This document shows positions 1-64,000 of a stretch of 64,000 nucleotides of DNA, one piece after another. Both the position numbers and the translations under genes were made by a program. The notes beneath the pieces are model-generated. The model searched no databases, was not told where the DNA came from, and was given only the letters and a program-made list of their open reading frames with translations. Position 1 is the first letter of the stretch. Each line of letters starts with the position of its first letter. The DNA comes from Actinomycetota bacterium (lineage in GTDB: Bacteria > Actinomycetota > CADDZG01 > JAHWKV01), in contig JAUJPC010000002.1 of NCBI GenBank assembly GCA_030447305.1, positions 510,927 to 574,926 of the forward strand. The letters are read 5' to 3'.

Positions 1-359
1 GTTGATGTCCCATCATCCCTGACCTCTGCGGCATCACTGGTTTGCTGAACGGCTGACTCGCTCTGGGGAGATTTTGCGCCGGCAAGAGAGCGTGCAGCAG
101 TTTCCAAGTCCCGAACCAGTCGTTCGCTCTCCAGGCCGGGATGGTGGCGGCTTCGGTTTCTGAGTGATGAAAGGTCGAATTCCACCAGGGCGAAAAGAAT
201 GACCGCCAGGAAGGCCACAAGTCCGACCGTGAAAGCCGAGCGGATTTGCCACGATGCGACAACTGCCAGAACCAGCACCGCAAACCCGCCACCGCTTGGC
301 CAGAGGCTGATGTCGCTGTTTCGCCTGCTGGGCGGGTCCCGCCAGATCTGTTGCGCCAT
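1..359 (-). CDS. Small two-helix membrane protein, 3' end outside the window
   Basis: The frame is open from an ATG at 359 down to the window edge, giving at least 119 residues with no stop. After a short polar N-terminus (MAQQIWRDPP), two closely spaced hydrophobic stretches at about residues 25-38 and 42-60 suggest a membrane hairpin. A charged tail rich in Arg, His, Glu and Asp follows, probably cytoplasmic. I do not recognise the family. The clear hydrophobic pattern on one strand and uninterrupted frame make a real gene likely. Function is unknown. Confidence 0.6.
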   Translation of the reverse strand, partial: MAQQIWRDPPSRRNSDISLWPSGGGFAVLVLAVVASWQIRSAFTVGLVAFLAVILFALVEFDLSSLRNRSRHHPGLESERLVRDLETAARSLAGAKSPQSESAVQQTSDAAEVRDDGTS

Positions 360-717
360 AGTCACAATCACCGACGACGTAGTCTTCCTGCGGGCATCCG
401 ATGTTCCTTTACCTTAGTTCGACTTCGCTAAACCGCCGGACCGAGCCGGCTGTCTCAACCACTCCTTCCCCGGGTAGGTGCTACGTCCCCTCGGGTCCAT
501 GATCCTCTATGGGCATTAGGTTGACGTACTCCGCCGCAGAGCGATACGGAAGCAGTCGTAGCACAGAGGGGAGGGACACTCCTCTTGTTCACGGAAGGCA
601 GAGCTTCACTACGGCGCCGTACCAGAGCAGTTTGCTGTCTGCGCGGGATCGACGGAGCGGACGGGCAGCTTTGACCAGCAGCTCTGTCGCCTAGACGACA
701 GTTTGGCACTAACCGCA

Positions 718-894
718 ATGCCGACGGTTACAGCGTCTACGTCGCGCATCGAACGAAGGGAGCTGAAAAGTGATCGGCGCCGCCGGTTCATCGTCTCAGT
801 GATCACCGCCGTCCTTTTGCTCGGCATTGCTGAGGGGGCTGCCGGCGCGGGGAAGCGAAAGAGGCATAAGCCGTCAATGGGAGGTGCCCCTTGA
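718..894 (+). CDS. Possible small single-helix membrane protein
   Basis: A 58-residue frame starts at an ATG with no convincing ribosome-binding site. It has an arginine-rich stretch (SDRRRRF), one hydrophobic segment of about 18 residues (IVSVITAVLLLGIAEGAA) and a basic tail. This resembles a one-helix membrane peptide with positive-inside flanks. It lies 28 bases before the DUF3096-like gene and could be co-transcribed with it. The sequence from 420 to 717 shows no gene I can support. Confidence 0.25.
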   Translation: MPTVTASTSRIERRELKSDRRRRFIVSVITAVLLLGIAEGAAGAGKRKRHKPSMGGAP

Positions 895-921
895 ACTATT
901 CGTCGTACGGAGGGACGGAGA

Positions 922-1098
922 ATGGAAGCTTTGTTGGCTCAGGAGACGGTTCAGATCAGGTTCACGCCGTCAGTTTCGGGATTTATCGCACTGTTGTTTG
1001 GAATCGCGATTCTCGTCTATCCAAAGTTTCTCAACTACTACGTGGCGGTATACCTCATATTCGTGGGGCTCGTGGCGCTCTTCAACCTCAACATTTGA
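922..1098 (+). CDS. DUF3096-like small membrane protein
   Basis: A 58-residue protein starts at ATG 922 behind a GGAGGG site at 909-914. Its core (SGFIALLFGIAILVYP, then LNYYVAVYLIFVGLVALF) matches the pattern of the DUF3096 family, in which two hydrophobic helices are separated by a P-x-x-LNY turn. Members are small bacterial membrane proteins of unknown function. Family assignment is from pattern memory; the two-helix hairpin is directly visible. It ends at TGA 1096-1098. Confidence 0.65.
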   Translation: MEALLAQETVQIRFTPSVSGFIALLFGIAILVYPKFLNYYVAVYLIFVGLVALFNLNI

Positions 1099-1249
1099 TC
1101 CAAGAGCCTGAAGACTCCCAACCCCTTTCTCGGAATGTCGCCGCGGCGATAGTAGGAACGTGGTGAGCGCGATCGGTAATCGTCAAATTCGAACGTAGAG
1201 GTAAGCCTTGAAGCTGGACAAGTAGCAACCGTCATACGAGGGAGGGGTC

Positions 1250-1897
1250 ATGAGGAAACCTGTGCTCGCGCTTACCGTTGTATTAATGCTCGCCGCGTCC
1301 TCCTGCGGTCAAGACGAACCGGCCGTCACGGAGCCGGAAGACGAACAGGAGGAGTCTCCTACCCTGGGCACCTTCCAGCTTCAGGGCAGGATATTGGAGA
1401 CGCTGGGAAGCACCGAGGGAAGCCCGACAGCGTCTCCCACCGCGACATCAACGGCTACTCCGACCGCGTCTCCCACCGCGACATCAACGGCCACTCCGAC
1501 AGCGTCTCCCACCGCGACGCCAACAGGCGCTCAGCCTGAACGGGCAGTGATCGAGCGGGGGGCGCCGGGATCGATGTCGATTCGTCTGAGTTCCTATTCT
1601 GCGGAAGGCACGTCGTGCACCTTTCAGAATGGCGACACAGTCGTCGTCGCGCTAACCCGGGCGACCAACTTCACACCTTCTGATCTTCGTGAAAACGAGC
1701 GATTCCCAAGGAACTTGCGTGAGGTGAACGTGAATGTTCAGGGGAAGGTCGTCAACGAGGAGAACTGCATATTGGCGGCAGATTCTGTGGCGACCCAAAT
1801 CCAGGGCCAGGCGAGTCCCACCCCTACGGGAACAGCCGGTCAGCAGTCCCCGACGGCAACTGCCTCGCCCTCACCGACGAGGTCACCTCAGTCATAA
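1250..1897 (+). CDS. Secreted lipoprotein with Thr/Pro/Ser-rich linkers
   Basis: A 215-residue protein has a lipoprotein-type N-terminus: basic MRKP, a hydrophobic core and a lipobox-like ASSC with Cys near residue 19. A strong GGGAGGGG site precedes the ATG. After an acidic stretch, residues about 58-95 are a low-complexity Ser/Pro/Thr/Ala linker encoded by a 36-bp tandem repeat. The central part (about 100-185) looks like a beta-rich extracellular domain with two cysteines (TSCTF and EENCIL) that could pair. A second Ser/Pro/Thr tail ends the protein. It is probably anchored on the outer face of the membrane. Function is unknown; a DUF5666-like fold is only a guess. Confidence 0.75.
   Translation: MRKPVLALTVVLMLAASSCGQDEPAVTEPEDEQEESPTLGTFQLQGRILETLGSTEGSPTASPTATSTATPTASPTATSTATPTASPTATPTGAQPERAVIERGAPGSMSIRLSSYSAEGTSCTFQNGDTVVVALTRATNFTPSDLRENERFPRNLREVNVNVQGKVVNEENCILAADSVATQIQGQASPTPTGTAGQQSPTATASPSPTRSPQS
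1430..1527 (+). repeat. 36-bp tandem repeat encoding the SPTATSTATPTA linker
   Basis: Two full 36-bp units (1430-1465 and 1466-1501) and a third partial unit (from 1502) are nearly identical and stay in frame. They encode a 12-residue Ser/Pro/Thr/Ala repeat. Such repeats change length easily by slippage, and the linker may be a spacer or glycosylation region. Confidence 0.9.
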
Positions 1898-2039
1898 ACA
1901 GGTCAACTCCCGGACATAGATAATCGCGTTCTAGCTCTTCAAGGGATCCTTCTCTCAACTGCCAAGCTTGGCGGATGCCCGAACTGGGCAGGCGAATGCC
2001 CCGCATGCCTTTCGGGCGCCGGAGTAGCGATCTCCACTG

Positions 2040-2206
2040 TTAGATGTTGTGTCTGACGAGGCGACTTCAATGCCCGCATCACGTAGCCGTTGAATGACTT
2101 TACGGGTTAACTCGTTCTTCACGGTTCGAGCCGTTCGCACCGGTATTACGAAACGGGCCGATAGTTCCATCCAGTTGTCGGTCGCTCTGACGAATACTCG
2201 AGAACG
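2040..2206 (-). pseudogene. C-terminal fragment of a mechanosensitive-channel-like protein
   Basis: On the minus strand, residues reading RATDNWMELSARFVIPVR and then ARTVKNELTRKVIQRLRDAGIEVASS resemble the C-terminal cytoplasmic alpha/beta domain of MscS-family channels (D-N-W/Y, aromatic strand, K-x-x-L helix, G-I-x-x-A-S). No start or membrane domain is present upstream; the VKOR gene lies there on the other strand. It looks like the tail of a gene cut by rearrangement. Identification rests on a short motif, so confidence is moderate. Confidence 0.4.
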
Positions 2207-2267
2207 ATTAGGCGTATCGCTCCCAATTCCGCACCACATGGAAGTTGGAAGGCGAGGAGTTGACCGC

Positions 2268-2849
2268 ATGAACAAAGCTCACAGTGCCCGCCTCTCGCAG
2301 CCGCCGGGCTGGAGCTACAACCCGTCGGATCTTAACCAAAGGCTCCCGATCGGCGCCGTAGCGCTGGTCGGATTCGGCATTGCCGTCTACCTTTCCCTCT
2401 ACCAATACCGGGTCGTCGATACCGTATGGGAGCCATTCTTTGGCCGGGGAAGCGAGCGCGTTCTCGACTCCCGCATCTCGCATCTGCTGCCAATTTCCGA
2501 TGCGGCTCTCGGGGCGCTGAGCTACCTCGCCGATGTGATCACGGCGCTGATCGGGGGGCGGGACCGCTGGAGGACCATGCCGTGGATCGTGATCTTCTTC
2601 GGGGTGGCGGTGGGCCCTCTGGGTGCCGTCAGCGTGATGCTCGTGATCTTCCAGCCGGTCTTGTTCGATAGCTTCTGCACTTTGTGCCTTGCATCGGCGG
2701 TGATATCGGTAGCGATGATCGGCCCGGCCCTGGACGAAGTGCTGGCGACTCTTCAGCACCTCAAGAAGGCCAAGGAGGGCGGTTCCTCGGTATGGCGGGC
2801 ATTCTGGGGTGCCAGCGGCGCGGCGCCAAATCCCGGAAGGGCCGACTGA
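2268..2849 (+). CDS. Vitamin K epoxide reductase (VKOR) family protein
   Basis: The 193-residue membrane protein has about four or five hydrophobic helices and the VKOR active-site motif CTLC at residues 137-140 in the last helix hairpin. VKOR proteins reduce quinones and re-oxidise thiol-disulfide partners for disulfide formation outside the cell. The only cysteines are this pair: the loop cysteine pair of DsbB-like bacterial VKORs is missing, so electron transfer to a Dsb partner is uncertain. I chose ATG 2268 because GAGGAG lies at 2254-2259; a longer frame reaches back to 2094. The SPW-repeat gene starts directly after the stop (one base after 2849), so the two form an operon. Confidence 0.8.
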   Translation: MNKAHSARLSQPPGWSYNPSDLNQRLPIGAVALVGFGIAVYLSLYQYRVVDTVWEPFFGRGSERVLDSRISHLLPISDAALGALSYLADVITALIGGRDRWRTMPWIVIFFGVAVGPLGAVSVMLVIFQPVLFDSFCTLCLASAVISVAMIGPALDEVLATLQHLKKAKEGGSSVWRAFWGASGAAPNPGRAD

Positions 2850-3215
2850 ATGCCGGCCAGGATTGCCAACATGGTGCTCGGCGTCTGGTTAATCGCCGCA
2901 CCTGCGGTGCTCGGTTACCGCGGCCTTCCGGCCGAAATGGATCGCATAGTCGGTCCCACCGTCGCGGCCGTGGCCGTTATCGCTCTTACCGAGGCCACCC
3001 GTTCCGTAAGGTGGCTGAATCTGCCGTTAGGGATGGGGCTCATGGCCGCTCCGTTGATGCTTAACTATCCCGGCGAAGCCGCGCTCAACAGCGCGCTTTG
3101 CGGATTCGCCATCGCCGCGCTTTCGATCGTCAGGGGCAAGATGTCCCACCAGATGGGAGGAGGGTGGGCGGCGCTGTTTAGTCTCGGCGAGGACGAGGGC
3201 AGCGCCAGAAGCTGA
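2850..3215 (+). CDS. SPW repeat-like membrane protein
   Basis: A 121-residue protein has four hydrophobic helices arranged as two related halves. Each half begins with a pattern like LGVWLIAAPAVLGY or LGMGLMAAPLMLNY, typical of the SPW repeat family. It follows the VKOR gene without a gap, and actinobacterial SPW proteins often sit near VKOR-like or epimerase genes. Function is unknown; a role in membrane redox chemistry is inferred only from its neighbour. Confidence 0.65.
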   Translation: MPARIANMVLGVWLIAAPAVLGYRGLPAEMDRIVGPTVAAVAVIALTEATRSVRWLNLPLGMGLMAAPLMLNYPGEAALNSALCGFAIAALSIVRGKMSHQMGGGWAALFSLGEDEGSARS

Positions 3216-3266
3216 TACCCGCCCGACGGTGCTTGAGCCACCGCGGGCAAGGTTCCCGCTGCCCGT

Positions 3267-5138
3267 CTACCGACCCCGCCTCACGGAACGAGTCATTCCA
3301 GCAGTCTCCAGCGCCATCACGGAGCTGACGAGAGCGACGTGCGAGAAGGCTTGCGGATAATTTCCGAGGAGCCTGGACGCCGAGGGGGCGTACTCCTCGG
3401 CCAGCAGACCGAGATCGTTCGTCATTCGCAACAGGCGCTCGAACAGGCGGTTGGCGTCCTCGTGACGTCCGATGAGGACCAGGCAGTTGACCAACCAAAA
3501 GCTGCACATGAGGAAGGCTCCCTCTCCCGAAGGAAGCCCGTCGTCCACCCTTCCGCTCCTGTAGCGCAAGACGAGTCCATCCTCCATCAGCTCCTCTTCG
3601 ATCGCCTCTACGGTACCCACCGCCAGCGGGTCGTTGGGCTCCACGAACCCAACCTGAGGCAACATGAGCAGGCTCGCGTCCATCTCCTCGTCGTCATAGG
3701 CACGCTTGAAGCAGCTGCCGTCCCTTCGCACGCCCTCGGTCAACACTTCTTGCTTGATCTCGTCCCTGACCCTCCTCCAGCCGTCGATCCGTCCCGGCAT
3801 GCCGAAGGACTCGACGGCCTTGATGCCCCTATCGATCGCCACCCAGGCCATCACCTTTGAGTGGACGAAATGCCGAGGCTTGGACCGCACCTCCCAGATT
3901 CCCTCGTCAGGTCGCCGCCAGTTGTCGCAGACGAAGTCGACGATCTTGCGGTCGAGCTCCCACTCGTCGGGAGCCGTCTCAATCCCGGCACTCCGCGCCG
4001 AATGGAATGAGTCCATGACCTCGCCGTAGACATCGAGCTGAAACTGAGAGTGAGCGGCATTTCCGATCCGAACCGGCAGCGAGCCTTCGTAGCCGCTCAG
4101 CCACGGGACCTCCCACTCGGTGAGCCTTCGCTCGCCCATGACCCCGTACATGATCTGGATGTCCTCGGAGTCACCGGCAACTGCGCGCGACAGCCAGTCC
4201 CTCCACTCCCGCGCCTCTTCGAGGAATCCCTGTTCGAGCAGCACGTCCAAGGTGAAGGTGGCGTCCCGAAGCCAGCAGTAACGGTAGTCCCAGTTCCTCG
4301 GGCCTCCCAGCTCCTCGGGCAAGGACGTGGTTGGCGCCGCCACCACGCCGCCGGTCGGCGAGAAGGTAAGCGTCTTGAGGGTGAGAAGGCTGCGAACGAC
4401 CTCGTCCCGGTGCGGTCCTTTGTAGGAGCAGCGGTCGATCCACTCGCTCCAGAAAGACTTCGTTCGCTTCAGAAGCTCGAGCGCCTCGCCGACCTCGGTC
4501 GAGGAGGGAAGGTGGGAAAGGTGATAAGAGGCAAGGAAGACCGTCGTCTCACCCGGCGTGGCCGTAAACGATGCCTCGACGAACTCCCTGTTCAGACCAA
4601 GCTCGGTCGTCGAGACCAGATCGAGGGCGTGCGGGCCACCGATCGCCTGGATGCCGCGGCTGGCACCTGCCCGGAACCACGGAGTTATTTGACCGTAGCC
4701 GAACCGCGGCTCAAAGTGCATGGTCATCGGGACCGAACCCGATACGCCGATCACCAACCGGGCCACTACCTCCCTCGGTTGGGCGGCGCGCGGCTTTCTT
4801 CCGTGCGTTGGATCCTCGACCGGTAGGAAGTCGACAAGCCGGGCGATCCCCGAATCGGTTTCGAACGTGCTCTCGAGAATCATCGTCTCCGGGAGGTATC
4901 GCCGCGCCGAGCACAAACTGCGATCCGCGGGACCTATCCTCCAGTTGCCGCCCCGGTAGCGATCGAGGATGGCGGCGAAGCATGACTCCGAGTCGAACCG
5001 GGGGAGACACAGCCAGTCAATCGATCCTTCCCGTGAAACCAGAGCGGCAGAGTGCGTATCACCGATGACCCCGTAGTCTTCGAGCCTCAACAACGCCGAC
5101 CAGGAGAAAGCGACCGAATTGCGCGATCGTCTCGCCAA
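3267..5138 (-). CDS. Glycoside hydrolase family 15 (trehalase/glucoamylase-like)
   Basis: The 623-residue protein has the usual length and landmarks of actinobacterial GH15 enzymes: an N-terminal EDYGVIGDTHSAALV and SIDWLCLPRFDS, a central NWDYRYCWLRDA, QLDVYGEVMD, an acidic DEGIWEVR holding the probable general acid Glu, and a late LLGNYPQAFSH region. The group includes trehalases and glucoamylases that release glucose from alpha-linked sugars; trehalose is a common substrate in actinobacteria. No signal peptide is visible, so it is probably cytoplasmic. The start is uncertain: a TTG at 5138 opens the frame, but homology begins near 5090. The 255 bases upstream separate it from the divergent SDR gene. 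Confidence 0.88.
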   Translation of the reverse strand: MARRSRNSVAFSWSALLRLEDYGVIGDTHSAALVSREGSIDWLCLPRFDSESCFAAILDRYRGGNWRIGPADRSLCSARRYLPETMILESTFETDSGIARLVDFLPVEDPTHGRKPRAAQPREVVARLVIGVSGSVPMTMHFEPRFGYGQITPWFRAGASRGIQAIGGPHALDLVSTTELGLNREFVEASFTATPGETTVFLASYHLSHLPSSTEVGEALELLKRTKSFWSEWIDRCSYKGPHRDEVVRSLLTLKTLTFSPTGGVVAAPTTSLPEELGGPRNWDYRYCWLRDATFTLDVLLEQGFLEEAREWRDWLSRAVAGDSEDIQIMYGVMGERRLTEWEVPWLSGYEGSLPVRIGNAAHSQFQLDVYGEVMDSFHSARSAGIETAPDEWELDRKIVDFVCDNWRRPDEGIWEVRSKPRHFVHSKVMAWVAIDRGIKAVESFGMPGRIDGWRRVRDEIKQEVLTEGVRRDGSCFKRAYDDEEMDASLLMLPQVGFVEPNDPLAVGTVEAIEEELMEDGLVLRYRSGRVDDGLPSGEGAFLMCSFWLVNCLVLIGRHEDANRLFERLLRMTNDLGLLAEEYAPSASRLLGNYPQAFSHVALVSSVMALETAGMTRSVRRGR

Positions 5139-5393
5139 ACCGCGACGGTCTTGTTCATCAACGACGATGCCATCGCGTGATTCCTACCCCGTAATCGCAA
5201 TGTTGAGTGGGAGGCCTTTGCCTGTGCGATCGGGCCTCACCCGAAGCGGTGATTGCATCGAGCCTCTGCCGGGTATCTCGAAACGGGCAGCACATAACGG
5301 TCCCGTCGGTCTTCCGATTGTCTTCCGACCGGCTAGCGGTGTTCCTCGACGGGCGTCGTGCTGCGATTACAGGTCAAATCCGCAGGAGCTGCG

Positions 5394-6392
5394 ATGCCGT
5401 CCCCGTCGTCCAGACAAAGAGTGGTGGTCGTCACCGGTGCCTCCAGCGGCGTGGGTCGCGCCTGCGCCCGAGCGTTTGGACGCAGAGGCGACCGGGTGGC
5501 GCTGCTCGCCCGAAACACCGAGGCGCTGGAGCAAGCTGCGGCGGAGATCGAGAAGGCGGGCGGTGAAGCACTGCTCTGCGACGTCGACATGGCCGACGCC
5601 GAAGCAGTGGAATTGGCCGCCGCCCAGGTGGAGGAGAAGTGGGGCAGGATCGATGTCTGGGTGAACAACGCCATGGCTACCGTGTTTGCACCGGTCACCG
5701 GCACGACCGCCGACGAATTCCGCCGGGTGACCGAGGCCACCTACCTGGGGTACGTCCACGGCACCTTAGCCGCCCTGCGGCGGATGTTACCGGCCGACCG
5801 AGGGGCCATCGTTCAGGTCGGCTCCGCCTTGGCGTACCGCTCGATTCCCCTACAATCGGCCTACTGCGCCGCCAAAGCTGCAATCCGCGCGTTCAGCGAC
5901 GCGCTGCGCACCGAGTTGCTCCACGACCGCAGCAGGGTGCGGGTGTCGCAGGTCCATCTTCCGGCCGTCAATACCCCCCAGTCGTTGCGGCAGCGGAACA
6001 AGATGCACCGGCAGCAGCAACCGGTTCCGCCACTGTTCTCTCCCCCTTCGATAGCGGAAGCAATCGTCTCGGCAGCGGAGCGTACTCCCCGGGAGGTTCT
6101 GCTCGGCTTTCCTACGTTGCGGGCCGTATGGGCGCAACGGCTGATTCCCCGACTGCTCGACCGCTACGTCGCCCGCCACGGATGGGATTCGCAGTTCGTC
6201 GACAAGCCGAACGACCAGAGCGGAGACATCCTGTTCGAGACGCTACCGGGTGATCCCGGGGCTCACGGCCCCTATACTGACCGTGAGCGGGGACCGGATA
6301 TGCTGATGCGCCTCCAGAGCCGCCCCCCACTCAATCCGACCAACGCATTGACGGCGCTTGCAAGGATGGTAGGCCGGCGCAGCTCGTCGTAG
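5394..6392 (+). CDS. SDR family oxidoreductase
   Basis: The 332-residue protein starts at ATG 5394 with AGGAG five bases upstream. It shows the classical short-chain dehydrogenase signature: TGASSGVG near residue 14 for NAD(P) binding, NNAM, and the catalytic YCAAK preceded by a serine-containing strand (VGSALAYRS). About 80 residues follow the usual SDR core, as in a soil-actinobacterial subgroup of SDRs with a C-terminal extension. The substrate cannot be told from sequence. It is divergent from the GH15 gene, and downstream DNA is mobile-element debris. Confidence 0.85.
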   Translation: MPSPSSRQRVVVVTGASSGVGRACARAFGRRGDRVALLARNTEALEQAAAEIEKAGGEALLCDVDMADAEAVELAAAQVEEKWGRIDVWVNNAMATVFAPVTGTTADEFRRVTEATYLGYVHGTLAALRRMLPADRGAIVQVGSALAYRSIPLQSAYCAAKAAIRAFSDALRTELLHDRSRVRVSQVHLPAVNTPQSLRQRNKMHRQQQPVPPLFSPPSIAEAIVSAAERTPREVLLGFPTLRAVWAQRLIPRLLDRYVARHGWDSQFVDKPNDQSGDILFETLPGDPGAHGPYTDRERGPDMLMRLQSRPPLNPTNALTALARMVGRRSSS

Positions 6393-6593
6393 GACAAAAA
6401 CGGGCCTATTCTCGGTTCCGCCAAAGGGCACCCGCTGGGAGCCGTGGCTTACATCGCTCTTAGTTGACGTTGGACAGGTCAACCGGCCTATCCGCCTTAG
6501 GCCATCGGCAGACCAACTTCGTCGGGTGTTTCGTGCGTGGAACCGAAGCTTTTGTCCGGTTGGCGCCGGCTTGTCCGGCCAGCGTCCGCTTCG

Positions 6594-6631
6594 TCCGGGT
6601 ACGTTTTGGCCTACAGAATGGCCTACAGAAT
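6594..6631 (-). repeat. 38-bp dispersed repeat, copy 1 (minus orientation)
   Basis: Read on the minus strand, this 38-bp segment matches 10814-10851 on the plus strand at 35 of 38 positions. Within each copy an 11-bp unit containing TGTAGGCCATT is repeated in tandem. It lies about 60 bp upstream of the first tRNA half. Spaced short repeats beside an attachment site resemble integrase arm sites or the 3' flank of an integrase gene; no integrase frame remains. Confidence 0.7.
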
Positions 6632-6690
6632 GTTCCTAGATAGCGGGACAGAGCCGGACGAAGAGGCCCAAGCCGGATGAAGCAAACAGG

Positions 6691-6840
6691 ACTCATAACC
6701 CGAAGGTCGGACGTTCAAATCCTCCCCTCGCAACTAGTTTTTGCAGGAACGGCGCTCCCAATGCACCACTGGGGCCGCCGTTTTGCTGCCAAATCAGGAT
6801 TCTTGCCCCACTGGCTGATCTCGCGTCGGACATTTGCCGG
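6691..6840 (+). mobile_element. Attachment-site module 1: tRNA 3' half, terminator, 16-bp motif
   Basis: Bases 6691-6735 read as the 3' half of a tRNA from a CAT anticodon loop (CTCATAA) through a TTCAAAT T-loop to an acceptor end CCCTCGCAAC. The matching 5' half is absent and the T-stem has a mismatch, so this is not a functional tRNA. A hairpin and T-run follow, then GTCGGACATTTGCCGG at 6825-6840. The same order and spacing recur at 8177-8326. Tyrosine recombinases commonly integrate at tRNA 3' halves, leaving such copies. Confidence 0.75.
6749..6784 (+). terminator. Rho-independent terminator after tRNA remnant 1
   Basis: The stem ACGGCG/CGCCGT (6749-6754 with 6776-6781) encloses a second short CCCA/TGGG pairing and ends in TTTT. 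It corresponds to the terminator of the original tRNA gene and is matched in position by the one after remnant 2. Confidence 0.6.
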
Positions 6841-7197
6841 GGGTCGTTCTCCGAACTCTCGCTGCTTACGTGTCCGAGGTGGGAGGCGAGAACGCCTCGC
6901 CCGGAGAAATGACTCGCCACCGGGCCGGACCGGCATCCGGGAGGTTCTCCGGCTACACCTGCGGTCCCGACTTTCGTGCTTGCCAGGTGCGGCGATATTG
7001 CCGCACCGCACCATCTCCGGCCGGCAGTTGCCAAAGCGAACCCCGGCGCCTGGGTTGGACGCGATGCCGGATGAAACGCAGGAGCCCTTCCAGGAGGTCC
7101 CCCGATGGTTCATGCGCGCTTTGACGAATTCTGGCCGAGGTCGAAAGATCAGAGCAGTGGAAGCGTAATGGTGATGACCATCTTGAAGGAGGATGCG

Positions 7198-8286
7198 ATG
7201 GCTGCCGTTGAAGTGAGCACCACCTCTAGCCTCGAGGACCGGCTGGTCGCGTCGGCAACCGCGGCGCTCGAGATCTTCTCGATCCATCTCGGCCGCCGGC
7301 TGGGCCTTTACCGGGCGCTTGCCGGCGGCGCCAAGACGCCAGGAGAGCTGGCGGCCGCGGCAGGCATCGATCCCCGTTACGCCCGGGAGTGGCTCGAGCA
7401 GCAGGCGGTCGCAGGCTTCCTACTCGTCCAGGACGCCGGCGCCGCGCCGGATCGGCGAGTCTACCGGCTCGAACCTGGGGCCCAGGCGGTCTTCACGGCC
7501 GAGGAGGATCCTCGCCATGTCTCGCCTCTGGCGGACCTGGTGGCTGGTATCGGCATGACCTTGGACAAGGTGGTCGCCGCGTACTGCAGCGGGGAAGGGG
7601 TGCCGTTTGCCGACTACGGCACGCATCTGATGGAAGGGCAGGGGGCGGTGAACCGGCCAGCCTTTCTTCATGATCTGGTGCCCTCGTGGATCGGCGCGGT
7701 TGATGGCTTAATCGACCGGCTTAGCCACGGCAGCAGGATCGCCGACCTCGCCTGCGGCGTGGGATGGGCGTCGATCGCTATGGCGCAGCAGATTCCCGGC
7801 GCCTCGGTGATCGGGTGGGACACCGACGCCGGGAGCATCGAGACCGCCCGGCGCAACGCCGCGGCGGCCGGTGTCGACGTTCGGTTCGAGCTGGCGAACG
7901 CGGCAGCCATGGACCGGGAGGGTCCGTTCGACCTCGTGACGATCCTGGAGGCTCTCCACGACATGGCCAACCCGGTGGAAGTGCTCCGCTCGGCTCGGAG
8001 TGTCCTGTCGGAGCACGGCTTGGTCCTGGTGGCCGACGAGAAGGTCGCCGATGAGTTCACGGCACCGGGCGACGAGCTCGGGCAGGCCGCCGGCTTCGGC
8101 TCGGTCGAGACACTCGATGTGGACGCCGGGTTCTTCCAGTTGCACGTGCTGAGAAATTTTGCGTTCTCCAGCCGACGTCATTACCCGAAGGTCGTAGGTT
8201 CAAATCCTAACCCTCGCAACAAGATTTGCGACGAAAAGCGGCCCTGGATCACCACCTGGGCCGCCTTTTTTCTGCTGGAAGAGTGA
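7198..8286 (+). CDS. Class I SAM-dependent methyltransferase, internally deleted, C-terminus altered
   Basis: ATG 7198 has AAGGAGG five bases upstream. Residues 20-100 form the winged-helix dimerisation part common in small-molecule methyltransferases; ADLACGVGWASIA near residue 182 is SAM motif I and LVTILEALHDMANP is the acidic-loop region. Family members normally carry about 35 more residues (an MRP-D-LRRYAREAGF stretch) before GFGSVETLD. Here APGDELGQAAGF joins directly, which suggests an internal deletion near 8080. After FFQLHVLR, the usual C-terminal end, the frame runs on through tRNA remnant 2 and its terminator, so the native stop was lost when mobile DNA integrated. Probably non-functional, although the frame is open. 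Confidence 0.7.
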   Translation: MAAVEVSTTSSLEDRLVASATAALEIFSIHLGRRLGLYRALAGGAKTPGELAAAAGIDPRYAREWLEQQAVAGFLLVQDAGAAPDRRVYRLEPGAQAVFTAEEDPRHVSPLADLVAGIGMTLDKVVAAYCSGEGVPFADYGTHLMEGQGAVNRPAFLHDLVPSWIGAVDGLIDRLSHGSRIADLACGVGWASIAMAQQIPGASVIGWDTDAGSIETARRNAAAAGVDVRFELANAAAMDREGPFDLVTILEALHDMANPVEVLRSARSVLSEHGLVLVADEKVADEFTAPGDELGQAAGFGSVETLDVDAGFFQLHVLRNFAFSSRRHYPKVVGSNPNPRNKICDEKRPWITTWAAFFLLEE

Positions 8287-8326
8287 CTTCGCTCCACCGC
8301 CCGATTTCTTGTCGGACATTTGTCGG
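8177..8326 (+). mobile_element. Attachment-site module 2: tRNA 3' half, terminator, 16-bp motif
   Basis: Bases 8177-8221 repeat the CAT-anticodon tRNA 3' half of module 1 (shared ACCCGAAGGTCG, GTTCAAATCCT and CCCTCGCAAC). A strong hairpin terminator and GTCGGACATTTGTCGG at 8311-8326 follow. The tRNA half and the 16-bp motif lie 134 bp apart in both modules, so about 150 bp is duplicated with an offset of 1486 bp. Two further GTCGGAC copies follow within 25 bp. The methyltransferase frame reads through this module, showing that it was inserted into or next to that gene. Confidence 0.75.
8238..8271 (+). terminator. Rho-independent terminator after tRNA remnant 2
   Basis: A perfect seven-base stem GCGGCCC/GGGCCGC (8238-8244 with 8258-8264) is followed closely by six T residues. 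It is homologous in position and loop sequence (CACCAC) to the terminator of module 1. Confidence 0.75.
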
Positions 8327-8425
8327 ACCACACGGTGTCGGACGAACGGGGGCTTCCTTTCCACAGGACGTCGCCAAGCGGAAATGCGACGTTTATCGCT
8401 ACTAGGGCTGTAGCCGGGCCGGCAG

Positions 8426-9295
8426 TCAGCTCGGTTTCGTGGGGGAGCCCTCGGGAACTTCCGCAGGCGTGGCGCTCCAGCTGGCCAGGAGGTCGAGTGC
8501 CTGTTGCGACGCCGAGTCGGGTTCTGCCGTGTAGACGAAGATGATCTGCCCCGAGTCCGCCGGAAGCTCCAGGGCCTCGTAGTTCAAGGTGAGAGCTCCA
8601 ACCATCGGGTGGTGGAAATGCTTCGTGCCGGTGCGGTGGAAACGAACGTTGTGCGCAGCCCACCGAACGCGGAAGTCCTTACTTCGTGTCGAGAGCTCAC
8701 CGATCAGGTCGGATAGCGCACGGTCATAGGGGACTCGACCGGCTTCGGCCCTCAGCAGAACGACGACGTCGTTCGCAATGCTCTCCCACTCCTTGAAGAA
8801 GTCCATCGCACGCGGGTTGAGGAAGATGTAACCGCGCTGCGTTCGGCGGACCACTCACATCGGACATGAGGTGGGAATAGCGCGCGCCCAAAAACATTCG
8901 CGTAGAGGACGTCCAAACGTCCGTTCTGGACGAAGGCCGGCACGGTCATGGAATCGAGAATGCGTTGCACGCTTGGGCGCACGCGCTGCTGCAGCGGCCG
9001 CCGGCGGGCGTGACGCGTCGTGTTGGCGGTCCGCGCTAGGTCGAACAGATGCGCTCGTTCGGCCTCGTCGAGTTGCAGGGCGCGGGCGATGCCTTCCAGC
9101 ACGCTCCGACGCACCTCTGGCGTTACCGCGCTCAAGTCGCGTGTAATACTCGACGCTGATCCCTGCCAGCAGAGCGACCTCTTCGCGCCGCAGGCCCTGA
9201 ACGCGCCGCTGCCCTCCATACGCGGGCAAACCTGCTTGGTCGGGGGAGATCCGCGCCCGTCTCGAGACGAGGAAGTCTCTGATCTCGATGTAATG
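8426..9295 (-). pseudogene. MmyB-type XRE regulator, broken by frameshifts
   Basis: Three minus-strand frames join into one protein. The first (near 9290-9130) has EIRDFLVSRRARI and the XRE helix-turn-helix GLRREEVALLAGIS. The second (about 9120-8860) continues with LEGIARALQLDEAERAHLFDLAR. The third (8854-8426) carries the MmyB-like ligand-binding domain ending in RVRWAAHNVRFHRTGTKHFHHP. At least two frameshifts separate them (near 9130 and 8855), and part of the link before GYIFLNPRAMDFF seems lost. Such regulators usually sit divergent from an oxidoreductase gene; here the divergent neighbour is a truncated alcohol dehydrogenase. Confidence 0.85.
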
Positions 9296-9871
9296 GGCAC
9301 GGGCCACCACGCGGCTCTTGTCGCAGATGTTGGACCGGGTAAGACGGTTGCAGTCGTCGGCGACGGCGCCGTCGGGCTGTGCGGTGTCATCGCAGCGAAA
9401 CGCCTCGGCGCGGAGCAGATCATCATCCTGGGCCGCCATCATGAGCGGACCATATTGGCGAAAGAGTTCGGCGCGACCGATGTCGTCAGCGAGCGCGGCG
9501 ACGAGGCGGTCGAGCGGGTCCTCGAGCTGACGAACGGTTCGGGCGCCCACTCAGTTCTCGAGTGCGTCGGCACGGAGCAAGCGACGATCACCGCGATCAG
9601 CATTGCCCGGCCGGGTGGCGCCGTGGGTCGTGTAGGAGTCCCGCAGAACGAGACGATCCCAGCAGAGGCGCCCTTCTACAACAACGTCACCATCGCCGGC
9701 GGTCCTGCGCCGGTACGCGCGTACCTCGATGAGCTACTCCCCGACGTGCTGGAAGGTCGCATCGAGCCGGGACGGGTTTTCGACAAGCAGGTCGGCCTCG
9801 ACGAGGTTCCGGATGGCTACCGCGCGATGGCCGCACGCGAGGCGATAAAGGTCCTGATCGACCCGCGGTGA
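9285..9871 (+). pseudogene. Zinc-type alcohol dehydrogenase, C-terminal part only
   Basis: From about 9288 the plus strand encodes VMGTGHHAAL, the Rossmann motif GDGAVGLCG, GATDVVSERG and a C-terminal VGLDEVPDGYRAM, as in MDR-superfamily zinc-type alcohol dehydrogenases. The N-terminal catalytic half with the zinc ligands is missing. At the exact point where homology starts, homology to the divergent XRE regulator also starts on the other strand. The two genes appear to have been joined by a deletion that removed the dehydrogenase N-terminus and the shared promoter. A longer open frame back to 9020 is antisense shadow. Confidence 0.8.
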
Positions 9872-10053
9872 GGGGACCCACCAACGATCGAAGGACAGGT
9901 GAAATGCACAGCGAATACTTGGCAACAGCACGCTCGAAGTTTCTACGATCGTCCTAGGGAGCGCGCCGACCGAAGCGTCGGGGCGGAGACCTGCTCCCGC
10001 AGGTCGCGATCGCGACCCGCTCCTAGCTGGGATACGGGCGAGACGAGGTGGGT

Positions 10054-10225
10054 ATGACGACCTGCACGAGCGACGAACTGACCAAGATCGGAGGCGGAAG
10101 AGCTACGGCTTGCGTCCGCCCGTAAAGACGGGACTATGCCGGCCACCATGACGATATGGGTGGCCCGCGTGGGACGATCTGTGATGTCGGCTCCGCCTAT
10201 GGTCGCCGACAACCGCCTTAACGAT
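10054..10225 (+). pseudogene. DUF2255-like gene, heavily frameshifted
   Basis: ATG 10054 starts MTTCTSDELTKIGG. A shifted frame continues with EELRLASARKDGT and MTIWVARVG, and another gives SAYGRRQPP. In order these match the small DUF2255 family (W-T-x-DEL-x-x-IG, E-L-x-x-ASxRxDGT, TIWVVRVGDDLYVRSxxG). At least two frameshifts occur within 170 bases, so it cannot make the normal product. The DNA between the dehydrogenase stop (9872) and here has no gene apart from a 17-codon open stretch after ATG 9904. Confidence 0.6.
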
Positions 10226-10255
10226 CCACACAAAAAGCCCTCGCGACGGCACGCC

Positions 10256-10432
10256 CTAGACGGGCGGAGTTTGCCCTGCGTCGGCGGGTCGGTCGCCTGC
10301 GCTCGCCTGACCGGCGTGGCCGGGCGTAATCCCTACCCCCTTGCCTTGACTGTTCTCCGCCGCTTCCCGCAGATTCGCCTGCGTTTCGTCGGCAGGCTCC
10401 TGACTTGATTCGCGCTCTTCATCGTTTGCCAT
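10256..10432 (-). CDS. Small acidic protein with GKGVGITPGH motif
   Basis: A 58-residue protein starts at ATG 10432 with a perfect GGAGGT site (10439-10444 on this strand) six bases upstream. The first half is strongly acidic (MANDEERESSQEPADE). The second contains GKGVGITPGHAGQASAGD, a motif I associate with small uncharacterised actinobacterial proteins. There is no membrane segment or cysteine, so it is probably cytoplasmic and partly disordered. The strong ribosome site and intact frame make it credible in the middle of debris. Function is unknown. Confidence 0.65.
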   Translation of the reverse strand: MANDEERESSQEPADETQANLREAAENSQGKGVGITPGHAGQASAGDRPADAGQTPPV

Positions 10433-11367
10433 TTGTCTACCTCCGGGTGCACTGTGTGCGTCTCCTACCCCGTCCTAACCGCGAGCAATCATTCGTCCCC
10501 CCGTCTTACGAGGCAATGCATTGTCTTCAACTAGCTCACTGGGTGTCGACCAAAAATGTACCGGCAGTGTCAGCAGTCGTGGAGGGCGCGCTCAACCTCT
10601 TCGCCTTGCGAGCCGCTCCATGTCGGGCCTTCCAACCCATCGATCCAGAAACCGACCCAGCAGTCCCCGAATGTAGAGGATGTGTGCCAGGATGAGCCAG
10701 CCGCTGGGTAGACGTGTTCGCCAGGGCGTCAACGACGCGGCTGGTAGCCTTCAGTCGTTCCCGATCGAGTGTAACGTCGAGCATTGGACGGGCAGGGTTG
10801 CAATGGAGTGCGAATTCCGTAGGCCATTTTGTAGGCCGAAACGTACCCGGAGAACTCAATGTCCATTGACATCGACAAATGCCTACCTGGCTAAAGCGTT
10901 GCATGAGCAGCTCTTGAGCACTGCGTCGTCGGGCGGCTTTAAAGTCGACAGCGATGGCAAGGTGTCGACAGGATCGATGTAATCGGCCAGCAGATTTGAA
11001 GACTGACCTGCCGGAAGTGAAGCTGACACGTTCATCAGGACGCTTCCCCGGCTCTGCGTACTCCCAGGATCTCGGGACAGATGAACGTACAAGCTGCGGT
11101 TTCGGGGGGCCGATTAGATCCTTCAGGACCAGCAGATCGATGCCGCGGCGGCCAACTGGGTGCCGTAAGTGAGGAGGAGACGATGGGGCGACGTACCCGG
11201 GGGGTAGTCCCTGTACTGTTTAACCTCGAGCAGCTCGGGTAACCGACCGCGAGCGGTATCGAGGTTCAGATCTTCGCCGAAGGGGTTGCCCGCGTTACAA
11301 ACCGCCCGAAGGGTGACCCGATCGCTTCGGTAGGAGCGAGGTATGACCCCTGACACTGGTCAGGCCC
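10433..11367. other. Gene-poor stretch with mobile-element traces
   Basis: I see no intact gene here. Around 10543-10562 the sequence GTGTCGACCAAAAATGTACC resembles an insertion-sequence end but has no transposase beside it. The 38-bp repeat at 10814-10851 lies inside. A 54-codon frame (11081-11242) has an internal ATG at 11184 preceded by a strong GGAGGAG site but encodes only 19 residues from there (MGRRTRGVVPVLFNLEQLG), perhaps the head of a lost gene. Confidence 0.4.
10814..10851 (+). repeat. 38-bp dispersed repeat, copy 2 (plus orientation)
   Basis: This copy matches 6594-6631 in inverted orientation at 35 of 38 positions and also holds two tandem GTAGGCCATT-like units. The pair brackets the tRNA remnants, the methyltransferase and the broken XRE/ADH genes, a span of about 4.2 kb. 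Confidence 0.7.
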
Positions 11368-12360
11368 GTGATCGCCAATGAGCCGCCGGAGGCACGTCGT
11401 GTCCGGGTGCTACTCCTCCCCGATCCTGGCCTCCCGGCCGAGATCAGTAAACGACTCGCCTCGGAGCTACCTTCCGTACTTCACAATCAGCTTTCCGACG
11501 CAGTCGAGTGGTCCGTAGGTAAACTGTGCCCGCTGGTCGTCGGGGATGAGCAGGTTAACCACACTAGCCTTGTAGAGGTTGTGACTGCCCTCATCCCGGA
11601 CGACGATTGGGACATTGCGATCTGCTTGACGGACCTCCCGCGACGTTCCCAGCTTCGTTCTCTGGTGGCGGAACTAGACCCAGAACAGCGCGTTGCTGGT
11701 ATCGGTGGCTGCTCTCGGGTTGACCCGGCTTCATCGATGGGCACGAGAGGGGGTGTGGGCGATCGTCGTGGAGCTGTTACCTAAGGTTCGACTTCAGGAC
11801 CCACCGATCCCCGGATGCCCAGACAAGGAATCGGCTGCTCGGTCACACTGAAAACGACCGAGCAATCCAATCCACCGTCCGTTACGTCAACCGGGGGTTC
11901 CGTGGCACCGTGCGACTCTGGCCGGGATGGCGCGCCAACCGACCGTGGAGTTTGTTTACCGGGCTTTCAAAGGCGATGGTCGGCGCGTTCGGCACGGCGG
12001 CGTCCGTTGTTCTCAATGCCAACGCTTGGCAACTTGGCGTGGCCCTCAGCCCTTCTCGACGAGTGCTTCTAACCCTTGCTTCCGTCGTTGCACTGGCGGC
12101 TTGGTTGATCATCGATCATGAGTTGTGGGAGCACCCTGCTGATGACAATGCGCGGGAGCGGGCTACGCTGTACACCCCGACAACGCTGCGACGGCCATCA
12201 CCATTGGCTTGGGTGTTGTGTCGTGCACATCGTGTTGTTCCTAGCTCTGCTCATTACAATTCTGTTTGTGTTCGAGTGGGGCGTCGTTGGTGCAAGTCTT
12301 CGGAAGCCGCCAACATGGCCGGACGTAGTCGCATTGGCGTGTATCCCTCATGGTGTTTGA
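11368..12360 (+). pseudogene. Conserved actinobacterial membrane protein, broken by several frameshifts
   Basis: The frame from GTG 11368 encodes RVRVLLLPDPGLPAEISKRLA, then SDAVEWSV and WDIAICLTDLPRR. Continuity moves to a second frame near 11750 (WAIVVELLPK), a third at 11880-12160 (RANRPWSLFTGLSKAMVGAFGTAA, then a helix ending ALAAWLIIDHELWE) and a fourth from about 12190 (two more helices, ILFVFEWG). Together this is one membrane protein with a soluble N-terminal domain and about four helices, a conserved hypothetical in high-GC actinobacteria. At least three indels disrupt it. Confidence 0.7.
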
Positions 12361-12460
12361 CCGCTCGCATCACCAATTAGCCTCGTTTCCGCTGAGTGAT
12401 GGGCCATCTGCGGAACGCTGCTTGAACTTGACGTAAGCCTGAAAGGAATGGATCTGGCGC

Positions 12461-12588
12461 CGGTTTAAAAACCGAACTCGGCGTCTTATGCTCTGGGTTG
12501 ATTGACGTCTCGAGTTTGCGACGGGTTCAAGGGCACGCTACACGAGGACGCTTGAAATCATAATCTTTGAAATCATAGTAAGGAAGGA
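12461..12588 (+). promoter_or_regulatory. Upstream repeats and ribosome site of the AfsR-like gene
   Basis: An inverted repeat CGGTTT-AA-AAACCG lies at 12461-12474. An 11-bp direct repeat TTGAAATCATA occurs at 12552-12562 and 12567-12577, spaced 15 bp. A purine-rich AGGAAGGA (12581-12588) then leads into the GTG/ATG start. SARP-family regulators bind direct repeats, so the repeat could be a self-binding site, but its position just before the ribosome site is unusual. Neither the -10 nor the -35 box is obvious. Confidence 0.4.
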
Positions 12589-12590
12589 AT

Positions 12591-15500
12591 GTGATGCGCT
12601 TCTGCCTATTCGGAGGCGTTAGCGTTGTTGGTGCTGATGGCATCCAGGTTCATCTCGGCAAGAAACAGCAACAGCTTCTGGCGTTCCTAATGCTTGCCGC
12701 GAACAGGACCATTCCCGGTGACGTCCTCGTTGACAACCTTTGGGAGCACCAGCTGCCGGCAAACCCCGCTAACAGTCTTCAAGACCTGGTGAAGCGGCTG
12801 AGAATTGCCCTCGGCGATGAGAGCCATAGTGTTGTTGTGACCCGTAACCGGGAGTACGGGTTGATTGCGAATCCCGATTGCCTGGACTTATCGTTGTTTC
12901 GGCGGCTCGCGACGGCAGGGCTTGCGCTTCAGGAAGCGGAACCGGAAACTTCCCGGCTGCTGCTTGCCCACGCATTAGAACAGGCGGCCGGTGATCTGCC
13001 TGATTTCAAGCCTGGTACCCGGGCAAGCGACGAAATCGAAGATCTTTACAGGCTTCGGCTGGCCGCTGTGAACGCCTTACAGGCTTTTGACTCGGGACCG
13101 GCGGAAGATTCAATCATGCGCGAGGGCATGGAGACGGTGCCGCCCCAGAGAGTCGGTTTGGCGCTCAACCTTTCCGACCTTGAGGAGCTGGTTCTGGTCG
13201 ACGTAGTTACGCAGGTTAGGAGTTTCCAAGGATTGATCCACCGGCTGTCACAAGGTGTTCTTATAGCTTCATTCCCATGGGTAGGGGCGGCTTTGCGGGC
13301 AGCTGCGCACATAGCCGATCAGCTTGCCAACTATCCTGAAGCGCTGCTTGGTGGGGCCGTCGGTCATATCCTGCCGGGGGGGACCATGCGGTCGACGGAG
13401 GCCCTTCTTCAACTTGCGGGCCGTGCTGCGCCCGGTCAGATCCTGGTACCCGCCAGGCTCCACGAATCGGCATCTCTTGGACGACTCACGGGTTCCCTTC
13501 AACTGATCGACGATGAGGACCCATCCGTCCGCCGTGGCCTCGGGGCGGGACCAAGCTGTTCGGTTACTCAAACCGATGTGCCGATGATCGGTCGAGAACA
13601 GACGATTGTCGAGATCGATGAACTCGTACACCGTCATAGGTTCGTGACTCTCAGGGGACCCGGCGGGGTTGGCAAAACTCGTCTAGCCCATGAAATGGTC
13701 GATATTCTCGGCGGGCGGTTCTTGGACGGTGTTTCATTCGTCGACTTATCGCAGGCGGACCGGCATGGAGATCCGGTTTCCTTGGTGGTACGGACCCTGG
13801 CCCTTGTGCCCGAATCTTACCGACGACCGGTAGAAACCTTGGTTGACCGCCTTGCTTCAAGCCGCCGCTTACTGATCCTTGACAACTGCGAGGAGTTCGT
13901 CGAGGACGTCCGAGATCTGTCGGAGGCACTGATGAACGGGTGCCCACACCTGCAGATCCTTGCAACAAGCAGGTCATGCGTCGGAGTCGCGCATGAGACG
14001 ATTTACGAGGTGAGCGAGCTGGATGTCGCCGACTCAGCACACCTTCTCCTGACTTTGGCATATCCGTCTCCAGGACCTGCTGTCTCGGACCACACCGAGT
14101 CGCGGATGCGAGATCTATCCTCGCTCCTGGACAACCTTCCGCTGGCGATCGAATGCGCTTCCGCGATGGTTAGGGCCATGGGCCTGGAGAGGACACTGGC
14201 GGCGCTCAGCTCCTTGCCCGACGGGGCGATGCTTCCCCTCTTGGATGCCGCACACGGGGGTAGGGGGCGCCACCCGTCTTTAGAGCTGGCTCTTAATGTC
14301 AGCTGCCGACTTCTTGACGAAAACGAACTGCGCCTTTTTGAGCGCTTGTCTTCGCTGCGTGGCACCTTCAGCACGGGAGATGCGGTCGGGGTCGCTTCCA
14401 ACGGCAACTTCGTCAGGACCAGTTCAGGCCTCGACCTCCTCTGCGAGGCCAGCCTGGTGAAGCGCCTTGGCTCCGACAGTTGGAGGATGCTTGAGCCGGT
14501 GCGTCAATTCGCGGCGACCCGGCTGCTTAGAAGAGGAGAACATTCGGCTCAGGCGGCTCGGCACGCGCGCCACTTCGTTGGCTTGGCCAAACAATCTGAG
14601 GCTAGCCTTCGCGGACCCGAAGAGGCGGCTTGTTTTGCCAGGTTGACCGATGCTTATCCGAATCTCGTTAAGGCCCTTTCATGGGCTGTTGAGTCCGGCG
14701 ATTGCCCGGCGGCCCTTGAACTCACCAGCTCGCTGTGGTGGTACTGGGCGGCGCGAGGGATGTTCGTCGAGGGCTCGCAAGCTGTTGAGCGAGCTCTGAC
14801 AGTCCAAGGATCCCCATCGAAGAGGTTACGTGCGAAGGCGCTGGTCGCGGCATCGCACCTGGCGTGGTGGGCGGGGAACCCGCAGAGAACCGAGACGTCG
14901 CTTATAGAGGCAATGCAACTTATTGGCGAACTCGACCGGGTAAATCACCAGGATGCCGCACTTGAAGCATGGGCGCGAACAGGCCTTGCCGCCGCAAGAA
15001 TGTGGGGTGGGGGAGAGTATGACCAGCTGCAGACGCACCTGAATGAAGCCCTGCGGCTCTTCACGTCAATAGGTGACGTTGGCGGCGCAGCGTTGAATCT
15101 ATCAACGCACAGCGGCATAGCTTGGCATCACGGTGACGACCACCTGCACTACTCCAAGGCCTGCCAGGCCCTCGCTGCATTCGAGTCTGTCGGTCACCAG
15201 ACGATGATTGCTCACTCCAAGCGAGTGGTGGGTCTGGCAAAGGCAGCGCTGGGCGGAGTCGAATCCGGTCGACCTTTGATCATTGAAGGTCTGGACCTCT
15301 CTGAGGAGTTGGGCGACATTGGAGGATTACCCCTCGGACTCTGCTTCTTTGGACTGGTGGAGGCTTGGGGAGACGACCGGGTAAGCGCCGTCGAGGCGTT
15401 CCGCCGGTCAATCATCATCAACCGGGATCTCGGTCAGATTTGGCCCTACGTGCTCTCCATCGGCTTCGCAAGTGAGGAGGCCTGCATTCAGGGCCGAGCG

Positions 15501-15710
15501 TCGGATGGTATCAGGCTGAATTCGGTAATTGAACGCCTTACGACTCGTACGGGAATTCGTTTTCCCCCGCGCGACGAACAGAGACTGCGCGCGGAGCTCG
15601 AGAGGGCTACTCAACTGCTCGGCCCTGCAGAGGCAGCAAAGTCGAGGGACGAGGGATCTGCGATGGACCTACCCGAAGCAACGATTCTTGCTCTGAACGT
15701 CTTGGAGTAG
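12591..15710 (+). CDS. AfsR/SARP-like regulator with ATPase and TPR-type regions
   Basis: The 1039-residue protein begins with an OmpR-type winged helix (about 5-95; KKQQQLLAFLMLAANRTI, DNLWEHQLPANPANSLQDLV). Residues about 195-315 (ending GRAAPGQILVPARLHESA) resemble a degenerate class III cyclase domain without recognisable catalytic aspartates. An AAA/NB-ARC-type ATPase follows: GPGGVGKT near 356 and RRLLILDNCEEF near 425. The last 350 residues are helical and TPR-like. Family members bind DNA as ATP-dependent switches controlling secondary metabolism. The short segment between winged helix and cyclase part is much smaller than a full BTAD domain. Start is GTG 12591 or ATG 12594. Its likely targets, by proximity only, are the convergent tyrA-ThDP-CMD genes. 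Confidence 0.85.
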   Translation: MMRFCLFGGVSVVGADGIQVHLGKKQQQLLAFLMLAANRTIPGDVLVDNLWEHQLPANPANSLQDLVKRLRIALGDESHSVVVTRNREYGLIANPDCLDLSLFRRLATAGLALQEAEPETSRLLLAHALEQAAGDLPDFKPGTRASDEIEDLYRLRLAAVNALQAFDSGPAEDSIMREGMETVPPQRVGLALNLSDLEELVLVDVVTQVRSFQGLIHRLSQGVLIASFPWVGAALRAAAHIADQLANYPEALLGGAVGHILPGGTMRSTEALLQLAGRAAPGQILVPARLHESASLGRLTGSLQLIDDEDPSVRRGLGAGPSCSVTQTDVPMIGREQTIVEIDELVHRHRFVTLRGPGGVGKTRLAHEMVDILGGRFLDGVSFVDLSQADRHGDPVSLVVRTLALVPESYRRPVETLVDRLASSRRLLILDNCEEFVEDVRDLSEALMNGCPHLQILATSRSCVGVAHETIYEVSELDVADSAHLLLTLAYPSPGPAVSDHTESRMRDLSSLLDNLPLAIECASAMVRAMGLERTLAALSSLPDGAMLPLLDAAHGGRGRHPSLELALNVSCRLLDENELRLFERLSSLRGTFSTGDAVGVASNGNFVRTSSGLDLLCEASLVKRLGSDSWRMLEPVRQFAATRLLRRGEHSAQAARHARHFVGLAKQSEASLRGPEEAACFARLTDAYPNLVKALSWAVESGDCPAALELTSSLWWYWAARGMFVEGSQAVERALTVQGSPSKRLRAKALVAASHLAWWAGNPQRTETSLIEAMQLIGELDRVNHQDAALEAWARTGLAAARMWGGGEYDQLQTHLNEALRLFTSIGDVGGAALNLSTHSGIAWHHGDDHLHYSKACQALAAFESVGHQTMIAHSKRVVGLAKAALGGVESGRPLIIEGLDLSEELGDIGGLPLGLCFFGLVEAWGDDRVSAVEAFRRSIIINRDLGQIWPYVLSIGFASEEACIQGRASDGIRLNSVIERLTTRTGIRFPPRDEQRLRAELERATQLLGPAEAAKSRDEGSAMDLPEATILALNVLE

Positions 15711-15856
15711 ACCGGCACCTTTCTCAAGGTTTCGTTTCAGCGCAATTTCAGCGGCAAACCTTAGGGTCGCAGGCAATGGTCACGCCCGCAAGTCCCGGCG
15801 CAGGGGAACAGAGACCCCTCGGCAACGGACCGCTAGAGTGCCCGGCGAGTGGTCCT

Positions 15857-16369
15857 TCATGTCTGTGCCATGCCGGGCTGCTGTTCCGGAATGAGCTCGA
15901 AAGTCTCGCAGATCATTCCTACAAGAACGTACTGGCCGACCAACATGGCCAGTTCAATGATCGAGCTGTCATCAAGATACCGCTTCAAGTCGGTTTTCGT
16001 GGTAGCCGTGATCCTTCCCACGTCAATCAGTTCATCGGCGGCCAGTATGAGGAGTCGCTCCACTCCGGTCAGAGCCTTTGCCGCATCCGGCCGCGTTGCC
16101 ATAGTCATGTGCCCCTCGGTTAGGCCGCAGGAGCTAGCTATAACACGATGGCCCTCGAATGCGTAGGGGCAAGTGCGACGCCACGCCACTCTTAGAATCA
16201 CTAGCTCACGCCAGGCAGGACGAAGGCGACCCTTGGTCAAAAGCGACCGGGCGAAGCTTGACCAGGGGGCTCCAATCGCCTCCGCCTTTTTCAGCAGCGA
16301 CATCAACCGCTCGGCCTCTGCCAATCTCATGCCCGGAGGGGTGGGGAACTGTTCGATGCCCTGTGCCAT
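15857..16369 (-). CDS. Carboxymuconolactone decarboxylase (CMD) family protein
   Basis: The 170-residue protein has the CMD/AhpD pattern: WRELVILRVAWR, then CPYAFEGHRVIASSCGLTEG, with a conserved E-x-x-H and one cysteine where AhpD-type proteins carry CxxC. A true AhpD peroxidase needs both cysteines of the CxxC, so this is more like the decarboxylase/isomerase side of the family, many members of which have no known substrate. It starts two bases after the ThDP-enzyme stop and is the last gene of a three-gene operon with tyrA. It converges on the AfsR-like gene with 146 bp between them, in which I see no clear terminator. Confidence 0.75.
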   Translation of the reverse strand: MAQGIEQFPTPPGMRLAEAERLMSLLKKAEAIGAPWSSFARSLLTKGRLRPAWRELVILRVAWRRTCPYAFEGHRVIASSCGLTEGHMTMATRPDAAKALTGVERLLILAADELIDVGRITATTKTDLKRYLDDSSIIELAMLVGQYVLVGMICETFELIPEQQPGMAQT

Positions 16370-16371
16370 GG

Positions 16372-18042
16372 TTAGGCCAGCGTCTTAAGTCGGGAGTCGA
16401 ACGGGGGAGGTTGCTCCGAGTCGACCACGACGTCCAACAGGAACGGCCGGGAATCCGAAAGGGCGCGGCGGAGCGCCGGCTCAAGCTCCGATTCCCTTTT
16501 GACGGCTATCGCTTGGGCACCCATTCCGCGGGCGATCCTGACGAAATCGCACTGGGGAAATCGAGCATGCTTTTCCGTGGGCTCAAAGCCCATTCCTTTC
16601 TCGCACATTTGGTATCGACCGTTGTTCAGGACGACCCACTTCGCAGGGATCCCGTACTCAGCGGCCGTATTGATCTCGTTGTTCATCAGCATCGATCCAT
16701 CGCCGGTGAGGCACACCGCCGGGCCGCGTCGGGACAGTGCCGAACCGATCACTCCACATGTCATGTGCCCCATGGACCCGAAGCCACCCACGATTCGCAA
16801 CTGGCTCGGCCGACGCATCATGAGAAGGTTTGCTGCCCACGCCATGGCACTTCCGGGCTCGACGAGCAGAGGGACACCGGCGTCCACGACAACTTGTTGC
16901 ATGGCGGCCATGAGCGCCTGTGGCCGAATGGAATTCGCGTCACGGTAAATCGATGGAACGCCGACGAAGGGGCTGGGACAGTGAAACGGTCGGTGGGGGA
17001 TTTCCTCGGCCCGGACCAAAAGCTCGTCGAGAAAGGCTCCAACGTCGGCTTGAATGGCGAGCACGGGGCTCGAGAGTGCCATGCCGGGGACACTGGAATC
17101 GATGTCCACATGGACAAAGCCGCCGGGTGGAATGAGGCGCGTTTCCCATCCGGAGGATGGTTCTCCAAGCCGTGTTCCAAGTACGAGAATAAAGTCGGGC
17201 CGATACCGTTCAAGCGATTCAATCCCGCTTGGATGTCCCCCCAGCCCTGTGACCATGACGAACTGCGGGTGGTCTTCGGCGACCACTCCTTTTCCTCGTG
17301 GAGTCGCCAGTACGGGAGCCCCCGTCAAGTCGACCAACGCCCGGATCTGCCTGGTTGCCTGTCGCGCGCCGTGACCCACCCAGATGGCGAAACGATTCCT
17401 GGCCATGAGTTGAGTAACATGTCGCACCGCTGCCGGATCCGGGAAGGGCCGGCAGATTCGGTAGTCACTTTGGTCAACGGACGTCTGGCGGACGGAGGCG
17501 TTCTGGAGACTGACGGGAATGCTGAGGTGCGCGACGTAGGAGCCGAGGCGTTCGAATCCATGTCGAAGCCGGCAAGCAATTCCTGTGATCTCTTCGGTCG
17601 ACTCCATGACAAAGACTTCGTCAAATAGCCAGCCAGGGGTGAATAAGTCGGCCGATGGCATGGGAGTCTCTTGGACGGCGCCGCGGCCACGCTGTGCCGG
17701 TGAGGTTCGGGGCGAAACGAGAACAACTTTAGCCCCCTCGCTCCTTGCTGCCGCAAGTCCGGTCACTGCGTTCGTTATGCCGGGACCGGTCGTGCAAAAG
17801 ACTGCCACGGGACCATCGCGATCCAGTGAAGCCTCTATGGCCGCAAAAGCTGCTCCAGCTTCGTGTCGAAAGTGAAGGGTTTCGATGTCGGGACAGTCGA
17901 TCAGGGCACGCCAGACGCGTCCAATGCCTCCCCCCGAGACGCCAAAGGCATGGCGTATGCCAGCTTCAGCGAACGTCTGCGCAACAAGGTCGGCAAGATT
18001 GCGCTCCAGGGCAAAGACCGCAATTGGCTCGGACTGGATCAA
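16372..18042 (-). CDS. ThDP-dependent enzyme (acetolactate synthase/decarboxylase-like)
   Basis: The 556-residue protein has all three ThDP-enzyme domains. RHEAGAAFAAIEA near residue 60 carries the catalytic Glu that activates thiamine. Residues about 190-340 are the central Rossmann-like domain. GDGSMLMNNEINTAA near 445 is the ThDP/Mg motif. Relatives include acetolactate synthase, benzoylformate decarboxylase and acyloin-forming enzymes; no regulatory subunit gene is nearby, which argues against a housekeeping IlvB. The start is TTG 18042, supported by a GGGAGG site just upstream, and it overlaps the tyrA stop as TTGA, so the two are translationally coupled. Being downstream of prephenate dehydrogenase, it may act on 4-hydroxyphenylpyruvate or a related 2-oxo acid; this is inference. 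Confidence 0.8.
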   Translation of the reverse strand: MIQSEPIAVFALERNLADLVAQTFAEAGIRHAFGVSGGGIGRVWRALIDCPDIETLHFRHEAGAAFAAIEASLDRDGPVAVFCTTGPGITNAVTGLAAARSEGAKVVLVSPRTSPAQRGRGAVQETPMPSADLFTPGWLFDEVFVMESTEEITGIACRLRHGFERLGSYVAHLSIPVSLQNASVRQTSVDQSDYRICRPFPDPAAVRHVTQLMARNRFAIWVGHGARQATRQIRALVDLTGAPVLATPRGKGVVAEDHPQFVMVTGLGGHPSGIESLERYRPDFILVLGTRLGEPSSGWETRLIPPGGFVHVDIDSSVPGMALSSPVLAIQADVGAFLDELLVRAEEIPHRPFHCPSPFVGVPSIYRDANSIRPQALMAAMQQVVVDAGVPLLVEPGSAMAWAANLLMMRRPSQLRIVGGFGSMGHMTCGVIGSALSRRGPAVCLTGDGSMLMNNEINTAAEYGIPAKWVVLNNGRYQMCEKGMGFEPTEKHARFPQCDFVRIARGMGAQAIAVKRESELEPALRRALSDSRPFLLDVVVDSEQPPPFDSRLKTLA

Positions 18043-18995
18043 TGAGCACCTCCCAGTTCACTTACAAAAGATCCACGGCGACGGTTCCAAGCAGAAGTGG
18101 CGCCCGGTACACGACGAATGTTCCGGGGAGTGCGCAGGGGCACCGACTCTTCGATGAGGCGGCAGGCTTCGGCGAAAAAGGCGAGAACGGCTTCCCTATC
18201 TGCTTCGTCGATCGCTTTTTTAACGGCACTCAATCGGCTCATCATTTCGCTGATCGAATCGCTTACCTCTGCCCGGTTGTGAAGGGCGATATCGGTCCAA
18301 AGATCGGGATTTGCCCTAGCGATCCGGGTGCTGTCTAAGAATCCCCCTCCGATGAGCCGACGCGCGAATGCCCGATCCCGTGTGCCGACAACATGTACGA
18401 GGCTGCTGGCGGCAACGTGAGGCAGGTGACTTGTCCTGGCCGTTACGCTGTCATGCTCAGCCGCTCCTAACCTCACGGGTTCGGCCCCCATCCTTCGAAT
18501 CAGCCCCTCCGCCATCCAGAGCCGATACGGCGACGTCGAGGCCGTCGGGCAGACGACCCAAACCCCCCCGACAAAAAGGTCCTTCGCCGCACCTTGCGGA
18601 CCGCTCACGTGCGTGCCTCGAAGCGGATGAGAGGGGACGAAGCGAGGATCGTTTATCGCTCTCGCAATTTCGCCCTTGACCGAAGCCACGTCTATGACTG
18701 TGGCGTGCGTCCTTTCGAGCACCGATCTAGCCACGCTGACGACCTCGCCGGGCGGCACCGCGACGAAAACCACCTGGCAGCCGAAGAAGCCATTGAAGTC
18801 TGGCGATGCTGTGGTGATCGCCCCCAGGTCAACTGCCTCTTGAAGATGCTGGAGGGAGGTATCGAAGCCGACGGTGCCCTCTCCCGCAGCTCGAAGAGCC
18901 AAACCTATCGATGTCCCTACCGCACCAAGTCCAACAATTCCCACATCGGACACCGGCGTTGTGGGGGTCACCAGGTCCCCCAGGTCACCGAGCAA
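18039..18995 (-). CDS. tyrA: Prephenate dehydrogenase-like protein
   Basis: The protein (318 residues from TTG 18995; about 310 if GTG 18971 is used) has an N-terminal NAD-binding motif GLGAVGTSIG, SHPLRGTHVSGPQGA resembling the TyrA SHPMAG loop, and HLPHVAASSLVHV of the helical dimerisation domain. TyrA converts prephenate to 4-hydroxyphenylpyruvate. There is no ACT domain for feedback by tyrosine, which fits a pathway-dedicated copy. It is first in an operon with a ThDP enzyme and a CMD protein and is divergent from an ECF sigma gene. Confidence 0.82.
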   Translation of the reverse strand: MLGDLGDLVTPTTPVSDVGIVGLGAVGTSIGLALRAAGEGTVGFDTSLQHLQEAVDLGAITTASPDFNGFFGCQVVFVAVPPGEVVSVARSVLERTHATVIDVASVKGEIARAINDPRFVPSHPLRGTHVSGPQGAAKDLFVGGVWVVCPTASTSPYRLWMAEGLIRRMGAEPVRLGAAEHDSVTARTSHLPHVAASSLVHVVGTRDRAFARRLIGGGFLDSTRIARANPDLWTDIALHNRAEVSDSISEMMSRLSAVKKAIDEADREAVLAFFAEACRLIEESVPLRTPRNIRRVPGATSAWNRRRGSFVSELGGAH

Positions 18996-19184
18996 GTGTG
19001 GAAACCAAAACCGTGATTCGCCATGCGGTCCTCCGTGTCGAGCTCATTTCTCAACCCTCAAACCCTTCTACCTGTGCTCGGATGCGATTCCTTCCCGAAG
19101 GACGAAGGCAGTCTCACCCGGAAGGAAATGCGGGGCAGCCCGGGTAAGCAGGCCGAACACACGGTTCGACGAACAGGAGGAGTG

Positions 19185-20150
19185 TTGTCTCTAACTGCAA
19201 ATCAAGAGGTCGGACCCGCAAACCCAAGCGTCGACCGCCTCTTTCCCCGTAGCGGCACCCAAACCGATCCATTCCGGCTGCTCATCGCCGAACGGTCAAA
19301 CGAAGGACTTGGGCAACTGGCAGGCAGCGCCGACGACGAGTCAACGCAACGAGATGCATTCGACGAACTCTTTCGAAGGCTGTGGCGGGCGACTGTTGAG
19401 TGGGCCCGCTCGGTGGGAGTTGTAAGTCAGTACCAGGCAGAGGATGCGGCAACCAAAGCCTGGCTTCGGGCGTGGCGTTACCGACATCGGTACGATCCGC
19501 ATAAGGGGAGTTACGGGACGTGGCTTGGGACCATTGTCAGGAATGAGACGCTCGATCTGCTGAAAGAGGAGTCCCGGCATCATCTGGCGACCATTGGTCA
19601 AACGGACGACCTTGACGGTTCGGTTTGCGTGACGCAAGAGGACCCCGACCTCATGGCTCTTTCCTACGTCTGGGAGGCCTTCGATGCACTGAGGAAAGCA
19701 AAACCCGATTTTGCGGCTGCGCTGCTGCTCAAAGCCGAAGGGTACCCGGACAAACAGATAAGCATGATGCTGGGGCTGGAAAAGGTAGGGACGGTAGGGA
19801 GTCGCCTCTCGAGGGGCAAGAAGTTCATGGCCGAGTGGCTTGCGTCCCAAGGAGTGGTCTTTCTTCCCCAAGCCGCTATTGGGTCGGTCCACCCATGGGG
19901 CCTTAACCCCTTGTCTACGACGTCTACGGGGAAGTTCTACAGCTTCTCTCCATTGATGGGCCTGCTTGTTCTACCTACTGAAATGGCGAACCCACCCGGT
20001 GCAGTACGAGTGTGCGACGGCTTCTTTGTGCAGGTTTGGTCATATCCGTTGGACCGCTACCGGATTACCACTTCCTGCCAAACTCTTGACGAGTGGAGTC
20101 AGGTCGTATTCAAGTGGAATGACTATGTGGTGCTCGAATGCTCGGGCTGA
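19185..20150 (+). CDS. Sigma-70 family (ECF-type) RNA polymerase sigma factor with C-terminal extension
   Basis: The protein (about 321 residues from TTG 19185, with AGGAGG at 19175-19180) carries a region 2 (AFDELFRRLWRATVEWAR, then TKAWLRAWRY and GSYGTWLGTIVRNETLDLL) and a region 4 with ALLLKAEGYPDKQISMMLGL. The initial 60 residues and the last 95 (after MAEWLASQG) are outside the usual ECF core; the tail is not a recognised SnoaL or TPR domain. The frame is open back to 19023, but homology and ribosome site favour the later start. It precedes a small protein with an anti-sigma-like zinc motif. Confidence 0.75.
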   Translation: MSLTANQEVGPANPSVDRLFPRSGTQTDPFRLLIAERSNEGLGQLAGSADDESTQRDAFDELFRRLWRATVEWARSVGVVSQYQAEDAATKAWLRAWRYRHRYDPHKGSYGTWLGTIVRNETLDLLKEESRHHLATIGQTDDLDGSVCVTQEDPDLMALSYVWEAFDALRKAKPDFAAALLLKAEGYPDKQISMMLGLEKVGTVGSRLSRGKKFMAEWLASQGVVFLPQAAIGSVHPWGLNPLSTTSTGKFYSFSPLMGLLVLPTEMANPPGAVRVCDGFFVQVWSYPLDRYRITTSCQTLDEWSQVVFKWNDYVVLECSG

Positions 20151-20184
20151 CGGACATCGTGACACCTTAAACGATGGAAAAGTG

Positions 20185-20427
20185 ATGACCGATCGGTTGT
20201 CGGGCGACGACTTCAGCCAGCTGATCTATCGCACATTGCAGGACGTGCCGACCACTGACAGCGTCACAGCACCTACCTTGGGACCCTCTTCGACCTGTTC
20301 CGCTGCTGCGTTGATGGCAGGGGAACCCCTCGATGTCAAACAAAGGCGCCATATAAAGGACTGCCTCTTCTGTGCTCGGGTGGCAGTTCGCCTTGCGTCG
20401 GTTGCACCTCCCGACTTTCACTCATAA
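20185..20427 (+). CDS. Small protein with anti-sigma-like HxxxCxxC motif
   Basis: An 80-residue protein starts at ATG 20185 (or GTG 20182) 35 bases after the sigma gene. Its C-terminal half has CSAAALMAGEPLD and then HIKDCLFC, fitting the H-x3-C-x2-C zinc motif of ZAS anti-sigma factors. No membrane helix is present, so it would be a soluble anti-sigma factor like RsrA, though shorter and without the longer helical tail. Its place directly after a sigma factor supports regulation of that factor. This is inference from motif and position. Confidence 0.55.
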   Translation: MTDRLSGDDFSQLIYRTLQDVPTTDSVTAPTLGPSSTCSAAALMAGEPLDVKQRRHIKDCLFCARVAVRLASVAPPDFHS

Positions 20428-20856
20428 ACAGCGGGCTGCGGGCAGGATACTTCGCCTCAGTCGATCTGCAGGAGGGCTCCGGACGAAGTGCTAGACCGGC
20501 ACAGCCAGCAAGTGCCGACTGACCAAGGAACCGGCAGGGTGGCGCCAATTTCATACCGCATGCTGCGGCACTGACATCCCCACTCAGCGAGATGCTCCAT
20601 CACGGCCCTGCTGGAGGAAGCGATGTCTATCGCTCGGCCCACCCTAGACGTGTGCTTTCCGTGCGCAGGGACCGAATCCTTAATTGGCTGCCAAGGTTTC
20701 AGGCTCGCAAAGGTAACTCGGGACTTGTCGTTTCAGCCTTATTCAGCGTTCGGTTGTAAGGTTCTGTGGAAACTGCCGCTTGGACGGAGTAAATCATGCC
20801 GAGATCGATCACACCTGCAAAAGGTTTGCACACGCCCATGGCGGTATCGGAGCATA
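20428..20856. other. Intergenic stretch, possible small Cys-containing ORF on minus strand
   Basis: Nothing certain is encoded here. A minus-strand frame (20642-20457) contains WGCQCRSMRYEIG and GTCWLCRSS, giving a CxC and CxxC arrangement like a small zinc protein, but it has no good ribosome site. The region probably also holds the promoter of the gene starting at 20857. Confidence 0.25.
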
Positions 20857-21192
20857 ATGAAGCTTGAGTCTTCCCTTGGAAAGCTGATGATGGATGCCCA
20901 GCCAAGGCAATACGTCGACACAGAGAATCAGGACCTGGGGCGCAAGGTCAACGATCGAAACAAGAGACACACGGGTCCGCAGCCGGCCAACAAGATGTGG
21001 GTCGTTTGCGAGTGTACGGACGGCGACTGCGAGGAACTGATCCAAATAACCGTGGACCAGTACCGACAGATTCGCAAAGGGGATTCTCACTTTCTGGTCC
21101 TCGTCGGACACGAATCGCGAGGGCTCGAGCGCATCGTGGCCCGGAATGGAACCTGGCTCACAGTGCAGAAAACCGGAGAAGCGAAGTATTAG
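20857..21192 (+). CDS. Small protein with actinobacterial CxC...C / GHE domain
   Basis: ATG 20857 with CGGAG upstream gives a 111-residue protein. Its second half has VCECTDGDCEELIQITVDQY, RKGDSHFLVLVGHE and ERIV, then LTVQKTGEA. This follows a pattern repeated in many actinobacterial proteins (CxC-x4-C-x3-I-x-LT-x-x-EY, HF/RF-x-V-x-x-GHE, ERVV, VVEKxG), often after GAF or STAS regions. Three cysteines may bind a metal. No function is established that I know of. A longer frame from 20623 has no support. Confidence 0.6.
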   Translation: MKLESSLGKLMMDAQPRQYVDTENQDLGRKVNDRNKRHTGPQPANKMWVVCECTDGDCEELIQITVDQYRQIRKGDSHFLVLVGHESRGLERIVARNGTWLTVQKTGEAKY

Positions 21193-21255
21193 GCCGAAGA
21201 GTTGGACACTCCCTGACTATGGGTGCTGAGGGGGCTTCCGCTAGATTCCTGTTAG

Positions 21256-21623
21256 CTAACGCTTGACGTTTTTTTCTCTTACGGCACAAATGATCCGCTT
21301 ACGAATCTCCTGCAACGCTCGCTCGACCAGCATCAAGAGCTCATCCTCGGACAGATTGCCCATCTGGTCGTAACACAGGTTGAGCACATGCCAGCTCGGC
21401 CAGTCGGCAGCGTCGGGTAGGTAACCTCCGTAGGCAAGAACCCGGTCCAGATCCAGGTCCAGAGCCCGAGCCACCTTGGCCAGTCGCTTTGGGGGCGGTA
21501 TGACCTCACCGTTCTCCCATCGGGAAACGTCTGCTGCGTTACACCAACCCGCTCGGCGAGCTCGGCTTGTCCGAGTCCCAGCTCCTCTCGCCGAGTCCGT
21601 AGAGTTCGGTCGAAGAGTCCCAT
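21256..21623 (-). pseudogene. XRE-family regulator with a single frameshift
   Basis: ATG 21623 starts MGLFDRTLRTRREELGLG and AELAERVGVTQQTF, a normal XRE helix-turn-helix. The frame then fails; shifting by one base restores RWENGEVIPPPKRLAKVA and continues as ARALDLDLDRVLAYGGYLP to the stop at 21256. The indel lies in a short A-run (about 21524-21527 on the plus strand). With one base added the protein would be about 122 residues with a C-terminal helical part. It could be a true mutation or a sequencing error. Confidence 0.75.
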
Positions 21624-21825
21624 TATGCGACTGCTAGCCAGAGCGCCATGGCATGCCACGCGAGCGAGCGGTCTTGAATGCGTGGAGCTTCAGCAGCGGA
21701 TCTCATGAGTTCCCTGGCTGGAGAGCTACGATTCCCGAATCGTATGTTACGGAAGTTCGTCAACTCAACCCGGATCGTTCAGTGACTTCCAACTCAGTCG
21801 TTACCCATGCGACCATAGATAGCCG

Positions 21826-22340
21826 TTAGGAATGCGTCTGGCACGATACGAGGCCGGAGTCGCCTGTCTGTAGAGGTTGTCCAGGCGCACTCCGCTTGGC
21901 CCCCCCTTCCGGCGGTGGCGCGTAGTTGACCATCCACCGGGTTCCGAACTTTGTCCTGCAGGCTCCCGAAGTAGTCGCCCCAGGCCTGGTCGGCCATCAC
22001 CATCTCTATCTCCCCGCCTTCGGAGAGAGCGTTGAAGATCCGGTCGGCCTCCTCCTTCGAGTCGGGGTGGACCGAGATGTAGACGTTGTTGCCGGGAACA
22101 ATGGTATGCCCGAGCGACTCCAGGGCGTCACTCGCCATCAGGATGCTGTCCTCGCCGATCGGCAACCCGACGTGCATGAATCTTGTCCTGGTCCGCCTCG
22201 GGGATCTCGACTCCCTCCATCGGCATATCCCTGAACCGGACGAGTGAGGTGAACTCACCGCCGAAGACGGACTTGTAGAAGAAGTTGAATACCTCCTCGG
22301 TGTTGCCGCTGAAGTTGAGGTAGGGGTTCAGCTTGGTCAT
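21826..22340 (-). pseudogene. PhnB-like VOC family protein, two frameshifts
   Basis: The first frame has MTKLNPYLNFSGNTEEVFNF and FTSLVRFRDMPMEG. A one-base shift near 22180 (extra base in ATT) moves to HVGLPIGEDSILMASDA and ISVHPDSKEEADRIFNALSEGG. A second shift near 21950 (AAA run) restores FGTRWMVNYAPPPEGG, the usual end. Removing two bases gives about 170 codons with a stop at 21826. VOC/PhnB-like proteins are small cytoplasmic beta-alpha-beta folds of uncertain function. Both indels sit at short homopolymers. Confidence 0.8.
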
Positions 22341-22358
22341 GACTTTTCCTCCTGGTGT

Positions 22359-23243
22359 CTACGAACCTTCGTACGCCCTGGCCAGCTCTGCCAGGTCGAA
22401 CTTCTTCATCTGCAGGAACGCCTGAGTAACTCGTGCCAGCTGCTCCTCGGAACCGCTGCCCATCATCTCGTCGAGCTGGGCGGGAACCACCTGCCACGAG
22501 ACCCCGAACTTGTCCTTGAGCCACCCGCACTGCTCTGCCTCCGGAACCGCGGTGAGGCTGTTCCAGAAATGGTCGATCTCCTGCTGGCTCCGGCACTCCA
22601 CCATCAGCGAGATCGCTTCGTTGAAGCCGAGCTCGTGCGCTCGGGCGCTGTCCATAGCGGCGAACTGCTGGCTCTCGAGCGTGAAGGGGGCATATTTGAC
22701 GGTGCCTTCCCGGTCCGGCTCCTCGCCCGGGCCGTAGTGGAAGATCTCGCCGACTCCGGAGTCGGCGAACACCGTGGTGTAGAACTGCATCGCCTCCTCC
22801 GCCCGGCCGCACACCTCGCCGGTGAACATGAGGGTCGGGGTGATCCGCTGCCCGACCTCCTGGTCGCCGGCGTATCCCAGCTGCCAGGAGAGGCCGTACC
22901 GATCCTGCGTCCAGCCGTATAGCTCGCTGAAAGGGTAGGAGTCGAGCGGCATGAGGGTGGTGCCGCCGGCGGCGAGAGCATTCCAGAATGCCTGGACCTC
23001 CTCCTTGGTCTTGCAGCTGACGAAGAAGGAGATGGCCGGGCTGAACTTGAACAGCGGCCCGGCGCTGATGGACATGAACGGCTGCCCGAACAGCTCGAAC
23101 GAGACGATGTCGCAGTCCCCCGACGGGGTGTCGCGAATCGTTCTCACGCTAGTGACCTTGGAGTCGGGGAAGGTGGCGACGTAGAAATCGGCCGCCTCTT
23201 TGGCCTCACGGTCGAACCAGAGGTGTGGGGTGATCCTGTGCAT
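22359..23243 (-). CDS. Two-domain VOC (PhnB/glyoxalase-like) protein
   Basis: The 294-residue protein holds two tandem VOC-type domains. The first (about 1-130) starts MHRITPHLWFDREAKEAADF and the second (about 133-265) TPTLMFTGEVCGRAEEAM. Each has the FYxxxFPDS or FYTTVFADSG core and a WxxLxxGG or WNSLTAV region, ending in DKFGVSWQ-like strands. These match the 3-demethylubiquinone-methyltransferase-like group, which are generally not methyltransferases. A C-terminal helix (residues 268-294) is typical. It is next to another VOC gene with a frameshift (18 bp apart), so this was a pair. Function is unknown. Confidence 0.82.
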   Translation of the reverse strand: MHRITPHLWFDREAKEAADFYVATFPDSKVTSVRTIRDTPSGDCDIVSFELFGQPFMSISAGPLFKFSPAISFFVSCKTKEEVQAFWNALAAGGTTLMPLDSYPFSELYGWTQDRYGLSWQLGYAGDQEVGQRITPTLMFTGEVCGRAEEAMQFYTTVFADSGVGEIFHYGPGEEPDREGTVKYAPFTLESQQFAAMDSARAHELGFNEAISLMVECRSQQEIDHFWNSLTAVPEAEQCGWLKDKFGVSWQVVPAQLDEMMGSGSEEQLARVTQAFLQMKKFDLAELARAYEGS

Positions 23244-23360
23244 TACTTCGCCTCCAATCGGCGTGGGTGTTCAGCTACAACCTTTACATCGAAACTTGAC
23301 CCCGGCTCGAAAGTCCGGTTGAACCGGCGTCACGAGGCGGGGGTGTGATAGTCCATCGGC

Positions 23361-24272
23361 ATGACCCTGTTTGCCGATGTTGTCGAAGCTTCCGGTGAGG
23401 TTGCGGGGACCGGTTCTCGATCCCGCAAAATCGCCATCCTCGCGGAGCTGCTGCGCGCGCTTGGTCCCGAAGAGATCGGGATTGCCGTGGGGTTTCTGTC
23501 GGGCGTGCCGCGCCAGGGCCGGTTCGGGGTTGGCTACTCGATCGCCTACGGCGTCGAGCGCACCCCGGCTGCTGCGCCATCTCTCACCATCGCTGAGGTC
23601 GACCGTGCGATCTCGGCCATCCAGGAGCTCGTGGGCGACGGCTCCGCCTCGGCCCGCCGGGAGATCCTGGGGGAGCTGTTCGGGCGAGCGACCGCGGCGG
23701 AATCCGACTTCCTGAGGCGCCTTTTCACCGGCGAGCTGCGGCAGGGCGCGCTCGCCGGACTCATGGTGGACGCAATAGCCAAGGCGGCGACGGTGCCCGG
23801 CGAGCTCGTCCGGCGGGCACGGATGCTATCCGGCGACCTGCCCGGTACGGCCCGGACCGCGATGACCGTTGGGGAGGCAGGCTTGCGGGAGGTGGGGTTC
23901 GAGATCTTCCGGCCGGTGATGCCGATGCTCGCCTCCACCGCCACCGACGTCGAGGATGCGATGGCGGGTTTCGGCCGAGCCTCGGTCGAGTGGAAGCTCG
24001 ACGGGATTCGCATCCAGATCCACCGCCGCGACGACGAAGTCCGCATCTACACCCGCAACCTCAACGACATCACGCCCGCGCTCGGGGGGATCGCCGAGGT
24101 GGTCCGCCGGTTGCCGGCCAGTCGAGCGGTCCTCGACGGGGAGGCGCTGTGGATGGGCGACGGCGGTCCGGCCGCCTTTCAGGAGACGGTGTCGATGATC
24201 GACGCCGGGGCGCCCCCGGAGGGCGTAACCACGTTCCTGTTCGACCTGCTTCATGTCGACGGCGAGAACCTG
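23361..24272 (+). pseudogene. ATP-dependent DNA ligase (LigB type), truncated
   Basis: The first 300 residues match the N-terminal and adenylation domains of actinobacterial LigB: FADVVEASGEVAGTGSR, then a helical domain ending REVGFEIFRPVMPMLAS, the nucleotidyl-lysine motif EWKLDGIRIQIH and the FLFDLLHVDGENL strand. At about 24270 similarity stops abruptly, where the frame enters the antisense of another broken gene. The rest of the adenylation domain and the OB-fold are missing, so it cannot seal nicks. The long open frame to 24929 is a chance fusion with histidine-kinase sequence. An intact second ligase lies at 48.1 kb. Confidence 0.85.
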
Positions 24273-24485
24273 CCCCATTTGGTACCCAGTGCCATGACAA
24301 GCCCGGTGAGAACGAGGCCAGGGCCATCCCATCGGGACGATGACGTACCAGCCGGTCAGCTCCATCGCGATCCAGGCGGCACGCACCGTCTGGAGGGGAA
24401 CTTCCTCATCCCCATTGAGTGGAGACGGATCATCCTCCAGGGCAATTTCCGGCGGCGCCGGCGGGGGTACCCTTGCAGGGTTCAT
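24272..24485 (-). pseudogene. N-terminal fragment of a small integral membrane protein
   Basis: From ATG 24485 the minus strand encodes MNPARVPPPAPPEIALED, then TVRAAWIAMELTGWYVIVP and, after a one-base shift, LVLTGLVMALGTKWG. This resembles the start of a DUF2269-like multi-helix membrane protein whose second helix ends in GTKWG. It is cut at 24272 exactly where the ligase also ends. Its start codon shares bases with an ATG on the plus strand (CATG at 24483-24486). Confidence 0.45.
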
Positions 24486-25655
24486 GTCGTTGACCGCCAG
24501 TGCACACCGGCTACCACGGCCCGACCGAGTTCGGGAGCGATCTTCGACTTAGCAATCACGGTCGTTGCTCTTGCCGGCTCGCTCGGGCTGCTTTCACGTG
24601 GCGGTATCGACTCTTCTCTCCACGGATCGCGGGAGCTCGATCTGGCCGGCGTCGTACTTGCTGCCTGCTCGACAGTGCCACTCATCGCCTGGCGACACCA
24701 CCCGTTGGGGGTTTTTGCGTTTACTGCGGCGGCAGGCGTTCTCCTGGCCGGTTATCCGCTTGACCTCATGCTCGGCCCCATCGCCGCGTTACCTGCTTGG
24801 AGCCAGCCGCGACCGGGAGACGCCCTGGAGGCGGCGCACCACAGCCACCGTGGTCGGGCTGCTCCTGGCATACCTCGGCGCGACCGCCGCCGCGCAGGGC
24901 ACCTTTCCGGGAATCGAACCCCTCCATAACGGTCTTCCGTGGGCCGTTGCCTGGTTTGCCGGCGAGCGAACCCGGCTGCGGCGGGAGCAGATCGGCGCGC
25001 TCACAGAACGGGCCCTGCGCGCCGAGCGGGAGGTCGAGCGCGAGCGTTTGCTCGCCGCTGCTGAGGAGCGCGCCCGCATCGCCCCGATCTCCACGACTCA
25101 GCCGGCCACACGATCAGCCTCATCGCGGTTCGCGCGGGCTCGGCCAGGCTCCGGCACCACCGGGACCCCGATCGCTCCCTACTCGCCCTTGAGGCGATCG
25201 AGGAAGTGGCACGACAGACAGTCGAGGAGATCGACCAGATCGTCGGCACGCTGCGGGAGGGCGGCCCGGCGAACGGCATCGAGGCTCCGGCCCGGCTTGC
25301 GTCGCTCGACACGTTGATCAGGCAGCACGCGTCGGCAGGGCTCGCCTCGGGCACGCCCCTACCGCTTGGCGCCGCCGCCGACCAGGCGGCCTACCGGATT
25401 CTCCAGGAGGCGCTCACGAATGCGGCCCGCCATGGGGCGGGGAACCGCTCGGATCGAGCTTGCGTTCGGCGACGGGGCCCTTGAGCTCACAGTAACGAAC
25501 CCCATGCCGCCCAATGGGGAACCGAGGTCCGGCGGGGGTCACGGGCTGACCGGGATGCGTGAGCGTGCGACTCTGCTGGGCGGCAGTCTTGACGCCGGGC
25601 GCGCCGACGGGGGGGGTTTCGGATGCGTGCGCGAATTCCCTACGGGGCCATCGCT
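24486..25655 (+). pseudogene. NarL-type sensor histidine kinase, several frameshifts
   Basis: Four frame segments form one kinase. The first has three or four membrane helices (AIFDLAITVVALAGSLG, LDLAGVVLAACSTVPLIA). The second starts near 24810 (TATVVGLLLAYLGATAA, then a coiled region RAEREVERERLLAAAEERARI). The third starts near 25090 and includes the HisKA_3 phospho-acceptor area (SAGHTISLIAVRAG) and TVEEIDQIVGTLR. The fourth starts near 25440 with the ATP-binding end GHGLTGMRERATLLGGSL. Three or more indels break it. Confidence 0.8.
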
Positions 25656-25767
25656 CTTGACGCGCGTGCTGACAGCGGACGACGACGATTTGATGCTGGC
25701 CGGGCTAGTCGAGCTTCTCACCGCTGAACCGTCCTGCGGTGAACGCCAAGCCGAAACGTCCTCATGA
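25656..25767 (+). pseudogene. Response-regulator stub (receiver domain start)
   Basis: In the same frame as the kinase end, the sequence continues LTRVLTADDDDLMLAGLVELLTAEPS, matching the first strand, acidic pocket and helix 1 of a NarL-type receiver domain. The kinase stop has been lost and the regulator ends after about 27 residues. The phospho-acceptor aspartate and DNA-binding domain are absent. Confidence 0.6.
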
Positions 25768-25863
25768 GGAAAGATGAGAAACGTGTCGGTATCTATGGAT
25801 ATCGCCACGTTTGGATTAAGGCCTGACGCAGGAACAGGTGCGGCTGGATGGCTGAACCTCTGG

Positions 25864-26592
25864 TTATCCAGACTTCCCCAGGGAGCGGTAGTGCGAGCGG
25901 AGCTCCTCATCCAGGTGCTCGATCGCGTAGCGCAATGTCGTTCTCGGCATCTCCGCGGCGTGCTCGTTCAGGAATTGCAGCAGCCGTGGTCGGTCGTGCT
26001 TGCCGGCCTCCCGTAGCCAGCCACCAACCGCCTTGTTGATCAGGTCGTGATCATCGTTGAACAGGATCTCTGCGATCCGATAGGTGTCATCGAGGTCTCC
26101 TCGACGGATGAAGTAAGCAGTGCTGTAGATCGCAGAGCGGCGATGCCACACGTTGTCCGATCGCGCCAGGTCGTACAAGACATCGCGCGGTTTGTCCCAA
26201 AGGTACCCACCCACCACGTCCCGTGCGGCCAGGTCCACCAGATCCCAGTTGTTGATCCGATCGGTGCGGCGCAGGTAGAGGTCGAACAGCGCCTTCCTTC
26301 GTTCCTCGGACGTCTGCTTACGAGCGGCCTGCTTGGCCATGACGCTGCAGCCGCCCGCTCTCACCTCGTGGATTGGGCTCTCGAGTAGCTGCTCGATCTC
26401 GCGTGGCGGCATGTCAATGAACTTCCTGGCGAGGCTGAACACGTCCCCCATCCGAACGCCGACGAATTCATCTCCCTCGCCGTAATCGCCCGACTCGGAC
26501 TTGAAGTACCGGTCGATCTTCTGGAGCTCATCATCGGACCGGTGCAGCATCAGCTCGTCGACGAAGTGCTTGGCGCTCAACCCCGCTCCCAT
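25864..26592 (-). CDS. DNA alkylation repair protein (AlkD family)
   Basis: The 242-residue protein is helical with HEAT-like repeats. It shows AlkD landmarks: INNWDLVDLAARDVVGGYL, VWHRRSAIYSTAYFIRRG, DLINKAVGGWLREAGK and a C-terminal MPRTTLRYAIEHL. AlkD glycosylases remove positively charged alkylated bases without base flipping, using a W/D pair; the Trp and Asp of NNWDLVD fit this. It lies alone between the broken kinase region and a membrane-protein gene on the same strand. Confidence 0.85.
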   Translation of the reverse strand: MGAGLSAKHFVDELMLHRSDDELQKIDRYFKSESGDYGEGDEFVGVRMGDVFSLARKFIDMPPREIEQLLESPIHEVRAGGCSVMAKQAARKQTSEERRKALFDLYLRRTDRINNWDLVDLAARDVVGGYLWDKPRDVLYDLARSDNVWHRRSAIYSTAYFIRRGDLDDTYRIAEILFNDDHDLINKAVGGWLREAGKHDRPRLLQFLNEHAAEMPRTTLRYAIEHLDEELRSHYRSLGKSG

Positions 26593-26639
26593 CCAACGAC
26601 CTCCCGAGGATCACCGGCTCTCGCCGGCGAGGTTGACCC

Positions 26640-27239
26640 TCAAGCGGGTACGGGGTCTGGGCGACTGGCGGCCGCCAATAAGCCGAACCCCAAGGCCAGC
26701 CCGATCATGGTGAACACACCCTCCGGCCAGTAAATGTGACTATCGAAGAAGACAATAGTCGACGTTACCAGTACAACCGCTCCCGGAATCGCCCCGCGTC
26801 CCACTCGGCGTATCAGTAACGACGAGGTCGCCAGGACGGCCAGCAGGAACCATCCGACGCCGATGAACTTAAGGTTCCTTCCCACCGCGTACAGCGCATC
26901 GATCTGTTCGGTGGGAGGACTTCCGGGGAAACGCATCAGGAGTTCGCCGGTTCCGATGCCGGCCAGTACGTCGAGAGCGGTGTAAAAGGTAATGTAGCCG
27001 AAGACCGCGATCCGACCGGTCCACGCTACAAAACCCCCCATGTTCCGAAGGAGAATCCAAATAGACACACCGAGAAGTGGAAAGATCGGCAAGAGAACAA
27101 GATGCAACGTCGTCCATCGTGATGCGGTTTCCGGAGTTAGCTCCTGTGGATGGGAAAGGCCCAGCACGGCGAGGACGAGGGCAGGACCGGCAACGACAGC
27201 GGCACGATTAATCGGAGAGCTCGGCTGCTGGGTTCTCAC
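26640..27239 (-). CDS. Multi-helix membrane protein of unknown function
   Basis: The 199-residue protein has about five hydrophobic helices: [35 protein letters not shown], a central FGYITFYTALDVLAGIGTG, KFIGVGWFLLAVLATSSLL and IVFFDSHIYWPEGVFTMIGLAL. GIGTGEL and the HPxxL near the N-terminus recur in uncharacterised actinobacterial membrane proteins. No catalytic motif is visible. It is 47 bases upstream of alkD on the same strand and may be co-transcribed. Confidence 0.6.
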   Translation of the reverse strand: MRTQQPSSPINRAAVVAGPALVLAVLGLSHPQELTPETASRWTTLHLVLLPIFPLLGVSIWILLRNMGGFVAWTGRIAVFGYITFYTALDVLAGIGTGELLMRFPGSPPTEQIDALYAVGRNLKFIGVGWFLLAVLATSSLLIRRVGRGAIPGAVVLVTSTIVFFDSHIYWPEGVFTMIGLALGFGLLAAASRPDPVPA

Positions 27240-27453
27240 GCTGCCAGCTTCGATCTAGCGTCCCCAACACTGTCAGCTAGAACTGACCGTTTTGCTCCCA
27301 TGGTCCCCCTCCTCTCACGCGATTGTTGCCAAACGATCAGTGTCGCACCGGATACGACCGGCAATCGGCTGCAAGGCTGCATCTGTGAGCGCCGGGAAGA
27401 CCACAGCCTACAGTTCCATTTTGGCAGGGCAGCTCGGGGCTGCTTGACTTGGA

Positions 27454-27702
27454 GTGCGCTCGAAGATGCAGGATGTCCTCATGGAGAAACTTCTCGCCGA
27501 GATTTCTTGCAGCCTGTCCACCGACGGGCTGATTCAGAGGGTGTATGACTGGTCTTTGGTGGAAGGTGCCCTGGTTGATCGGATCGATATCAATCATGGC
27601 TTCCAGTGGAGGTTTTGCGGTCCGGAGATAGGTGATTCTCTTCACGATCTTGTGGCCGCCGAGCGCCATTGCTGCAGCTGGGCTTCAATGGAAGTTGATT
27701 GA
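27454..27702 (+). pseudogene. Small Cys-Cys domain protein, 3' part in another frame
   Basis: The frame (start at GTG 27454, ATG 27466 or ATG 27481) encodes LLAEISCSLSTDGLIQRV, FQWRFCGPEIGDSLHDLVAAERHCCSW. This is a small domain with a conserved E-R-x-CCSW motif found in short actinobacterial proteins near MerR genes. The expected next strand (LIEEGDHWVVEVTGPP) is present but in the frame of the downstream MerR gene, so a one-base shift near 27690 has split it. Function is unknown. Confidence 0.55.
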
Positions 27703-28186
27703 GGAAGGCGACCACTGGGTGGTTGAGGTCACCGGTCCGCCCGAAAAGGTTGTCGCATTGGCAGCCCTATTTCCAGCTGTGACATCCGAGGCAACGCACC
27801 TTGGCATAGCAGAGGTGGCCCGTAGGTCCGGCGTGCCGGCAACGGCCCTTCGGTATTACGAGAGGATCGGGTTGCTTCCGGCGCCCGTTAGAGTCGCCGG
27901 CCGCCGGCGATACGACATGTCGGTGCTCGACCGGTTGGTGATCATAAACGCCGCTCGCCGCGCCAAATTCACTCTCGCCGAGGTCCACCATCTGCTCGAC
28001 GGAATGAGCAATAACGGCGCGGGTGCAGCTTGGCGAGCGCTGGCTGAGCGTAAGTTGCCCGAGATAGATGAACTGATTAGGAATCTGCGGGCGACCCGGA
28101 AGATGCTGGAGGAGGTTACCCGCTGCCGGTGTACCGAGTTGAAGGAGTGTGCGGCTCAGTTGCGGAACCGTCAAGCGGACCGATGA
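27632..28186 (+). CDS. MerR-family transcriptional regulator
   Basis: The frame carries the end of the upstream Cys-Cys domain and then, with no stop between, a complete MerR DNA-binding domain: GIAEVARRSGVPATALRYYERIGLLP and RRRYDMSVLDRLVIINAARRAKFTL. A dimerisation helix and a C-terminal RCRCTELKEC segment with three cysteines follow. The cysteines suggest thiol or metal sensing, but they do not fit a named subgroup. The true start is unclear: either a natural fusion with the upstream domain (after correcting one frameshift) or an internal start before the HTH. It precedes the MBL-fold hydrolase gene by 10 bases. Confidence 0.7.
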   Translation: MILFTILWPPSAIAAAGLQWKLIEEGDHWVVEVTGPPEKVVALAALFPAVTSEATHLGIAEVARRSGVPATALRYYERIGLLPAPVRVAGRRRYDMSVLDRLVIINAARRAKFTLAEVHHLLDGMSNNGAGAAWRALAERKLPEIDELIRNLRATRKMLEEVTRCRCTELKECAAQLRNRQADR

Positions 28187-28196
28187 AGGCCAAGTG

Positions 28197-29175
28197 ATGG
28201 AACGCGCATCGCTGGTCCCGGTTGATGCTGCCGACGTGACAATCCTGGTCGACAACTTCGTTGACGTGAACCTTCCCAGCACCGAGGTCGCAAATCGTGC
28301 TGCCCGACCTTACGACTGGGCCGAGCGGCCTCCACTTCGTGCTGAGCACGGCTATGCCTTGCTTCTCACGGTGAGCCGGGGTGACACCCGCCGGTCGGTG
28401 CTCTACGACGCCGGCCTAGGACGGGACACGATCCTTTACAACATGGATGCGTTGGAGATCCGTCCCACAGATCTTCGGGCGGTGGTTTTGTCTCACGGAC
28501 ATGCCGATCATCACAGCGGTTTGGAGGGCATCTTCCGGCGCCTGGGCCGATGGGGAATGCCTCTGATTCTTCATCCCGATGCCTGGCGGGAACGGCGCCT
28601 GGTCTTTCCCACCGGGACGACGATCCGAATGCCTCCGCCCAGCCGTTCAAACCTGGAGGCGGAAGGAGTCGAGGTGGTGGAAGAGCGCGGCCCCTCTCTG
28701 CAGCTGGACGGCACCATCCTGGTGAGCGGCCAAACGGAGCGGGTGACCGGTTTCGAAAAGGGACTACCGGGGCAACAGGTCCTGACCGCCGGAGGATGGG
28801 AACCGGATCCGTGGGTATGGGACGACCAGTCGATCATCGTCGACGTCAAGAACAGGGGCCTAGTTCTGTCGAGCTGCAGCCATTCCGGAGCGGTGAATGT
28901 CCTGCGCAATGCTCAGCGCGTCACCGGAGTCCACACCGTCCATGCCTTCATCGGGGGGCTGCACCTCAGCGGGGCAACCTTTGAGCCGATCATTCCGCAG
29001 ACGATTAGCGAGCTCGCAGCCGATTGCTCCCGCAATAGTCGTCCCGGGACACTGCACCGGCTGGAGAGCGACCCACGCGCTTGCCCGTGCGCTTCCCGAC
29101 GCGTACGTGCAGACGTCTCTGGGCACACGGCTGCACTTTGAGGGGGGTGCCCGGGAGAGCAACGTTGATGTCTAG
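28197..29175 (+). pseudogene. MBL-fold metallo-hydrolase with one frameshift near the 3' end
   Basis: ATG 28197 starts a protein with TILVDNFVDV, SHGHADHHSG (HxHxDH metal motif), a central LVLSSCSHSGAVNVL and HAFIGGLHLSG, as in the MBL subgroup related to methanopterin-pathway RFA-P synthase proteins. Near 29020 the frame fails (CSRNSRPG...). Deleting one base restores APAIVVPGHCTGW and continues to TAG 29173-29175, which overlaps the GNAT start (ATGTCTAG). That coupling shows the corrected frame is ancestral. As sequenced, the frame ends at 29141 without the last metal ligand His. It could be a sequencing error. Confidence 0.75.
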
Positions 29176-29839
29176 GCCGCGCAAGATAGCAGGGCCGGAG
29201 AATGGAAGTGTGTCAGACGGCAGCATTGAGGTTCGCCGGATGCGCTCAGATGAGTGGCCTCAAATGCGACAGATGCGAATTCGGATGCTGCGGATGGCGC
29301 CCCAGGCCTTCGGCTTAACCCGGCCCGGCGAGGATGTATTCGACGAAGAGGACTGGCGGGTTTGGGGAACAGAGCGCTCCACAGGCTCGGATCATGCTCT
29401 GTTTGCGGCCGTGAAGGACGGGAATTGGGTCGGTTGCGTCATTGGGAGTCGCCATGATGCCGATCCCACGGCAGCCAGGGTATGGTCGTTGTGGGTCGAG
29501 CCGGAATGTCGGGGCCGGGGCGTCGCTCAACGACTGCTTAAGGCGCTGACGCAGTGGTGCCTCAGGAACAACATCACGACAGTATCGCTCAAGGTCAACC
29601 ATCGAAATGCGGAGGCGCGGGCCCTCTATAGAGGACTCGGTTTCAGTGAGACAAACGTCTCAGTTTCCGTCGACACTGAGTCCGGCATTCGAATGCTCGA
29701 AATGGCAATGATCCTTCGGTGTAAGGAGCGACTCACCTTGGACGGCGTCCGCGGCGGCCAACTTGCACAGGCCGCCGAGCTTGAGGCAACACCCACGTTC
29801 GACCGTCTGGAGCAAGAGCTTGACGACTACGGTTCCTGA
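29168..29839 (+). CDS. GNAT family N-acetyltransferase
   Basis: The protein from ATG 29168 (223 residues) has the GNAT core: an N-terminal strand IEVRRMRSDEWPQMRQMR, VWSLWVEPECRGRGVAQRLL (acetyl-CoA motif A) and VNHRNAEARALYRGLGF (motif B). It would transfer an acetyl group to an unidentified amine. The start overlaps the restored end of the MBL gene, and a C-terminal tail of about 30 residues overlaps the methyltransferase start. The MerR-MBL-GNAT-methyltransferase row reads as one transcription unit. Confidence 0.8.
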   Translation: MSRPRKIAGPENGSVSDGSIEVRRMRSDEWPQMRQMRIRMLRMAPQAFGLTRPGEDVFDEEDWRVWGTERSTGSDHALFAAVKDGNWVGCVIGSRHDADPTAARVWSLWVEPECRGRGVAQRLLKALTQWCLRNNITTVSLKVNHRNAEARALYRGLGFSETNVSVSVDTESGIRMLEMAMILRCKERLTLDGVRGGQLAQAAELEATPTFDRLEQELDDYGS

Positions 29840-30332
29840 GCGGGTGCGTTGGGCGGTGGAGATGCTCGCCCCATTGCCAAGCGATCGCTTGCTCGAGATC
29901 GGTCCTGGGCCTGGCGTCGCCGCGCGCCTCGTGGCGGATGAACTCGTGGATGGATGCCTCGTCGCGATCGACCGGTCGGAGGTTGCGGTACGCCGAACTA
30001 CCGAGCGGAACGAGAGGCATGTGGCAGCCGGCAAGGTGATCGTTCGCCATTGCCCACTCGAACGGTTCGATGGAAGCGGAGGCCCTTTCGACAAGATCTA
30101 CGCCATCAACGTCAACCTCTTATGGGTTCGCGACGCAAAGGATGAACTGCGAAGGATCACAACTGTCCTCAAGCCGGGGGGAGCGCTCTATCTCTTCTTC
30201 GAGGCACCGGCTCCCGAGAAGGGAAACGAGATAGCGCGTCGACTAAGAGCGGTCCTCTCGGACGCTGGTTTCGAGCCAGAGGAAACGAACATCGGAGCGT
30301 TTCTCGCGTTCATCGCCCGACGACCGGGTTGA
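29820..30332 (+). CDS. Class I SAM-dependent methyltransferase
   Basis: The frame is open from 29763, but TTG 29820 with a GGAG-rich site and homology from VRWAVEML favour a start there (170 residues). LLEIGPGPGVAARLV is SAM motif I, VAIDRSEVAVRR motif II, and ITTVLKPGGALYLFFEAP the post-motif III strand. The FIARRP end is as expected for this short family. Substrate unknown. It overlaps the GNAT gene by about 20 bases. Confidence 0.75.
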   Translation: MTTTVPERVRWAVEMLAPLPSDRLLEIGPGPGVAARLVADELVDGCLVAIDRSEVAVRRTTERNERHVAAGKVIVRHCPLERFDGSGGPFDKIYAINVNLLWVRDAKDELRRITTVLKPGGALYLFFEAPAPEKGNEIARRLRAVLSDAGFEPEETNIGAFLAFIARRPG

Positions 30333-30419
30333 TCAGTTTTACACTCCGGGTGCATCGACGCTGGCGTTCCGTGGTAAGAACTGAGCAAGGTTTCTTCGGG
30401 GCATATGAAGGAGCAGGTG

Positions 30420-30773
30420 ATGACTAAGCGTAAGGTTGCGATTTTGCTGGCGGTGATTACGGTCGCTCTGCTCGGCGTCGTCCCCGCCGCCTCGGCTCAA
30501 GAAGCTGAGACTCAGACGGGGACCTGGAAGGGCATAGTAGTAGAGGACGGCGGTCATTTTGACTACATAGGCTCGCCGTGCCCGGTACAGGCGGAAGTAT
30601 GTATTCAAGCCATTTATACCTACCGTATCGTGCCGCTGACTCGGCAGGCCGCCCGAGCGTTGCCGCGAGTGGCCGGAGGACAAGCCAGATTGACGGGATA
30701 CCTGGACTACACCGGCGGTGAGGACCACCAAGGCACCCTGTATGTCTGGCGGGTAACGGGCTCAGGTAGGTAA
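30420..30773 (+). CDS. Small secreted protein
   Basis: ATG 30420 follows AAGGAG at 30408-30413. The 117-residue product has a clear signal peptide (MTKRKVAILLAVITVALLG, cleavage after ASA near residue 27). The mature part has two cysteines (PCPVQAEVC) that could form a disulfide and beta-rich sequence (GYLDYTGGEDHQGTLYVWRV). No family is recognised. It stands alone between the methyltransferase and the convergent DUF2306-like gene. Confidence 0.65.
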   Translation: MTKRKVAILLAVITVALLGVVPAASAQEAETQTGTWKGIVVEDGGHFDYIGSPCPVQAEVCIQAIYTYRIVPLTRQAARALPRVAGGQARLTGYLDYTGGEDHQGTLYVWRVTGSGR

Positions 30774-30873
30774 ATAGATCTGGCGGCTCAGGCGAAATTG
30801 GATTCTATGAGTCTGTCGTACTTGGCCGGCAGGTTGCCATCCACCCTGTGGGACAGGCCCTATCCTTAAGAAT

Positions 30874-31352
30874 TTAACCTTGGTGAACTTCCGGTCGCCT
30901 CCACTCCATATATCGGCGCTCCGATCGAACGATTAGGGCGAAGCCCAGGATCATGGGGACCTGGAGAAACACGATCGCATTGAGAGCGGCGCTGGGTAGA
31001 GGCAGCCGGTCGAAGAACTGCGCCACGAAGGTCAAGACCAGCATTAGGTAAGAGAGTCGGGCGAGGCGGAGGTGCCGGCTTCGCCAACCGCCTTGTGGCC
31101 GCCGCAGCCGTGCGGCCACAACTGCGGCCACGAGGACGATGGTGGTTGCGATGGTCACGACGTGAAAAACGCTCGGTCCGTTCCTCAGCTCCTGGATCGC
31201 TAGAGAGCTGGCGAGCATTACGGCCATCGCCGCAACGTAAATACGTCCGAGGAACCGGTGCCGGACTGTGCCTTTCGCAAGCGTCAGCACTAGCAGACCA
31301 CCGCCATCGCCGCTGACCCACCCAGGACATGAATAGGAATCATCCAGTTCAT
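30874..31352 (-). pseudogene. DUF2306-like membrane protein, one frameshift near the start
   Basis: ATG 31352 gives MNWMIPIHVLGGSAAMAVV, then a stop; shifting by one base near 31293 restores VLTLAKGTVRHRFLGRIYVAAM and three more helices. The G-x-x-HRxxGR-x-Y-V pattern and following helices match DUF2306, heme-independent four-helix membrane proteins of unknown function. The second frame alone (31290-30874) has lost the first helix. True loss or sequencing error cannot be decided. Confidence 0.7.
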
Positions 31353-31653
31353 CTCACTAAACCTTTGTCTGCCTCCGGGCACCGGTGAAAGATTCGATCT
31401 TTTCAAGGGAGGGAGAGCCTAACCGGTCTCAACTCACTGCAAATTCCACGGAAACAGAATGGCATCAACATTCTCCATTTGCAGATCCGGCGCATCGCGG
31501 CAGAGACCACCCACAGCACATATCCAAGCTTGGGTTCAGGCGGGTCCAGGCAGATGTGCATCGGCCCGCGGCCGGAAAGGCCCGCGACGGCACGGCGGAA
31601 CGCCGGGGATAGAACAACCTTTGAAATGTCTGCTCAATGGGTAAGAGAGGGCG
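31353..31653. other. Intergenic region upstream of the Ser/Thr kinase
   Basis: This 300-bp gap separates the DUF2306-like gene from the divergent kinase gene and must hold both promoters. I see no convincing small gene; a GTG frame (31385-31612) has no ribosome site. A palindromic CGGCCCGCGGCCGG lies near 31563. AAGAGAGGGCG just before 31654 is the kinase ribosome site. Confidence 0.4.
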
Positions 31654-33615
31654 ATGGCCGATCGAGTAGTCGCCGAGCGCTTTCGCCTTATCGAGCCTCT
31701 CGGGCGGGGTGGGATGGGGACTGTCTGGCGCGCCCAGGACCAGGTCCTCGGCCGAACGGTCGCCCTCAAGGAGGTCAGCCTTCCGCCTTCGCTGCCCGAC
31801 TCCGAGCGAAAGTCGATGCGCGAGAGGGTTCTGCGAGAGGCCCGGGCTGCCGCACGCCTCAACCACTCGTCGGCGGTTACGGTTTTCGATGTGCTGGAGG
31901 ACGGCGACTACACCTTCATCGCCATGGAGATGGTGGACTCCCCGACCCTGGCGCAGGTCGTGCAGGAGCAGGGACCTCTGTCCCCCGAACGCGCCGCCTT
32001 CATCGGCATGAAGCTGCTCGACACCCTCGAGGCCGCCCACGCAAAAGGTATCGTCCATCGAGACGTGAAGCCGGCGAATGTCATGGTTTCCGACCGGTTC
32101 GTGAAACTGGCCGACTTCGGGATTGCTTCCGTAAAGGGCGACCCTCAGTTGACCGCAACCGGACTGCTTCTTGGTTCTCCCTCCTACATGTCACCCGAGC
32201 AGGTCTCCGGTGAGCCTGCAGGACCGGCCAGCGACCTGTGGGCGCTCGGTGCAACCCTGTACTTTGCCGTTGAAGGCCGCGGGCCGTTCGACAGGGAAGG
32301 GCCGTTGCCGACCCTGATGGCCATCTCCAACGAGGCGGCGCCTGAGCCGTTGCACGCCGGACCGGTCGCGCCTGCCATAAAGGGGCTGCTGGAGAAAGAG
32401 CCGGCACGGAGGGCGACCCCGGAACGACTTCGCTCGATCCTGCAACCCATCGCAGATTCCGGTCAGTTGGTCGCGGCCCCGGCGCTCGAGATCCCGGCTG
32501 AAGAAGATGCTGTCGAGAAATCTCCTAACGGGATCCCCGCGTTCCTTCCACCGGAAGCACCGGCTGTCCTGGCGGAGTTCATCGCCCGTCACGACGCAGA
32601 GGAGGATTCGGACGGTCAGGTCGAACCGGAGGGTACGCCGGCGCCTTCGGCTGAGGTTCAGAAGCCGGACCCGCCGGCTGAGGTTCAGGGGCCGGAGCCG
32701 CTGGCCGCAGTCCCCGACATCGAAACCACATGGCAGGACGAGCTCCCAGAGGCGCCGTCGGCTACCGTCCCGGTTACCAAGGCGGAGCCAAGACAAAGCG
32801 CAGCCACCCGAACAGCGCCTGCCCGGCCTGTTCCTTCGGCTGTACCGGAGGAACGAAACTACACAAACTGGGCGGTGGCCGGCGGTTTGATCGCTCTGCT
32901 GCTTTTCGCAATCCTGGTTATCCCGCGGTTGTTGTCATCACCTTCGGAGGACCAACCTTCCGCTGAGAGCACGAACAGCGCTCAGGGGACAACGGCCGAA
33001 GATGCGGCGCCGGCACCGGCGCAACCGGGCGGGACACCAGAAGCACAAGCGGGCGGGGGGACACAGGACCAGGCAGCCGATAGGCAGGAACAGGTCCCTG
33101 AGACTCAGCAGGAGGCCACGGAGAGGCCGCCGGCCCAAGCCCGGACCGAAACGGTCGACTCCGATGCCGTCCCCTCCGGATGGCGCACCGCCGCGCTGGG
33201 TGACACAGGGCATCGCATCGCCCACCCGCCTTCATGGTCGGTTAGGAATAATGCTCTCGGAGATGGGAGCTCTGTCCGTATCAACGGCCCGCAGGGCAAG
33301 TACCTGCTGGTCGACTGGACTAACAGGCCCGGCAGCGACGCCCTGGCCGCCTGGGAGCAGCAAGCCGCAAGCTTTGCGCAGCGGCACCAGAACTACCGGG
33401 AGATCCGGCTGGAGCGGTCAAGGTTCCAAGACTTTCCGACTGCTGCCATCTGGGAATGGACCTACACGCAGAACGGCGCTCAGCTTCATGCCATAAACCT
33501 TGGCTTTGCCGACGACGACTACGGGTTTGCCCTGAACTTCCAGACCCGAGCCTCCGATTGGGCATCGTCGCAGGACGAGCTCGAAGCGTTCAAGGCCAGC
33601 TTTGGAGAACGCTAG
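31654..33615 (+). CDS. Membrane Ser/Thr protein kinase (PknB-like) with extracellular domain
   Basis: The 653-residue protein has a complete Hanks-type kinase domain (about 8-265): GRGGMGTVWRA, VALKEV, HRDVKPANV, ADFGIAS, SPSYMSPEQ. A Pro/Ala/Glu-rich linker runs to about 405, followed by one membrane helix (WAVAGGLIALLLFAILVIP). The outer part has another low-complexity linker (about 435-505) and a folded C-terminal domain of about 135 residues, not PASTA repeats, ending LNFQTRASDWASS. It probably senses an external signal and phosphorylates cytoplasmic targets. The next gene encodes a lipoprotein. Confidence 0.88.
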   Translation: MADRVVAERFRLIEPLGRGGMGTVWRAQDQVLGRTVALKEVSLPPSLPDSERKSMRERVLREARAAARLNHSSAVTVFDVLEDGDYTFIAMEMVDSPTLAQVVQEQGPLSPERAAFIGMKLLDTLEAAHAKGIVHRDVKPANVMVSDRFVKLADFGIASVKGDPQLTATGLLLGSPSYMSPEQVSGEPAGPASDLWALGATLYFAVEGRGPFDREGPLPTLMAISNEAAPEPLHAGPVAPAIKGLLEKEPARRATPERLRSILQPIADSGQLVAAPALEIPAEEDAVEKSPNGIPAFLPPEAPAVLAEFIARHDAEEDSDGQVEPEGTPAPSAEVQKPDPPAEVQGPEPLAAVPDIETTWQDELPEAPSATVPVTKAEPRQSAATRTAPARPVPSAVPEERNYTNWAVAGGLIALLLFAILVIPRLLSSPSEDQPSAESTNSAQGTTAEDAAPAPAQPGGTPEAQAGGGTQDQAADRQEQVPETQQEATERPPAQARTETVDSDAVPSGWRTAALGDTGHRIAHPPSWSVRNNALGDGSSVRINGPQGKYLLVDWTNRPGSDALAAWEQQAASFAQRHQNYREIRLERSRFQDFPTAAIWEWTYTQNGAQLHAINLGFADDDYGFALNFQTRASDWASSQDELEAFKASFGER

Positions 33616-33620
33616 GCCAA

Positions 33621-34151
33621 ATGTTTGCTCGGATCGGTGTTCCGAAGGCAACCTGGTTGCTCGTGTTTGTTCTACTGTTCCCGGCTTGCGCCACCGCTGA
33701 CGACAATACGACCGCTCCCACCACCGGGAAGGAGAACTCTTTTCAGGTCACCGGTGACGTGAGTGCGGTGGACGTCGAGGATGTCGACGTCGACGTCGAT
33801 GCCTCCATCGGTCCGGATGGCATCGACGTGAACCCCAGCGGCAGCGTTACCGTTCAGGTAACGATAAAGCTCGAGTCGATCAACGACGAAGCCGCCGAGT
33901 TGTGCGAGGTGCAGGCTGGAGGGGATGCCGTCCTGGTGGTCAACGAAGACACCGACCTGGCATTTGACCGGCCCCTTACGGAGCTGGACACCCTGAAGGA
34001 CGAGAGCGTCACGGTCAGCGGCACGGCTCGGGAGCTGGCCGGGCAGACCGTCGATGCCGCTGACCCGGGGGCCGCTTGCACCCTCACAGCCGACACTCTG
34101 GCTCTGGCCGAGGAGCCGGGGGATCCGGCAACCACGGCGCCCGCACCGTAA
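33621..34151 (+). CDS. Secreted lipoprotein of unknown function
   Basis: ATG 33621, five bases after the kinase stop, starts a 176-residue protein with a lipoprotein signal (WLLVFVLLFPAC, Cys near residue 22). A stretch rich in Asp and Val (DVEDVDVDVDASIGPDGI) and a beta-rich domain with two cysteines (AAELCEV and AACTLTA) follow. The tail is Pro/Thr-rich. It is likely anchored outside the membrane, possibly next to the kinase sensor domain. It converges on ureD with a 59-bp gap. Confidence 0.7.
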   Translation: MFARIGVPKATWLLVFVLLFPACATADDNTTAPTTGKENSFQVTGDVSAVDVEDVDVDVDASIGPDGIDVNPSGSVTVQVTIKLESINDEAAELCEVQAGGDAVLVVNEDTDLAFDRPLTELDTLKDESVTVSGTARELAGQTVDAADPGAACTLTADTLALAEEPGDPATTAPAP

Positions 34152-34210
34152 GGGACTTCCGGCCGGAACCTATCCGAGAAGACACCTTCCGCGAGGGCGG
34201 CTGTATGTCC

Positions 34211-34933
34211 TCAGCCGGCCAGAAGATGTTGCGCTGTCTCCAAAACCGCCCGCAGCTCCCGGCCGTCCGCCGCCGCCGCGGTCGCCAGAGCAGCCGGTCC
34301 TTGCAACGGAAGGATGCCCGCTGTGGGTCCCAGCCGCACCGGCGGGGCGGGCTCATGAGCCAGCTCGGGGGAGATGACGATCAAAGAGCCGATTGCGGCC
34401 GCTTTACCGGCTACCGCAGGACCGTCCCAACCGGGCGCTCCGGGCCCCACTCTCAGCTCGTTTCGGATCAGGGGCCGCCCGGCGAGCGTCACGTCGATTC
34501 GGTTGGACACGCCGCCCGGCATCTCTCCACGGCGGCCGAGGATAAGCTCGTCACGCCAGACGACCGTCGCACCGGCTTCGACGACCGCCCGGATCAGGAT
34601 CCGGTGGTTGCAGCCCAGGCACGCAATCAGCGGCTCAGGAAGCCAGTACAGGCACGCTCCCGCAGCGACACGGGTATTGATCACCACAGTGGAAGCGCCG
34701 CCTGTGCCGGGAAGCGCCAGGGAGGCGGCGGCGCTTCGGACCACCAGTGTGGCGCCGGATTCAACCTCGATCTCCAGTAATAGATCGTCCCCACCCAGAG
34801 GCCCTGCCGCTCCGCCGACCAGGTACACGCCGTCGGGTGTATCCCTCAAGTGGATGGGGGCACAGGACCGTATGCAGTCCAGACGGGTGCGGCCGTTGCT
34901 CCAGCTTGCCGCGATCCTGCTCCGCGACCTCAT
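34211..34933 (-). CDS. ureD: Urease accessory protein UreD
   Basis: The 240-residue protein has the UreD pattern: DGVYLVGGAAGPLGGDDLLLEI, then LYWLPEPLIACLGCNHR and GRRGEMPGG (usual G-R-x-x-x-G-E). UreD binds apo-urease and, with UreF and UreG, guides nickel and CO2 to the active site. It is the last gene of the urea operon, 16 bases after ureG. The N-terminus is slightly shorter than usual. Confidence 0.88.
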   Translation of the reverse strand: MRSRSRIAASWSNGRTRLDCIRSCAPIHLRDTPDGVYLVGGAAGPLGGDDLLLEIEVESGATLVVRSAAASLALPGTGGASTVVINTRVAAGACLYWLPEPLIACLGCNHRILIRAVVEAGATVVWRDELILGRRGEMPGGVSNRIDVTLAGRPLIRNELRVGPGAPGWDGPAVAGKAAAIGSLIVISPELAHEPAPPVRLGPTAGILPLQGPAALATAAAADGRELRAVLETAQHLLAG

Positions 34934-34949
34934 CTGCGGGCTGGGACGG

Positions 34950-35639
34950 TCAACCCCGCACCGAGCTTGGCTTGGCCCATTGTGCCACCTCGGAGAGGAT
35001 CCACTCGGCGATCTCCCCGGCTCCGTCCGTCTTCCGTAACGAGCTGAAGATCATCGCTCTGTCCCCGCGCCTGGCGACCGAGTCCCGGCGCATTACCTCC
35101 AGATCGGCGCCCACCATCGGAGCAAGATCGATCTTGTTGATGACCAACAGGTCTGCTGAGGTGACGCTCGGGCCCCCTTTTCGTGGAACCTTGTCGCCGC
35201 CCGAGACGTCCAGCACGAAGATCTGCCTGTCCACCAGGCCCTGGCTGAAGGTCGCCGTCAGATTGTCCCCGCCGCTTTCGAGGAGTACCAGGTCGAGAGG
35301 GGCCAGGCGGGTCTCCAGCTCCTCCACCGCCTCCAGGTTCTCTGAGATGTCATCCCGGATGGCCGTGTGCGGGCAGCATCCCGTCTGAACCGCCCGGATT
35401 CTGTTGTCGTCCAGCACCCCCTGGCTTCGGAGGAAGTCGGCGTCCTCGGTGGTGTAGATGTCGTTGGTGACGACACCAATGTGCAGGCGCTCTGCCAACA
35501 TGCGGCATAGAGCCGCTACGAGGGCCGTTTTTCCGCTCCCGACCGGTCCTCCGACACCCACCCGCAGCGGGCGCAGCCGGTCCGGAGGCGTCTCAGGAGG
35601 CAAAGAGCCGGCCCTCCGCCAATGCGTGTCGCTGGGCAT
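34950..35639 (-). CDS. ureG: Urease accessory GTPase UreG
   Basis: The 229-residue protein has the P-loop [23 protein letters not shown], the CPH metal motif in [20 protein letters not shown] and [13 protein letters not shown] hydrolysis by UreG drives nickel insertion into urease. The long open frame reaches 35765, but MPSDTHW at 35639 fits the usual N-terminal length. It overlaps the ureF end by about 47 bases. There is no histidine-rich nickel-storing N-terminus, and no ureE in the operon. Confidence 0.9.
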
Positions 35640-36294
35640 ACAGGTCCAAAAGGATGGAACCGGGGCAGGGAAGTGCGTCCAGGGGGCCTCCGGAACCCGC
35701 CGCGGCGCAGTGTGCGGAGTCGTCCATATCGGGAGCCATCTCGGCAAGAAGCCGGTGGACCGCAAGCGGGTCCAGGCCGAGCAGCCGTACGGCAGCGCTC
35801 GCCGGTCCGGTTACGGCGTTGAACACGGCGGCACGAGCGGCATCCAGCGGCTCAAGTCCGGCGGCGGCAGCAGCAGCCCCCATCGCCACGGGGTGATGGG
35901 GCCCGACGAGGTGCACGGACGGGCGGGCCCCGGCCGGCGTCCCACCACAAGCCGCCCCCAGGTCGTCAAGCACCGATCCGGGCCACAACGCCCGGGCTGC
36001 CCGCAGCAGCAGCCGGCCCTGCCGGCGGCTCACCTCCCGAAGCGCAGGGGAGGGGATGCGGGCGTCTGATTCGGCATCGAGAGCGTCCCAGGGGTGCTTT
36101 GTCGTGCAGGCAGCGGCCGCAAGTCCGGCGGCGGCAAGCCCGGCGGTCGCCAGACGCCCAATTAGGAAGGCGTGGAGGCTGGCGAGGTCGCTCACTCCTC
36201 CGGTAGCGACCGCCGTCTCCATCCCGCCCGAGTGCGCGTGGCCCCCGGCGGGGAACCGGCCGTCGGCCAGAAGCAGAAGGTTCATCGATCCCAT
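35593..36294 (-). CDS. ureF: Urease accessory protein UreF
   Basis: The 233-residue protein starts [24 protein letters not shown], the typical UreF opening with the conserved S/A-G-x-E. It is helical and very Ala-rich, with [20 protein letters not shown] in the C-terminal half. UreF is the GTPase-activating partner in the UreD-UreF-UreG complex. ATG 36294 lies 11 bases after ureC; MNLLLL at 36285 is an alternative. Confidence 0.85.
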
Positions 36295-36304
36295 GTCCGA
36301 CCCC

Positions 36305-38011
36305 TCAGAACAGGAAGTACCGCTGCGCCATTGGCAGCTCGCCGGCCGGAGCCGCCTCCACCACCTCGCCGTCGATCCGGACCGTGAACGTGTCGGCCTC
36401 CACCTCAATCCGGGGAAGCGCAGTGTTCAAGGGCAAGTCGGCCTTGGTGCGCCGGCGCACATCGGCGACGGGGACCAGCCGGCGTTCCAGCCCGAGTTTT
36501 TCCTCCAGACCGTCCTCGAGAGCCACCGGAGCCACGAAGGCAACGCTCGTGCGGCCGGGCACCGCGCCGTAGGCGCCGAACATGGGACGGGGAAGAACCG
36601 GCTGCGGAGTGGGGATGGACGCGTTGGCGTCCCCCATGGCGGCCCAGGCGATCATTCCTCCCTTTACCACCACATGGGGGCGGATCCCGAAGAAGGCCGG
36701 GTCCCACAGGACCAGGTCGGCCAGTTTGCCGGCCTCCACCGAGCCGATCTCCTGCTCCAGGCCGTGAGCGATCGCAGGGCAGATGGTGTACTTGGCGACG
36801 TACCGGCGCGCCCGGGCGTTGTCGGCAGCGCCGTCCCCGGGCAGTGAGCCCCGCCGGGACTTCATCGCGTGGGCGGTCTGCCATGTCCGCAGGATGACCT
36901 CGGCAACCCGGCCCATGGCCTGGGAGTCAGATCCGATCATGGATATGGCCCCCAGGTCGTGAAGGACGTCCTCGGCGGCAATGGTGGACGGGCGGATGCG
37001 GCTCTCGGCGAAGGCGAGGTCCTCCGGCACTCCCGAATTCAGGTGGTGGCAGACCATCAGCATGTCGAGGTGTTCGTCGATGGTGTTGACCGTGTGCGGG
37101 CGGGTGGGGTTGGTTGACGACGGCAGGAAGTTCGGTTGCCCGGCGACCGTGATGATGTCGGGGGCATGGCCGCCGCCGGCACCCTCCGTATGGTAGGCGT
37201 GGATGCACCTGCCCCGGACGGCCGAGATGGTGTCCTCCACAAAACCGGCTTCATTCAGGGTGTCGCTGTGAAGCGCCGCCTGAACGCCGGCCTCCCCGCA
37301 GACCCTCAGGCAGGCGTCGATGGCTGCCGGCGTTGAGCCCCAGTCCTCGTGCAGCTTGAACCCGCTGGCGCCGGCCCGCAGCTGCTCCCACATCGCTTCC
37401 GCCGACGTGGTGTTCCCCTTGCCCAGCAGGGCGACGTTCACCGGCCACGGGTCGAGAGCTTCGAGCATCCGCGCGAGATGCCAGGCGCCCGGCGTGACGG
37501 TCGTCGCCTTCGTCCCCTCCGCCGGACCCGTGCCTCCACCTATGACGGTAGTTATACCGGAGCCGAGCGCCTCCTCGAGAATCTGGGGACAGATCAGGTG
37601 GACGTGGCAATCGATGGCTCCGGCGGTGAGGATCTTGCCGTTACCGGAGAGGATCTCCGTCGACGGCCCTATCACCAGCCCGGGGTCCACACCGTGCATG
37701 ATGTTGGGATTGCCGGCTTTGCCGATCGCAACGATCCGACCGTCCCGGATGCCGATGTCGGCCTTCACGATCCCCCAGTGGTCCAGGATCAGCGCTCCGG
37801 TTATGACCGTGTCAGGCGCCCCTTCCGCCCGGGTTGCGTTGGACTGCCCCATGGATTCCCGGATCACCTTGCCGCCGCCGAACACGGCCTCGTCCCCGCC
37901 CGCGACCAGGTCCTGCTCAACCTCTATCAACAAATTGGTGTCGGCCAGCCGGATTCGGTCGCCCGCCGTAGGTCCGTAGAGCAGGTTGTACCGGCTGCGT
38001 TGGAGCTCCAT
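36305..38011 (-). CDS. ureC: Urease subunit alpha
   Basis: The 568-residue subunit has the full length and active-site signatures: [20 protein letters not shown] at the start, [12 protein letters not shown], the lysine that becomes carbamylated in GFKLHEDWG, and the mobile-flap histidine region MVCHHLNSG. Urease hydrolyses urea to ammonia and carbon dioxide at a di-nickel centre. It follows ureB by two bases. No frameshift is present, so the enzyme should be active if nickel is supplied. Confidence 0.96.
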
Positions 38012-38013
38012 TG

Positions 38014-38379
38014 CTACTCTCGGTCCAGCGGTGCTGCGGGCTTGTCCAGAGGGCCACGGGCGTCACCGCGCAGGCCAGGCACCACCCGCCGGCCGGTGAA
38101 GGGTACGAGCTCCACCAGGCGGTCGATCCCGGGCTCGAAGCGGACCGCCGTTCCGGCCGGGATGTTGAGGTGCTGGCCCCACGCCGCGTGGCGGTCGAAC
38201 TCCAGAGCCGGGTTGGCCTCGGCAAAGTGATAATGGGACCCGACCTGGATCGGTCGGTCACCGGAGTTGGAGACCTTGACCATGGTCACGGGCCGCCCGG
38301 CATTGATCGAGATCGCCCCCGATCCCAGAACGACCTCTCCCGGTACAGGAGCCGGCCCTATCCATGTGACCTCGCTCAC
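38014..38379 (-). CDS. ureB: Urease subunit beta
   Basis: The 121-residue protein has [20 protein letters not shown] and [24 protein letters not shown], the conserved UreB core. It packs against UreC and UreA in the trimeric enzyme. Its start overlaps the ureA stop (ATGA), so the subunits are made as separate chains in the usual bacterial order. A short N-terminal extension ([17 protein letters not shown]) is normal. Confidence 0.93.
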
Positions 38380-38678
38380 GGTATCGGCTGGTGCAGGGTG
38401 ACCAGCTTGGTGCCGTCGGGAAAAGTCGCCTCGACCTGCACCTCCGGAATCATCTCGGCAACTCCCTCCATCACATTCGAGCGGCTGAGGACGCCCCTCC
38501 CGGCCTCCATGAGATCGGCAACGCTGCGTCCGTCCCGCGCTCCCTCCAGGACGAACGAGGTGAGGATGGCAACCGCCTCCGGGTGGTTCAGCTGGAGGCC
38601 CCGTCCCTGCCGTTCGCGCGCCAGGTTCGCAGCTACATGGATGAGCAGCCGTTCCTGTTCGTGGAGGCTAAGGCGCAT
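38376..38678 (-). CDS. ureA: Urease subunit gamma
   Basis: The 100-residue protein has the UreA landmarks [40 protein letters not shown] and [20 protein letters not shown]. Length is normal for the free gamma subunit. It follows urtE with a 31-bp gap, and no promoter is evident between them, so uptake and hydrolysis are probably in one transcript. Confidence 0.93.
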
Positions 38679-38709
38679 GAGTATCGATCATATAAGCCCG
38701 GCCGAAACG

Positions 38710-39405
38710 TCAGAGAAGCAGCAGCTCACGCATGCGGGCGTCGTCCAGGTCTGCGGTGGCCCCTGAGGAGACGACCTCTCCGGCGTCGAGGACGATGTGT
38801 TTTCCGGCCAGCCGCAGGGCGAACTCCATGTACTGCTCCACCAGCAGGATGGACATGCCGGTCGATGAGTTCAGGTTCGCGATGGCATCTTCGATCTCAA
38901 GGATGATCGACGGTTGGATCCCCTCGGTCGGCTCGTCCAGGATGAGCAGTCGCGGTTTGGTCACCAGTGCCCGGGCGATGGCCAACTGCGCCGCCTCGCC
39001 TCCGGACAGAAGCCCGGCCTTGCGCCCCAGGAGCTTGCGGAGCCGGGGGAAAAGCTCGATCGCATCCTCCATGGCGTCCCTATCCCCACGGTCGGACGCA
39101 TCCACCACCACCTTCAGGCTCTCCAGGACCGTGAGCTGCGGGAAGCTGCCCCTCGTTTGCGGCACGTAGGCCAGACCGGCCTTCACCCGCTGGTAGGGGT
39201 GCATCTTTCCCAGGTCCCTGCCTTCGAAGAAGACCCTTCCTCCGGTGGGTCTCAGAACTCCCATGATGGCGTTCAGCAGCGTTGTCTTGCCGACGCCGTT
39301 GCGGCCCATGACGCAGAAGAGCTCGTTCGCAGGGACCTCCATCGAGACGTCGAAGAGGATCTGGGTGGGCCCGTAGGCGACGTCGAGGTTCTGAACCGAC
39401 AGCAT
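38710..39405 (-). CDS. urtE: Urea ABC transporter ATP-binding protein UrtE
   Basis: The 231-residue ATPase has Walker A GRNGVGKTTLLNAIMG, signature LLSGGEAAQLAIARAL and Walker B RLLILDEPTEGIQPS. It belongs to the LivF-like branch, and its position after urtABCD and before ureA assigns it to urea. It starts one base inside the urtD stop. The complex imports urea at the expense of ATP. Confidence 0.92.
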   Translation of the reverse strand: MLSVQNLDVAYGPTQILFDVSMEVPANELFCVMGRNGVGKTTLLNAIMGVLRPTGGRVFFEGRDLGKMHPYQRVKAGLAYVPQTRGSFPQLTVLESLKVVVDASDRGDRDAMEDAIELFPRLRKLLGRKAGLLSGGEAAQLAIARALVTKPRLLILDEPTEGIQPSIILEIEDAIANLNSSTGMSILLVEQYMEFALRLAGKHIVLDAGEVVSSGATADLDDARMRELLLL

Positions 39406-40187
39406 CAGGCGCCCCCCACCGCAGCGTCCTCATGGGCTCGCCGGTCGTGTGCCCTTCCCAGGTAGACCTCCTGCACCATGGGGTTGGACTGCACGTCGGC
39501 CACCCCTCCCTCGCACAGGATTCGTCCCTCGTGCAGGACCGTCACCCTGGAGGCGAAGCGGCGGACGAAGTCCATGTCGTGTTCGATGACCATCAGGGTC
39601 CTGGTCTCGGCGATGAGCTGAAGGAGCTCGCCCGTCTTGGTCCGTTCGGCCTTGCTCATGCCGGCCACCGGCTCGTCGAGCAGCAGCAGCATAGGGTCCT
39701 GCACCAAAAGCATGCCGATCTCCAGCCACTGCTTCTGGCCGTGCGACAGCACTCCGGCAGGCCGGTTGCCGTAGGACGCCAGTCCGACCGTGTCCAGGGC
39801 CTCCAGTACCTCCGGCAGCACGTCCTTCCGGCGCCGGAACAAGGTGGGCAGAGACCGGCGGAAACAGGCAGCCAGGTCCAGGTTCTCGATGACCGTCAGC
39901 TCCTCGAAGACGTTGGCTTTTTGAAAAGTGCGACCGACTCCCAGCCGCACGATCTCGAAGTCCCTCCGCTGAAGCAGGTTGCGAGTGGCGAAGTTGACGG
40001 TGCCGGCGACCGGCTTCACGAGGCCGGTGATGGCGTCGATGAGTGTGGTCTTGCCTGCGCCGTTAGGGCCGATGAGAAAGCGAAGCTCGCCCTCCAGCAC
40101 GTCAAGGTCCAGAGCCTGGATCGCACGAAATCCGTCGAAGGTGACGTCGAGTCCGCGAATCTCCAAAAGGAGCTGTCCGCGGCTCAT
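39405..40187 (-). CDS. urtD: Urea ABC transporter ATP-binding protein UrtD
   Basis: The 260-residue LivG-like ATPase has GPNGAGKTTLIDAITGLV, the Q-loop region, LSHGQKQWLEIGMLL in place of the canonical LSGGQ, and LLLLDEPVAGMSKAE. The LSHGQKQWLEIGM variant with W is characteristic of UrtD. It overlaps the urtC stop by four bases. With UrtE it energises the UrtB-UrtC channel. Confidence 0.92.
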   Translation of the reverse strand: MSRGQLLLEIRGLDVTFDGFRAIQALDLDVLEGELRFLIGPNGAGKTTLIDAITGLVKPVAGTVNFATRNLLQRRDFEIVRLGVGRTFQKANVFEELTVIENLDLAACFRRSLPTLFRRRKDVLPEVLEALDTVGLASYGNRPAGVLSHGQKQWLEIGMLLVQDPMLLLLDEPVAGMSKAERTKTGELLQLIAETRTLMVIEHDMDFVRRFASRVTVLHEGRILCEGGVADVQSNPMVQEVYLGRAHDRRAHEDAAVGGA

Positions 40188-41305
40188 GTAGCCGGCTCCG
40201 CAGCCTCGGCCGGCTGGTGCGAGACGGGCTGCGGCGGAACCTTTCGGCCGCCGAATCGCTCCTTGAGCACCTTCGCTATCCCGGCCACACCCTTCGGGGC
40301 GAACGCCATGACCACCACGAACAGCAGCCCCTGCAGGTACAGCCAGCCGGCGGGGTACGCCTCGCTGAGCGTCGTCTTGGCGTAGTTAACAACAAGTGCG
40401 CCCAGAACCGCTCCCACCAGAGTTCCCCTGCCTCCGAGCGCCACCCAGATGACCATCTCGATAGAGGGGACGATTCCGACCAGGGCGGGCGAGATGATGC
40501 CAACCACCGGAACGAAAAGGGCACCGGCCAGTCCGGCCATGCCGGCAGAGATGGCGAAGGCGATGACCTTGACGGTGGTTGGGTTGTATCCGAGAAAGCG
40601 GACCCGGTCCTCACGGTCCCGGACCGCCATGAGCACCCGGCCGTAACGGCTCTCGACAATTTGGCGGGCCAATAGGTACATGATGCCCAGACAGACGGCG
40701 ATGAGCAGGTAAACCGAACGCTGGTTCACGGGGTCGTTCAGGTCGTAGCCCATGAAGGTCGTCACGTTGGTCAGGCCGTTGGTCCCTCCGGTGACCCCCT
40801 GCTGGCCGATCAGGAGGATGGCGAAGGCGGCCGCCAGTGCCTGGCTCAGGATCGCGAGGTAGGCCCCGCGTACTCGCCTGCGGAAGATGAGGGCTCCCAG
40901 GGCTGCAGCCACCGCCATGGGCACGAGGATAGCGGCCGACAATGCAAAAACCGGACTGCCGAAAGGCTTCCACAAGGCCGGCAGCTTTTCCACGCCGCTC
41001 CAAACCATGAAGTCGGGCAGCTTGCCCGGACCCGCTTCCTGCAGCTTGAGCAGCATGCCCATGCAGTAACCGCCCATACCGAAAAATAGGCCGTGGCCGA
41101 TGGTCAGCATGCCGCCGTAGCCCCAGGCGAGGTCGATACCGATCGCGATGATCGCGAAGCACAGGTACTTGCCCAACAGCGCCAGACGGAACCCGCTCAG
41201 CATGGCGGGCGCCACCACCACAAGGACAAGCCCGATTGCCAGGAAGATCCCCCTGCGTTTCCAGGGGGTCAGCGTCCCAAGCTTGGGGACCGCCAGAGCG
41301 GTCAT
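40184..41305 (-). CDS. urtC: Urea ABC transporter permease UrtC
   Basis: The 373-residue LivM-like permease has about ten hydrophobic helices and the UrtC landmarks DLAWGYGGMLTIGHGLFFGMGGYCMGM, MGYDLNDPVNQRSVYLL (shared pieces) and LGGRGTLVGAVLGALVVN near the end. It overlaps the urtB stop by four bases. It forms the membrane channel with UrtB. Confidence 0.9.
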   Translation of the reverse strand: MTALAVPKLGTLTPWKRRGIFLAIGLVLVVVAPAMLSGFRLALLGKYLCFAIIAIGIDLAWGYGGMLTIGHGLFFGMGGYCMGMLLKLQEAGPGKLPDFMVWSGVEKLPALWKPFGSPVFALSAAILVPMAVAAALGALIFRRRVRGAYLAILSQALAAAFAILLIGQQGVTGGTNGLTNVTTFMGYDLNDPVNQRSVYLLIAVCLGIMYLLARQIVESRYGRVLMAVRDREDRVRFLGYNPTTVKVIAFAISAGMAGLAGALFVPVVGIISPALVGIVPSIEMVIWVALGGRGTLVGAVLGALVVNYAKTTLSEAYPAGWLYLQGLLFVVVMAFAPKGVAGIAKVLKERFGGRKVPPQPVSHQPAEAAEPAT

Positions 41306-42183
41306 GTGAGCGCCCGGCTTTTCATCACAAAGAGTCCCTGTGGGCGGAACTGAAGGAATGCCACGATCGCTACGAACACGGCAACCCTGGCGATGCTGGC
41401 CTCCGTGCTGAACTCGACGAACGCATTTAGCAGTCCCAGAGCGACGGCGGCAATCACAGCGCCCCGAAGCTGCCCCAGACCGCCGACCACCACCACAAGG
41501 AAAGCATCAACGATGTAGTTGGTGCCCAGAGTGGGTCCCGTCGAGCCCAGCAGCGTCAGGGCGACGCCGGCAATACCGGCCAATCCGGAGCCGATGAAGA
41601 ATGTAAGGCGATCGATGGAGTGCGTCTTGAGCCCGCTGCAGGAGGCCAGCTGGCGGTTCTGCATAACCGCCCGCATGCGGGCTCCCTGCGGTAGCCGGGT
41701 TAAAAAGACCCAGATGCCCACGACGCTGACCACCACCAGGCCGATGATGAAGATTCGAGAGTAGGAGAGGGTTGCTCCGGCGAGGTGGAGACTGCCGCCG
41801 AGCCATCCCGGGGCCCTCACCTGAACGTTGGGGGCCCCGAAGATGTCCCGAGCGAGTTGTTGCAGCATGAGGCTCACGCCCCAGGTGACCAGCAGTGTGT
41901 CCAGTGGACGCCCGTAGAGGCGCCTGACGAGCACCAGCTCCAGGAGGAGCCCAAGCGTGCCGGCAATGACGAACGCAACGGGTAGAGCCACCACAAGCGA
42001 GGTGTCGGTTCCGATCAGGTCCTGGAGCACGAAGGCGGTGTATGCCCCCGCCATGATGAACTCACCATGCGCCATGTTGATCACGTTCATCTGGCCAAAG
42101 GTGAACGTGAGCCCCAAGGCGATGAGTATCAGGACGGAGCCGACGCTCAGCCCGGTAAAGACCTGACCCAGAAAAGCATCCAC
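41302..42183 (-). CDS. urtB: Urea ABC transporter permease UrtB
   Basis: The 293-residue LivH-like permease has about eight helices, FGQMNVINMAHGEFIMAGAY near the start, and VVVGGLGQLRGAVIAA near the end, as in UrtB. It has no large N-terminal periplasmic domain. The gap to urtA is 37 bases and to urtC a four-base overlap. Confidence 0.9.
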   Translation of the reverse strand: MDAFLGQVFTGLSVGSVLILIALGLTFTFGQMNVINMAHGEFIMAGAYTAFVLQDLIGTDTSLVVALPVAFVIAGTLGLLLELVLVRRLYGRPLDTLLVTWGVSLMLQQLARDIFGAPNVQVRAPGWLGGSLHLAGATLSYSRIFIIGLVVVSVVGIWVFLTRLPQGARMRAVMQNRQLASCSGLKTHSIDRLTFFIGSGLAGIAGVALTLLGSTGPTLGTNYIVDAFLVVVVGGLGQLRGAVIAAVALGLLNAFVEFSTEASIARVAVFVAIVAFLQFRPQGLFVMKSRALT

Positions 42184-42220
42184 TTGAGGTCCTCCTAGAT
42201 CCCCCTTGCGACCGACGGCT

Positions 42221-43462
42221 CTAGGTCAGTCCCTTGGCCCAGTCGTAGCCCCTCAGGAAGGGGTCCGGCTTGATCGGTCCGTCTGAGCCGGATACCTGCC
42301 TGATCAAGCCGTCCGGTCCGATCAGGCCGATGCGGGCGGTCTTGTAGATGTGCTGGGTAGGACCGTCCACGGTGACCCTGCCCTCGGGGGCGGCGAACTC
42401 GATGCCGGCAGCGGCCCTCTTGACCGCCTCCACCTCGGTCGTGCCCGCCTTCTCCACAGCGGCCGCCCACAGGTGGACCGCCACGTAGCCCGCCTCCATC
42501 GGGTCGGACGTCACCTTGTCCTCGCCGTACTTGGCCTTGAAGGCCTTGACGAACTCGGCGTTCTCGGGCGTGTCGGTGGTCTGGTAGTAGTTCCATGCGA
42601 CCAGGTGTCCGGCCAGGAACTCCGGGCCGATCGCTCGCACCTCCTCCTCTGCGACGCTCACCGAGACGATGGGCATGGCGTCCGGAGCTATCCCCTTGGT
42701 CTTCCACTCCTTGAAGAAGGCCGTGTTGGTGTCGCCGTTCAGGGTGTTGAAGATCGCATCCGGCCTGGCTGCCGCCACCTTGTTCACCAGCGTGGCGACC
42801 TCCTGGTTGCCCAGCGGGATGTACTCCTCGCCGACGATCTCCATGTCGTTGGCCTGGGCGTATGCCTTGATCTCCTTGTTGGCGGTCCGGGGGAAGACGT
42901 AGTCGCTTCCGACCAGGAAGATTCGCTTCTTGCCCTGGCCCTTCAGGTAGTCGAGCCCCGGAACGATTTGTTGGTTGGTGGTGGCGCCGGTGTAGAAGAT
43001 GTAGGGCGACTGCTCCAGGCCCTCGTACTGGACCGGGTACCACAGCAGAGCCTTATTCCTCTCGAAGACCGGGAGCATGGCTTTGCGGCTGGCGGAGGTC
43101 CATCCGCCGAAGACGGTGGCCACCTTGTCCACCGAGATGAGCTTCTGTGCCTTTTCTGCGAAGGTAGGCCAGTCGGATGCGCCGTCCTCTTCGATTGCTT
43201 CGATCTGTTTTCCGAGCACGCCGCCCTTGGCGTTGATCTGCTCGATCGCCAGCTTTTCGGCGTCTCTAACGGTGACCTCACTGATCGCCATGGTGCCGCT
43301 CAGGGAATGCAGGAGCCCCACCTTGATGGTGTCGCCGTCGTCCGTTGACGTGCCTCCGGTGGCGGATGTGTCGCCCGCTTTCTGCCCGCAGGCGGCTCCT
43401 AACATCGCCAGCACCATCAGGGTCGCCAGCCACAGCTTTTTGAGCTTCGACGCCTCCTTCAT
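42221..43462 (-). CDS. urtA: Urea ABC transporter substrate-binding lipoprotein UrtA
   Basis: From ATG 43462 the 413-residue protein has a lipoprotein signal ([16 protein letters not shown], Cys near residue 25), a Gly/Thr linker and the UrtA-type binding domain: [48 protein letters not shown] and NHLAAWNYYQT-like [20 protein letters not shown]. This matches UrtA/FmdD rather than amino-acid LivJ. The frame extends to 43792 on this strand, but that part is shadow. It is first in the operon; the 220 bp to the divergent sigma gene must hold its promoter. Confidence 0.93.
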
Positions 43463-43682
43463 ATTCCCTCCCACTTGTTTTCCTGAGTTCACATGGATCG
43501 ATGACCCGGCCCATCGTGCTTCCGGCAGATTTCCCGGGCATTTCGGGAATGTTAAGAGTGGGTAACAGATGGACACGGGGGAGGGGTCGGGAACACGAGG
43601 GTGAAACAGCGCTGGAGAGGTGTGAGCCAACGTATGCGACGGCTCCCGGTTTGCCATCGGCCACCATTGTGTTGAGTATTGG
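43463..43682. promoter_or_regulatory. Divergent promoter region, urtA and ECF sigma gene
   Basis: This 220-bp gap lies between the urea operon and the ECF sigma gene. CCCGGGCATTTCGGGAATG-type short inverted sequences occur near 43537-43553. I could not find a confident SigR-type GGAAT-N18-GTT promoter or an NtcA/GlnR box by eye, so I record only the position. Confidence 0.4.
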
Positions 43683-44318
43683 TTGGTGACCAGTTCCCGA
43701 CCGGTGCCCCCCATCGTCCAGAAACCGGAAGCGCGAAAGCTTTCCGCCGAGGATCTTCGCAGGTTCGAGGACGAGGCTCTGCCTTTGGCCAACGCTCTCT
43801 ACGGAGGCGCGCTGAGGATGACCCGCAACCCCGCGGATGCCGCCGACCTGGTTCAGGAGACGTTTCTTCGTGCCTTCCGCTCCTGGGGCCAGTTCAAGGA
43901 GGGCACCAACCTAAAGGCGTGGCTCTACCGGATCCTGACCAACCTCTACATCAGCTCGTATCGGGTCAAGAAGAGGGGGCCTCAGCTGGTTTCTGCGAAC
44001 GATGCCGGAGACTTCGACTTGTACCAGTCCCTGGTCGACCAGAACCATGTCTCGGAATCCGCCGAGTCGATCGTCATCGACTCCCTGGGCGACGACGACA
44101 TCAAAAAGGCGCTGGCAGACCTGCCCGAGGACTTCCGGATGGCAGTCTCCCTGGCCGACGTTGACGGATTCTCGTATCGGGAGATAGCCGATATGCTGGG
44201 CATTCCGATAGGCACAGTGATGTCCCGGCTTCATCGCGGAAGAAAAGCACTGCAGAAAGCGTTGTGGGGATTGGCCGAGCAGAGAGGTTTGGTCGGTCAA
44301 GGAGGCAAACTTAGATGA
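43683..44318 (+). CDS. ECF sigma factor, SigR/SigH type
   Basis: The 211-residue protein (TTG 43683 or GTG 43686) has region 2 with [34 protein letters not shown] and region 4 with [28 protein letters not shown]. This closely follows the SigR/SigH group, which responds to thiol-oxidative stress in actinobacteria. Its stop overlaps the start of an RsrA-like gene (ATGA at 44315-44318), the standard arrangement for translational coupling. Confidence 0.9.
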
Positions 44319-44551
44319 ACGACGCTCACTGCCAGAAGCTTGTCGGCTCGCTGTACCAGCTTCTTGACGGAGAGGTGACCGAGGATCAGGTCCAGTTCCT
44401 CTCCGACCACCTAGCGGAGTGTGGCCCTTGCCTCGAACGGTTGGGGGTCGAGATGCATTTCACCCTGCTTGTCCGCAGCCGCTGCCAGAACACGACCTGC
44501 CCGGATGAGGTGATGCACAGCATCAAGACGGCGCTTCAGGCCGAGATTTGA
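44315..44551 (+). CDS. RsrA-like zinc anti-sigma factor
   Basis: The 78-residue protein has the ZAS motif: Cys near residue 6 ([16 protein letters not shown]), then HLAECGPC (H-x3-C-x2-C). A second cysteine pair (RCQNTTCP) follows. RsrA-type factors bind zinc and the sigma factor under reducing conditions and release it on disulfide formation. Overlap with the sigma gene supports the pairing. Confidence 0.87.
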
Positions 44552-44558
44552 CCCTGAT

Positions 44559-45767
44559 CTAACCGGAGATCAGAGCCGCCAGCTCGAAGTGGTGGCCGTC
44601 GGGTCTCGACCACCGTCCTCCCCACCGAAATCCCCACTTCTCAAAGATCGCGACCACCCTCGGATCCATATTCGGCCGGGCGCCCGCCGGATTGTCGGCC
44701 ACATTGATGTCCACGGCGAGACCCCACGCATGCATGGAGAGGGGTTTGGTTCCGTCCCGCTCGATGAAGCGCGGGACGTAACAGCCGCCGAACTGCCCCG
44801 GTTTGATCGAGCCGGAGAGCCCGGAATCTCGGATTTCGGTCAGCGCTCCCTCCAGCTGCGGCAGCATGGCCTGGTGGCAGGTCACCTTTCCCAGAAGGGG
44901 CACGTTGCGGCTGGTGATGTGCCTGACCACCCATTCCCGCTCCTGGCTGATGGTGCCGTCGGGATTCGAGGTGAACCGGAAATTTCCGATCGCTTTCTGA
45001 GCAGACGCACCGGAGAAGAAGGTGCGGCTGCCCGTGGCCTGGGTTCGCTCGAATCTCACTCCCGGCAGGGCCCTGTTGAGAGCCTTGAGGACCTCGGAAG
45101 ATCTTGCATCCTTGTCGAGCCCGATCAGAAGCAGGGTCGGCCGGCCGAGTCCCAGTGTGCTCGCCTGATCCATGGACATCATTGCGCCGGCAAGATTGGG
45201 GACCCCGCTGGACGCAAGCCCGCCGATGCGCAGGACGCCGCGGCCCTTGGGGCCCTTGGCGGCAAGGGTCTGGAGCGGCTTGCCGCCGAATATCTGATAC
45301 TGCTCGTGGGCGATGAGGGTATGTGAACGGTGCAGTCCCTCCCAGACGAACCTGGCCTGGGCGGTGGACTCCGGCGCCAGAGGCCGGAACTCGTCCGGCT
45401 TCACCGCAGCAACGCTGACCTGGGCATCCCCGCCCGGAACCTCCACAACGAGATTGGCCAGCAGCACCCGGGCGGTGGCGGCGACGCCCGGAACGGCGGA
45501 GGCTTTTTGAATCACGTCTTCGGAAACTCCGTCGGGAAAGGTTGCCTTGAAGGTGGGCCTGACCGTGTCCACCCGTTCCGGCACCTGGACGCGGAGTGCA
45601 GGCTCCCTCACCTCGGCCGGCGGACCCGAGAACGCCACCGCTGCGCTGTCGCCCGAGCCTGAGCCGGAGTTCATCACACGGGCCACCACGCCGCCCGCTC
45701 CTGCCAGCAGAATGAGGGCCAGTATCGCGAACACCGCCCTCCGGCGGCGGGTCCTGGAAGCCCCCAC
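44559..45767 (-). CDS. M15-family D-Ala-D-Ala carboxypeptidase-like membrane protein
   Basis: The C-terminal part has the M15 zinc-peptidase motif SMHAWGLAVDINVADNP (S-x-H-x-x-G-x-A-x-D) and a late DGHHFEL that supplies the last His. The N-terminus has a single membrane helix after a basic stretch (SRTRRRRAVFAILALILLAGAGGVVA), so the enzyme is probably anchored outside. A domain of about 230 residues lies between them. I choose GTG 45767, 24 bases after the DUF2203 stop, because the frame up to 45998 overlaps that gene. No strong ribosome site is seen. Role in wall trimming is inferred from the family. Confidence 0.78.
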   Translation of the reverse strand: MGASRTRRRRAVFAILALILLAGAGGVVARVMNSGSGSGDSAAVAFSGPPAEVREPALRVQVPERVDTVRPTFKATFPDGVSEDVIQKASAVPGVAATARVLLANLVVEVPGGDAQVSVAAVKPDEFRPLAPESTAQARFVWEGLHRSHTLIAHEQYQIFGGKPLQTLAAKGPKGRGVLRIGGLASSGVPNLAGAMMSMDQASTLGLGRPTLLLIGLDKDARSSEVLKALNRALPGVRFERTQATGSRTFFSGASAQKAIGNFRFTSNPDGTISQEREWVVRHITSRNVPLLGKVTCHQAMLPQLEGALTEIRDSGLSGSIKPGQFGGCYVPRFIERDGTKPLSMHAWGLAVDINVADNPAGARPNMDPRVVAIFEKWGFRWGGRWSRPDGHHFELAALISG

Positions 45768-45790
45768 GCGCGAATGCCAGCCGGGCGCCG

Positions 45791-46162
45791 TTAGAGTGGC
45801 TGTCTTCCCGGGAATCCTGCGCCCGGCGTGTGCCAGAACGCGACCTTTGGCTCGCCATCCTTCCAGCACAGAAGAACGTCGCGTCCATCGATCACCGCGG
45901 GAAAGTCGACCAGCCCCTTCTCGACGTCCTTTATGGAGATGTCTCTGCCCTCGAACCACGCCAGCTCCTCGTTCAACTGGGTTGAGGACTGCGTCCACGC
46001 CCCGCCTTGCGGATCGCCTCCGTTGCTGTGGGCCCGAAGAGCGACGGCGGCCCGGTGGCGCTCCACCTCCCGATATGCCGACCTCAGAGTCTCAAGGTGC
46101 ACTCTTACCTCAGGGAGTATTTCGTTCGCCGTAAGCTTGGTGTATCGGGTTGGTCCGAGCAC
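45791..46162 (-). CDS. DUF2203-like protein
   Basis: The 123-residue protein starts at GTG 46162 with YTKLTANEILPEVRVHLETLR, a long central helix and a C-terminal DFPAVIDGRDVLLCWKDGEPKVAFWHTPGAGFPGR. This W-K-x-GEP-x-x-x-WH pattern is the DUF2203 signature. Function is unknown. It lies upstream of the M15 gene on the same strand and is divergent from the PdtaS-like kinase (31-bp gap). Confidence 0.82.
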   Translation of the reverse strand: MLGPTRYTKLTANEILPEVRVHLETLRSAYREVERHRAAVALRAHSNGGDPQGGAWTQSSTQLNEELAWFEGRDISIKDVEKGLVDFPAVIDGRDVLLCWKDGEPKVAFWHTPGAGFPGRQPL

Positions 46163-46193
46163 CTATCAATCTTAATGTCGCCAGGAACGAACT

Positions 46194-47657
46194 ATGCAAA
46201 CACTCACAGAGTTAGTAAGGGATGAGACCAACCTCTACCCGCATGAGGTAGAGCACCTCGATCGGCTTCTCGCGTCATGGCAGCTTCTCGCCGACCTGTC
46301 GTTTGCCGACCTGCTCCTGTGGTGTCCGCTCAAGGACGCAAGCGGGTTTATCTGCCTGGCACAGATGCGGCCCCACACCAGTCAGACCCTCTACCCGCAC
46401 GACCTGGTCGGGCAGACCTTGAGGCCCGAAGAGCTCGCCGTTGTCGACCGGGTTTATTCCGAGAACCGCAGCTGGCGAAGCGAGAGCCCGATGATCATCG
46501 ATGGACTTCCCATCCGCATCGAGGCCATCCCCGTTCCGGTGCGCGAACGCGTGTCGGCCGTGATGACAATCCACAGCGCACCGCTCAAGAACCGCCGCCG
46601 CGGCGAGCTGGAGCAGAACTATCTGGAGTGCGCAGCCGTGCTGGCCCGGATGGTGGGGCAGGGCCTCTTTCCCTTTGCGGGGGAAGCTTTGGATCCCGAG
46701 CTGGCCCCCAGAGTTGGGGACGGCATCATCCGGTTGAACCTGCTGGGAAAGGTGATGTACGCCAGTCCAAATGCGGTTTCCGCATTTCGCCGGCTTGGAG
46801 TCGTGTCGAACATCCAGGGAGAGAAGCTGTCGGATGTGGGAGTCGACGCTTCGGCCGCGGCGCAGGCTCTGGCCACCGGGATCCCGGCGCAAATCGATGT
46901 CGAGGTCGGAGTCTCGGTCGTGCTTCAACGAGCACTCCCGTTCCTCGAGGGACGCGATCGCCGGGTTACCGGGGCGCTGGTGCTGGTGCGGGACGTGACG
47001 CAGCTCAGGTACCGGGAGCGGCAGCTGCAACGCCAGCAGGCGGTCATCCGGGAGGTTCACCACCGGGTGAAGAACAACCTGCAGACCATCGCCAGCCTGC
47101 TGAGGTTACAGGGCCGCCGCGTGCCGGTGGAGGCCCGCCGGGAGCTGGAGGAGGCGATCCGGCGGATCGCCGCCATCGCTCTGGTTCACGAAACGCTCTC
47201 GAAGGAGTCGAGTCAGAAGGTGGACTTTGCCGGCGTTGCCGGCCGGCTGATCCGAATGGTGTCGGAGGGCCTTCTCCATCCGGACGGCCGCGTGTCGCTT
47301 CGCCTGGAAGGGGATCCGGGCAAGCTCCACTCAAACCTGGCGACGCCGCTGGCTGTGGTGCTGGTGGAGCTGCTGCAGAACGCGGTGGAGCATGCGTTCG
47401 GGGAGCGCGGTGGCACCGTTCTGGTGACGATGAGCCGGGAAGCCGGCCACCTGACGATGACCGTAAGAGATGACGGGGTCGGATTGCCGGCCGACCAGAC
47501 CTCAATGAGCAAGGGCCTGGGCCTTCAGATTGTGTCGGCCCTGGTGGAGAGCGAGCTGGGAGGGACCTTAACCTACGAGTCAGATGGTGGGGCGTGTTTC
47601 GCTGTCAATGTCCCCACTGAGCGTCCAGCCGGCATGCTTCCGGCCGGTGGAACCTAA
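46194..47657 (+). CDS. PdtaS-like sensor histidine kinase
   Basis: The 487-residue soluble kinase has an N-terminal GAF-like domain (about 1-145; TLTELVRDETNLYPHEVEHL), a PAS domain (about 170-270; VMYASPNAVSAFRRLGV), then the HisKA_2 box VIREVHHRVKNNLQTIASLL and a HATPase with LLQNAVEHAF, RDDGVGLP and GLGLQIVSALV. It matches PdtaS of actinobacteria, whose partner is the antitermination regulator PdtaR; no pdtaR gene is nearby. No membrane helix is present. The last 78 bases overlap the end of whiB on the other strand. Confidence 0.9.
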   Translation: MQTLTELVRDETNLYPHEVEHLDRLLASWQLLADLSFADLLLWCPLKDASGFICLAQMRPHTSQTLYPHDLVGQTLRPEELAVVDRVYSENRSWRSESPMIIDGLPIRIEAIPVPVRERVSAVMTIHSAPLKNRRRGELEQNYLECAAVLARMVGQGLFPFAGEALDPELAPRVGDGIIRLNLLGKVMYASPNAVSAFRRLGVVSNIQGEKLSDVGVDASAAAQALATGIPAQIDVEVGVSVVLQRALPFLEGRDRRVTGALVLVRDVTQLRYRERQLQRQQAVIREVHHRVKNNLQTIASLLRLQGRRVPVEARRELEEAIRRIAAIALVHETLSKESSQKVDFAGVAGRLIRMVSEGLLHPDGRVSLRLEGDPGKLHSNLATPLAVVLVELLQNAVEHAFGERGGTVLVTMSREAGHLTMTVRDDGVGLPADQTSMSKGLGLQIVSALVESELGGTLTYESDGGACFAVNVPTERPAGMLPAGGT

Positions 47658-47948
47658 GCGAGAAAAGGGGTGTTGGCGTCCGGTGACCACGCCTTTACGC
47701 TCATCCTCGGAAAGGCCGCCCCACACGCCGGATTCCTGGTGAGTCTCGATGGCCCACTCCAGGCAGTCCCTCTTTACGGGACACGGGCGGCAGATGGCTT
47801 TGGCTTGCTCGATCTGGTCAAGTGCCGGACCCGTTGTCCCGATGGGAAAGAATACGTCAGGGTCCGGAATCTCCTTGCAGTTGGCACGTTGCCGCCAGTC
47901 CGTCTCCGGAGACGCGCCGGGCTCAAGATAGAAGGTGATTTCTTTCAT
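47580..47948 (-). CDS. WhiB-family Fe-S transcriptional regulator
   Basis: From ATG 47948 the 122-residue protein has the WhiB core: DWRQRANCKEIPDPDVFFP, CRPCPVKRDCLEWA (four conserved cysteines in total), and GVWGGLSEDER. These hold a 4Fe-4S cluster that controls binding to sigma-A. After the core, about 35 residues follow instead of the usual short basic tail, because the frame reads on into antisense of the kinase end. WhiB proteins occur only in actinobacteria and some of their phages, which supports the host assignment. Confidence 0.9.
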   Translation of the reverse strand: MKEITFYLEPGASPETDWRQRANCKEIPDPDVFFPIGTTGPALDQIEQAKAICRPCPVKRDCLEWAIETHQESGVWGGLSEDERKGVVTGRQHPFSRLGSTGRKHAGWTLSGDIDSETRPTI

Positions 47949-48070
47949 GGGGAGAGTTGAAAGTCGTCGTATGTCATGGCAGGCAACAACGGGAGAATAT
48001 GACGGGTATGTGAACAACGCAATACCCAGTGAACCTTTTCTCATCCTTGAGCCGTTAGAACTGAACTGAA

Positions 48071-49060
48071 ATGACCCAGAACGGACGTTTTGGGACTGTC
48101 TCTGAATTGCCGCCGGTCTTCGCACCGATGCTGCCCACGCTCATTGAAGCGCCATTTGACTCCGCGGATCACCTGTTTGAGGTCAAGTGGGACGGGGTCC
48201 GAGTCCTGGCTTTTTGCGATGAATCGTCCACGCGGCTGTACTCCCGATCGGGACGTGAATGTACGCCACAGTATCCCGAGTTCGCCGCTCTTCACGAGCG
48301 GCTGGCCGTCCCGAACGCCGTCCTTGACGGAGAGATCGTCGCTCTCGACGAGAACTCCCGGCCCTCATTCGAGCTTCTTCAGAGCCGGATCAACCTGGCC
48401 CGGCCCAGCGACATTGCTCGGGGGGTGAGCCGGGTGTCACTCGACCTGGTCCTGTTCGATCTGGTCTTCAGCAGCGGACAGTTGCTCGGCGGGCTTCCGC
48501 TCATCGAGCGTCTCGACCGTTTGGGCCGCAGTGTTACTTTCGGGGAGCGAGTATTGCGCTCGGAGCCCATTCCGAACTTCGGTTGCGCACTGTTCCAGGC
48601 AGCCCGCTCGAAGGGTCTGGAGGGGATCGTGGCGAAGGCAATGCTGAGCCACTATCTGCCGGGCCGCCGGAGCCGAGAGTGGCTGAAGATCAAGTCGGTT
48701 TACGACATGGATGTTGTTATCGGAGGATTTAGCGCCGGCACCAACAGCCGGTCGAGCTCCCTCGGAGCTTTGCAGGTTGGGGCCTACGACGGCGCGGGCA
48801 GGCTGCGATACCTCGGCTCGGTGGGGACCGGTTTCAAGGATCGGGACCTGGTGACGATGAAGGCCAGGCTGCAGGAAATCGAGTCCCCGGTCAGCTCGTT
48901 TTCGGACAAGGTCCCGCTCCGCTCCGTTCGTTGGGTGAAGCCGGAGCTGGTGGCGAAGGTGGAGTACCGGGAGCTTACCAAAGGCCTGCGCCTGCGAGCC
49001 CCTTCCTACAAGGGCTTGCGGGATGACAAGCTCCCTCAGGAATGCCTGCTGCCGGAGTAA
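48071..49060 (+). CDS. ATP-dependent DNA ligase (LigC/LigD-ligase type)
   Basis: The 329-residue ligase has the adenylated lysine motif EVKWDGVRVLAF near residue 38, DGEIVALDE, FDLVF, EGIVAK and WLKIKSVYDMDVVIGG, plus a C-terminal OB domain ending SYKGLRDDK. It lacks the polymerase and nuclease domains of LigD, as in mycobacterial LigC. It converges on the ku gene with only five bases between stops, so the two are a probable NHEJ pair. Confidence 0.88.
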   Translation: MTQNGRFGTVSELPPVFAPMLPTLIEAPFDSADHLFEVKWDGVRVLAFCDESSTRLYSRSGRECTPQYPEFAALHERLAVPNAVLDGEIVALDENSRPSFELLQSRINLARPSDIARGVSRVSLDLVLFDLVFSSGQLLGGLPLIERLDRLGRSVTFGERVLRSEPIPNFGCALFQAARSKGLEGIVAKAMLSHYLPGRRSREWLKIKSVYDMDVVIGGFSAGTNSRSSSLGALQVGAYDGAGRLRYLGSVGTGFKDRDLVTMKARLQEIESPVSSFSDKVPLRSVRWVKPELVAKVEYRELTKGLRLRAPSYKGLRDDKLPQECLLPE

Positions 49061-49065
49061 GCGGT

Positions 49066-49911
49066 TCAGGCCGACTTGGCGACCTTCTCCTTCTCCTTGT
49101 CCTTGCCGGTGGTCTTCTGGGTGTCCTTCCCGCCTGTCTTGGCTTTGGTCGCCTCCACGCTGGCCCTCAGGGCCTCCATGAGGTCGAGGATCTGCGTGGG
49201 CTCCTTGGTCGGCTCCACCGCCACCTGCTGACCCTCGATCTTGGCTTCCACCGCCGCCTCCAGGCGCTCGCGGTAGGTGTCGTGGAACTGATCGGGCTGG
49301 AAGGTGTCCGAAAGGTTCTCGATGAGGCTTTTTGCCATTGCCAGCTCCTGCGGGCGGATCTCGACGTCCTTCTGTAGCTCGGCGAAGTCGGGCTCCCGGA
49401 TCTCGTCGGGCCAGTTCATCGTCTCCAGGATGAAGATGCCGTCCCGCACCCGTAGTGTGGCCAGCCGCTCCTTCTCCCGGAGGGTGACCTTGGCGATTCC
49501 GATCCGGCCCGAGTCGTTCATGGCCTTCTCCAGCAGCTTGTAGGCCTTCACGCCGGAAGGTTCGGGGGCCACGTAGTACGGCTTTTGGAAATAGACGGGG
49601 TCGATCTCCTCGAGGGGCACAAATGACACCACGTCGATGGCCTTGATGCTGTCGGCCGGGATGGCATCCATCTCCTCCTCGGTGAACACGACGTAGTTGC
49701 CCTTCTCAAACTCGTATCCCTTCACGATCTCGTCGTAGGGGACCTCCTCGCCACATACGCTGCACACCCGCTTGTACTTGATCCGGCCGTTGTCCTTCGC
49801 ATGAAGCTGGTTGAACCGGAAGTCCTTCTCCTCGACGGCCGTGTAAAGGCCCACGGGAATGGTGATGAGGCCGAAGGTTATTGCGCCCTTCCAGATGGAT
49901 CTCGATGGCAT
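49066..49911 (-). CDS. ku: Non-homologous end-joining protein Ku
   Basis: The 281-residue protein starts SIWKGAITFGLITIPVGLY, has NQLHAKDNGRIKYKRVC, the zinc-like C-x2-C of VCSVCGEEV, and EIRPQELAMAKSLIENL, all bacterial Ku landmarks. The final 50 residues are a Lys-rich tail (GKDTQKTTGKDKEKEK), as in Ku proteins that bind DNA through a basic C-terminus. Ku forms a ring on DNA ends and recruits a ligase. Confidence 0.95.
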   Translation of the reverse strand: MPSRSIWKGAITFGLITIPVGLYTAVEEKDFRFNQLHAKDNGRIKYKRVCSVCGEEVPYDEIVKGYEFEKGNYVVFTEEEMDAIPADSIKAIDVVSFVPLEEIDPVYFQKPYYVAPEPSGVKAYKLLEKAMNDSGRIGIAKVTLREKERLATLRVRDGIFILETMNWPDEIREPDFAELQKDVEIRPQELAMAKSLIENLSDTFQPDQFHDTYRERLEAAVEAKIEGQQVAVEPTKEPTQILDLMEALRASVEATKAKTGGKDTQKTTGKDKEKEKVAKSA

Positions 49912-50057
49912 GAGAGCCCCCTTGCTCGCCCCTTACTTTTCCCAGACGTAAAGTTTACTCTGCCCGCATGACACCAATTCGGCGCGAGATGCATGCCTAC
50001 CGGATATATCGACATCCCGCGGCGAATCGAAAATCCGACAGCGGTTGAGCGTGTCTT

Positions 50058-50870
50058 CTAGAGCTCCTTGCGCCGAATGAGCACAAAGGTGAGCGCTATC
50101 GTGGCCGCCAGGTACGCAACGCCCCAGGCGATCCGGGCCCCGGTGCTGGAGATCAGCATCATGCTGCCGGCGCTCATCGGATTGCCGTCCCGGGTCATCC
50201 GCTCGAGAGCCAGCGGCGAGATGAGTGTCTTGGGCGTCAGGTACCAGAGCACGCTGATGACCGCGCCGCCCACGCCGCGCACCCGTCCGGTGTCGACCAG
50301 CAGATAGAGCGCTGAGACGAAACCCGACGACGCGTAGACGAAGAAGGAGGCGAACGCGGCCAGGACCGGATTGTTAAACAAGGCCGACATCAGCGTCGTT
50401 AGGGAGACGAGCAGAATCAGGTTGAATGCCTGGGTCGCCCAGTGGCCCCACAGCTCGACCCCGAGGTTGCGATCCTCCAGCACGTTGATACCCTGCAGAA
50501 GAACCAAGAGCAGAAGACACAACGCCACCACCAGGGCGATGCTGCCCAGCAGCCGGCCCAGGGCATACTGCCAGCGGGCCACCGGGCGGGCGAGAATAAG
50601 CGTCGCCTCGCCGTCGGCAAAGGGACGACCGATGTTGTTCATCGACACCGCCACCGCCGCCAGGGTGGACAGGCCCTGGAGCAAGGTCAGCGAGAAGTAA
50701 GTTGCGATACCTACTGCAGCCCCCACGAGGGTTGAGCTGAGGTCGTTGTTGAGGCTGACGTAGACGAGCCCGACCGCTGCCATCGCCACCAGGATGCCGA
50801 AGAACGCGACCAGCTTGCGGCGGACGTGCTCGGTTACGGAGGCGTGTGCGATGGTAAGAACCGCGTTCAA
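50058..50870 (-). CDS. ABC-2 type transporter permease
   Basis: The 270-residue protein has six hydrophobic helices in the ABC-2 pattern: TEHVRRKLVAFFGILVAMAAVG, a central LARPVARWQYALGRLLGSIALV (typical of exporters of the NosY type) and a last helix before LIRRKEL. It overlaps the ATPase stop by four bases and is the last gene of the leuCD-hem operon. The cargo is unknown; heme or copper export would be guesses. Confidence 0.8.
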   Translation of the reverse strand: MNAVLTIAHASVTEHVRRKLVAFFGILVAMAAVGLVYVSLNNDLSSTLVGAAVGIATYFSLTLLQGLSTLAAVAVSMNNIGRPFADGEATLILARPVARWQYALGRLLGSIALVVALCLLLLVLLQGINVLEDRNLGVELWGHWATQAFNLILLVSLTTLMSALFNNPVLAAFASFFVYASSGFVSALYLLVDTGRVRGVGGAVISVLWYLTPKTLISPLALERMTRDGNPMSAGSMMLISSTGARIAWGVAYLAATIALTFVLIRRKEL

Positions 50871-51589
50871 TTTCCCGCTTTCTCGATCAGGTCCACGAAG
50901 ACCGACTCGAGGTCCTGGCCGTCAGGAACCAGCTGGTCGATGCCCCCCTCCGCCAGCAGGCGGCCCTGGTGGACAATCGCAACGTGGTCGGAGACCCGTT
51001 CGACCTCGGAGAGCAGGTGGGAGTTTAAGACGACGGTCGCGCCCTGATCCTTCAGGCCGGCGATCTCGTTTCTCACGTTCCGGCGGCCGATGGGGTCGAG
51101 GTCGGCGGTGGGCTCATCCATGATCACGAGCCGGGGACTTCCCAGCAACGCTTGGGCAAGCGCCAGCCTGCGGATCATGCCCTTCGAAAACGCCTTAACC
51201 CGTTTAGGGGCATCGGTAAGGTCCACCGCCTCCAGGCGTTCGGAGATCCTGAGCTTCAGGTCATCATGCGGGAGGCCGATCAGCCTGCCGTGCAGGCGGA
51301 GCACCTCCTGAGCGGACAGGAAGTCGGGAAAGCGGGGAGTCTCCGGGACGAATCCCACCCCCCGGCGGGCGCCGGGATTGCCTGCCGGCTCGCCGAACAG
51401 ACTGATCGATCCCGACGTCGGTCGCAGCAGTGCGAGCAGGCACTTCACAAAGGTGGTCTTGCCTGCGCCGTTCGGGCCGAGGAGCGCGAAAACCTCCCCC
51501 TCACCTACCGTCAGGTCTATGCCGTTCAGTCCTCGATGGGAGCCCCGGTAGTGCTTTACGAGTTTTGCTACCTCAACGGCCGGGGCCAA
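50867..51589 (-). CDS. ABC transporter ATP-binding protein
   Basis: The 240-residue ATPase has GPNGAGKTTFVKCLLAL, SKGMIRRLALAQALLG as the signature region and RLVIMDEPTADLDPIGRR. The family resembles NosF/CcmA-like ATPases that pair with ABC-2 permeases. It starts three bases after hemQ and overlaps the permease gene, so the exporter is co-expressed with heme synthesis. Confidence 0.87.
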   Translation of the reverse strand: MAPAVEVAKLVKHYRGSHRGLNGIDLTVGEGEVFALLGPNGAGKTTFVKCLLALLRPTSGSISLFGEPAGNPGARRGVGFVPETPRFPDFLSAQEVLRLHGRLIGLPHDDLKLRISERLEAVDLTDAPKRVKAFSKGMIRRLALAQALLGSPRLVIMDEPTADLDPIGRRNVRNEIAGLKDQGATVVLNSHLLSEVERVSDHVAIVHQGRLLAEGGIDQLVPDGQDLESVFVDLIEKAGN

Positions 51590-51592
51590 TAT

Positions 51593-52285
51593 TTACGCCT
51601 GGCCGTCCAGCTGGTCCAGGATCTTGTTGAGCGGCATCTTCACGCAGGTGAAGATCGGAACGTCGCGGGCGGTGTACGCCGAAGACTCTGAGCCGCGCAG
51701 CTCCTCCACCAGGTCCAGGAACTCTCCGAGAGACTCGCCTTCGAACGCCACCACGAACTCCTGGTCGTCGATTCCGAAGGAGTACCCGGTGTGGATGGCC
51801 ACGTTCGGGTAGCGGTGACCTATCTTGAAGTGCTCACCCATGATCTTGCGGCGCTCCTCGAAGGGCAGCTTGTACCAGGGCCGCAGCTTGTCCAGCGGGT
51901 AGACGAAAAGGTAGGAGGAGCCCTTGGGGCCGGCCGGCATGTTGAATTCCTGGCCCTCGTGCTTGTGACCCTTGAGGTAGGCCGACTTCCGGGTCATCGC
52001 CAGGTATGAGTAGCTGGGGTTCAGCCAGCGGCCCAGTGCCGTGCCGTTCAACGACGCCTGGAAGGCCTGGATGCCTTCGGGATTGTCGGCGATCTGCCAG
52101 AGGGCGAGGTCGCAATCCTCCCTCAGCCCGACGGTGGAGTAGGGGTAGACCTCGATGGAGGCCGCGCCGACCACCTCTGAAAGCTCCTTTTTGTGGATCG
52201 CCCGCTCCTCATCAGGCAGCCGCCGCCATGCGGGGTCGACCTGGTAGAAGCAGTAGCGCATAACCTTTCGATTTTCCATCGTCAT
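51593..52285 (-). CDS. hemQ: Coproheme decarboxylase HemQ (chlorite-dismutase-like)
   Basis: The 230-residue protein starts MTMENRKVMRYCFYQVDPAW and has the HemQ features YPYSTVGLREDCDLALW, YLFVYPLDKLRPWYKLP, MGEHFKIGHRYPNV (with the proximal His) and GIDDQEFVVAFEG. It lacks the distal Arg context of true chlorite dismutases as far as I can judge. HemQ oxidatively decarboxylates coproheme to heme b in actinobacteria. Start ATG 52285 overlaps the hemL stop as ATGA. Confidence 0.9.
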   Translation of the reverse strand: MTMENRKVMRYCFYQVDPAWRRLPDEERAIHKKELSEVVGAASIEVYPYSTVGLREDCDLALWQIADNPEGIQAFQASLNGTALGRWLNPSYSYLAMTRKSAYLKGHKHEGQEFNMPAGPKGSSYLFVYPLDKLRPWYKLPFEERRKIMGEHFKIGHRYPNVAIHTGYSFGIDDQEFVVAFEGESLGEFLDLVEELRGSESSAYTARDVPIFTCVKMPLNKILDQLDGQA

Positions 52286-53607
52286 CCGATCCTTTCCAGC
52301 GCCCGCCCGGCCGCCGCCAAAACCCGTTCCACATCGTCAGCGCTGTGGGCTGCGCTCAGAAATGACGCCTCGAATTGAGAGGGCGGCCAGTAGACGCCTT
52401 CGTCAAGCATCGCATGGAAGAAGCGGGCGAAACGTTCAGTGTCCGACGATTTGGCGTCCTCGAGGTTGGCCACGGGCCCCTCTTTGAAAAAGAGGGTGAA
52501 CATGGAGCCGACCCGCTGTAACGTCATCGCAATGCCAAGCTTCTTGGCGATCCCCTCCAAAGCATCGGTAAAACCACCGGTCAGGCGGTCGAGGTGGGCG
52601 TAGAGCCCGCCGGGGTTGTCCTCGCCGTTGGCCTCCGGGGCAAACCGCTGGATACCGCGGAGAGTGCCGATGCCCGCAGCGACGCTCATCGGGTTGCCGG
52701 CCAGGGTACCCGCCTGGTACACCGGACCTGACGGGGCGATCTGGGCCATCAGATCCCTGGGGCCGCCGTAGGCGCCGATCGGAAGGCCTCCGCCGATCAC
52801 CTTGCCGAGGATCGTGAGGTCGGGATTGATGCCGAACATGCCCTGGGCGCCCGAGTAGCCGACTCGAAAGCCGGTGACCACCTCATCGAAGATCAGCAGG
52901 GACCGGTTGGCCTCGGTCAGGCTCCGCAGCGACTCCAGGAAGCCCGGCGCCGGGGGTACGACGCCCATGTTCGCGGACACCGGCTCCACGATGACGGCCG
53001 CCAGCTCACTGCCGTGCTCGGCGAAGGCCTCTTCGACTCCCGTTGTGGAGTTGTACGGGACCACGATCGTGTCGGCGGACGTGCCTGCAGTGACACCGGG
53101 GGAGTCGGGCAGTCCCAGGGTCGCCACTCCGGACCCGGCCTGCACCAGAAGGGCGTCGACGTGGCCGTGGTAACACCCGGCGAACTTGAGGATCTTGTCT
53201 CGTTCGGTGACTGCCCGGGCCAGCCGGAGGGCGCTCATCGTGGCTTCGGTGCCGGAGGACACAAAGCGGAGCATCTCCACGGTGGGGAGCGCGGCCACCA
53301 GCATCTTCGCCAGCCGGGTCTCGTCGGGGGTCGGGGACCCGAAGGAGGTGCCCTTCATTCCGGCGGTGAACATCGCCCGCATCACCTTCTGGTTGGCGTG
53401 GCCCAGGATCAACGGACCCCAGGAGCTCAGCATGTCGATGTAGCGGTTGCCGTCGACGTCGGTGACCTCGGATCCGTAGCCGGCCTTCATGAAGATGGGA
53501 TTTCCTCCGACGGATCCGAAGGCTCGGACCGGTGAGGAGACGCCACCCGGCATGACGGTCTGGGCGGCTTTAAACGCCTGCTCCGACTTTCGGATGGTCC
53601 TTTCCAC
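52282..53607 (-). CDS. hemL: Glutamate-1-semialdehyde 2,1-aminomutase
   Basis: The 441-residue aminomutase has FVSSGTEATMSALRLARAVT, HGHVDALLVQAGSG, IFDEVVTGFR and the PLP lysine in LGKVIGGGLPIGAYGG. It converts glutamate-1-semialdehyde to 5-aminolevulinate. It begins at the last base of hemB. With hemA (58.6 kb) it completes the C5 pathway to ALA. Confidence 0.95.
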   Translation of the reverse strand: MERTIRKSEQAFKAAQTVMPGGVSSPVRAFGSVGGNPIFMKAGYGSEVTDVDGNRYIDMLSSWGPLILGHANQKVMRAMFTAGMKGTSFGSPTPDETRLAKMLVAALPTVEMLRFVSSGTEATMSALRLARAVTERDKILKFAGCYHGHVDALLVQAGSGVATLGLPDSPGVTAGTSADTIVVPYNSTTGVEEAFAEHGSELAAVIVEPVSANMGVVPPAPGFLESLRSLTEANRSLLIFDEVVTGFRVGYSGAQGMFGINPDLTILGKVIGGGLPIGAYGGPRDLMAQIAPSGPVYQAGTLAGNPMSVAAGIGTLRGIQRFAPEANGEDNPGGLYAHLDRLTGGFTDALEGIAKKLGIAMTLQRVGSMFTLFFKEGPVANLEDAKSSDTERFARFFHAMLDEGVYWPPSQFEASFLSAAHSADDVERVLAAAGRALERIG

Positions 53608-54578
53608 TAGCCTTCGTTCATCCAGCGGGCGGCGTCGAGCGCGTGGTAGGTCATGACGAAGTCGGCTCCCGCTCGCACCATTGCCCCGAGGATCTCCATC
53701 GCCGCCCGGCGCTCGTCCATCCAGTCCTTCGCAGCCGCCGCCTTCACCATGGCGTACTCGCCGCTGACGTTGTAGGCGCTGAGCGGCACGTCGAACCGCT
53801 CCCGGGCGGTCTTGATCAGGTCGAGGTTCACCAGCGCCGGCTTGACCATGACGATGTCGGCTCCCTCGTCCACGTCGCGCTCGATGCTGGCGAGAGCCTG
53901 GCGGTGGCTGTGCGGGTCGATCTGGTATCCCCGCCGGTCCCCGAACGCAGGGGTGGAGGACGCCACCTTGCGGAACGGCCCGTACATCGAGGAGGCGAAC
54001 TTGGCAGCGTACGACATTATTCCGGTGTCTAAATGGCGCGTCTGGTCCAGGGCCCTGCGGATGGCGACCACCCGGCCGTCCATCATGTCGGAGGGCGCCA
54101 CGAAGTCGGCACCCGCCTCGGCCTGCGAGACGGCGGTACGGGCGATCACCTCCACCGATGCGTCGTTTAGCACCTTCTCGTTCTCAACGATGCCGCAGTG
54201 CCCGGTGTCGGTGTAGCCGCACAGGCAGGTGTCGGCGAAGACGACCATGCCCGGGGTCGATGACTTGATCTCAGCGATTGCCTGCTGCGCCGGGCCGTCG
54301 TGCGCGAACGCGCGGGAGGCGCCGGGATCCTTGTCCTCGGTGACCCCGAAAACCAGAACGCCGGGGATGCCCAGCGACTCGGCCTGCTTGGTCAGAAGGC
54401 CTACCCGCGAGGAGGGCCAGTGGAAGTGGCCGGGCATCGACTCCAGCGGCGTTTCCTCCTCGGCCTCGTCCGACACGAAGATCGGCAGGACCAGCCGCGA
54501 AGGGTCTATCCGGGTCTCCGCCACCAGCCGCCGGATGTTCTCCGACTGCCTCAGCCTCCTCAGGCGCTTAACCGTCAT
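53607..54578 (-). CDS. hemB: Porphobilinogen synthase
   Basis: The 323-residue enzyme has LVLPIFVSDEAEEE, CLCGYTDTGHCGIV (zinc-binding cysteines), MSYAAKFASSMYGPFR with the first lysine, and DIVMVKPALVNLDLI with the Schiff-base lysine. The three-cysteine motif indicates a zinc-dependent enzyme. It joins two ALA molecules. It lies 12 bases after leuD. Confidence 0.95.
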   Translation of the reverse strand: MTVKRLRRLRQSENIRRLVAETRIDPSRLVLPIFVSDEAEEETPLESMPGHFHWPSSRVGLLTKQAESLGIPGVLVFGVTEDKDPGASRAFAHDGPAQQAIAEIKSSTPGMVVFADTCLCGYTDTGHCGIVENEKVLNDASVEVIARTAVSQAEAGADFVAPSDMMDGRVVAIRRALDQTRHLDTGIMSYAAKFASSMYGPFRKVASSTPAFGDRRGYQIDPHSHRQALASIERDVDEGADIVMVKPALVNLDLIKTARERFDVPLSAYNVSGEYAMVKAAAAKDWMDERRAAMEILGAMVRAGADFVMTYHALDAARWMNEG

Positions 54579-54590
54579 AGTCGGGGATTC

Positions 54591-55190
54591 TCAGCGGTCG
54601 TTGATCGCCGGCTGGTATGTGGGGCGGGTGGACTCGTAGTTGCTTATCTCATCTTGGCGCTGCATCGTCAGCCCGATGTCGTCCAGCCCGTTCATCAGCC
54701 GGTAGCGGGCGAAGTCGTCCAGTGGAAAGCCGGTCTCGATCCCGGCCGACTCGACGCGGATGGTCCGCTTGGCGACGTCGATCGTGATCTCGGTGGAGGG
54801 ATCCCGCTCAACCAGATCGGTGATCGCCTGGACCGTCTCCTCCGGAACCTCCACCGGCAACAGGCCGTTCTTCAGCGAGTTAGCGCGGAAGATGTCCGCA
54901 AACTTCGAGGAGACCACGGCGTAGAAGCCCGACTCCTCCAGAGCCCAGACCGCGTGCTCCCGGGAGGAGCCGCAGCCGAAGTTCGGCCCTGCCAGCAGGA
55001 TCGACCCCTGCTGGTACTCCGGACGGTTGAGGACGAAATCGGGGTCCTCCCTCCAGGCCGAGAACAGGCCGTTGCCGAAGCCGGTGCGCTCTACCCGCTT
55101 CAGCCAGACGGCGGGGATGATCTGGTCGGTGTCGACGTCGCTCCGCTTCAGCGGAACCCCCCGCCCGACCACCTTCTGAACCGGTTCCAC
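54591..55190 (-). CDS. leuD: 3-isopropylmalate dehydratase small subunit
   Basis: The 199-residue subunit has SDVDTDQIIPAVWLKRVERTGFG, GPNFGCGSSREHAVWAL and FRANSLKNGLLPV, the LeuD core. It works with LeuC in leucine synthesis. It starts three bases after the leuC stop. Confidence 0.93.
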   Translation of the reverse strand: MEPVQKVVGRGVPLKRSDVDTDQIIPAVWLKRVERTGFGNGLFSAWREDPDFVLNRPEYQQGSILLAGPNFGCGSSREHAVWALEESGFYAVVSSKFADIFRANSLKNGLLPVEVPEETVQAITDLVERDPSTEITIDVAKRTIRVESAGIETGFPLDDFARYRLMNGLDDIGLTMQRQDEISNYESTRPTYQPAINDR

Positions 55191-55193
55191 GGG

Positions 55194-56603
55194 TTACCGG
55201 CCGTTCAGGTCAGTCGGGGAAGCGAAATGTCCGGCTATGGCGGTGGCCGCCGCCACGGCGGGGGAAACCAAATGGGTGCGCCCGCCCTTGCCCTGCCGGC
55301 CCTCGAAGTTGCGGTTGGAGGTTGAGGCGCAGCGCTGGCCGGGCCCCAGCTGGTCGGGGTTCATCCCCAGGCACATGGAGCACCCGGCTCCTTCACGCCA
55401 CTCGAATCCGGCCTGGGTAAAGATCCGGTCCAGTCCCTCGGCTTCGGCATCGGCCTTGACCTTCATCGATCCGGGGACCACCATCGCCCGCATTCCTTCC
55501 CGTACCCTGTGGCCGGCGACCACCTCGGCCGCCGCCCGAAGATCCTCCAACCGGGCGTTCGTGCACGAGCCGATGAACACGGCATCCACGGGTATCTCCC
55601 GGATGGGGGTGCCCGGGCTCAGCGCCATGTAGTCGAGCGCCCGCCGGGCCGCCTCCTTGAGCGAGGGATCGGTGTAGTCCTCGGGGTCCGGAACCCGGTC
55701 CTCGATACCTACGGTCTGCGCCGGGTTGGTGCCCCACGAGACGTAGCGCCGTAGGTGGGCGGCGTCGATGAAGATCTCCCGGTCGAACTGGGCGTCGGCG
55801 TCGGTCTCCAACCTCCGCCAATCCTCGAGAGCCCTCTCCCAGTCCTTGCCCTTGGGGGCGTAGCGCCGGCCCTCCAGGTAGGCGTAGGTGGTGTCGTCCG
55901 GCGCGATCATGCCGGCCCGGGCGCCGCCTTCGATGGACATGTTGCAGACGGTCATCCGGCCTTCCATCGACAAGGATTGGATGGCCTCTCCGCGGTACTC
56001 GATGATGGCTCCGGCCCCGCCTCCCGTTCCGATGGAGGCGATGATCCCCAGGATCACATCCTTGGAGGTGAGCCCCTCGGGCAGGGCACCCTGCACGGTA
56101 ACGGCCATGGTCGCCGGCTTCACCTGGCTGAGGGTCTGGGTGGCCAGAACGTGCTCTACCTCGCTGGTTCCGATGCCGAAAGCCAGCGCTCCAAAGGCGC
56201 CGTGGGTGGAGGTGTGGCTATCGCCGCAGACGATTGTGATCCCCGGCTGGGTCAGCCCGAGCTCCGGCCCGATCACGTGGACAATGCCCTGGCCCGGATG
56301 GCCCATCGGCAGCAGCTTGATACCGAACTCCTCGCAGTTGCGGCGAAGGGCCTCGATCTGCTTGGCGGAGACCGGATCCGCCACCGGCTTGTTCAGCCCG
56401 ATGGTCGGGACGTTGTGGTCCATGGTGGCGATGGTCAGATCGGGACGGCGGACCTTGCGTCCAGCCAGCCGCAGCCCGTCGAAAGCCTGAGGCGAGGTGA
56501 CCTCGTGAACCAGGTGGAGGTCGATGTAGAGCAGGTCGGGCTCTCCGGGGGCGCGGTGGACGACATGGCGCTCCCAGACCTTTTGCGACAGTGTCTGACC
56601 CAT
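55194..56603 (-). CDS. leuC: 3-isopropylmalate dehydratase large subunit
   Basis: From ATG 56603 ([20 protein letters not shown]) the 469-residue subunit has [18 protein letters not shown], the Fe-S cysteines in [14 protein letters not shown] and [11 protein letters not shown], and [20 protein letters not shown]. It isomerises 2- to 3-isopropylmalate. The frame reaches 56711, but the conserved start is at 56603. It is the first gene of leuC-leuD-hemB-hemL-hemQ-ABC. Confidence 0.95.
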
Positions 56604-56728
56604 GGTTCGGTGAGGCTCCTTGAAAGACCGGATGCGTGACTTTGAACTGATCCAGTGTAATTCCAACTCGCCCGGCGCTTCAGGCAACGCCCGAAGCCAA
56701 TCGGTCACCAAAAGGATAGGCTGGCCCC

Positions 56729-56968
56729 ATGAGTGATCAATGGCTTAACCGGAACGTGAAGATCGTACAGCTGCTGGATCCCGACCGAGAGGTCGCCGGC
56801 ACGATGGGCATGGTGGAGGACCCGAAGATCGGGGATGTCGCCAAGGTGACCTACGAGTACCCGGCTCCCGATACCCGGGTCACGGTCGAGAAGTCGAACG
56901 ACATGGGGACCGTCTGGTTCGCCGACTTTACCCGGGAAGAGCTGGAGCTGCTTCCAGAAGGGGAGTAG
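56729..56968 (+). CDS. Small conserved hypothetical protein
   Basis: The 79-residue acidic protein starts at ATG 56729 after AAAAGGATAGG. It has [31 protein letters not shown] and [20 protein letters not shown], suggesting a small beta-barrel or SH3-like fold. No catalytic residue or family is recognised. It lies between leuC (divergent) and hemD (convergent). Confidence 0.65.
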
Positions 56969-56992
56969 TTGCACGCCACCGGTTGAGCGACT

Positions 56993-57745
56993 TCAGTAGC
57001 TTAGGTCAAACCAGCCCTTCAGCGCCTCCACCAAGCCGGCAATCGTGTGATTCTCGGCCTCGATCGTTGGTTCCAGGCCCAGGCGCCGGCATTCCGTGCT
57101 TGTCGCAGGACCGATGCTGCACACCACCGTTTCCGGATCCGAAAGACGCCCGCCGCACGCCTCCACGAAGCTGCGGGCGATCGATGCGCTTGTGAGGGTC
57201 ACGGCATCGACCTCATCCAGCGCCTTTTGCACCAGGCCCGCGTTGCAGACCTCGGTTCCGTAGGCATCCACGCGGGTCACGTCGAACCCCCGGGCCTCCA
57301 GGGCTTCGTCAAGCTCCCTGGTGGCGATATCGGCTCGGATCAGAAGCACTTTGGCCGGCGGATCGGGAAGCTCCTCGGCCACCTTTACCGAGGTGTAGGA
57401 GCTGGGCATCCACTCCACGTCCACGCCGTGGTCCTCCAGTGCCCGGCGCGTTCCCGGCCCGATGGCTCCCACTCGTTCGGGCAGTGTCGCCAGGTCCGAG
57501 CCCGTCTCCTCCATCCGGCTCATCACACTCTCGACTCCGTTGACGCTCGTGAACACGACCCAGTCGAAGTTAGGGGCTCGCGTGATTGCCTCGTCGGCCT
57601 TCGTCCAGCTCTGCGGAGGCACGATGCGAATGGCGGGAACCACCACGGCCGTGGCGCCTTCGGCCTCCAGCTTTCCCGCCAGCTCTCCGGCCTGGTGCTC
57701 TGGCCTGAGTACCAGAACCCGCTTACCTTCGAGACCCGCGCTCAA
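56993..57745 (-). CDS. hemD: Uroporphyrinogen-III synthase
   Basis: The 250-residue protein starts (TTG 57745) with KRVLVLRPEHQAGELAGKLE, has FDWVVFTSVNGVE and VVCSIGPATSTECRRLGLEP, the spread-out HemD signature. It closes hydroxymethylbilane to uroporphyrinogen III. It overlaps the hemC stop by four bases and is last in its operon. Confidence 0.9.
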   Translation of the reverse strand: MSAGLEGKRVLVLRPEHQAGELAGKLEAEGATAVVVPAIRIVPPQSWTKADEAITRAPNFDWVVFTSVNGVESVMSRMEETGSDLATLPERVGAIGPGTRRALEDHGVDVEWMPSSYTSVKVAEELPDPPAKVLLIRADIATRELDEALEARGFDVTRVDAYGTEVCNAGLVQKALDEVDAVTLTSASIARSFVEACGGRLSDPETVVCSIGPATSTECRRLGLEPTIEAENHTIAGLVEALKGWFDLSY

Positions 57746-58635
57746 GCGTCCAGGCCCAGCATCTCCCGGGCTCCCTGCTCCTGCAGCTTTTGAGCCACCT
57801 CGGCCGCCATCGCCACGCGGTCGGCAGGGGCCGCATGGACCGTGTGCTTGATCGCCACCCCTCCGTCGGAAGAGATCACCCTTGCCTCCAGGGTGAGGAT
57901 CCCGTCTTCCACCCGCCCGTAGGCCGATACCGGCAGCAGGCAGCCACCTCCCAGCTTGCTAAGTACCGCACGCTCGGCTTCGACGGCGGCTGCAGTGGTT
58001 AGGTCATGCAGTTGGGAGACCAGCTCGGCGACCAAAGGGGCATCGGACCGCACCTCCACCGCCAGGGCGCCCTGCCCGGGAGCCGGCAGTGCCAGCGAGA
58101 TCGGAATGAGGTCGTCCGCTTCGATGCCCAGCCGCTGTAGCCCTGCCGCAGCCAGCATGGCAGCGGAGTACTCGCCGGCGGCGACTCTGGCGATGCGGGT
58201 GGGCAGGTTGCCGTTCAGGGGGACGATCTCCAGGTCCGGCCGCAGATGCCGCAGCTGAGCCGTGCGCCGGGGGCTGGACGTGCCCACCTTAGCCCCCAGC
58301 TGCAAGGAGTCCAGCGTGCTGCCCACCAACGCCTCCCGGGCATCGGCCCTCGGTGGTATGGCGGCGACCACAAGGCCCTCCACGGGGGCGGTGGGAAGGT
58401 CCTTCAGGGAGTGGACTCCGGCATCGATCTTGCCGTCCAAAAGTGCAATCTGGATCTCCTTGACGAAGATCCCGTCGCCCAGCCTTGGGTTGTCGGACTT
58501 CAGTACGGGCTTCGAGTCGACGATCTCGAGGCGAACCTCCAGGTCTGGAATCAGAGCCTCGAGCTGGCCCGCGACCCATTGGGACTGCACCAGCGCCAGC
58601 TTGCTGCCTCGGGTGCCTATGCGTAGGACAGGCAT
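57742..58635 (-). CDS. hemC: Porphobilinogen deaminase
   Basis: From ATG 58635 the 297-residue enzyme starts LRIGTRGSKLALVQSQWVA, has HSLKDLPTAPVEGLVVAAIPP, GTSSPRRTAQLRHLRPDLE and GGGCLLPVSAYG with the cofactor cysteine. Typical enzymes have SLRR where this has SPRR, a small change. It builds hydroxymethylbilane from four porphobilinogens. Start overlaps the hemA stop by one base. Confidence 0.93.
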   Translation of the reverse strand: MPVLRIGTRGSKLALVQSQWVAGQLEALIPDLEVRLEIVDSKPVLKSDNPRLGDGIFVKEIQIALLDGKIDAGVHSLKDLPTAPVEGLVVAAIPPRADAREALVGSTLDSLQLGAKVGTSSPRRTAQLRHLRPDLEIVPLNGNLPTRIARVAAGEYSAAMLAAAGLQRLGIEADDLIPISLALPAPGQGALAVEVRSDAPLVAELVSQLHDLTTAAAVEAERAVLSKLGGGCLLPVSAYGRVEDGILTLEARVISSDGGVAIKHTVHAAPADRVAMAAEVAQKLQEQGAREMLGLDA

Positions 58636-59831
58636 CAGTCGCCCGTCAGATGGAAGATCCTTCGGATGGTCGCCCGGTCGGCGTCGCTGCACCGCCGGAG
58701 CTCGACGGTGGGCCCGTGCAGGAGCTTGTTTGCGATGCGCTGGCCGAGCGTCCGAACCCTGTCCTCCTGGTCCGGCGGCAGCGCCAGACTGCCCATGGCT
58801 CGGCGGACCTCCTCACGCACCACCTGCTCGGCGAAGGCATGAAGCTCCTTGATCGCCGGTCCGGAAGCTCGGGTGTCGGCCCAGTGCAGCAGGTCCGCGA
58901 CCTCCTTTTTGACCATCGACTCGGCGTCGATCATGGCGTCGGTGATCTCCGGCCCCCGTGGGCCGGGCAGCTCGTCCAGGTCCAGCACCTGGATCAGCTC
59001 ATGGCTGACCGCATCGACGACCCTCGGCACGGAGACGTCAAGGACCAGCAGCGGCGACTTGCGATGCGCCGGGAGGTCGTCCATGGCGAGGCGGAAGTCA
59101 CCCGACAAGGCGATGATCGCCACGTCGGTTTCCGCCAGAAGACGGGGCAGGGAATCGAGCGTGTGGGCCTCGGCGCCAACCTCGTCGGCCAGCTCCTCGG
59201 CCGAGTCCTGCGTGCGGCTGACGATGTTGAGCGTGGCGCCGCTTTTGCGGCACCCAAATGCGGCGTCCCGGCCGATCTCACCGGCCCCCACGATAAGCAC
59301 CTGGTGATCGGTCAGATGCTCGAACCGGGCGCTGAGGTAGTCCGCGGCGAAGTCGCCCACCGAGCGGGCCAGCCGTCCGAGGGGGGTTTCGTTGCGCACC
59401 TGGCGTCCCAGGCGGATCGCCCGGCTGAAGATGTTCTTCAGAACCGGTCCGGTCGACCCGGCCTGCTCGGCCAATGTGAGGGCCCGGCGGACCTGGCCCA
59501 GCACCTGCGGCTCGCCGATCACCAGGGAGTCCAGGCCGCAGGAGACCCGGAACAGGTGCTCGATGGCATCGGCCCCCTGCATTAAACGGACATCGTTGTG
59601 GTCGGTGGGCAGCAGGCCCGGCATTATGGCGGCCACCGCGTGGACGACGTCGGAGTCCAGGCCATCGCCGGTGGCGTAGATCTCCGTCCGGTGGCAGGTG
59701 GACAGGACGACCAGCTCGGCGAGACCCGGCCGTGGGCCGTGAAGAAGCTCCCGCTGCCCTGCCTCGGTGAGAGCCAGACGGTCGCGAAGCTCGGCGGGGG
59801 CCTGCCTTCCGGCGCTTAAGCCAACAATCAT
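58635..59831 (-). CDS. hemA: Glutamyl-tRNA reductase
   Basis: The 398-residue enzyme has LSTCHRTEIYAT with the catalytic Cys (usual sequence STCNRTE; here His replaces Asn), SCGLDSLVIGEPQVLGQVR, NIFSRAIRLGRQVRNET and GAGEIGRDAAFG for NADPH. It makes glutamate-1-semialdehyde from Glu-tRNA, the first step of the C5 path. It overlaps the hemH stop by four bases. Confidence 0.94.
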   Translation of the reverse strand: MIVGLSAGRQAPAELRDRLALTEAGQRELLHGPRPGLAELVVLSTCHRTEIYATGDGLDSDVVHAVAAIMPGLLPTDHNDVRLMQGADAIEHLFRVSCGLDSLVIGEPQVLGQVRRALTLAEQAGSTGPVLKNIFSRAIRLGRQVRNETPLGRLARSVGDFAADYLSARFEHLTDHQVLIVGAGEIGRDAAFGCRKSGATLNIVSRTQDSAEELADEVGAEAHTLDSLPRLLAETDVAIIALSGDFRLAMDDLPAHRKSPLLVLDVSVPRVVDAVSHELIQVLDLDELPGPRGPEITDAMIDAESMVKKEVADLLHWADTRASGPAIKELHAFAEQVVREEVRRAMGSLALPPDQEDRVRTLGQRIANKLLHGPTVELRRCSDADRATIRRIFHLTGD

Positions 59832-60748
59832 GACGGGTCAGAGTACCGCATCACGATGTCGGCAAGCGCCCGGATGAAACGCGGGTCGACGTTGGGTGAG
59901 CAGATGCGGCGCAGCTCGATATCCAGCTCCTCCGCTCGCTCGACGCATTCGACGTCGACGTCGAACAAAACCTCCAGGTGGTCGGCCACAAAACCGACCG
60001 GCGCTATGAGCGCCCGGCGGCCGCCCTCTTCGGCGAATGTCCCGAGCCGGACCAGGATGTCCGGTCCCAGCCACGGCTCCCCGGTGCTGCTCTCGCTCTG
60101 CCAGCCGGTGGTGTAGTTCGAGATACCGGCGGCATCGGCGTACACCTTGGCCGAGTCGGAGAGCTGGTCGGCGTAAGGGTCGCCCTCGGCAACAATGCGG
60201 GCGGGGATGCTGTGGGCGGTGAAGAAAACGCAGGTTCCGGGGTCGGCGGCGTCCCAGCCGTCCAGGGACTCCTTCAGGTTCTGGGCGACCAGGTCGACGA
60301 AGGCCGGCTCGTCGTACCAGGACTTCACCATGGTGAGGTCAAAGTTGGCGCCCAGGGCGTCCCGGGCCTTCAGGATGCGGGCCTCGTACTCCCCGATGCT
60401 TTTCTTAGAGTAATGCGGCGCCAGGACCAGCCCGATGACCTTCGGTATCCCGGCCTCCGCGATCTTTGCGACGGTGTCGGCAACGAACGGGTGCCAGTGC
60501 TTCATTCCGGTGAAGACCGCGAAGTCGCCCGGGTGCTCTTGCCCGAGCAGCCTCTCCAGCGACTCGGCCTGCTCCTGGGTGATCTCGTTGAGCGGCGAGC
60601 GGCCTCCGATCCTTTCGTAACGGTCGGCCAGGACCTTGAGAACCTGCGGCGACGGCGGCCGGCCTCCGCGGATGTCGGTGAAGTACGGTTCCACCTCGTC
60701 GGGGGTGCGAGGGCTCCCGTAGGCCATGAGCAGAACGGCGGTTCTCAT
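59828..60748 (-). CDS. hemH: Ferrochelatase (coproporphyrin ferrochelatase type)
   Basis: ATG 60748 gives a 306-residue protein starting TAVLLMAYGSPRTPDEVEPY with RGGRPPSPQVLKVLADRY, GMKHWHPFVADTVAK, VFFTAHSIPARIVAEGDPYA and APVGFVADHLEVLFDVDVE, all HemH/CpfC landmarks. Because hemQ is present, it probably inserts iron into coproporphyrin III. Its start overlaps the hemE stop as ATGA. The long frame reaching 61624 is shadow of hemE. Confidence 0.93.
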   Translation of the reverse strand: MRTAVLLMAYGSPRTPDEVEPYFTDIRGGRPPSPQVLKVLADRYERIGGRSPLNEITQEQAESLERLLGQEHPGDFAVFTGMKHWHPFVADTVAKIAEAGIPKVIGLVLAPHYSKKSIGEYEARILKARDALGANFDLTMVKSWYDEPAFVDLVAQNLKESLDGWDAADPGTCVFFTAHSIPARIVAEGDPYADQLSDSAKVYADAAGISNYTTGWQSESSTGEPWLGPDILVRLGTFAEEGGRRALIAPVGFVADHLEVLFDVDVECVERAEELDIELRRICSPNVDPRFIRALADIVMRYSDPS

Positions 60749-61788
60749 CGGCTTGGGTACTCGTGAACCGTATCGACCAGCAGCTTGAGGTTGTCCAGAG
60801 GGGTGTCCGGCAGCACACCGTGTCCCAGGTTGAAGATGTGGCCGGGACGTCCACCGGCTCGTCCCAGGACCTCCTCGGCCTCCTTTACCAGTCGCTCCGG
60901 GTCGCCCAACAGCGTGTACGGGTCGAGGTTGCCCTGGATGGCCTTGTCGTGGCCGATGCGTTCCCACGCGGCGTCCAGGTCGACCTTGGCATCCACCCCG
61001 ACCACTTCCGGATCGGGCGACACCATCAGCTCCAGCAGCTCTGTAGTGCCGGTGCCGAAGTGGATCCGGGGCACACCGAGCCGGGCGGTCTCGGCGAAGA
61101 TACGCGCCGAGTAAGGGAGGGCAAACTCTCGATACTCGGTGGGACTCAGGCGGCCGGCCCAGCTGTCGAACAGCTGCAGGGCCTGCGCCCCAGCCTTGAC
61201 CTGCTGGCCCATGTAATCGATGAGGACGGTGGACAGGTGCTCGAGCAGCCTGTGCCAGACGGCCGGCTCCTCCTTCATGAGGGCATGGGTGTTGGGCAGC
61301 ATCGGGTTGGGACGTCCCTCCACCAGGTAGCTGGCCAGCGTGAACGGCGCTCCGGCAAAGCCGATCATCGGCACCTCGCCGTCCAGGCGGTCGGCCACCA
61401 GCCGCATGGCTTCGAACAGCTCCGGAAGCGCCTCCTCGGCGGGGATGGACGCCAGGCGTTCTACCTGGGCGGTGGTGCGGATCGGATCGGCGACCATCGG
61501 ACCCATCCCCTCGACGATCTCGTAGTTGACCCCCAGGCATGCGACCGGCGTCATGATGTCGGCGAAGATGATGGCGGCGTCCACAGGCATCTCGGCGAGC
61601 GGCATCAGCGTGACCTCGGCGCACAGCTCCGGGGTGCCGGCCACTTCGTTGAATGAGTGCTTGCGGCGGAACTCCCGGTAGGCGGGAAGGCTGCGGCCGG
61701 CCTGTCGCATCATCCAGATTGGCGTGACGTCTACCGCTTCCCGGCGGCAGGCGCGAAGGAAACGGTTGGAACGGGGATCGGGAGCCAT
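60745..61788 (-). CDS. hemE: Uroporphyrinogen decarboxylase
   Basis: The 347-residue enzyme has VTPIWMMRQAGRSLPAYREF, GFAGAPFTLASYLVEG, QLFDSWAGRLSPTEYREF and HIFNLGHGVLPDTP. It decarboxylates uroporphyrinogen III to coproporphyrinogen III. It is the first gene of hemE-hemH-hemA-hemC-hemD; the 150-bp gap to the restriction-modification operon holds its promoter. Confidence 0.95.
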   Translation of the reverse strand: MAPDPRSNRFLRACRREAVDVTPIWMMRQAGRSLPAYREFRRKHSFNEVAGTPELCAEVTLMPLAEMPVDAAIIFADIMTPVACLGVNYEIVEGMGPMVADPIRTTAQVERLASIPAEEALPELFEAMRLVADRLDGEVPMIGFAGAPFTLASYLVEGRPNPMLPNTHALMKEEPAVWHRLLEHLSTVLIDYMGQQVKAGAQALQLFDSWAGRLSPTEYREFALPYSARIFAETARLGVPRIHFGTGTTELLELMVSPDPEVVGVDAKVDLDAAWERIGHDKAIQGNLDPYTLLGDPERLVKEAEEVLGRAGGRPGHIFNLGHGVLPDTPLDNLKLLVDTVHEYPSR

Positions 61789-61893
61789 AGTTTAAGAAGA
61801 AGATAACGCACCGGGCACAGTTGGCGATCTACGGAGCAGATCCCTGAGCCGCCTCTCTTCTGCCCTTATGATCCGAGCAATGTGAATCGGTCA

Positions 61894-61947
61894 TTGAACC
61901 ACTCTGGCGATGTTGCTAATATCGAACACACGTTCGATGAAGGGAGA
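61894..61947 (+). promoter_or_regulatory. Sigma-70-type promoter with LexA (SOS) box and ribosome site
   Basis: A -35 box TTGAAC (61894-61899), a 17-base spacer and a -10 box TAATAT (61917-61922) form a near-consensus promoter. TCGAACACACGTTCGA (61922-61937) is a perfect match to the Gram-positive LexA box TCGAAC-N4-GTTCGA, starting at the last base of the -10 box and covering the expected transcript start. AGGGAGA (61941-61947) lies five bases before GTG 61952. LexA bound here would block transcription until DNA damage. The match is seen directly; LexA control is inference. Confidence 0.8.
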
Positions 61948-61951
61948 CAGA

Positions 61952-63646
61952 GTGCTCCGGCCACGCCAGCTTGAGCTCCTGGACCAAAAGCCGCATCCTG
62001 AGGCGAGTCTTCGCGATCCGGGCACGCAGTATGGCGAGGTTTTCACCCGCCGCTGGGTCGTCGAGTTGATCCTCGATCTTGTTGGGTACGTTTCCGACGA
62101 CGATCTGGCGCAGAAAGTCGTCATCGAACCCTCCTGCGGCACCGGTGCCTTTCTCGTCCCGATTGTCGATCGATTGATCACTTCGGCCCGGGCGCACGGG
62201 CACAACATGGACTCTTTGGGTGAAGCGATTCGTGCCTGCGATCTTCTTGATGCCAACGTTCAGATTGCTCGAAAAACCGTAGCCGAGCAGCTTATGAACG
62301 CCGGGCTGGACGGGGCAAAGGCGATGGCACTGGCGACCGATTGGATTTCGACGGACGACTTCCTGCTTACCGACGAGCCGGGCCACGCGGATTTTGTCGT
62401 GGGGAATCCGCCCTATATTCGGCTCGAGGACGTCCCGGCTGCCGTCATGTCGAGATACCGGGGGCTCTGTCCGACGATGCGCGGTCGCAGCGACGTCTAT
62501 GTGGGATTCATCGAGCGGGGACTGTCCCTACTCCATGAAGGCGGCAGGCTGGGCTTCATTTGTGCCGACCGATGGATGAGGAATCAGTATGGTGCGGCCC
62601 TTCGGGAACTGGTCAGCGAGTCGTTTGCCGTGGATGCCGTTATCACCATGCACGACGTGGATGCCTTTGAGGAGGACGTGTCGGCTTATCCGGCCGTGGT
62701 CGTGCTTAGAAACGGACCGCCGGGCTCGGCAGTGGTGGCAGAGACCGGACGCGAATTTGGCCCTCAGCAAGCCGCCGGACTCAGTAAATGGATAGGTGAC
62801 GTTGGCAGTCCAGCCATCGAGACAGGCGGGGTCTCCGCAGCAAGGCTTGCCGACTGGCCCGGCGGGCGGGACTTGTGGCCGGCTGGAAGCCCTGAGATGC
62901 TGCGAGTCGTCGCCGACCTGGAACGCCGGTTTCCGCCTTTGGAAGACCAACGCACCGGTACCAGAGTCGGAATCGGCCTGGCGACCGGTTGCGACGAGGT
63001 CTACCTGACCCCGGACGCCACTCTTGTGGAATCGGATCGCTTGGTTCCAATGGTTAGGGCGTCGGACATCGCAACGGGCCGGGTGGCTTGGTCGGGGACG
63101 TTTCTCGTCAACCCATGGTACGAGGGGGGCTTGGTTCATCTGGGAGACTTCCCGCGGCTGGCCAGGTACCTTGAATCAAATAATGGCCGGCTCCGTGCTC
63201 GGCACGTCGCTCGTAAGCGACCCGCGCAGTGGTACCGCACTATCGACCGGGTCGATCCTCAGCTTACGGGTCGCCCGAAGCTGCTTTTGCCGGACCTCAA
63301 GGCTGCTGCCCACCCCGTTTTGGATTATGGAAACGCCTATCCTCACCACAACCTGTATTTCGTAGTCAGCGATGCCTGGGACCTTGAAGTGCTTGGCGGC
63401 CTTCTGCTCTCGGACGTCGCCAATCTGTTTGTCGGTACCTACTGCGTGAAGATGAGGGGTGGCTGCTACCGTTTTCAGGCGCAGTACCTGCGCCGAATCA
63501 GAGTTCCGGACCCCGAGTCAATTTCCAGCTCCCATCGTCGTGGCCTTTCGGCTGCTTTCGCAGAACGTGACGGCGAGGCGGCGACGCACATTGCTCTGCA
63601 ACTCTACGGACTTGACGGCCTTCCTTCTAAAAACGGCCGGTGGTAG
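61952..63646 (+). CDS. Type II adenine-specific DNA methyltransferase (Eco57I-like)
   Basis: The protein (564 residues from GTG 61952) has TQYGEVFTRRWVVELIL, the SAM motif VIEPSCGTGAFLVPIVDRL, the catalytic NPPYIRLED, then SDVYVGFIERGLSLL and GRLGFICADRWMRNQYG, as in gamma-type N6-adenine methylases of Eco57I-like systems. The C-terminal 300 residues are a target-recognition region. I prefer GTG 61952 because AGGGAGA precedes it and a start at 61937 or 61910 would place the LexA box within or at the start codon. Its stop overlaps the next gene (GTGGTAG), so the two are coupled. A frame from 61910 is also open. Confidence 0.85.
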   Translation: MLRPRQLELLDQKPHPEASLRDPGTQYGEVFTRRWVVELILDLVGYVSDDDLAQKVVIEPSCGTGAFLVPIVDRLITSARAHGHNMDSLGEAIRACDLLDANVQIARKTVAEQLMNAGLDGAKAMALATDWISTDDFLLTDEPGHADFVVGNPPYIRLEDVPAAVMSRYRGLCPTMRGRSDVYVGFIERGLSLLHEGGRLGFICADRWMRNQYGAALRELVSESFAVDAVITMHDVDAFEEDVSAYPAVVVLRNGPPGSAVVAETGREFGPQQAAGLSKWIGDVGSPAIETGGVSAARLADWPGGRDLWPAGSPEMLRVVADLERRFPPLEDQRTGTRVGIGLATGCDEVYLTPDATLVESDRLVPMVRASDIATGRVAWSGTFLVNPWYEGGLVHLGDFPRLARYLESNNGRLRARHVARKRPAQWYRTIDRVDPQLTGRPKLLLPDLKAAAHPVLDYGNAYPHHNLYFVVSDAWDLEVLGGLLLSDVANLFVGTYCVKMRGGCYRFQAQYLRRIRVPDPESISSSHRRGLSAAFAERDGEAATHIALQLYGLDGLPSKNGRW

Positions 63647-64000
63647 GCAAGCCCAAGGTAGCGCCGCTCAACCCGAGATCGGTGCTGCTGTCCAATCCCT
63701 ACTGCGCGCCCTTGCGTGAGATGTACCACCGGATGACGGCTGCTTCGGCAACCAGCTGGGACCAGATCGAGGATGAGTTTCTTGCGGCAATCTCAGCTTT
63801 CGACAAAGGACTTCCGCAGGTCTTCTCCGGCGACGCGGTTGAAAAGGATCTCCAAAGCAAACAGCTAAGCGGCGCCTTGCAAAACGGCAAGGGCGACTGG
63901 TTCAACAACCTCCTCGCACTGCTCCTCGAACGGTGTGCGGGAATCGAGACGCTTTACGTCGGGCGCCAGGTCCCCGGATTGATAATCGCCGAGCACAATC
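63640..64000 (+). CDS. Putative type II restriction endonuclease (XamI-like), cut by window end
   Basis: GTG 63640 overlaps the methylase stop and opens a frame that runs to the end of the window (120 codons). It reads PLNPRSVLLSNPYCAPLREM, then NGKGDWFNNLLALLLERC and VPGLIIAEHN. The NGKGD-F/W-FN-x-LLALLLE and VPGL-x-x-x-x-HN pattern is what I recall of XamI-type endonucleases, whose methylase partner is Eco57I-like; XamI itself cuts GTCGAC. The identification is from motif memory and position and only about a third of the gene may be visible. Confidence 0.6.
   Translation, partial: MVGKPKVAPLNPRSVLLSNPYCAPLREMYHRMTAASATSWDQIEDEFLAAISAFDKGLPQVFSGDAVEKDLQSKQLSGALQNGKGDWFNNLLALLLERCAGIETLYVGRQVPGLIIAEHN

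Follow-up and report, generated by a model that had tools for sequence, protein, structure and literature searches.

A genus-wide cassette of TyrA, ThDP-enzyme and CMD-fold genes carries an actinobacterial lineage of the ScyA/CybE carboligase family

The window analysed here is a 64,000-nucleotide stretch of the genome of an Actinomycetota bacterium (GCA_030447305.1, contig JAUJPC010000002.1). Three WhiB genes in the genome agree with this placement: WhiB is an actinobacterial family, and of 14 control genomes only Corynebacterium gave a match to it. The window contains a compact minus-strand operon and two flanking genes on the opposite strand:

18039..18995, minus strand: TyrA-type prephenate dehydrogenase without an ACT domain, cassette copy (Pfam PDH_N and PDH_C)
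16372..18042, minus strand: ThDP-dependent enzyme of the ScyA/CybE family (NCBIfam, tree, residues)
15857..16369, minus strand: CMD/AhpD-fold protein without a CxxC redox pair (Pfam CMD, alignment, AlphaFold, Foldseek)
12591..15710, plus strand: AfsR/SARP-like regulator with Trans_reg_C and NB-ARC domains (Pfam)
19023-20150, plus strand: sigma-70 family gene, divergent from the operon

Open reading frames and Pfam searches confirmed, at these coordinates, the gene set of the original prediction: a TyrA without an ACT domain, a ThDP-enzyme gene coupled to it through TTGA, and a CMD gene. The surrounding layout was also as described, with the AfsR-like gene converging on the operon from the left and the sigma gene diverging at the right. 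The operon is read in the order TyrA, ThDP enzyme, CMD protein. The TyrA stop and the ThDP start overlap in the TTGA, with GGGAGG upstream, and the ThDP stop is separated from the start of the CMD gene by a 2-bp gap. The TyrA frame was counted from TTG 18995, GTG 18971 being an alternative possible start. The GC content of the three genes (58.5–60.8%) is slightly below that of the window (63%).

An 18-codon open reading frame at 18968-19024 of the window (minus strand) has a GGAGG site, two Phe and two Trp codons, and a stop that overlaps the possible GTG start of TyrA, and in these respects resembles an aromatic leader peptide. We rejected this reading and left the frame as a chance occurrence, since nothing comparable precedes TyrA in three congeners.

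The cassette TyrA matches Pfam PDH_N with 92.8 bits and PDH_C with 75.6 bits, and no ACT domain was detected in it at E ≤ 1e-3. Ser105 and His123 are invariant in the four cassette copies compared; their pairing with Ser101 and His124 of PMC5681985 was made by motif reading, not by alignment to that protein. Judged from its sequence, the protein has the domains of a prephenate dehydrogenase together with the catalytic Ser and His. According to the same paper, residue 222 cannot tell a prephenate from an arogenate substrate in such TyrA proteins (PMC5681985).

We compared the locus across the genus. The TyrA-ThDP-CMD order is kept in 4/4 genomes (the window genome and the three congeners). As it persists despite identities of 41–43% for TyrA, 47–50% for the ThDP enzyme and 35–41% for the CMD protein between the window and the congeners, it exceeds what is expected by chance. 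The co-conservation of the three genes that the original prediction called for was thus found, within one genus only. The AfsR-like gene also stands beside the cassette in all four genomes, with 41% identity over more than 1000 amino acids in 3/3 congeners; it is directly downstream and codirectional in the congeners, and inverted (convergent) in the window. No match to the sigma gene was found near the other three cassettes, those of the congeners. Besides the regulator, the neighbours of the window's cassette are not common to the congeners, which share some flanking genes with one another, and no tailoring or transport gene was seen to be conserved alongside the cassette. The conserved unit therefore comprises four genes, including the regulator but not the sigma factor; the small metabolite cluster proposed earlier is supported with its membership amended in this way.

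A protein family of about 470 amino acids, with no Pfam match, occurs near the congener cassettes (L100:461-1876, L101:9490-10896 and L102:16904-18313). The member at L101 was not matched anywhere in the genome of the window (E ≤ 1e-10).

A second, housekeeping TyrA is encoded elsewhere in the genome and is 75–77% identical between the window species and the congeners. Among the three congeners themselves, identities are 63–66% for the cassette TyrA, 71–75% for the ThDP enzyme and 85–86% for the housekeeping TyrA. Since the identities of the cassette genes are far below those of the housekeeping TyrA, the cassette genes diverge fast, as a set.

Among 24 genomes of the class, which is a small one, 4 gave a match to the ThDP gene (E ≤ 1e-100), all four belonging to the genus, and the same four genomes were recovered from 396 genomes of the phylum (E ≤ 1e-80), with none outside the genus among these actinobacterial genomes at that threshold. 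A looser search (E ≤ 1e-40) passed 12 of 198 genomes, eight of them with merely 140–156 bits and about 29–30% identity, the level of similarity that the ThDP enzyme shows to acetolactate synthases. The CMD protein was matched in 6 of 41 genomes, four being the genus and two weak, and a plasmid search with the ThDP protein returned two cyanobacterial plasmids only.

The ThDP enzyme has the Pfam domains TPP_enzyme_N, M and C, and its fold and domains are common to AHAS. Its best NCBIfam models are NF035927 (TPP_ScyA_rel, 600 bits) and NF035923 (TPP_ScyA, 591 bits), with acetolactate synthase at 172 bits; the ScyA-related and ScyA models thus score above the AHAS model by over 400 bits. All three scores lie under the respective cut-offs, which are 1020 bits for the ScyA equivalog NF035923 (a Nostoc scyABC copy reaches 1114 bits), 1000 bits for NF035927 (a congener scores 471 bits), nonetheless the best NCBIfam model of the enzyme, and 538 bits for TIGR00118 (biosynthetic acetolactate synthase).

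A genome scan for relatives of the ThDP enzyme gave 112 loci, the best 80 of which, heavily weighted towards Nostoc, were used. Titles among these best 80 of 112 are cyanobacterial in 78 cases, with one Gracilibacteria and one Hyphomicrobiales. The neighbours are scyABC at 51 of the 80 and a KAS III-like gene (furanolide type) at 22; a further 3 loci have scyC without scyB in the stretch covered, and 4 are unassigned. The Hyphomicrobiales contig (L095:9836-16026) carries a ScyA-type gene (840 bits with the ScyA model) and a ScyC (536 bits, above its cut-off), as well as P450 and cytochrome c genes, with no ScyB seen, and appears to be a non-cyanobacterial scytonemin-like cluster. The locus entitled Candidatus Gracilibacteria (L020:9800-11701) has scyABC that groups with cyanobacterial ScyA, and is probably a mis-binned cyanobacterial contig. 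A Moorena ScyA-related gene (L056:8584-13042) is flanked by amidase and M20 peptidase genes, with no scy or cyb genes, and perhaps serves another product type. Two Calothrix ScyA-related genes (L098:9911-12825 and L099) form their own branch, with a KAS III-like gene adjoining on the opposite strand.

The ThDP tree comprised 42 trimmed rows, other scyABC and cybEF rows being thinned as near-duplicates. The four copies of the genus cluster together (100/98) as the sister group of all 31 ScyA/CybE rows (fork 96/93), and all 35 ScyA/CybE-type rows are united with 100/100 support, apart from BbmA, AHAS and PoxB. The exact rooting is less sure than this grouping because the branches are long. The enzyme is separate from E. 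coli IlvB and IlvI and from the genome's own housekeeping IlvB, which is a separate gene and groups with AHAS. We conclude that the ThDP enzyme belongs to the ScyA/CybE clade in the wider sense, with the copies of the genus as a sister lineage, and that the cassette is a genus-wide, fast-diverging four-gene unit with an actinobacterial branch of these carboligases. The earlier parallel with ScyA proved sound, the pairing with TyrA having a real counterpart in scytonemin clusters. As for ScyA being the nearest relative, the kinship stands, but CybE, the furanolide enzyme, is equally among the closest kin.

Diagnostic residues gave the same picture. We selected 121 alignment columns that are at least 90% conserved in 73 ScyA/CybE reference rows (51 scyABC and 22 cybEF, many being closely related) and whose residue occurs in none of three AHAS. 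In the window enzyme, 82 of the 121 carry the ScyA/CybE residue and 10 an AHAS residue. The ScyA/CybE residue is found at 61, 59 and 56 positions in the congeners, at 22 in BbmA and at 18 in PoxB. Gly483 of the window enzyme occupies a column that is Trp in two and Gln in one of the three AHAS, and Gly in 51/51 scyABC, 22/22 cybEF, 7/7 other ScyA/CybE rows and 3/3 congeners; by alignment, it is the residue altered in the BbmA-G484F structure. The Trp of AHAS at this column governs acceptor size. The active site is conserved: all 84 ScyA/CybE-type rows retain catalytic Glu61, the GDG aspartate and the first Asn of the GDG/N motif. At the motif's second Asn position, 80 of the 84 rows have Asp and 4 have Asn; in the rows printed from the diagnostic alignment, Asn is the residue of the four actinobacterial enzymes.

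By family scores, tree and residues, the ThDP gene is ruled out as a housekeeping AHAS, and the tight grouping with housekeeping acetolactate synthases that had been named as the contrary outcome was not observed. A second, diverged acetolactate synthase, or another enzyme of primary metabolism with no special product, could still share the AHAS fold and domains, and the congener copies do retain some AHAS-like residues; yet the presence of a separate IlvB that groups with AHAS, the restriction of the ThDP gene to one genus, and the faster divergence of the cassette TyrA relative to the housekeeping one make such a role highly improbable.

In earlier reports on this family, ScyA joins 4-hydroxyphenylpyruvate with indole-3-pyruvate, giving a labile beta-keto acid that ScyC cyclises and decarboxylates (PMC4870267, PMC9822442). 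CybE couples 2-oxoisovalerate and 4-hydroxyphenylpyruvate to a product that CybF uses (PMC12395478). Phenylpyruvate and 2-oxobutanoate have been proposed as substrates of myxobacterial CybE homologues (PMC8777810), and a ScyA copy of Methylocaldum marinum has been described (PMC9796282). An arylpyruvate is common to the ScyA/CybE-family reactions described in these reports (PMC4870267, PMC12395478, PMC8777810).

Downstream, within 10 kb, 30 of 51 scyABC loci and 3 of 22 cybEF (KAS III-type) loci have a TyrA gene, some loci being cut short. In the TyrA tree, the cassette and housekeeping copies of the genus form separate clades, and the four scyABC/cybEF-linked TyrA that were placed belong to a clade other than the cassette TyrA. 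Descent of the cassette TyrA from the housekeeping TyrA of the genus or from scytonemin-cluster TyrA is unsupported, as these are three separate clades. Since the four scyABC/cybEF-linked TyrA that were placed are of another clade, TyrA seems to have been paired with the ScyA/CybE family at least twice, and this repeated pairing is therefore the best indirect evidence for 4-hydroxyphenylpyruvate as a substrate here.

At positions 477 and 480 the window enzyme has Tyr and Cys, like ScyA/CybE, and the three congeners have Leu and Val, like AHAS, so the substrate pair may differ among the four enzymes. These pocket differences, along with the 2-oxoisovalerate accepted by CybE-type enzymes and the 2-oxobutanoate proposed for them (PMC12395478, PMC8777810), would be compatible with a carboligase that couples a pair of aliphatic 2-oxo acids, or uses phenylpyruvate or indole-3-pyruvate derived from aminotransferases, while TyrA merely boosts the tyrosine supply. 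We consider this unlikely given that in the window translation of the ThDP gene is coupled to that of TyrA and that a cassette TyrA is kept in 4/4 genomes beside the separate housekeeping TyrA.

The CMD protein scores 22.0 bits with Pfam CMD (PF02627), just below the 23-bit cut-off. Its AlphaFold model has an AhpD-like fold (mean pLDDT 72, residues 1–42 unreliable), and the four best Foldseek matches have E-values of 1.6e-4 to 7.5e-4. The fold and the weak profile match are those of the AhpD/carboxymuconolactone decarboxylase family. Unlike AhpD, the protein has no CxxC redox pair in any of the four aligned copies, at what we take to be the location where it would stand. Glu55, Tyr69 and His74, which presumably correspond to the AhpD proton relay, are invariant in all four. 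An AhpD peroxidase is disfavoured by the missing CxxC. From its position, the chemistry of the pathway and the missing cysteines, we infer that the CMD protein may decarboxylate or rearrange the product of the ThDP enzyme.

The same features bear on whether the ThDP enzyme could be a simple aryl-2-oxo acid decarboxylase (IpdC/PDC-like) that forms 4-hydroxyphenylacetaldehyde and is assisted by the CMD protein in a redox or detoxifying role. Enzymes of the ThDP superfamily can decarboxylate, and many solved CMD-fold proteins among the Foldseek matches carry a peroxidase-like annotation, but the enzyme groups with carboligases (in the tree without PDC/IpdC rows) and the CMD protein is devoid of the redox pair, so we judge this quite improbable. 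The acyloin or aldehyde chemistry suggested originally is accordingly retained as far as carboligation goes, simple decarboxylation to an aldehyde being the less likely half.

Combining the observed gene order, co-conservation, family kinship and active-site conservation, we consider it probable that the locus is a TyrA-fed, ScyA/CybE-type carboligase cassette for specialised metabolism, with processing by the CMD protein and an AfsR/SARP switch. In such a pathway the dedicated TyrA would oxidise prephenate to 4-hydroxyphenylpyruvate. The ThDP enzyme would decarboxylate one 2-oxo acid and add the acyl anion thus formed to another one at its keto group; 4-hydroxyphenylpyruvate would be at least one of the pair, and the product an alpha-hydroxy-beta-keto acid. 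The CMD-fold protein would decarboxylate, isomerise or cyclise this labile compound, filling the pathway place of ScyC in scytonemin and of CybF in furanolide biosynthesis, and the AfsR/SARP-like protein would switch the operon on.

The cassette was compared with known systems. With ScyA (NF035923) the enzyme shares the ThDP family, more than 40% identity, the diagnostic residues and the pocket glycine; it differs in scoring under the ScyA cut-off, in being sister to ScyA rather than inside it, and in its actinobacterial host. The scytonemin cluster likewise has a TyrA in its wider gene set, but the cassette is without ScyB, ScyC and scyDEF, has a CMD-fold partner, and its TyrA is of another clade; the superfamily of ScyB-type dehydrogenases (ELFV_dehydrog) has no match in the whole genome. 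CybE also belongs to this ThDP family, NF035927 being matched by the loci that have a KAS III-like CybF neighbour, and an alpha-hydroxy-beta-keto acid product is probable in both cases. Unlike the CybE locus, the cassette has no CybF (KAS III-like), CybC (CoA ligase) or CybB (ammonia lyase) gene adjoining, and its TyrA is directly coupled. The closest solved structures by sequence are BbmA and CsmA (PDB 8x3x, 8x3z; 219 and 158 bits), termed CybE homologues in PMC12395478, where BbmA is printed as BpmA; unlike the cassette enzyme, BbmA falls outside the ScyA/CybE clade, and it has only 22 of the 121 diagnostic residues. The bagremycin/ferroverdin cluster includes genes for a prephenate dehydrogenase, a CMD protein and a SARP regulator that are not mutually adjacent, and the rows of its table examined contain no ScyA-type gene (PMC6692506). 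In the open-access literature searched, partly as excerpts, no description of a TyrA-ThDP-CMD cassette was found.

More tentatively, the cassette could represent a third line of ScyA/CybE chemistry, with an arylpyruvate carboligase that is fed by TyrA and passes its alpha-hydroxy-beta-keto acid to a redox-dead CMD protein, itself a new decarboxylase or cyclase, under its own AfsR/SARP-type regulator, for a natural product class outside scytonemin and the furanolides; we view this as possible rather than probable. Work on ScyA-type carboligases has so far centred on cyanobacteria, in which they serve to make scytonemin and furanolides, and CybE homologues are on record from myxobacteria. If our reading is true, an actinobacterial sister lineage would widen the range of ScyA/CybE carbon-carbon bond chemistry. 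It would also provide a new way into mining genomes for clusters that lack PKS and NRPS genes, and a small set of three enzymes suitable for reconstruction in E. coli.

Follow-up and report, generated by a model that had tools for sequence, protein, structure and literature searches.

The DNA analyzed here, a 64,000-nucleotide stretch from an Actinomycetota bacterium (the window), closes with a type II restriction-modification (R-M) operon whose methylase gene, M, stands behind a promoter overlapped by a palindromic box. Its sequence identifies this box as the SOS operator of the host itself, and the arrangement suggests that cells may make more protective methylase upon DNA damage. We infer occupancy, induction and purpose of the box from its position and conservation and consider it quite probable that the M promoter is LexA repressed, that the SOS response raises methylase synthesis, and that selection preserves inducible methylation. 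The features concerned, in window coordinates, are the following.

61894 to 61899, + strand: −35 element TTGAAC, 17 nt from the −10 element; read from the sequence
61917 to 61922, + strand: −10 element TAATAT, its last T common to the LexA box; read from the sequence
61922 to 61937, + strand: putative LexA operator (SOS box) TCGAACACACGTTCGA; like the host lexA and recA boxes and kept at the M start of ten other loci
61942 to 61946, + strand: ribosome-binding site GGGAG, 5 nt upstream of the GTG at 61952; read from the sequence
61952 to 63646, + strand: M, N6-adenine DNA methyltransferase of the Eco57I / PaeR7I-XhoI type, 564 aa; GTG start
63640 to 64000, continuing to ~64593 (L021:4567-5520), + strand: R, putative type II restriction endonuclease, 317 aa; GTG start

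A first-pass annotation of this DNA had described a promoter TTGAAC-N17-TAATAT with the box starting on the last base of the −10 element, and direct reading of 61894 to 61937 bore this out, operator and promoter overlapping by that one base. The ribosome site and methylase start that it placed next are also there in the sequence (GGGAG at 61942 to 61946; GTG at 61952). The spacing from TCGAACACACGTTCGA to the GTG of M is 30 bp; orthologues have a G-rich stretch at the distance from the box that GGGAG has in the window, and they back the start position of M. What had been called a 16-bp perfect palindrome is one in its two 6-bp arms, which are perfect inverted repeats, but not in its ACAC centre, which is not self-complementary. 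The further claim that such a box is unlikely by chance agrees with the single exact occurrence of TCGAACNNNNGTTCGA (the 16-mer with its centre left free) in the window versus 0.00 expected, with none in 100 dinucleotide shuffles.

The product of M has EPSCGTGAF and NPPY motifs, and its initial description as an Eco57I-like methylase is confirmed by matches to Pfam PF07669 (Eco57I; 2.5e-19) and, end to end, to the PADLOC MTase_II model PDLC03313 (1.1e-198). The best-named relative is paeR7IM (45% identity, full-length homology), and by this homology CTCGAG is the likely target of M; CTCGAG showed no clear avoidance in 141 kb (67 seen versus 84.6 expected). R had been reported to follow the methylase without a gap. 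There is indeed no gap; R in fact shares its first 7 nt with the 3′ end of M, and it extends beyond the window end. R is a probable nuclease by sequence: the PADLOC REase_II model PDLC03576 matches it weakly (1.2e-8), and residues D122 and E138-A-K140, candidates for the D...E-x-K site of a PD-(D/E)XK nuclease, are invariant in all 13 aligned homologues. A Pfam search of R returned no family, the XhoI endonuclease PF04555 included; a PDB sequence search gave no match; and Foldseek comparison of an AlphaFold model (mean pLDDT 75) with the PDB gave no usable match.

The 2.88-Mb host genome has a single lexA, and its product aligns over the full length with solved LexA repressors. Three CGAAC-N4-GTTCG boxes, with one mismatch each, lie upstream of lexA itself. 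The genome holds the exact 14-mer core 13 times; its promoter-type positions include those at recA (TCGAACAGGCGTTCGA), dnaE2, dinB, an imuA-like gene, dnaB, a ribonucleotide reductase small-subunit gene, HNH-nuclease genes, and the M-R operon; three exact cores are intragenic (L006, L008, and L013). Five of the 13 have the full TCGAAC-N4-GTTCGA: recA, dnaE2, L001, L005, and the M-R operon. Comparison with the host lexA and recA promoters, proposed as a check in the first-pass annotation, places the M box in the same operator type as both. Two HNH-nuclease genes behind exact LexA-type boxes in this genome are at L001 and L012, and one is of the DUF222 type. CGAAC-N4-GTTCG is the LexA operator in Bacillus subtilis and Staphylococcus aureus (PMC9578287), and the Streptomyces venezuelae LexA operator is tCGAAC-N4-GNNCGa (PMC9380542). 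The M box resembles actinobacterial and Gram-positive LexA regulons in this operator and in its position over the promoter; it departs from them in what it precedes, as the main texts on the regulons of S. venezuelae (PMC9380542) and Clostridioides difficile name no methyltransferase or restriction gene.

Autoregulation at the promoter is known for some type II methylases, and the window's box has TCGA, the inner four bases of CTCGAG, at either end. The palindrome might then be the operator of another repressor, or the target of M itself in methylation-dependent autoregulation, rather than a LexA site. We consider this very improbable, since the same motif stands at the host lexA and recA and, among the boxed loci, CGAAC-N4-GTTCG is kept but the bases outside it are not (ACGAAC..GTTCGT in L030). 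Autoregulation through the methylase target was rejected on that pattern of variable outer TCGA and constant CGAAC-N4-GTTCG; the promoter, moreover, contains no CTCGAG.

A scan of genome contigs yielded 80 homologues of M, and whole-genome searches gave others, ~100 in total (L025 duplicates L106, and L041 duplicates L127). As for the search before homologous operons that had been recommended, the box does recur, in the same place, before M genes of other genomes, distant relatives included: besides the window, it stands at the M start of L025, L026, L027, L028, L029, L030, L041, L046, L086, and L108, many of these boxed loci being MAG contigs and L086 looking frameshifted. The spacing from the box to the aligned M start is exactly 30 bp in the window and in L025 to L030. 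A match to the 16-mer with ≤1 mismatch was found at 7 of 78 loci tested versus 0.03 expected from shuffled-arm controls. The 22.7 kb surrounding M starts held 9 exact CGAAC-N4-GTTCG cores, and the other 741 kb of these loci held 1. Pairwise identity among the 11 boxed loci is ~98% in the arms versus 30% in the flanks; the arm value is inflated because the loci were chosen for the box, whereas the shuffled-arm and position controls are unaffected by that choice. Around the box the sequence has thus become nearly random, but the box itself has persisted.

Nine of the 10 boxed hosts have a recA with the same core box. The exception is the host of L028: this MAG carries the label Hyphomicrobiales, and no such box is present at its partial recA locus. 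Misbinning of the contig or transfer of the locus may account for L028. In the recA genes of G754, G755, G760, and G762, matches fall in two pieces within one long open frame, as would be expected for an intein. Mapped onto a tree of M, the boxed state requires 4 changes versus 10 with shuffled labels, and most boxed rows cluster, but with moderate support that does not establish a single origin. About 90 of the 100 M homologues, mainly the more distant ones, are without the box, which therefore belongs to a subset of M homologues. The three M homologues on viral contigs had no box, and M itself was present in only 3 of 24 genomes of the same class. Seven unboxed homologues (L109, L121 to L124, L126, and L129) have in common a TGTAGTTT-like stretch ~25 to 30 nt before the M start, which probably serves as a −10 element or as a different operator.

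The start of the divergent hemE lies 134 bp from the box on the opposite strand, which would allow the box to serve hemE in place of M. This reading was rejected: the upstream neighbours differ among boxed loci, and hemE of the genus-mate G020, which is without the R-M genes, has no such box upstream. That the box is a chance leftover conflicts with the near-zero expectation from shuffles and position controls. Both possibilities are strongly disfavoured, and we give them next to no credence.

The genes downstream of the box are less constant than M. R of the window's type follows M in the same orientation in the window, L025, L046, L086, and L108; an XhoI-type R is co-oriented with M in L028 and L029 and convergent in L026, L027, and L030 (Pfam XhoI). 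In L041, the neighbour is of a third type and divergent from M; we take it to be the R there, since its relatives adjoin M in other loci. The box is thus kept across three R types and changing R orientation, its conservation following M. This association of the box with M rather than with R has, to our knowledge, not been described previously. R lies downstream and co-oriented in 7 of 11 boxed loci, the window with its 7-nt overlap included, as would suit SOS-inducible restriction, in which more nuclease (and methylase) is made once phage or other incoming DNA triggers the SOS response. In the remaining 4 of 11, however, R converges on M or diverges from it, which leaves only M behind the box, and no box was found near the starts of these separately transcribed R genes. 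Extra M would also modify, and hence protect, the incoming DNA. Inducible restriction as the reason for the box is consequently unlikely in our view, and the four loci with a separate, unboxed R favor a role in methylation balance after damage, the last of the purposes suggested in the first-pass annotation.

Under this preferred reading, control of M by damage, the host LexA would sit on the box over the −10/+1 region and repress the M promoter. DNA damage would activate RecA, LexA would cleave itself, and methylase synthesis would rise. Unmethylated sites may result from damage, repair synthesis, and replication restart, and R may itself trigger the SOS response by cutting; a damage-triggered boost of M would re-protect the chromosome, while M would be kept low in calm times. 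In the window host, R is in the same operon and probably rises with M, so that the M:R ratio would not be raised by that alone, and co-induction of R leaves room for a restriction role; extra restriction in such operonic cases would be secondary. Known triggers of the SOS response include R-M imbalance and post-segregational killing (PMC3874152), and R cuts could therefore feed back on M. A more tentative extension, which we hold to be somewhat less than an even prospect, is that the SOS circuit acts as a safety feedback in which R cuts derepress M and LexA replaces a dedicated controller, whichever nuclease is present.

Control of type II R-M systems, as described, involves C proteins, methylase autoregulation, and antisense promoters. 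The present locus resembles C-protein systems in a repressor-type control that would adjust M and R but differs in that the proposed regulator is the damage sensor of the host, not a controller encoded by the system; no C-like open reading frame was seen beside the operon in the open reading frame lists. Its closest named likeness is to the PaeR7I/XhoI type II systems (CTCGAG), M being a full-length paeR7IM homologue and several boxed relatives pairing with Pfam XhoI endonucleases. The paeR7I locus (L152) differs in having an annotated invertase gene upstream, and the XhoI systems differ in that the R of the window is outside the XhoI family. We know of no LexA control of paeR7I. The B. subtilis BsuM methylase operon ydiO-ydiP is reportedly LexA regulated (work attributed to Au and colleagues, 2005); it would then be another SOS-controlled R-M methylase, though one of cytosine methylases from an unrelated M family in a different phylum. 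Restriction alleviation in Escherichia coli type I systems (PMC4231737 and PMC12707154) likewise links damage to protection of the chromosome from the cell's own restriction enzyme, by ClpXP proteolysis of HsdR as opposed to transcription of M. Reviews of R-M regulation (PMC3874152 and PMC12707154) name LexA for toxin-antitoxin genes and not for type II R-M promoters, and our literature search found no described LexA-controlled type II R-M system. A LexA-controlled methylase, if real, would tie the marking of self and non-self to genome damage, suggest how R-M systems withstand repair and post-segregational stress, and imply a change of methylation state under antibiotics or phage that set off the SOS response. 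The association of the box with M and not R makes the idea of a toxin-antitoxin feedback directly testable.

The R-M genes are located between hemE and gatA (window 61788 to 64000; L154). Genus-mate G019 (L025) has R-M genes at the same place, beside hemE, and in G020 the position is taken by unrelated sequence and a gatC-like open reading frame; the site is therefore variable. Transposase/integrase-like open reading frames lie a few kilobases downstream of the operon, past the gat genes (L021:9630-12207). Compared with the same-genus locus L025, R has 89% protein identity and M only 69%. DNA identity between the two loci rises near the 3′ end of M and remains high across R (L021:4264-5460), a step that would be expected had recombination swapped R together with the last part of M.
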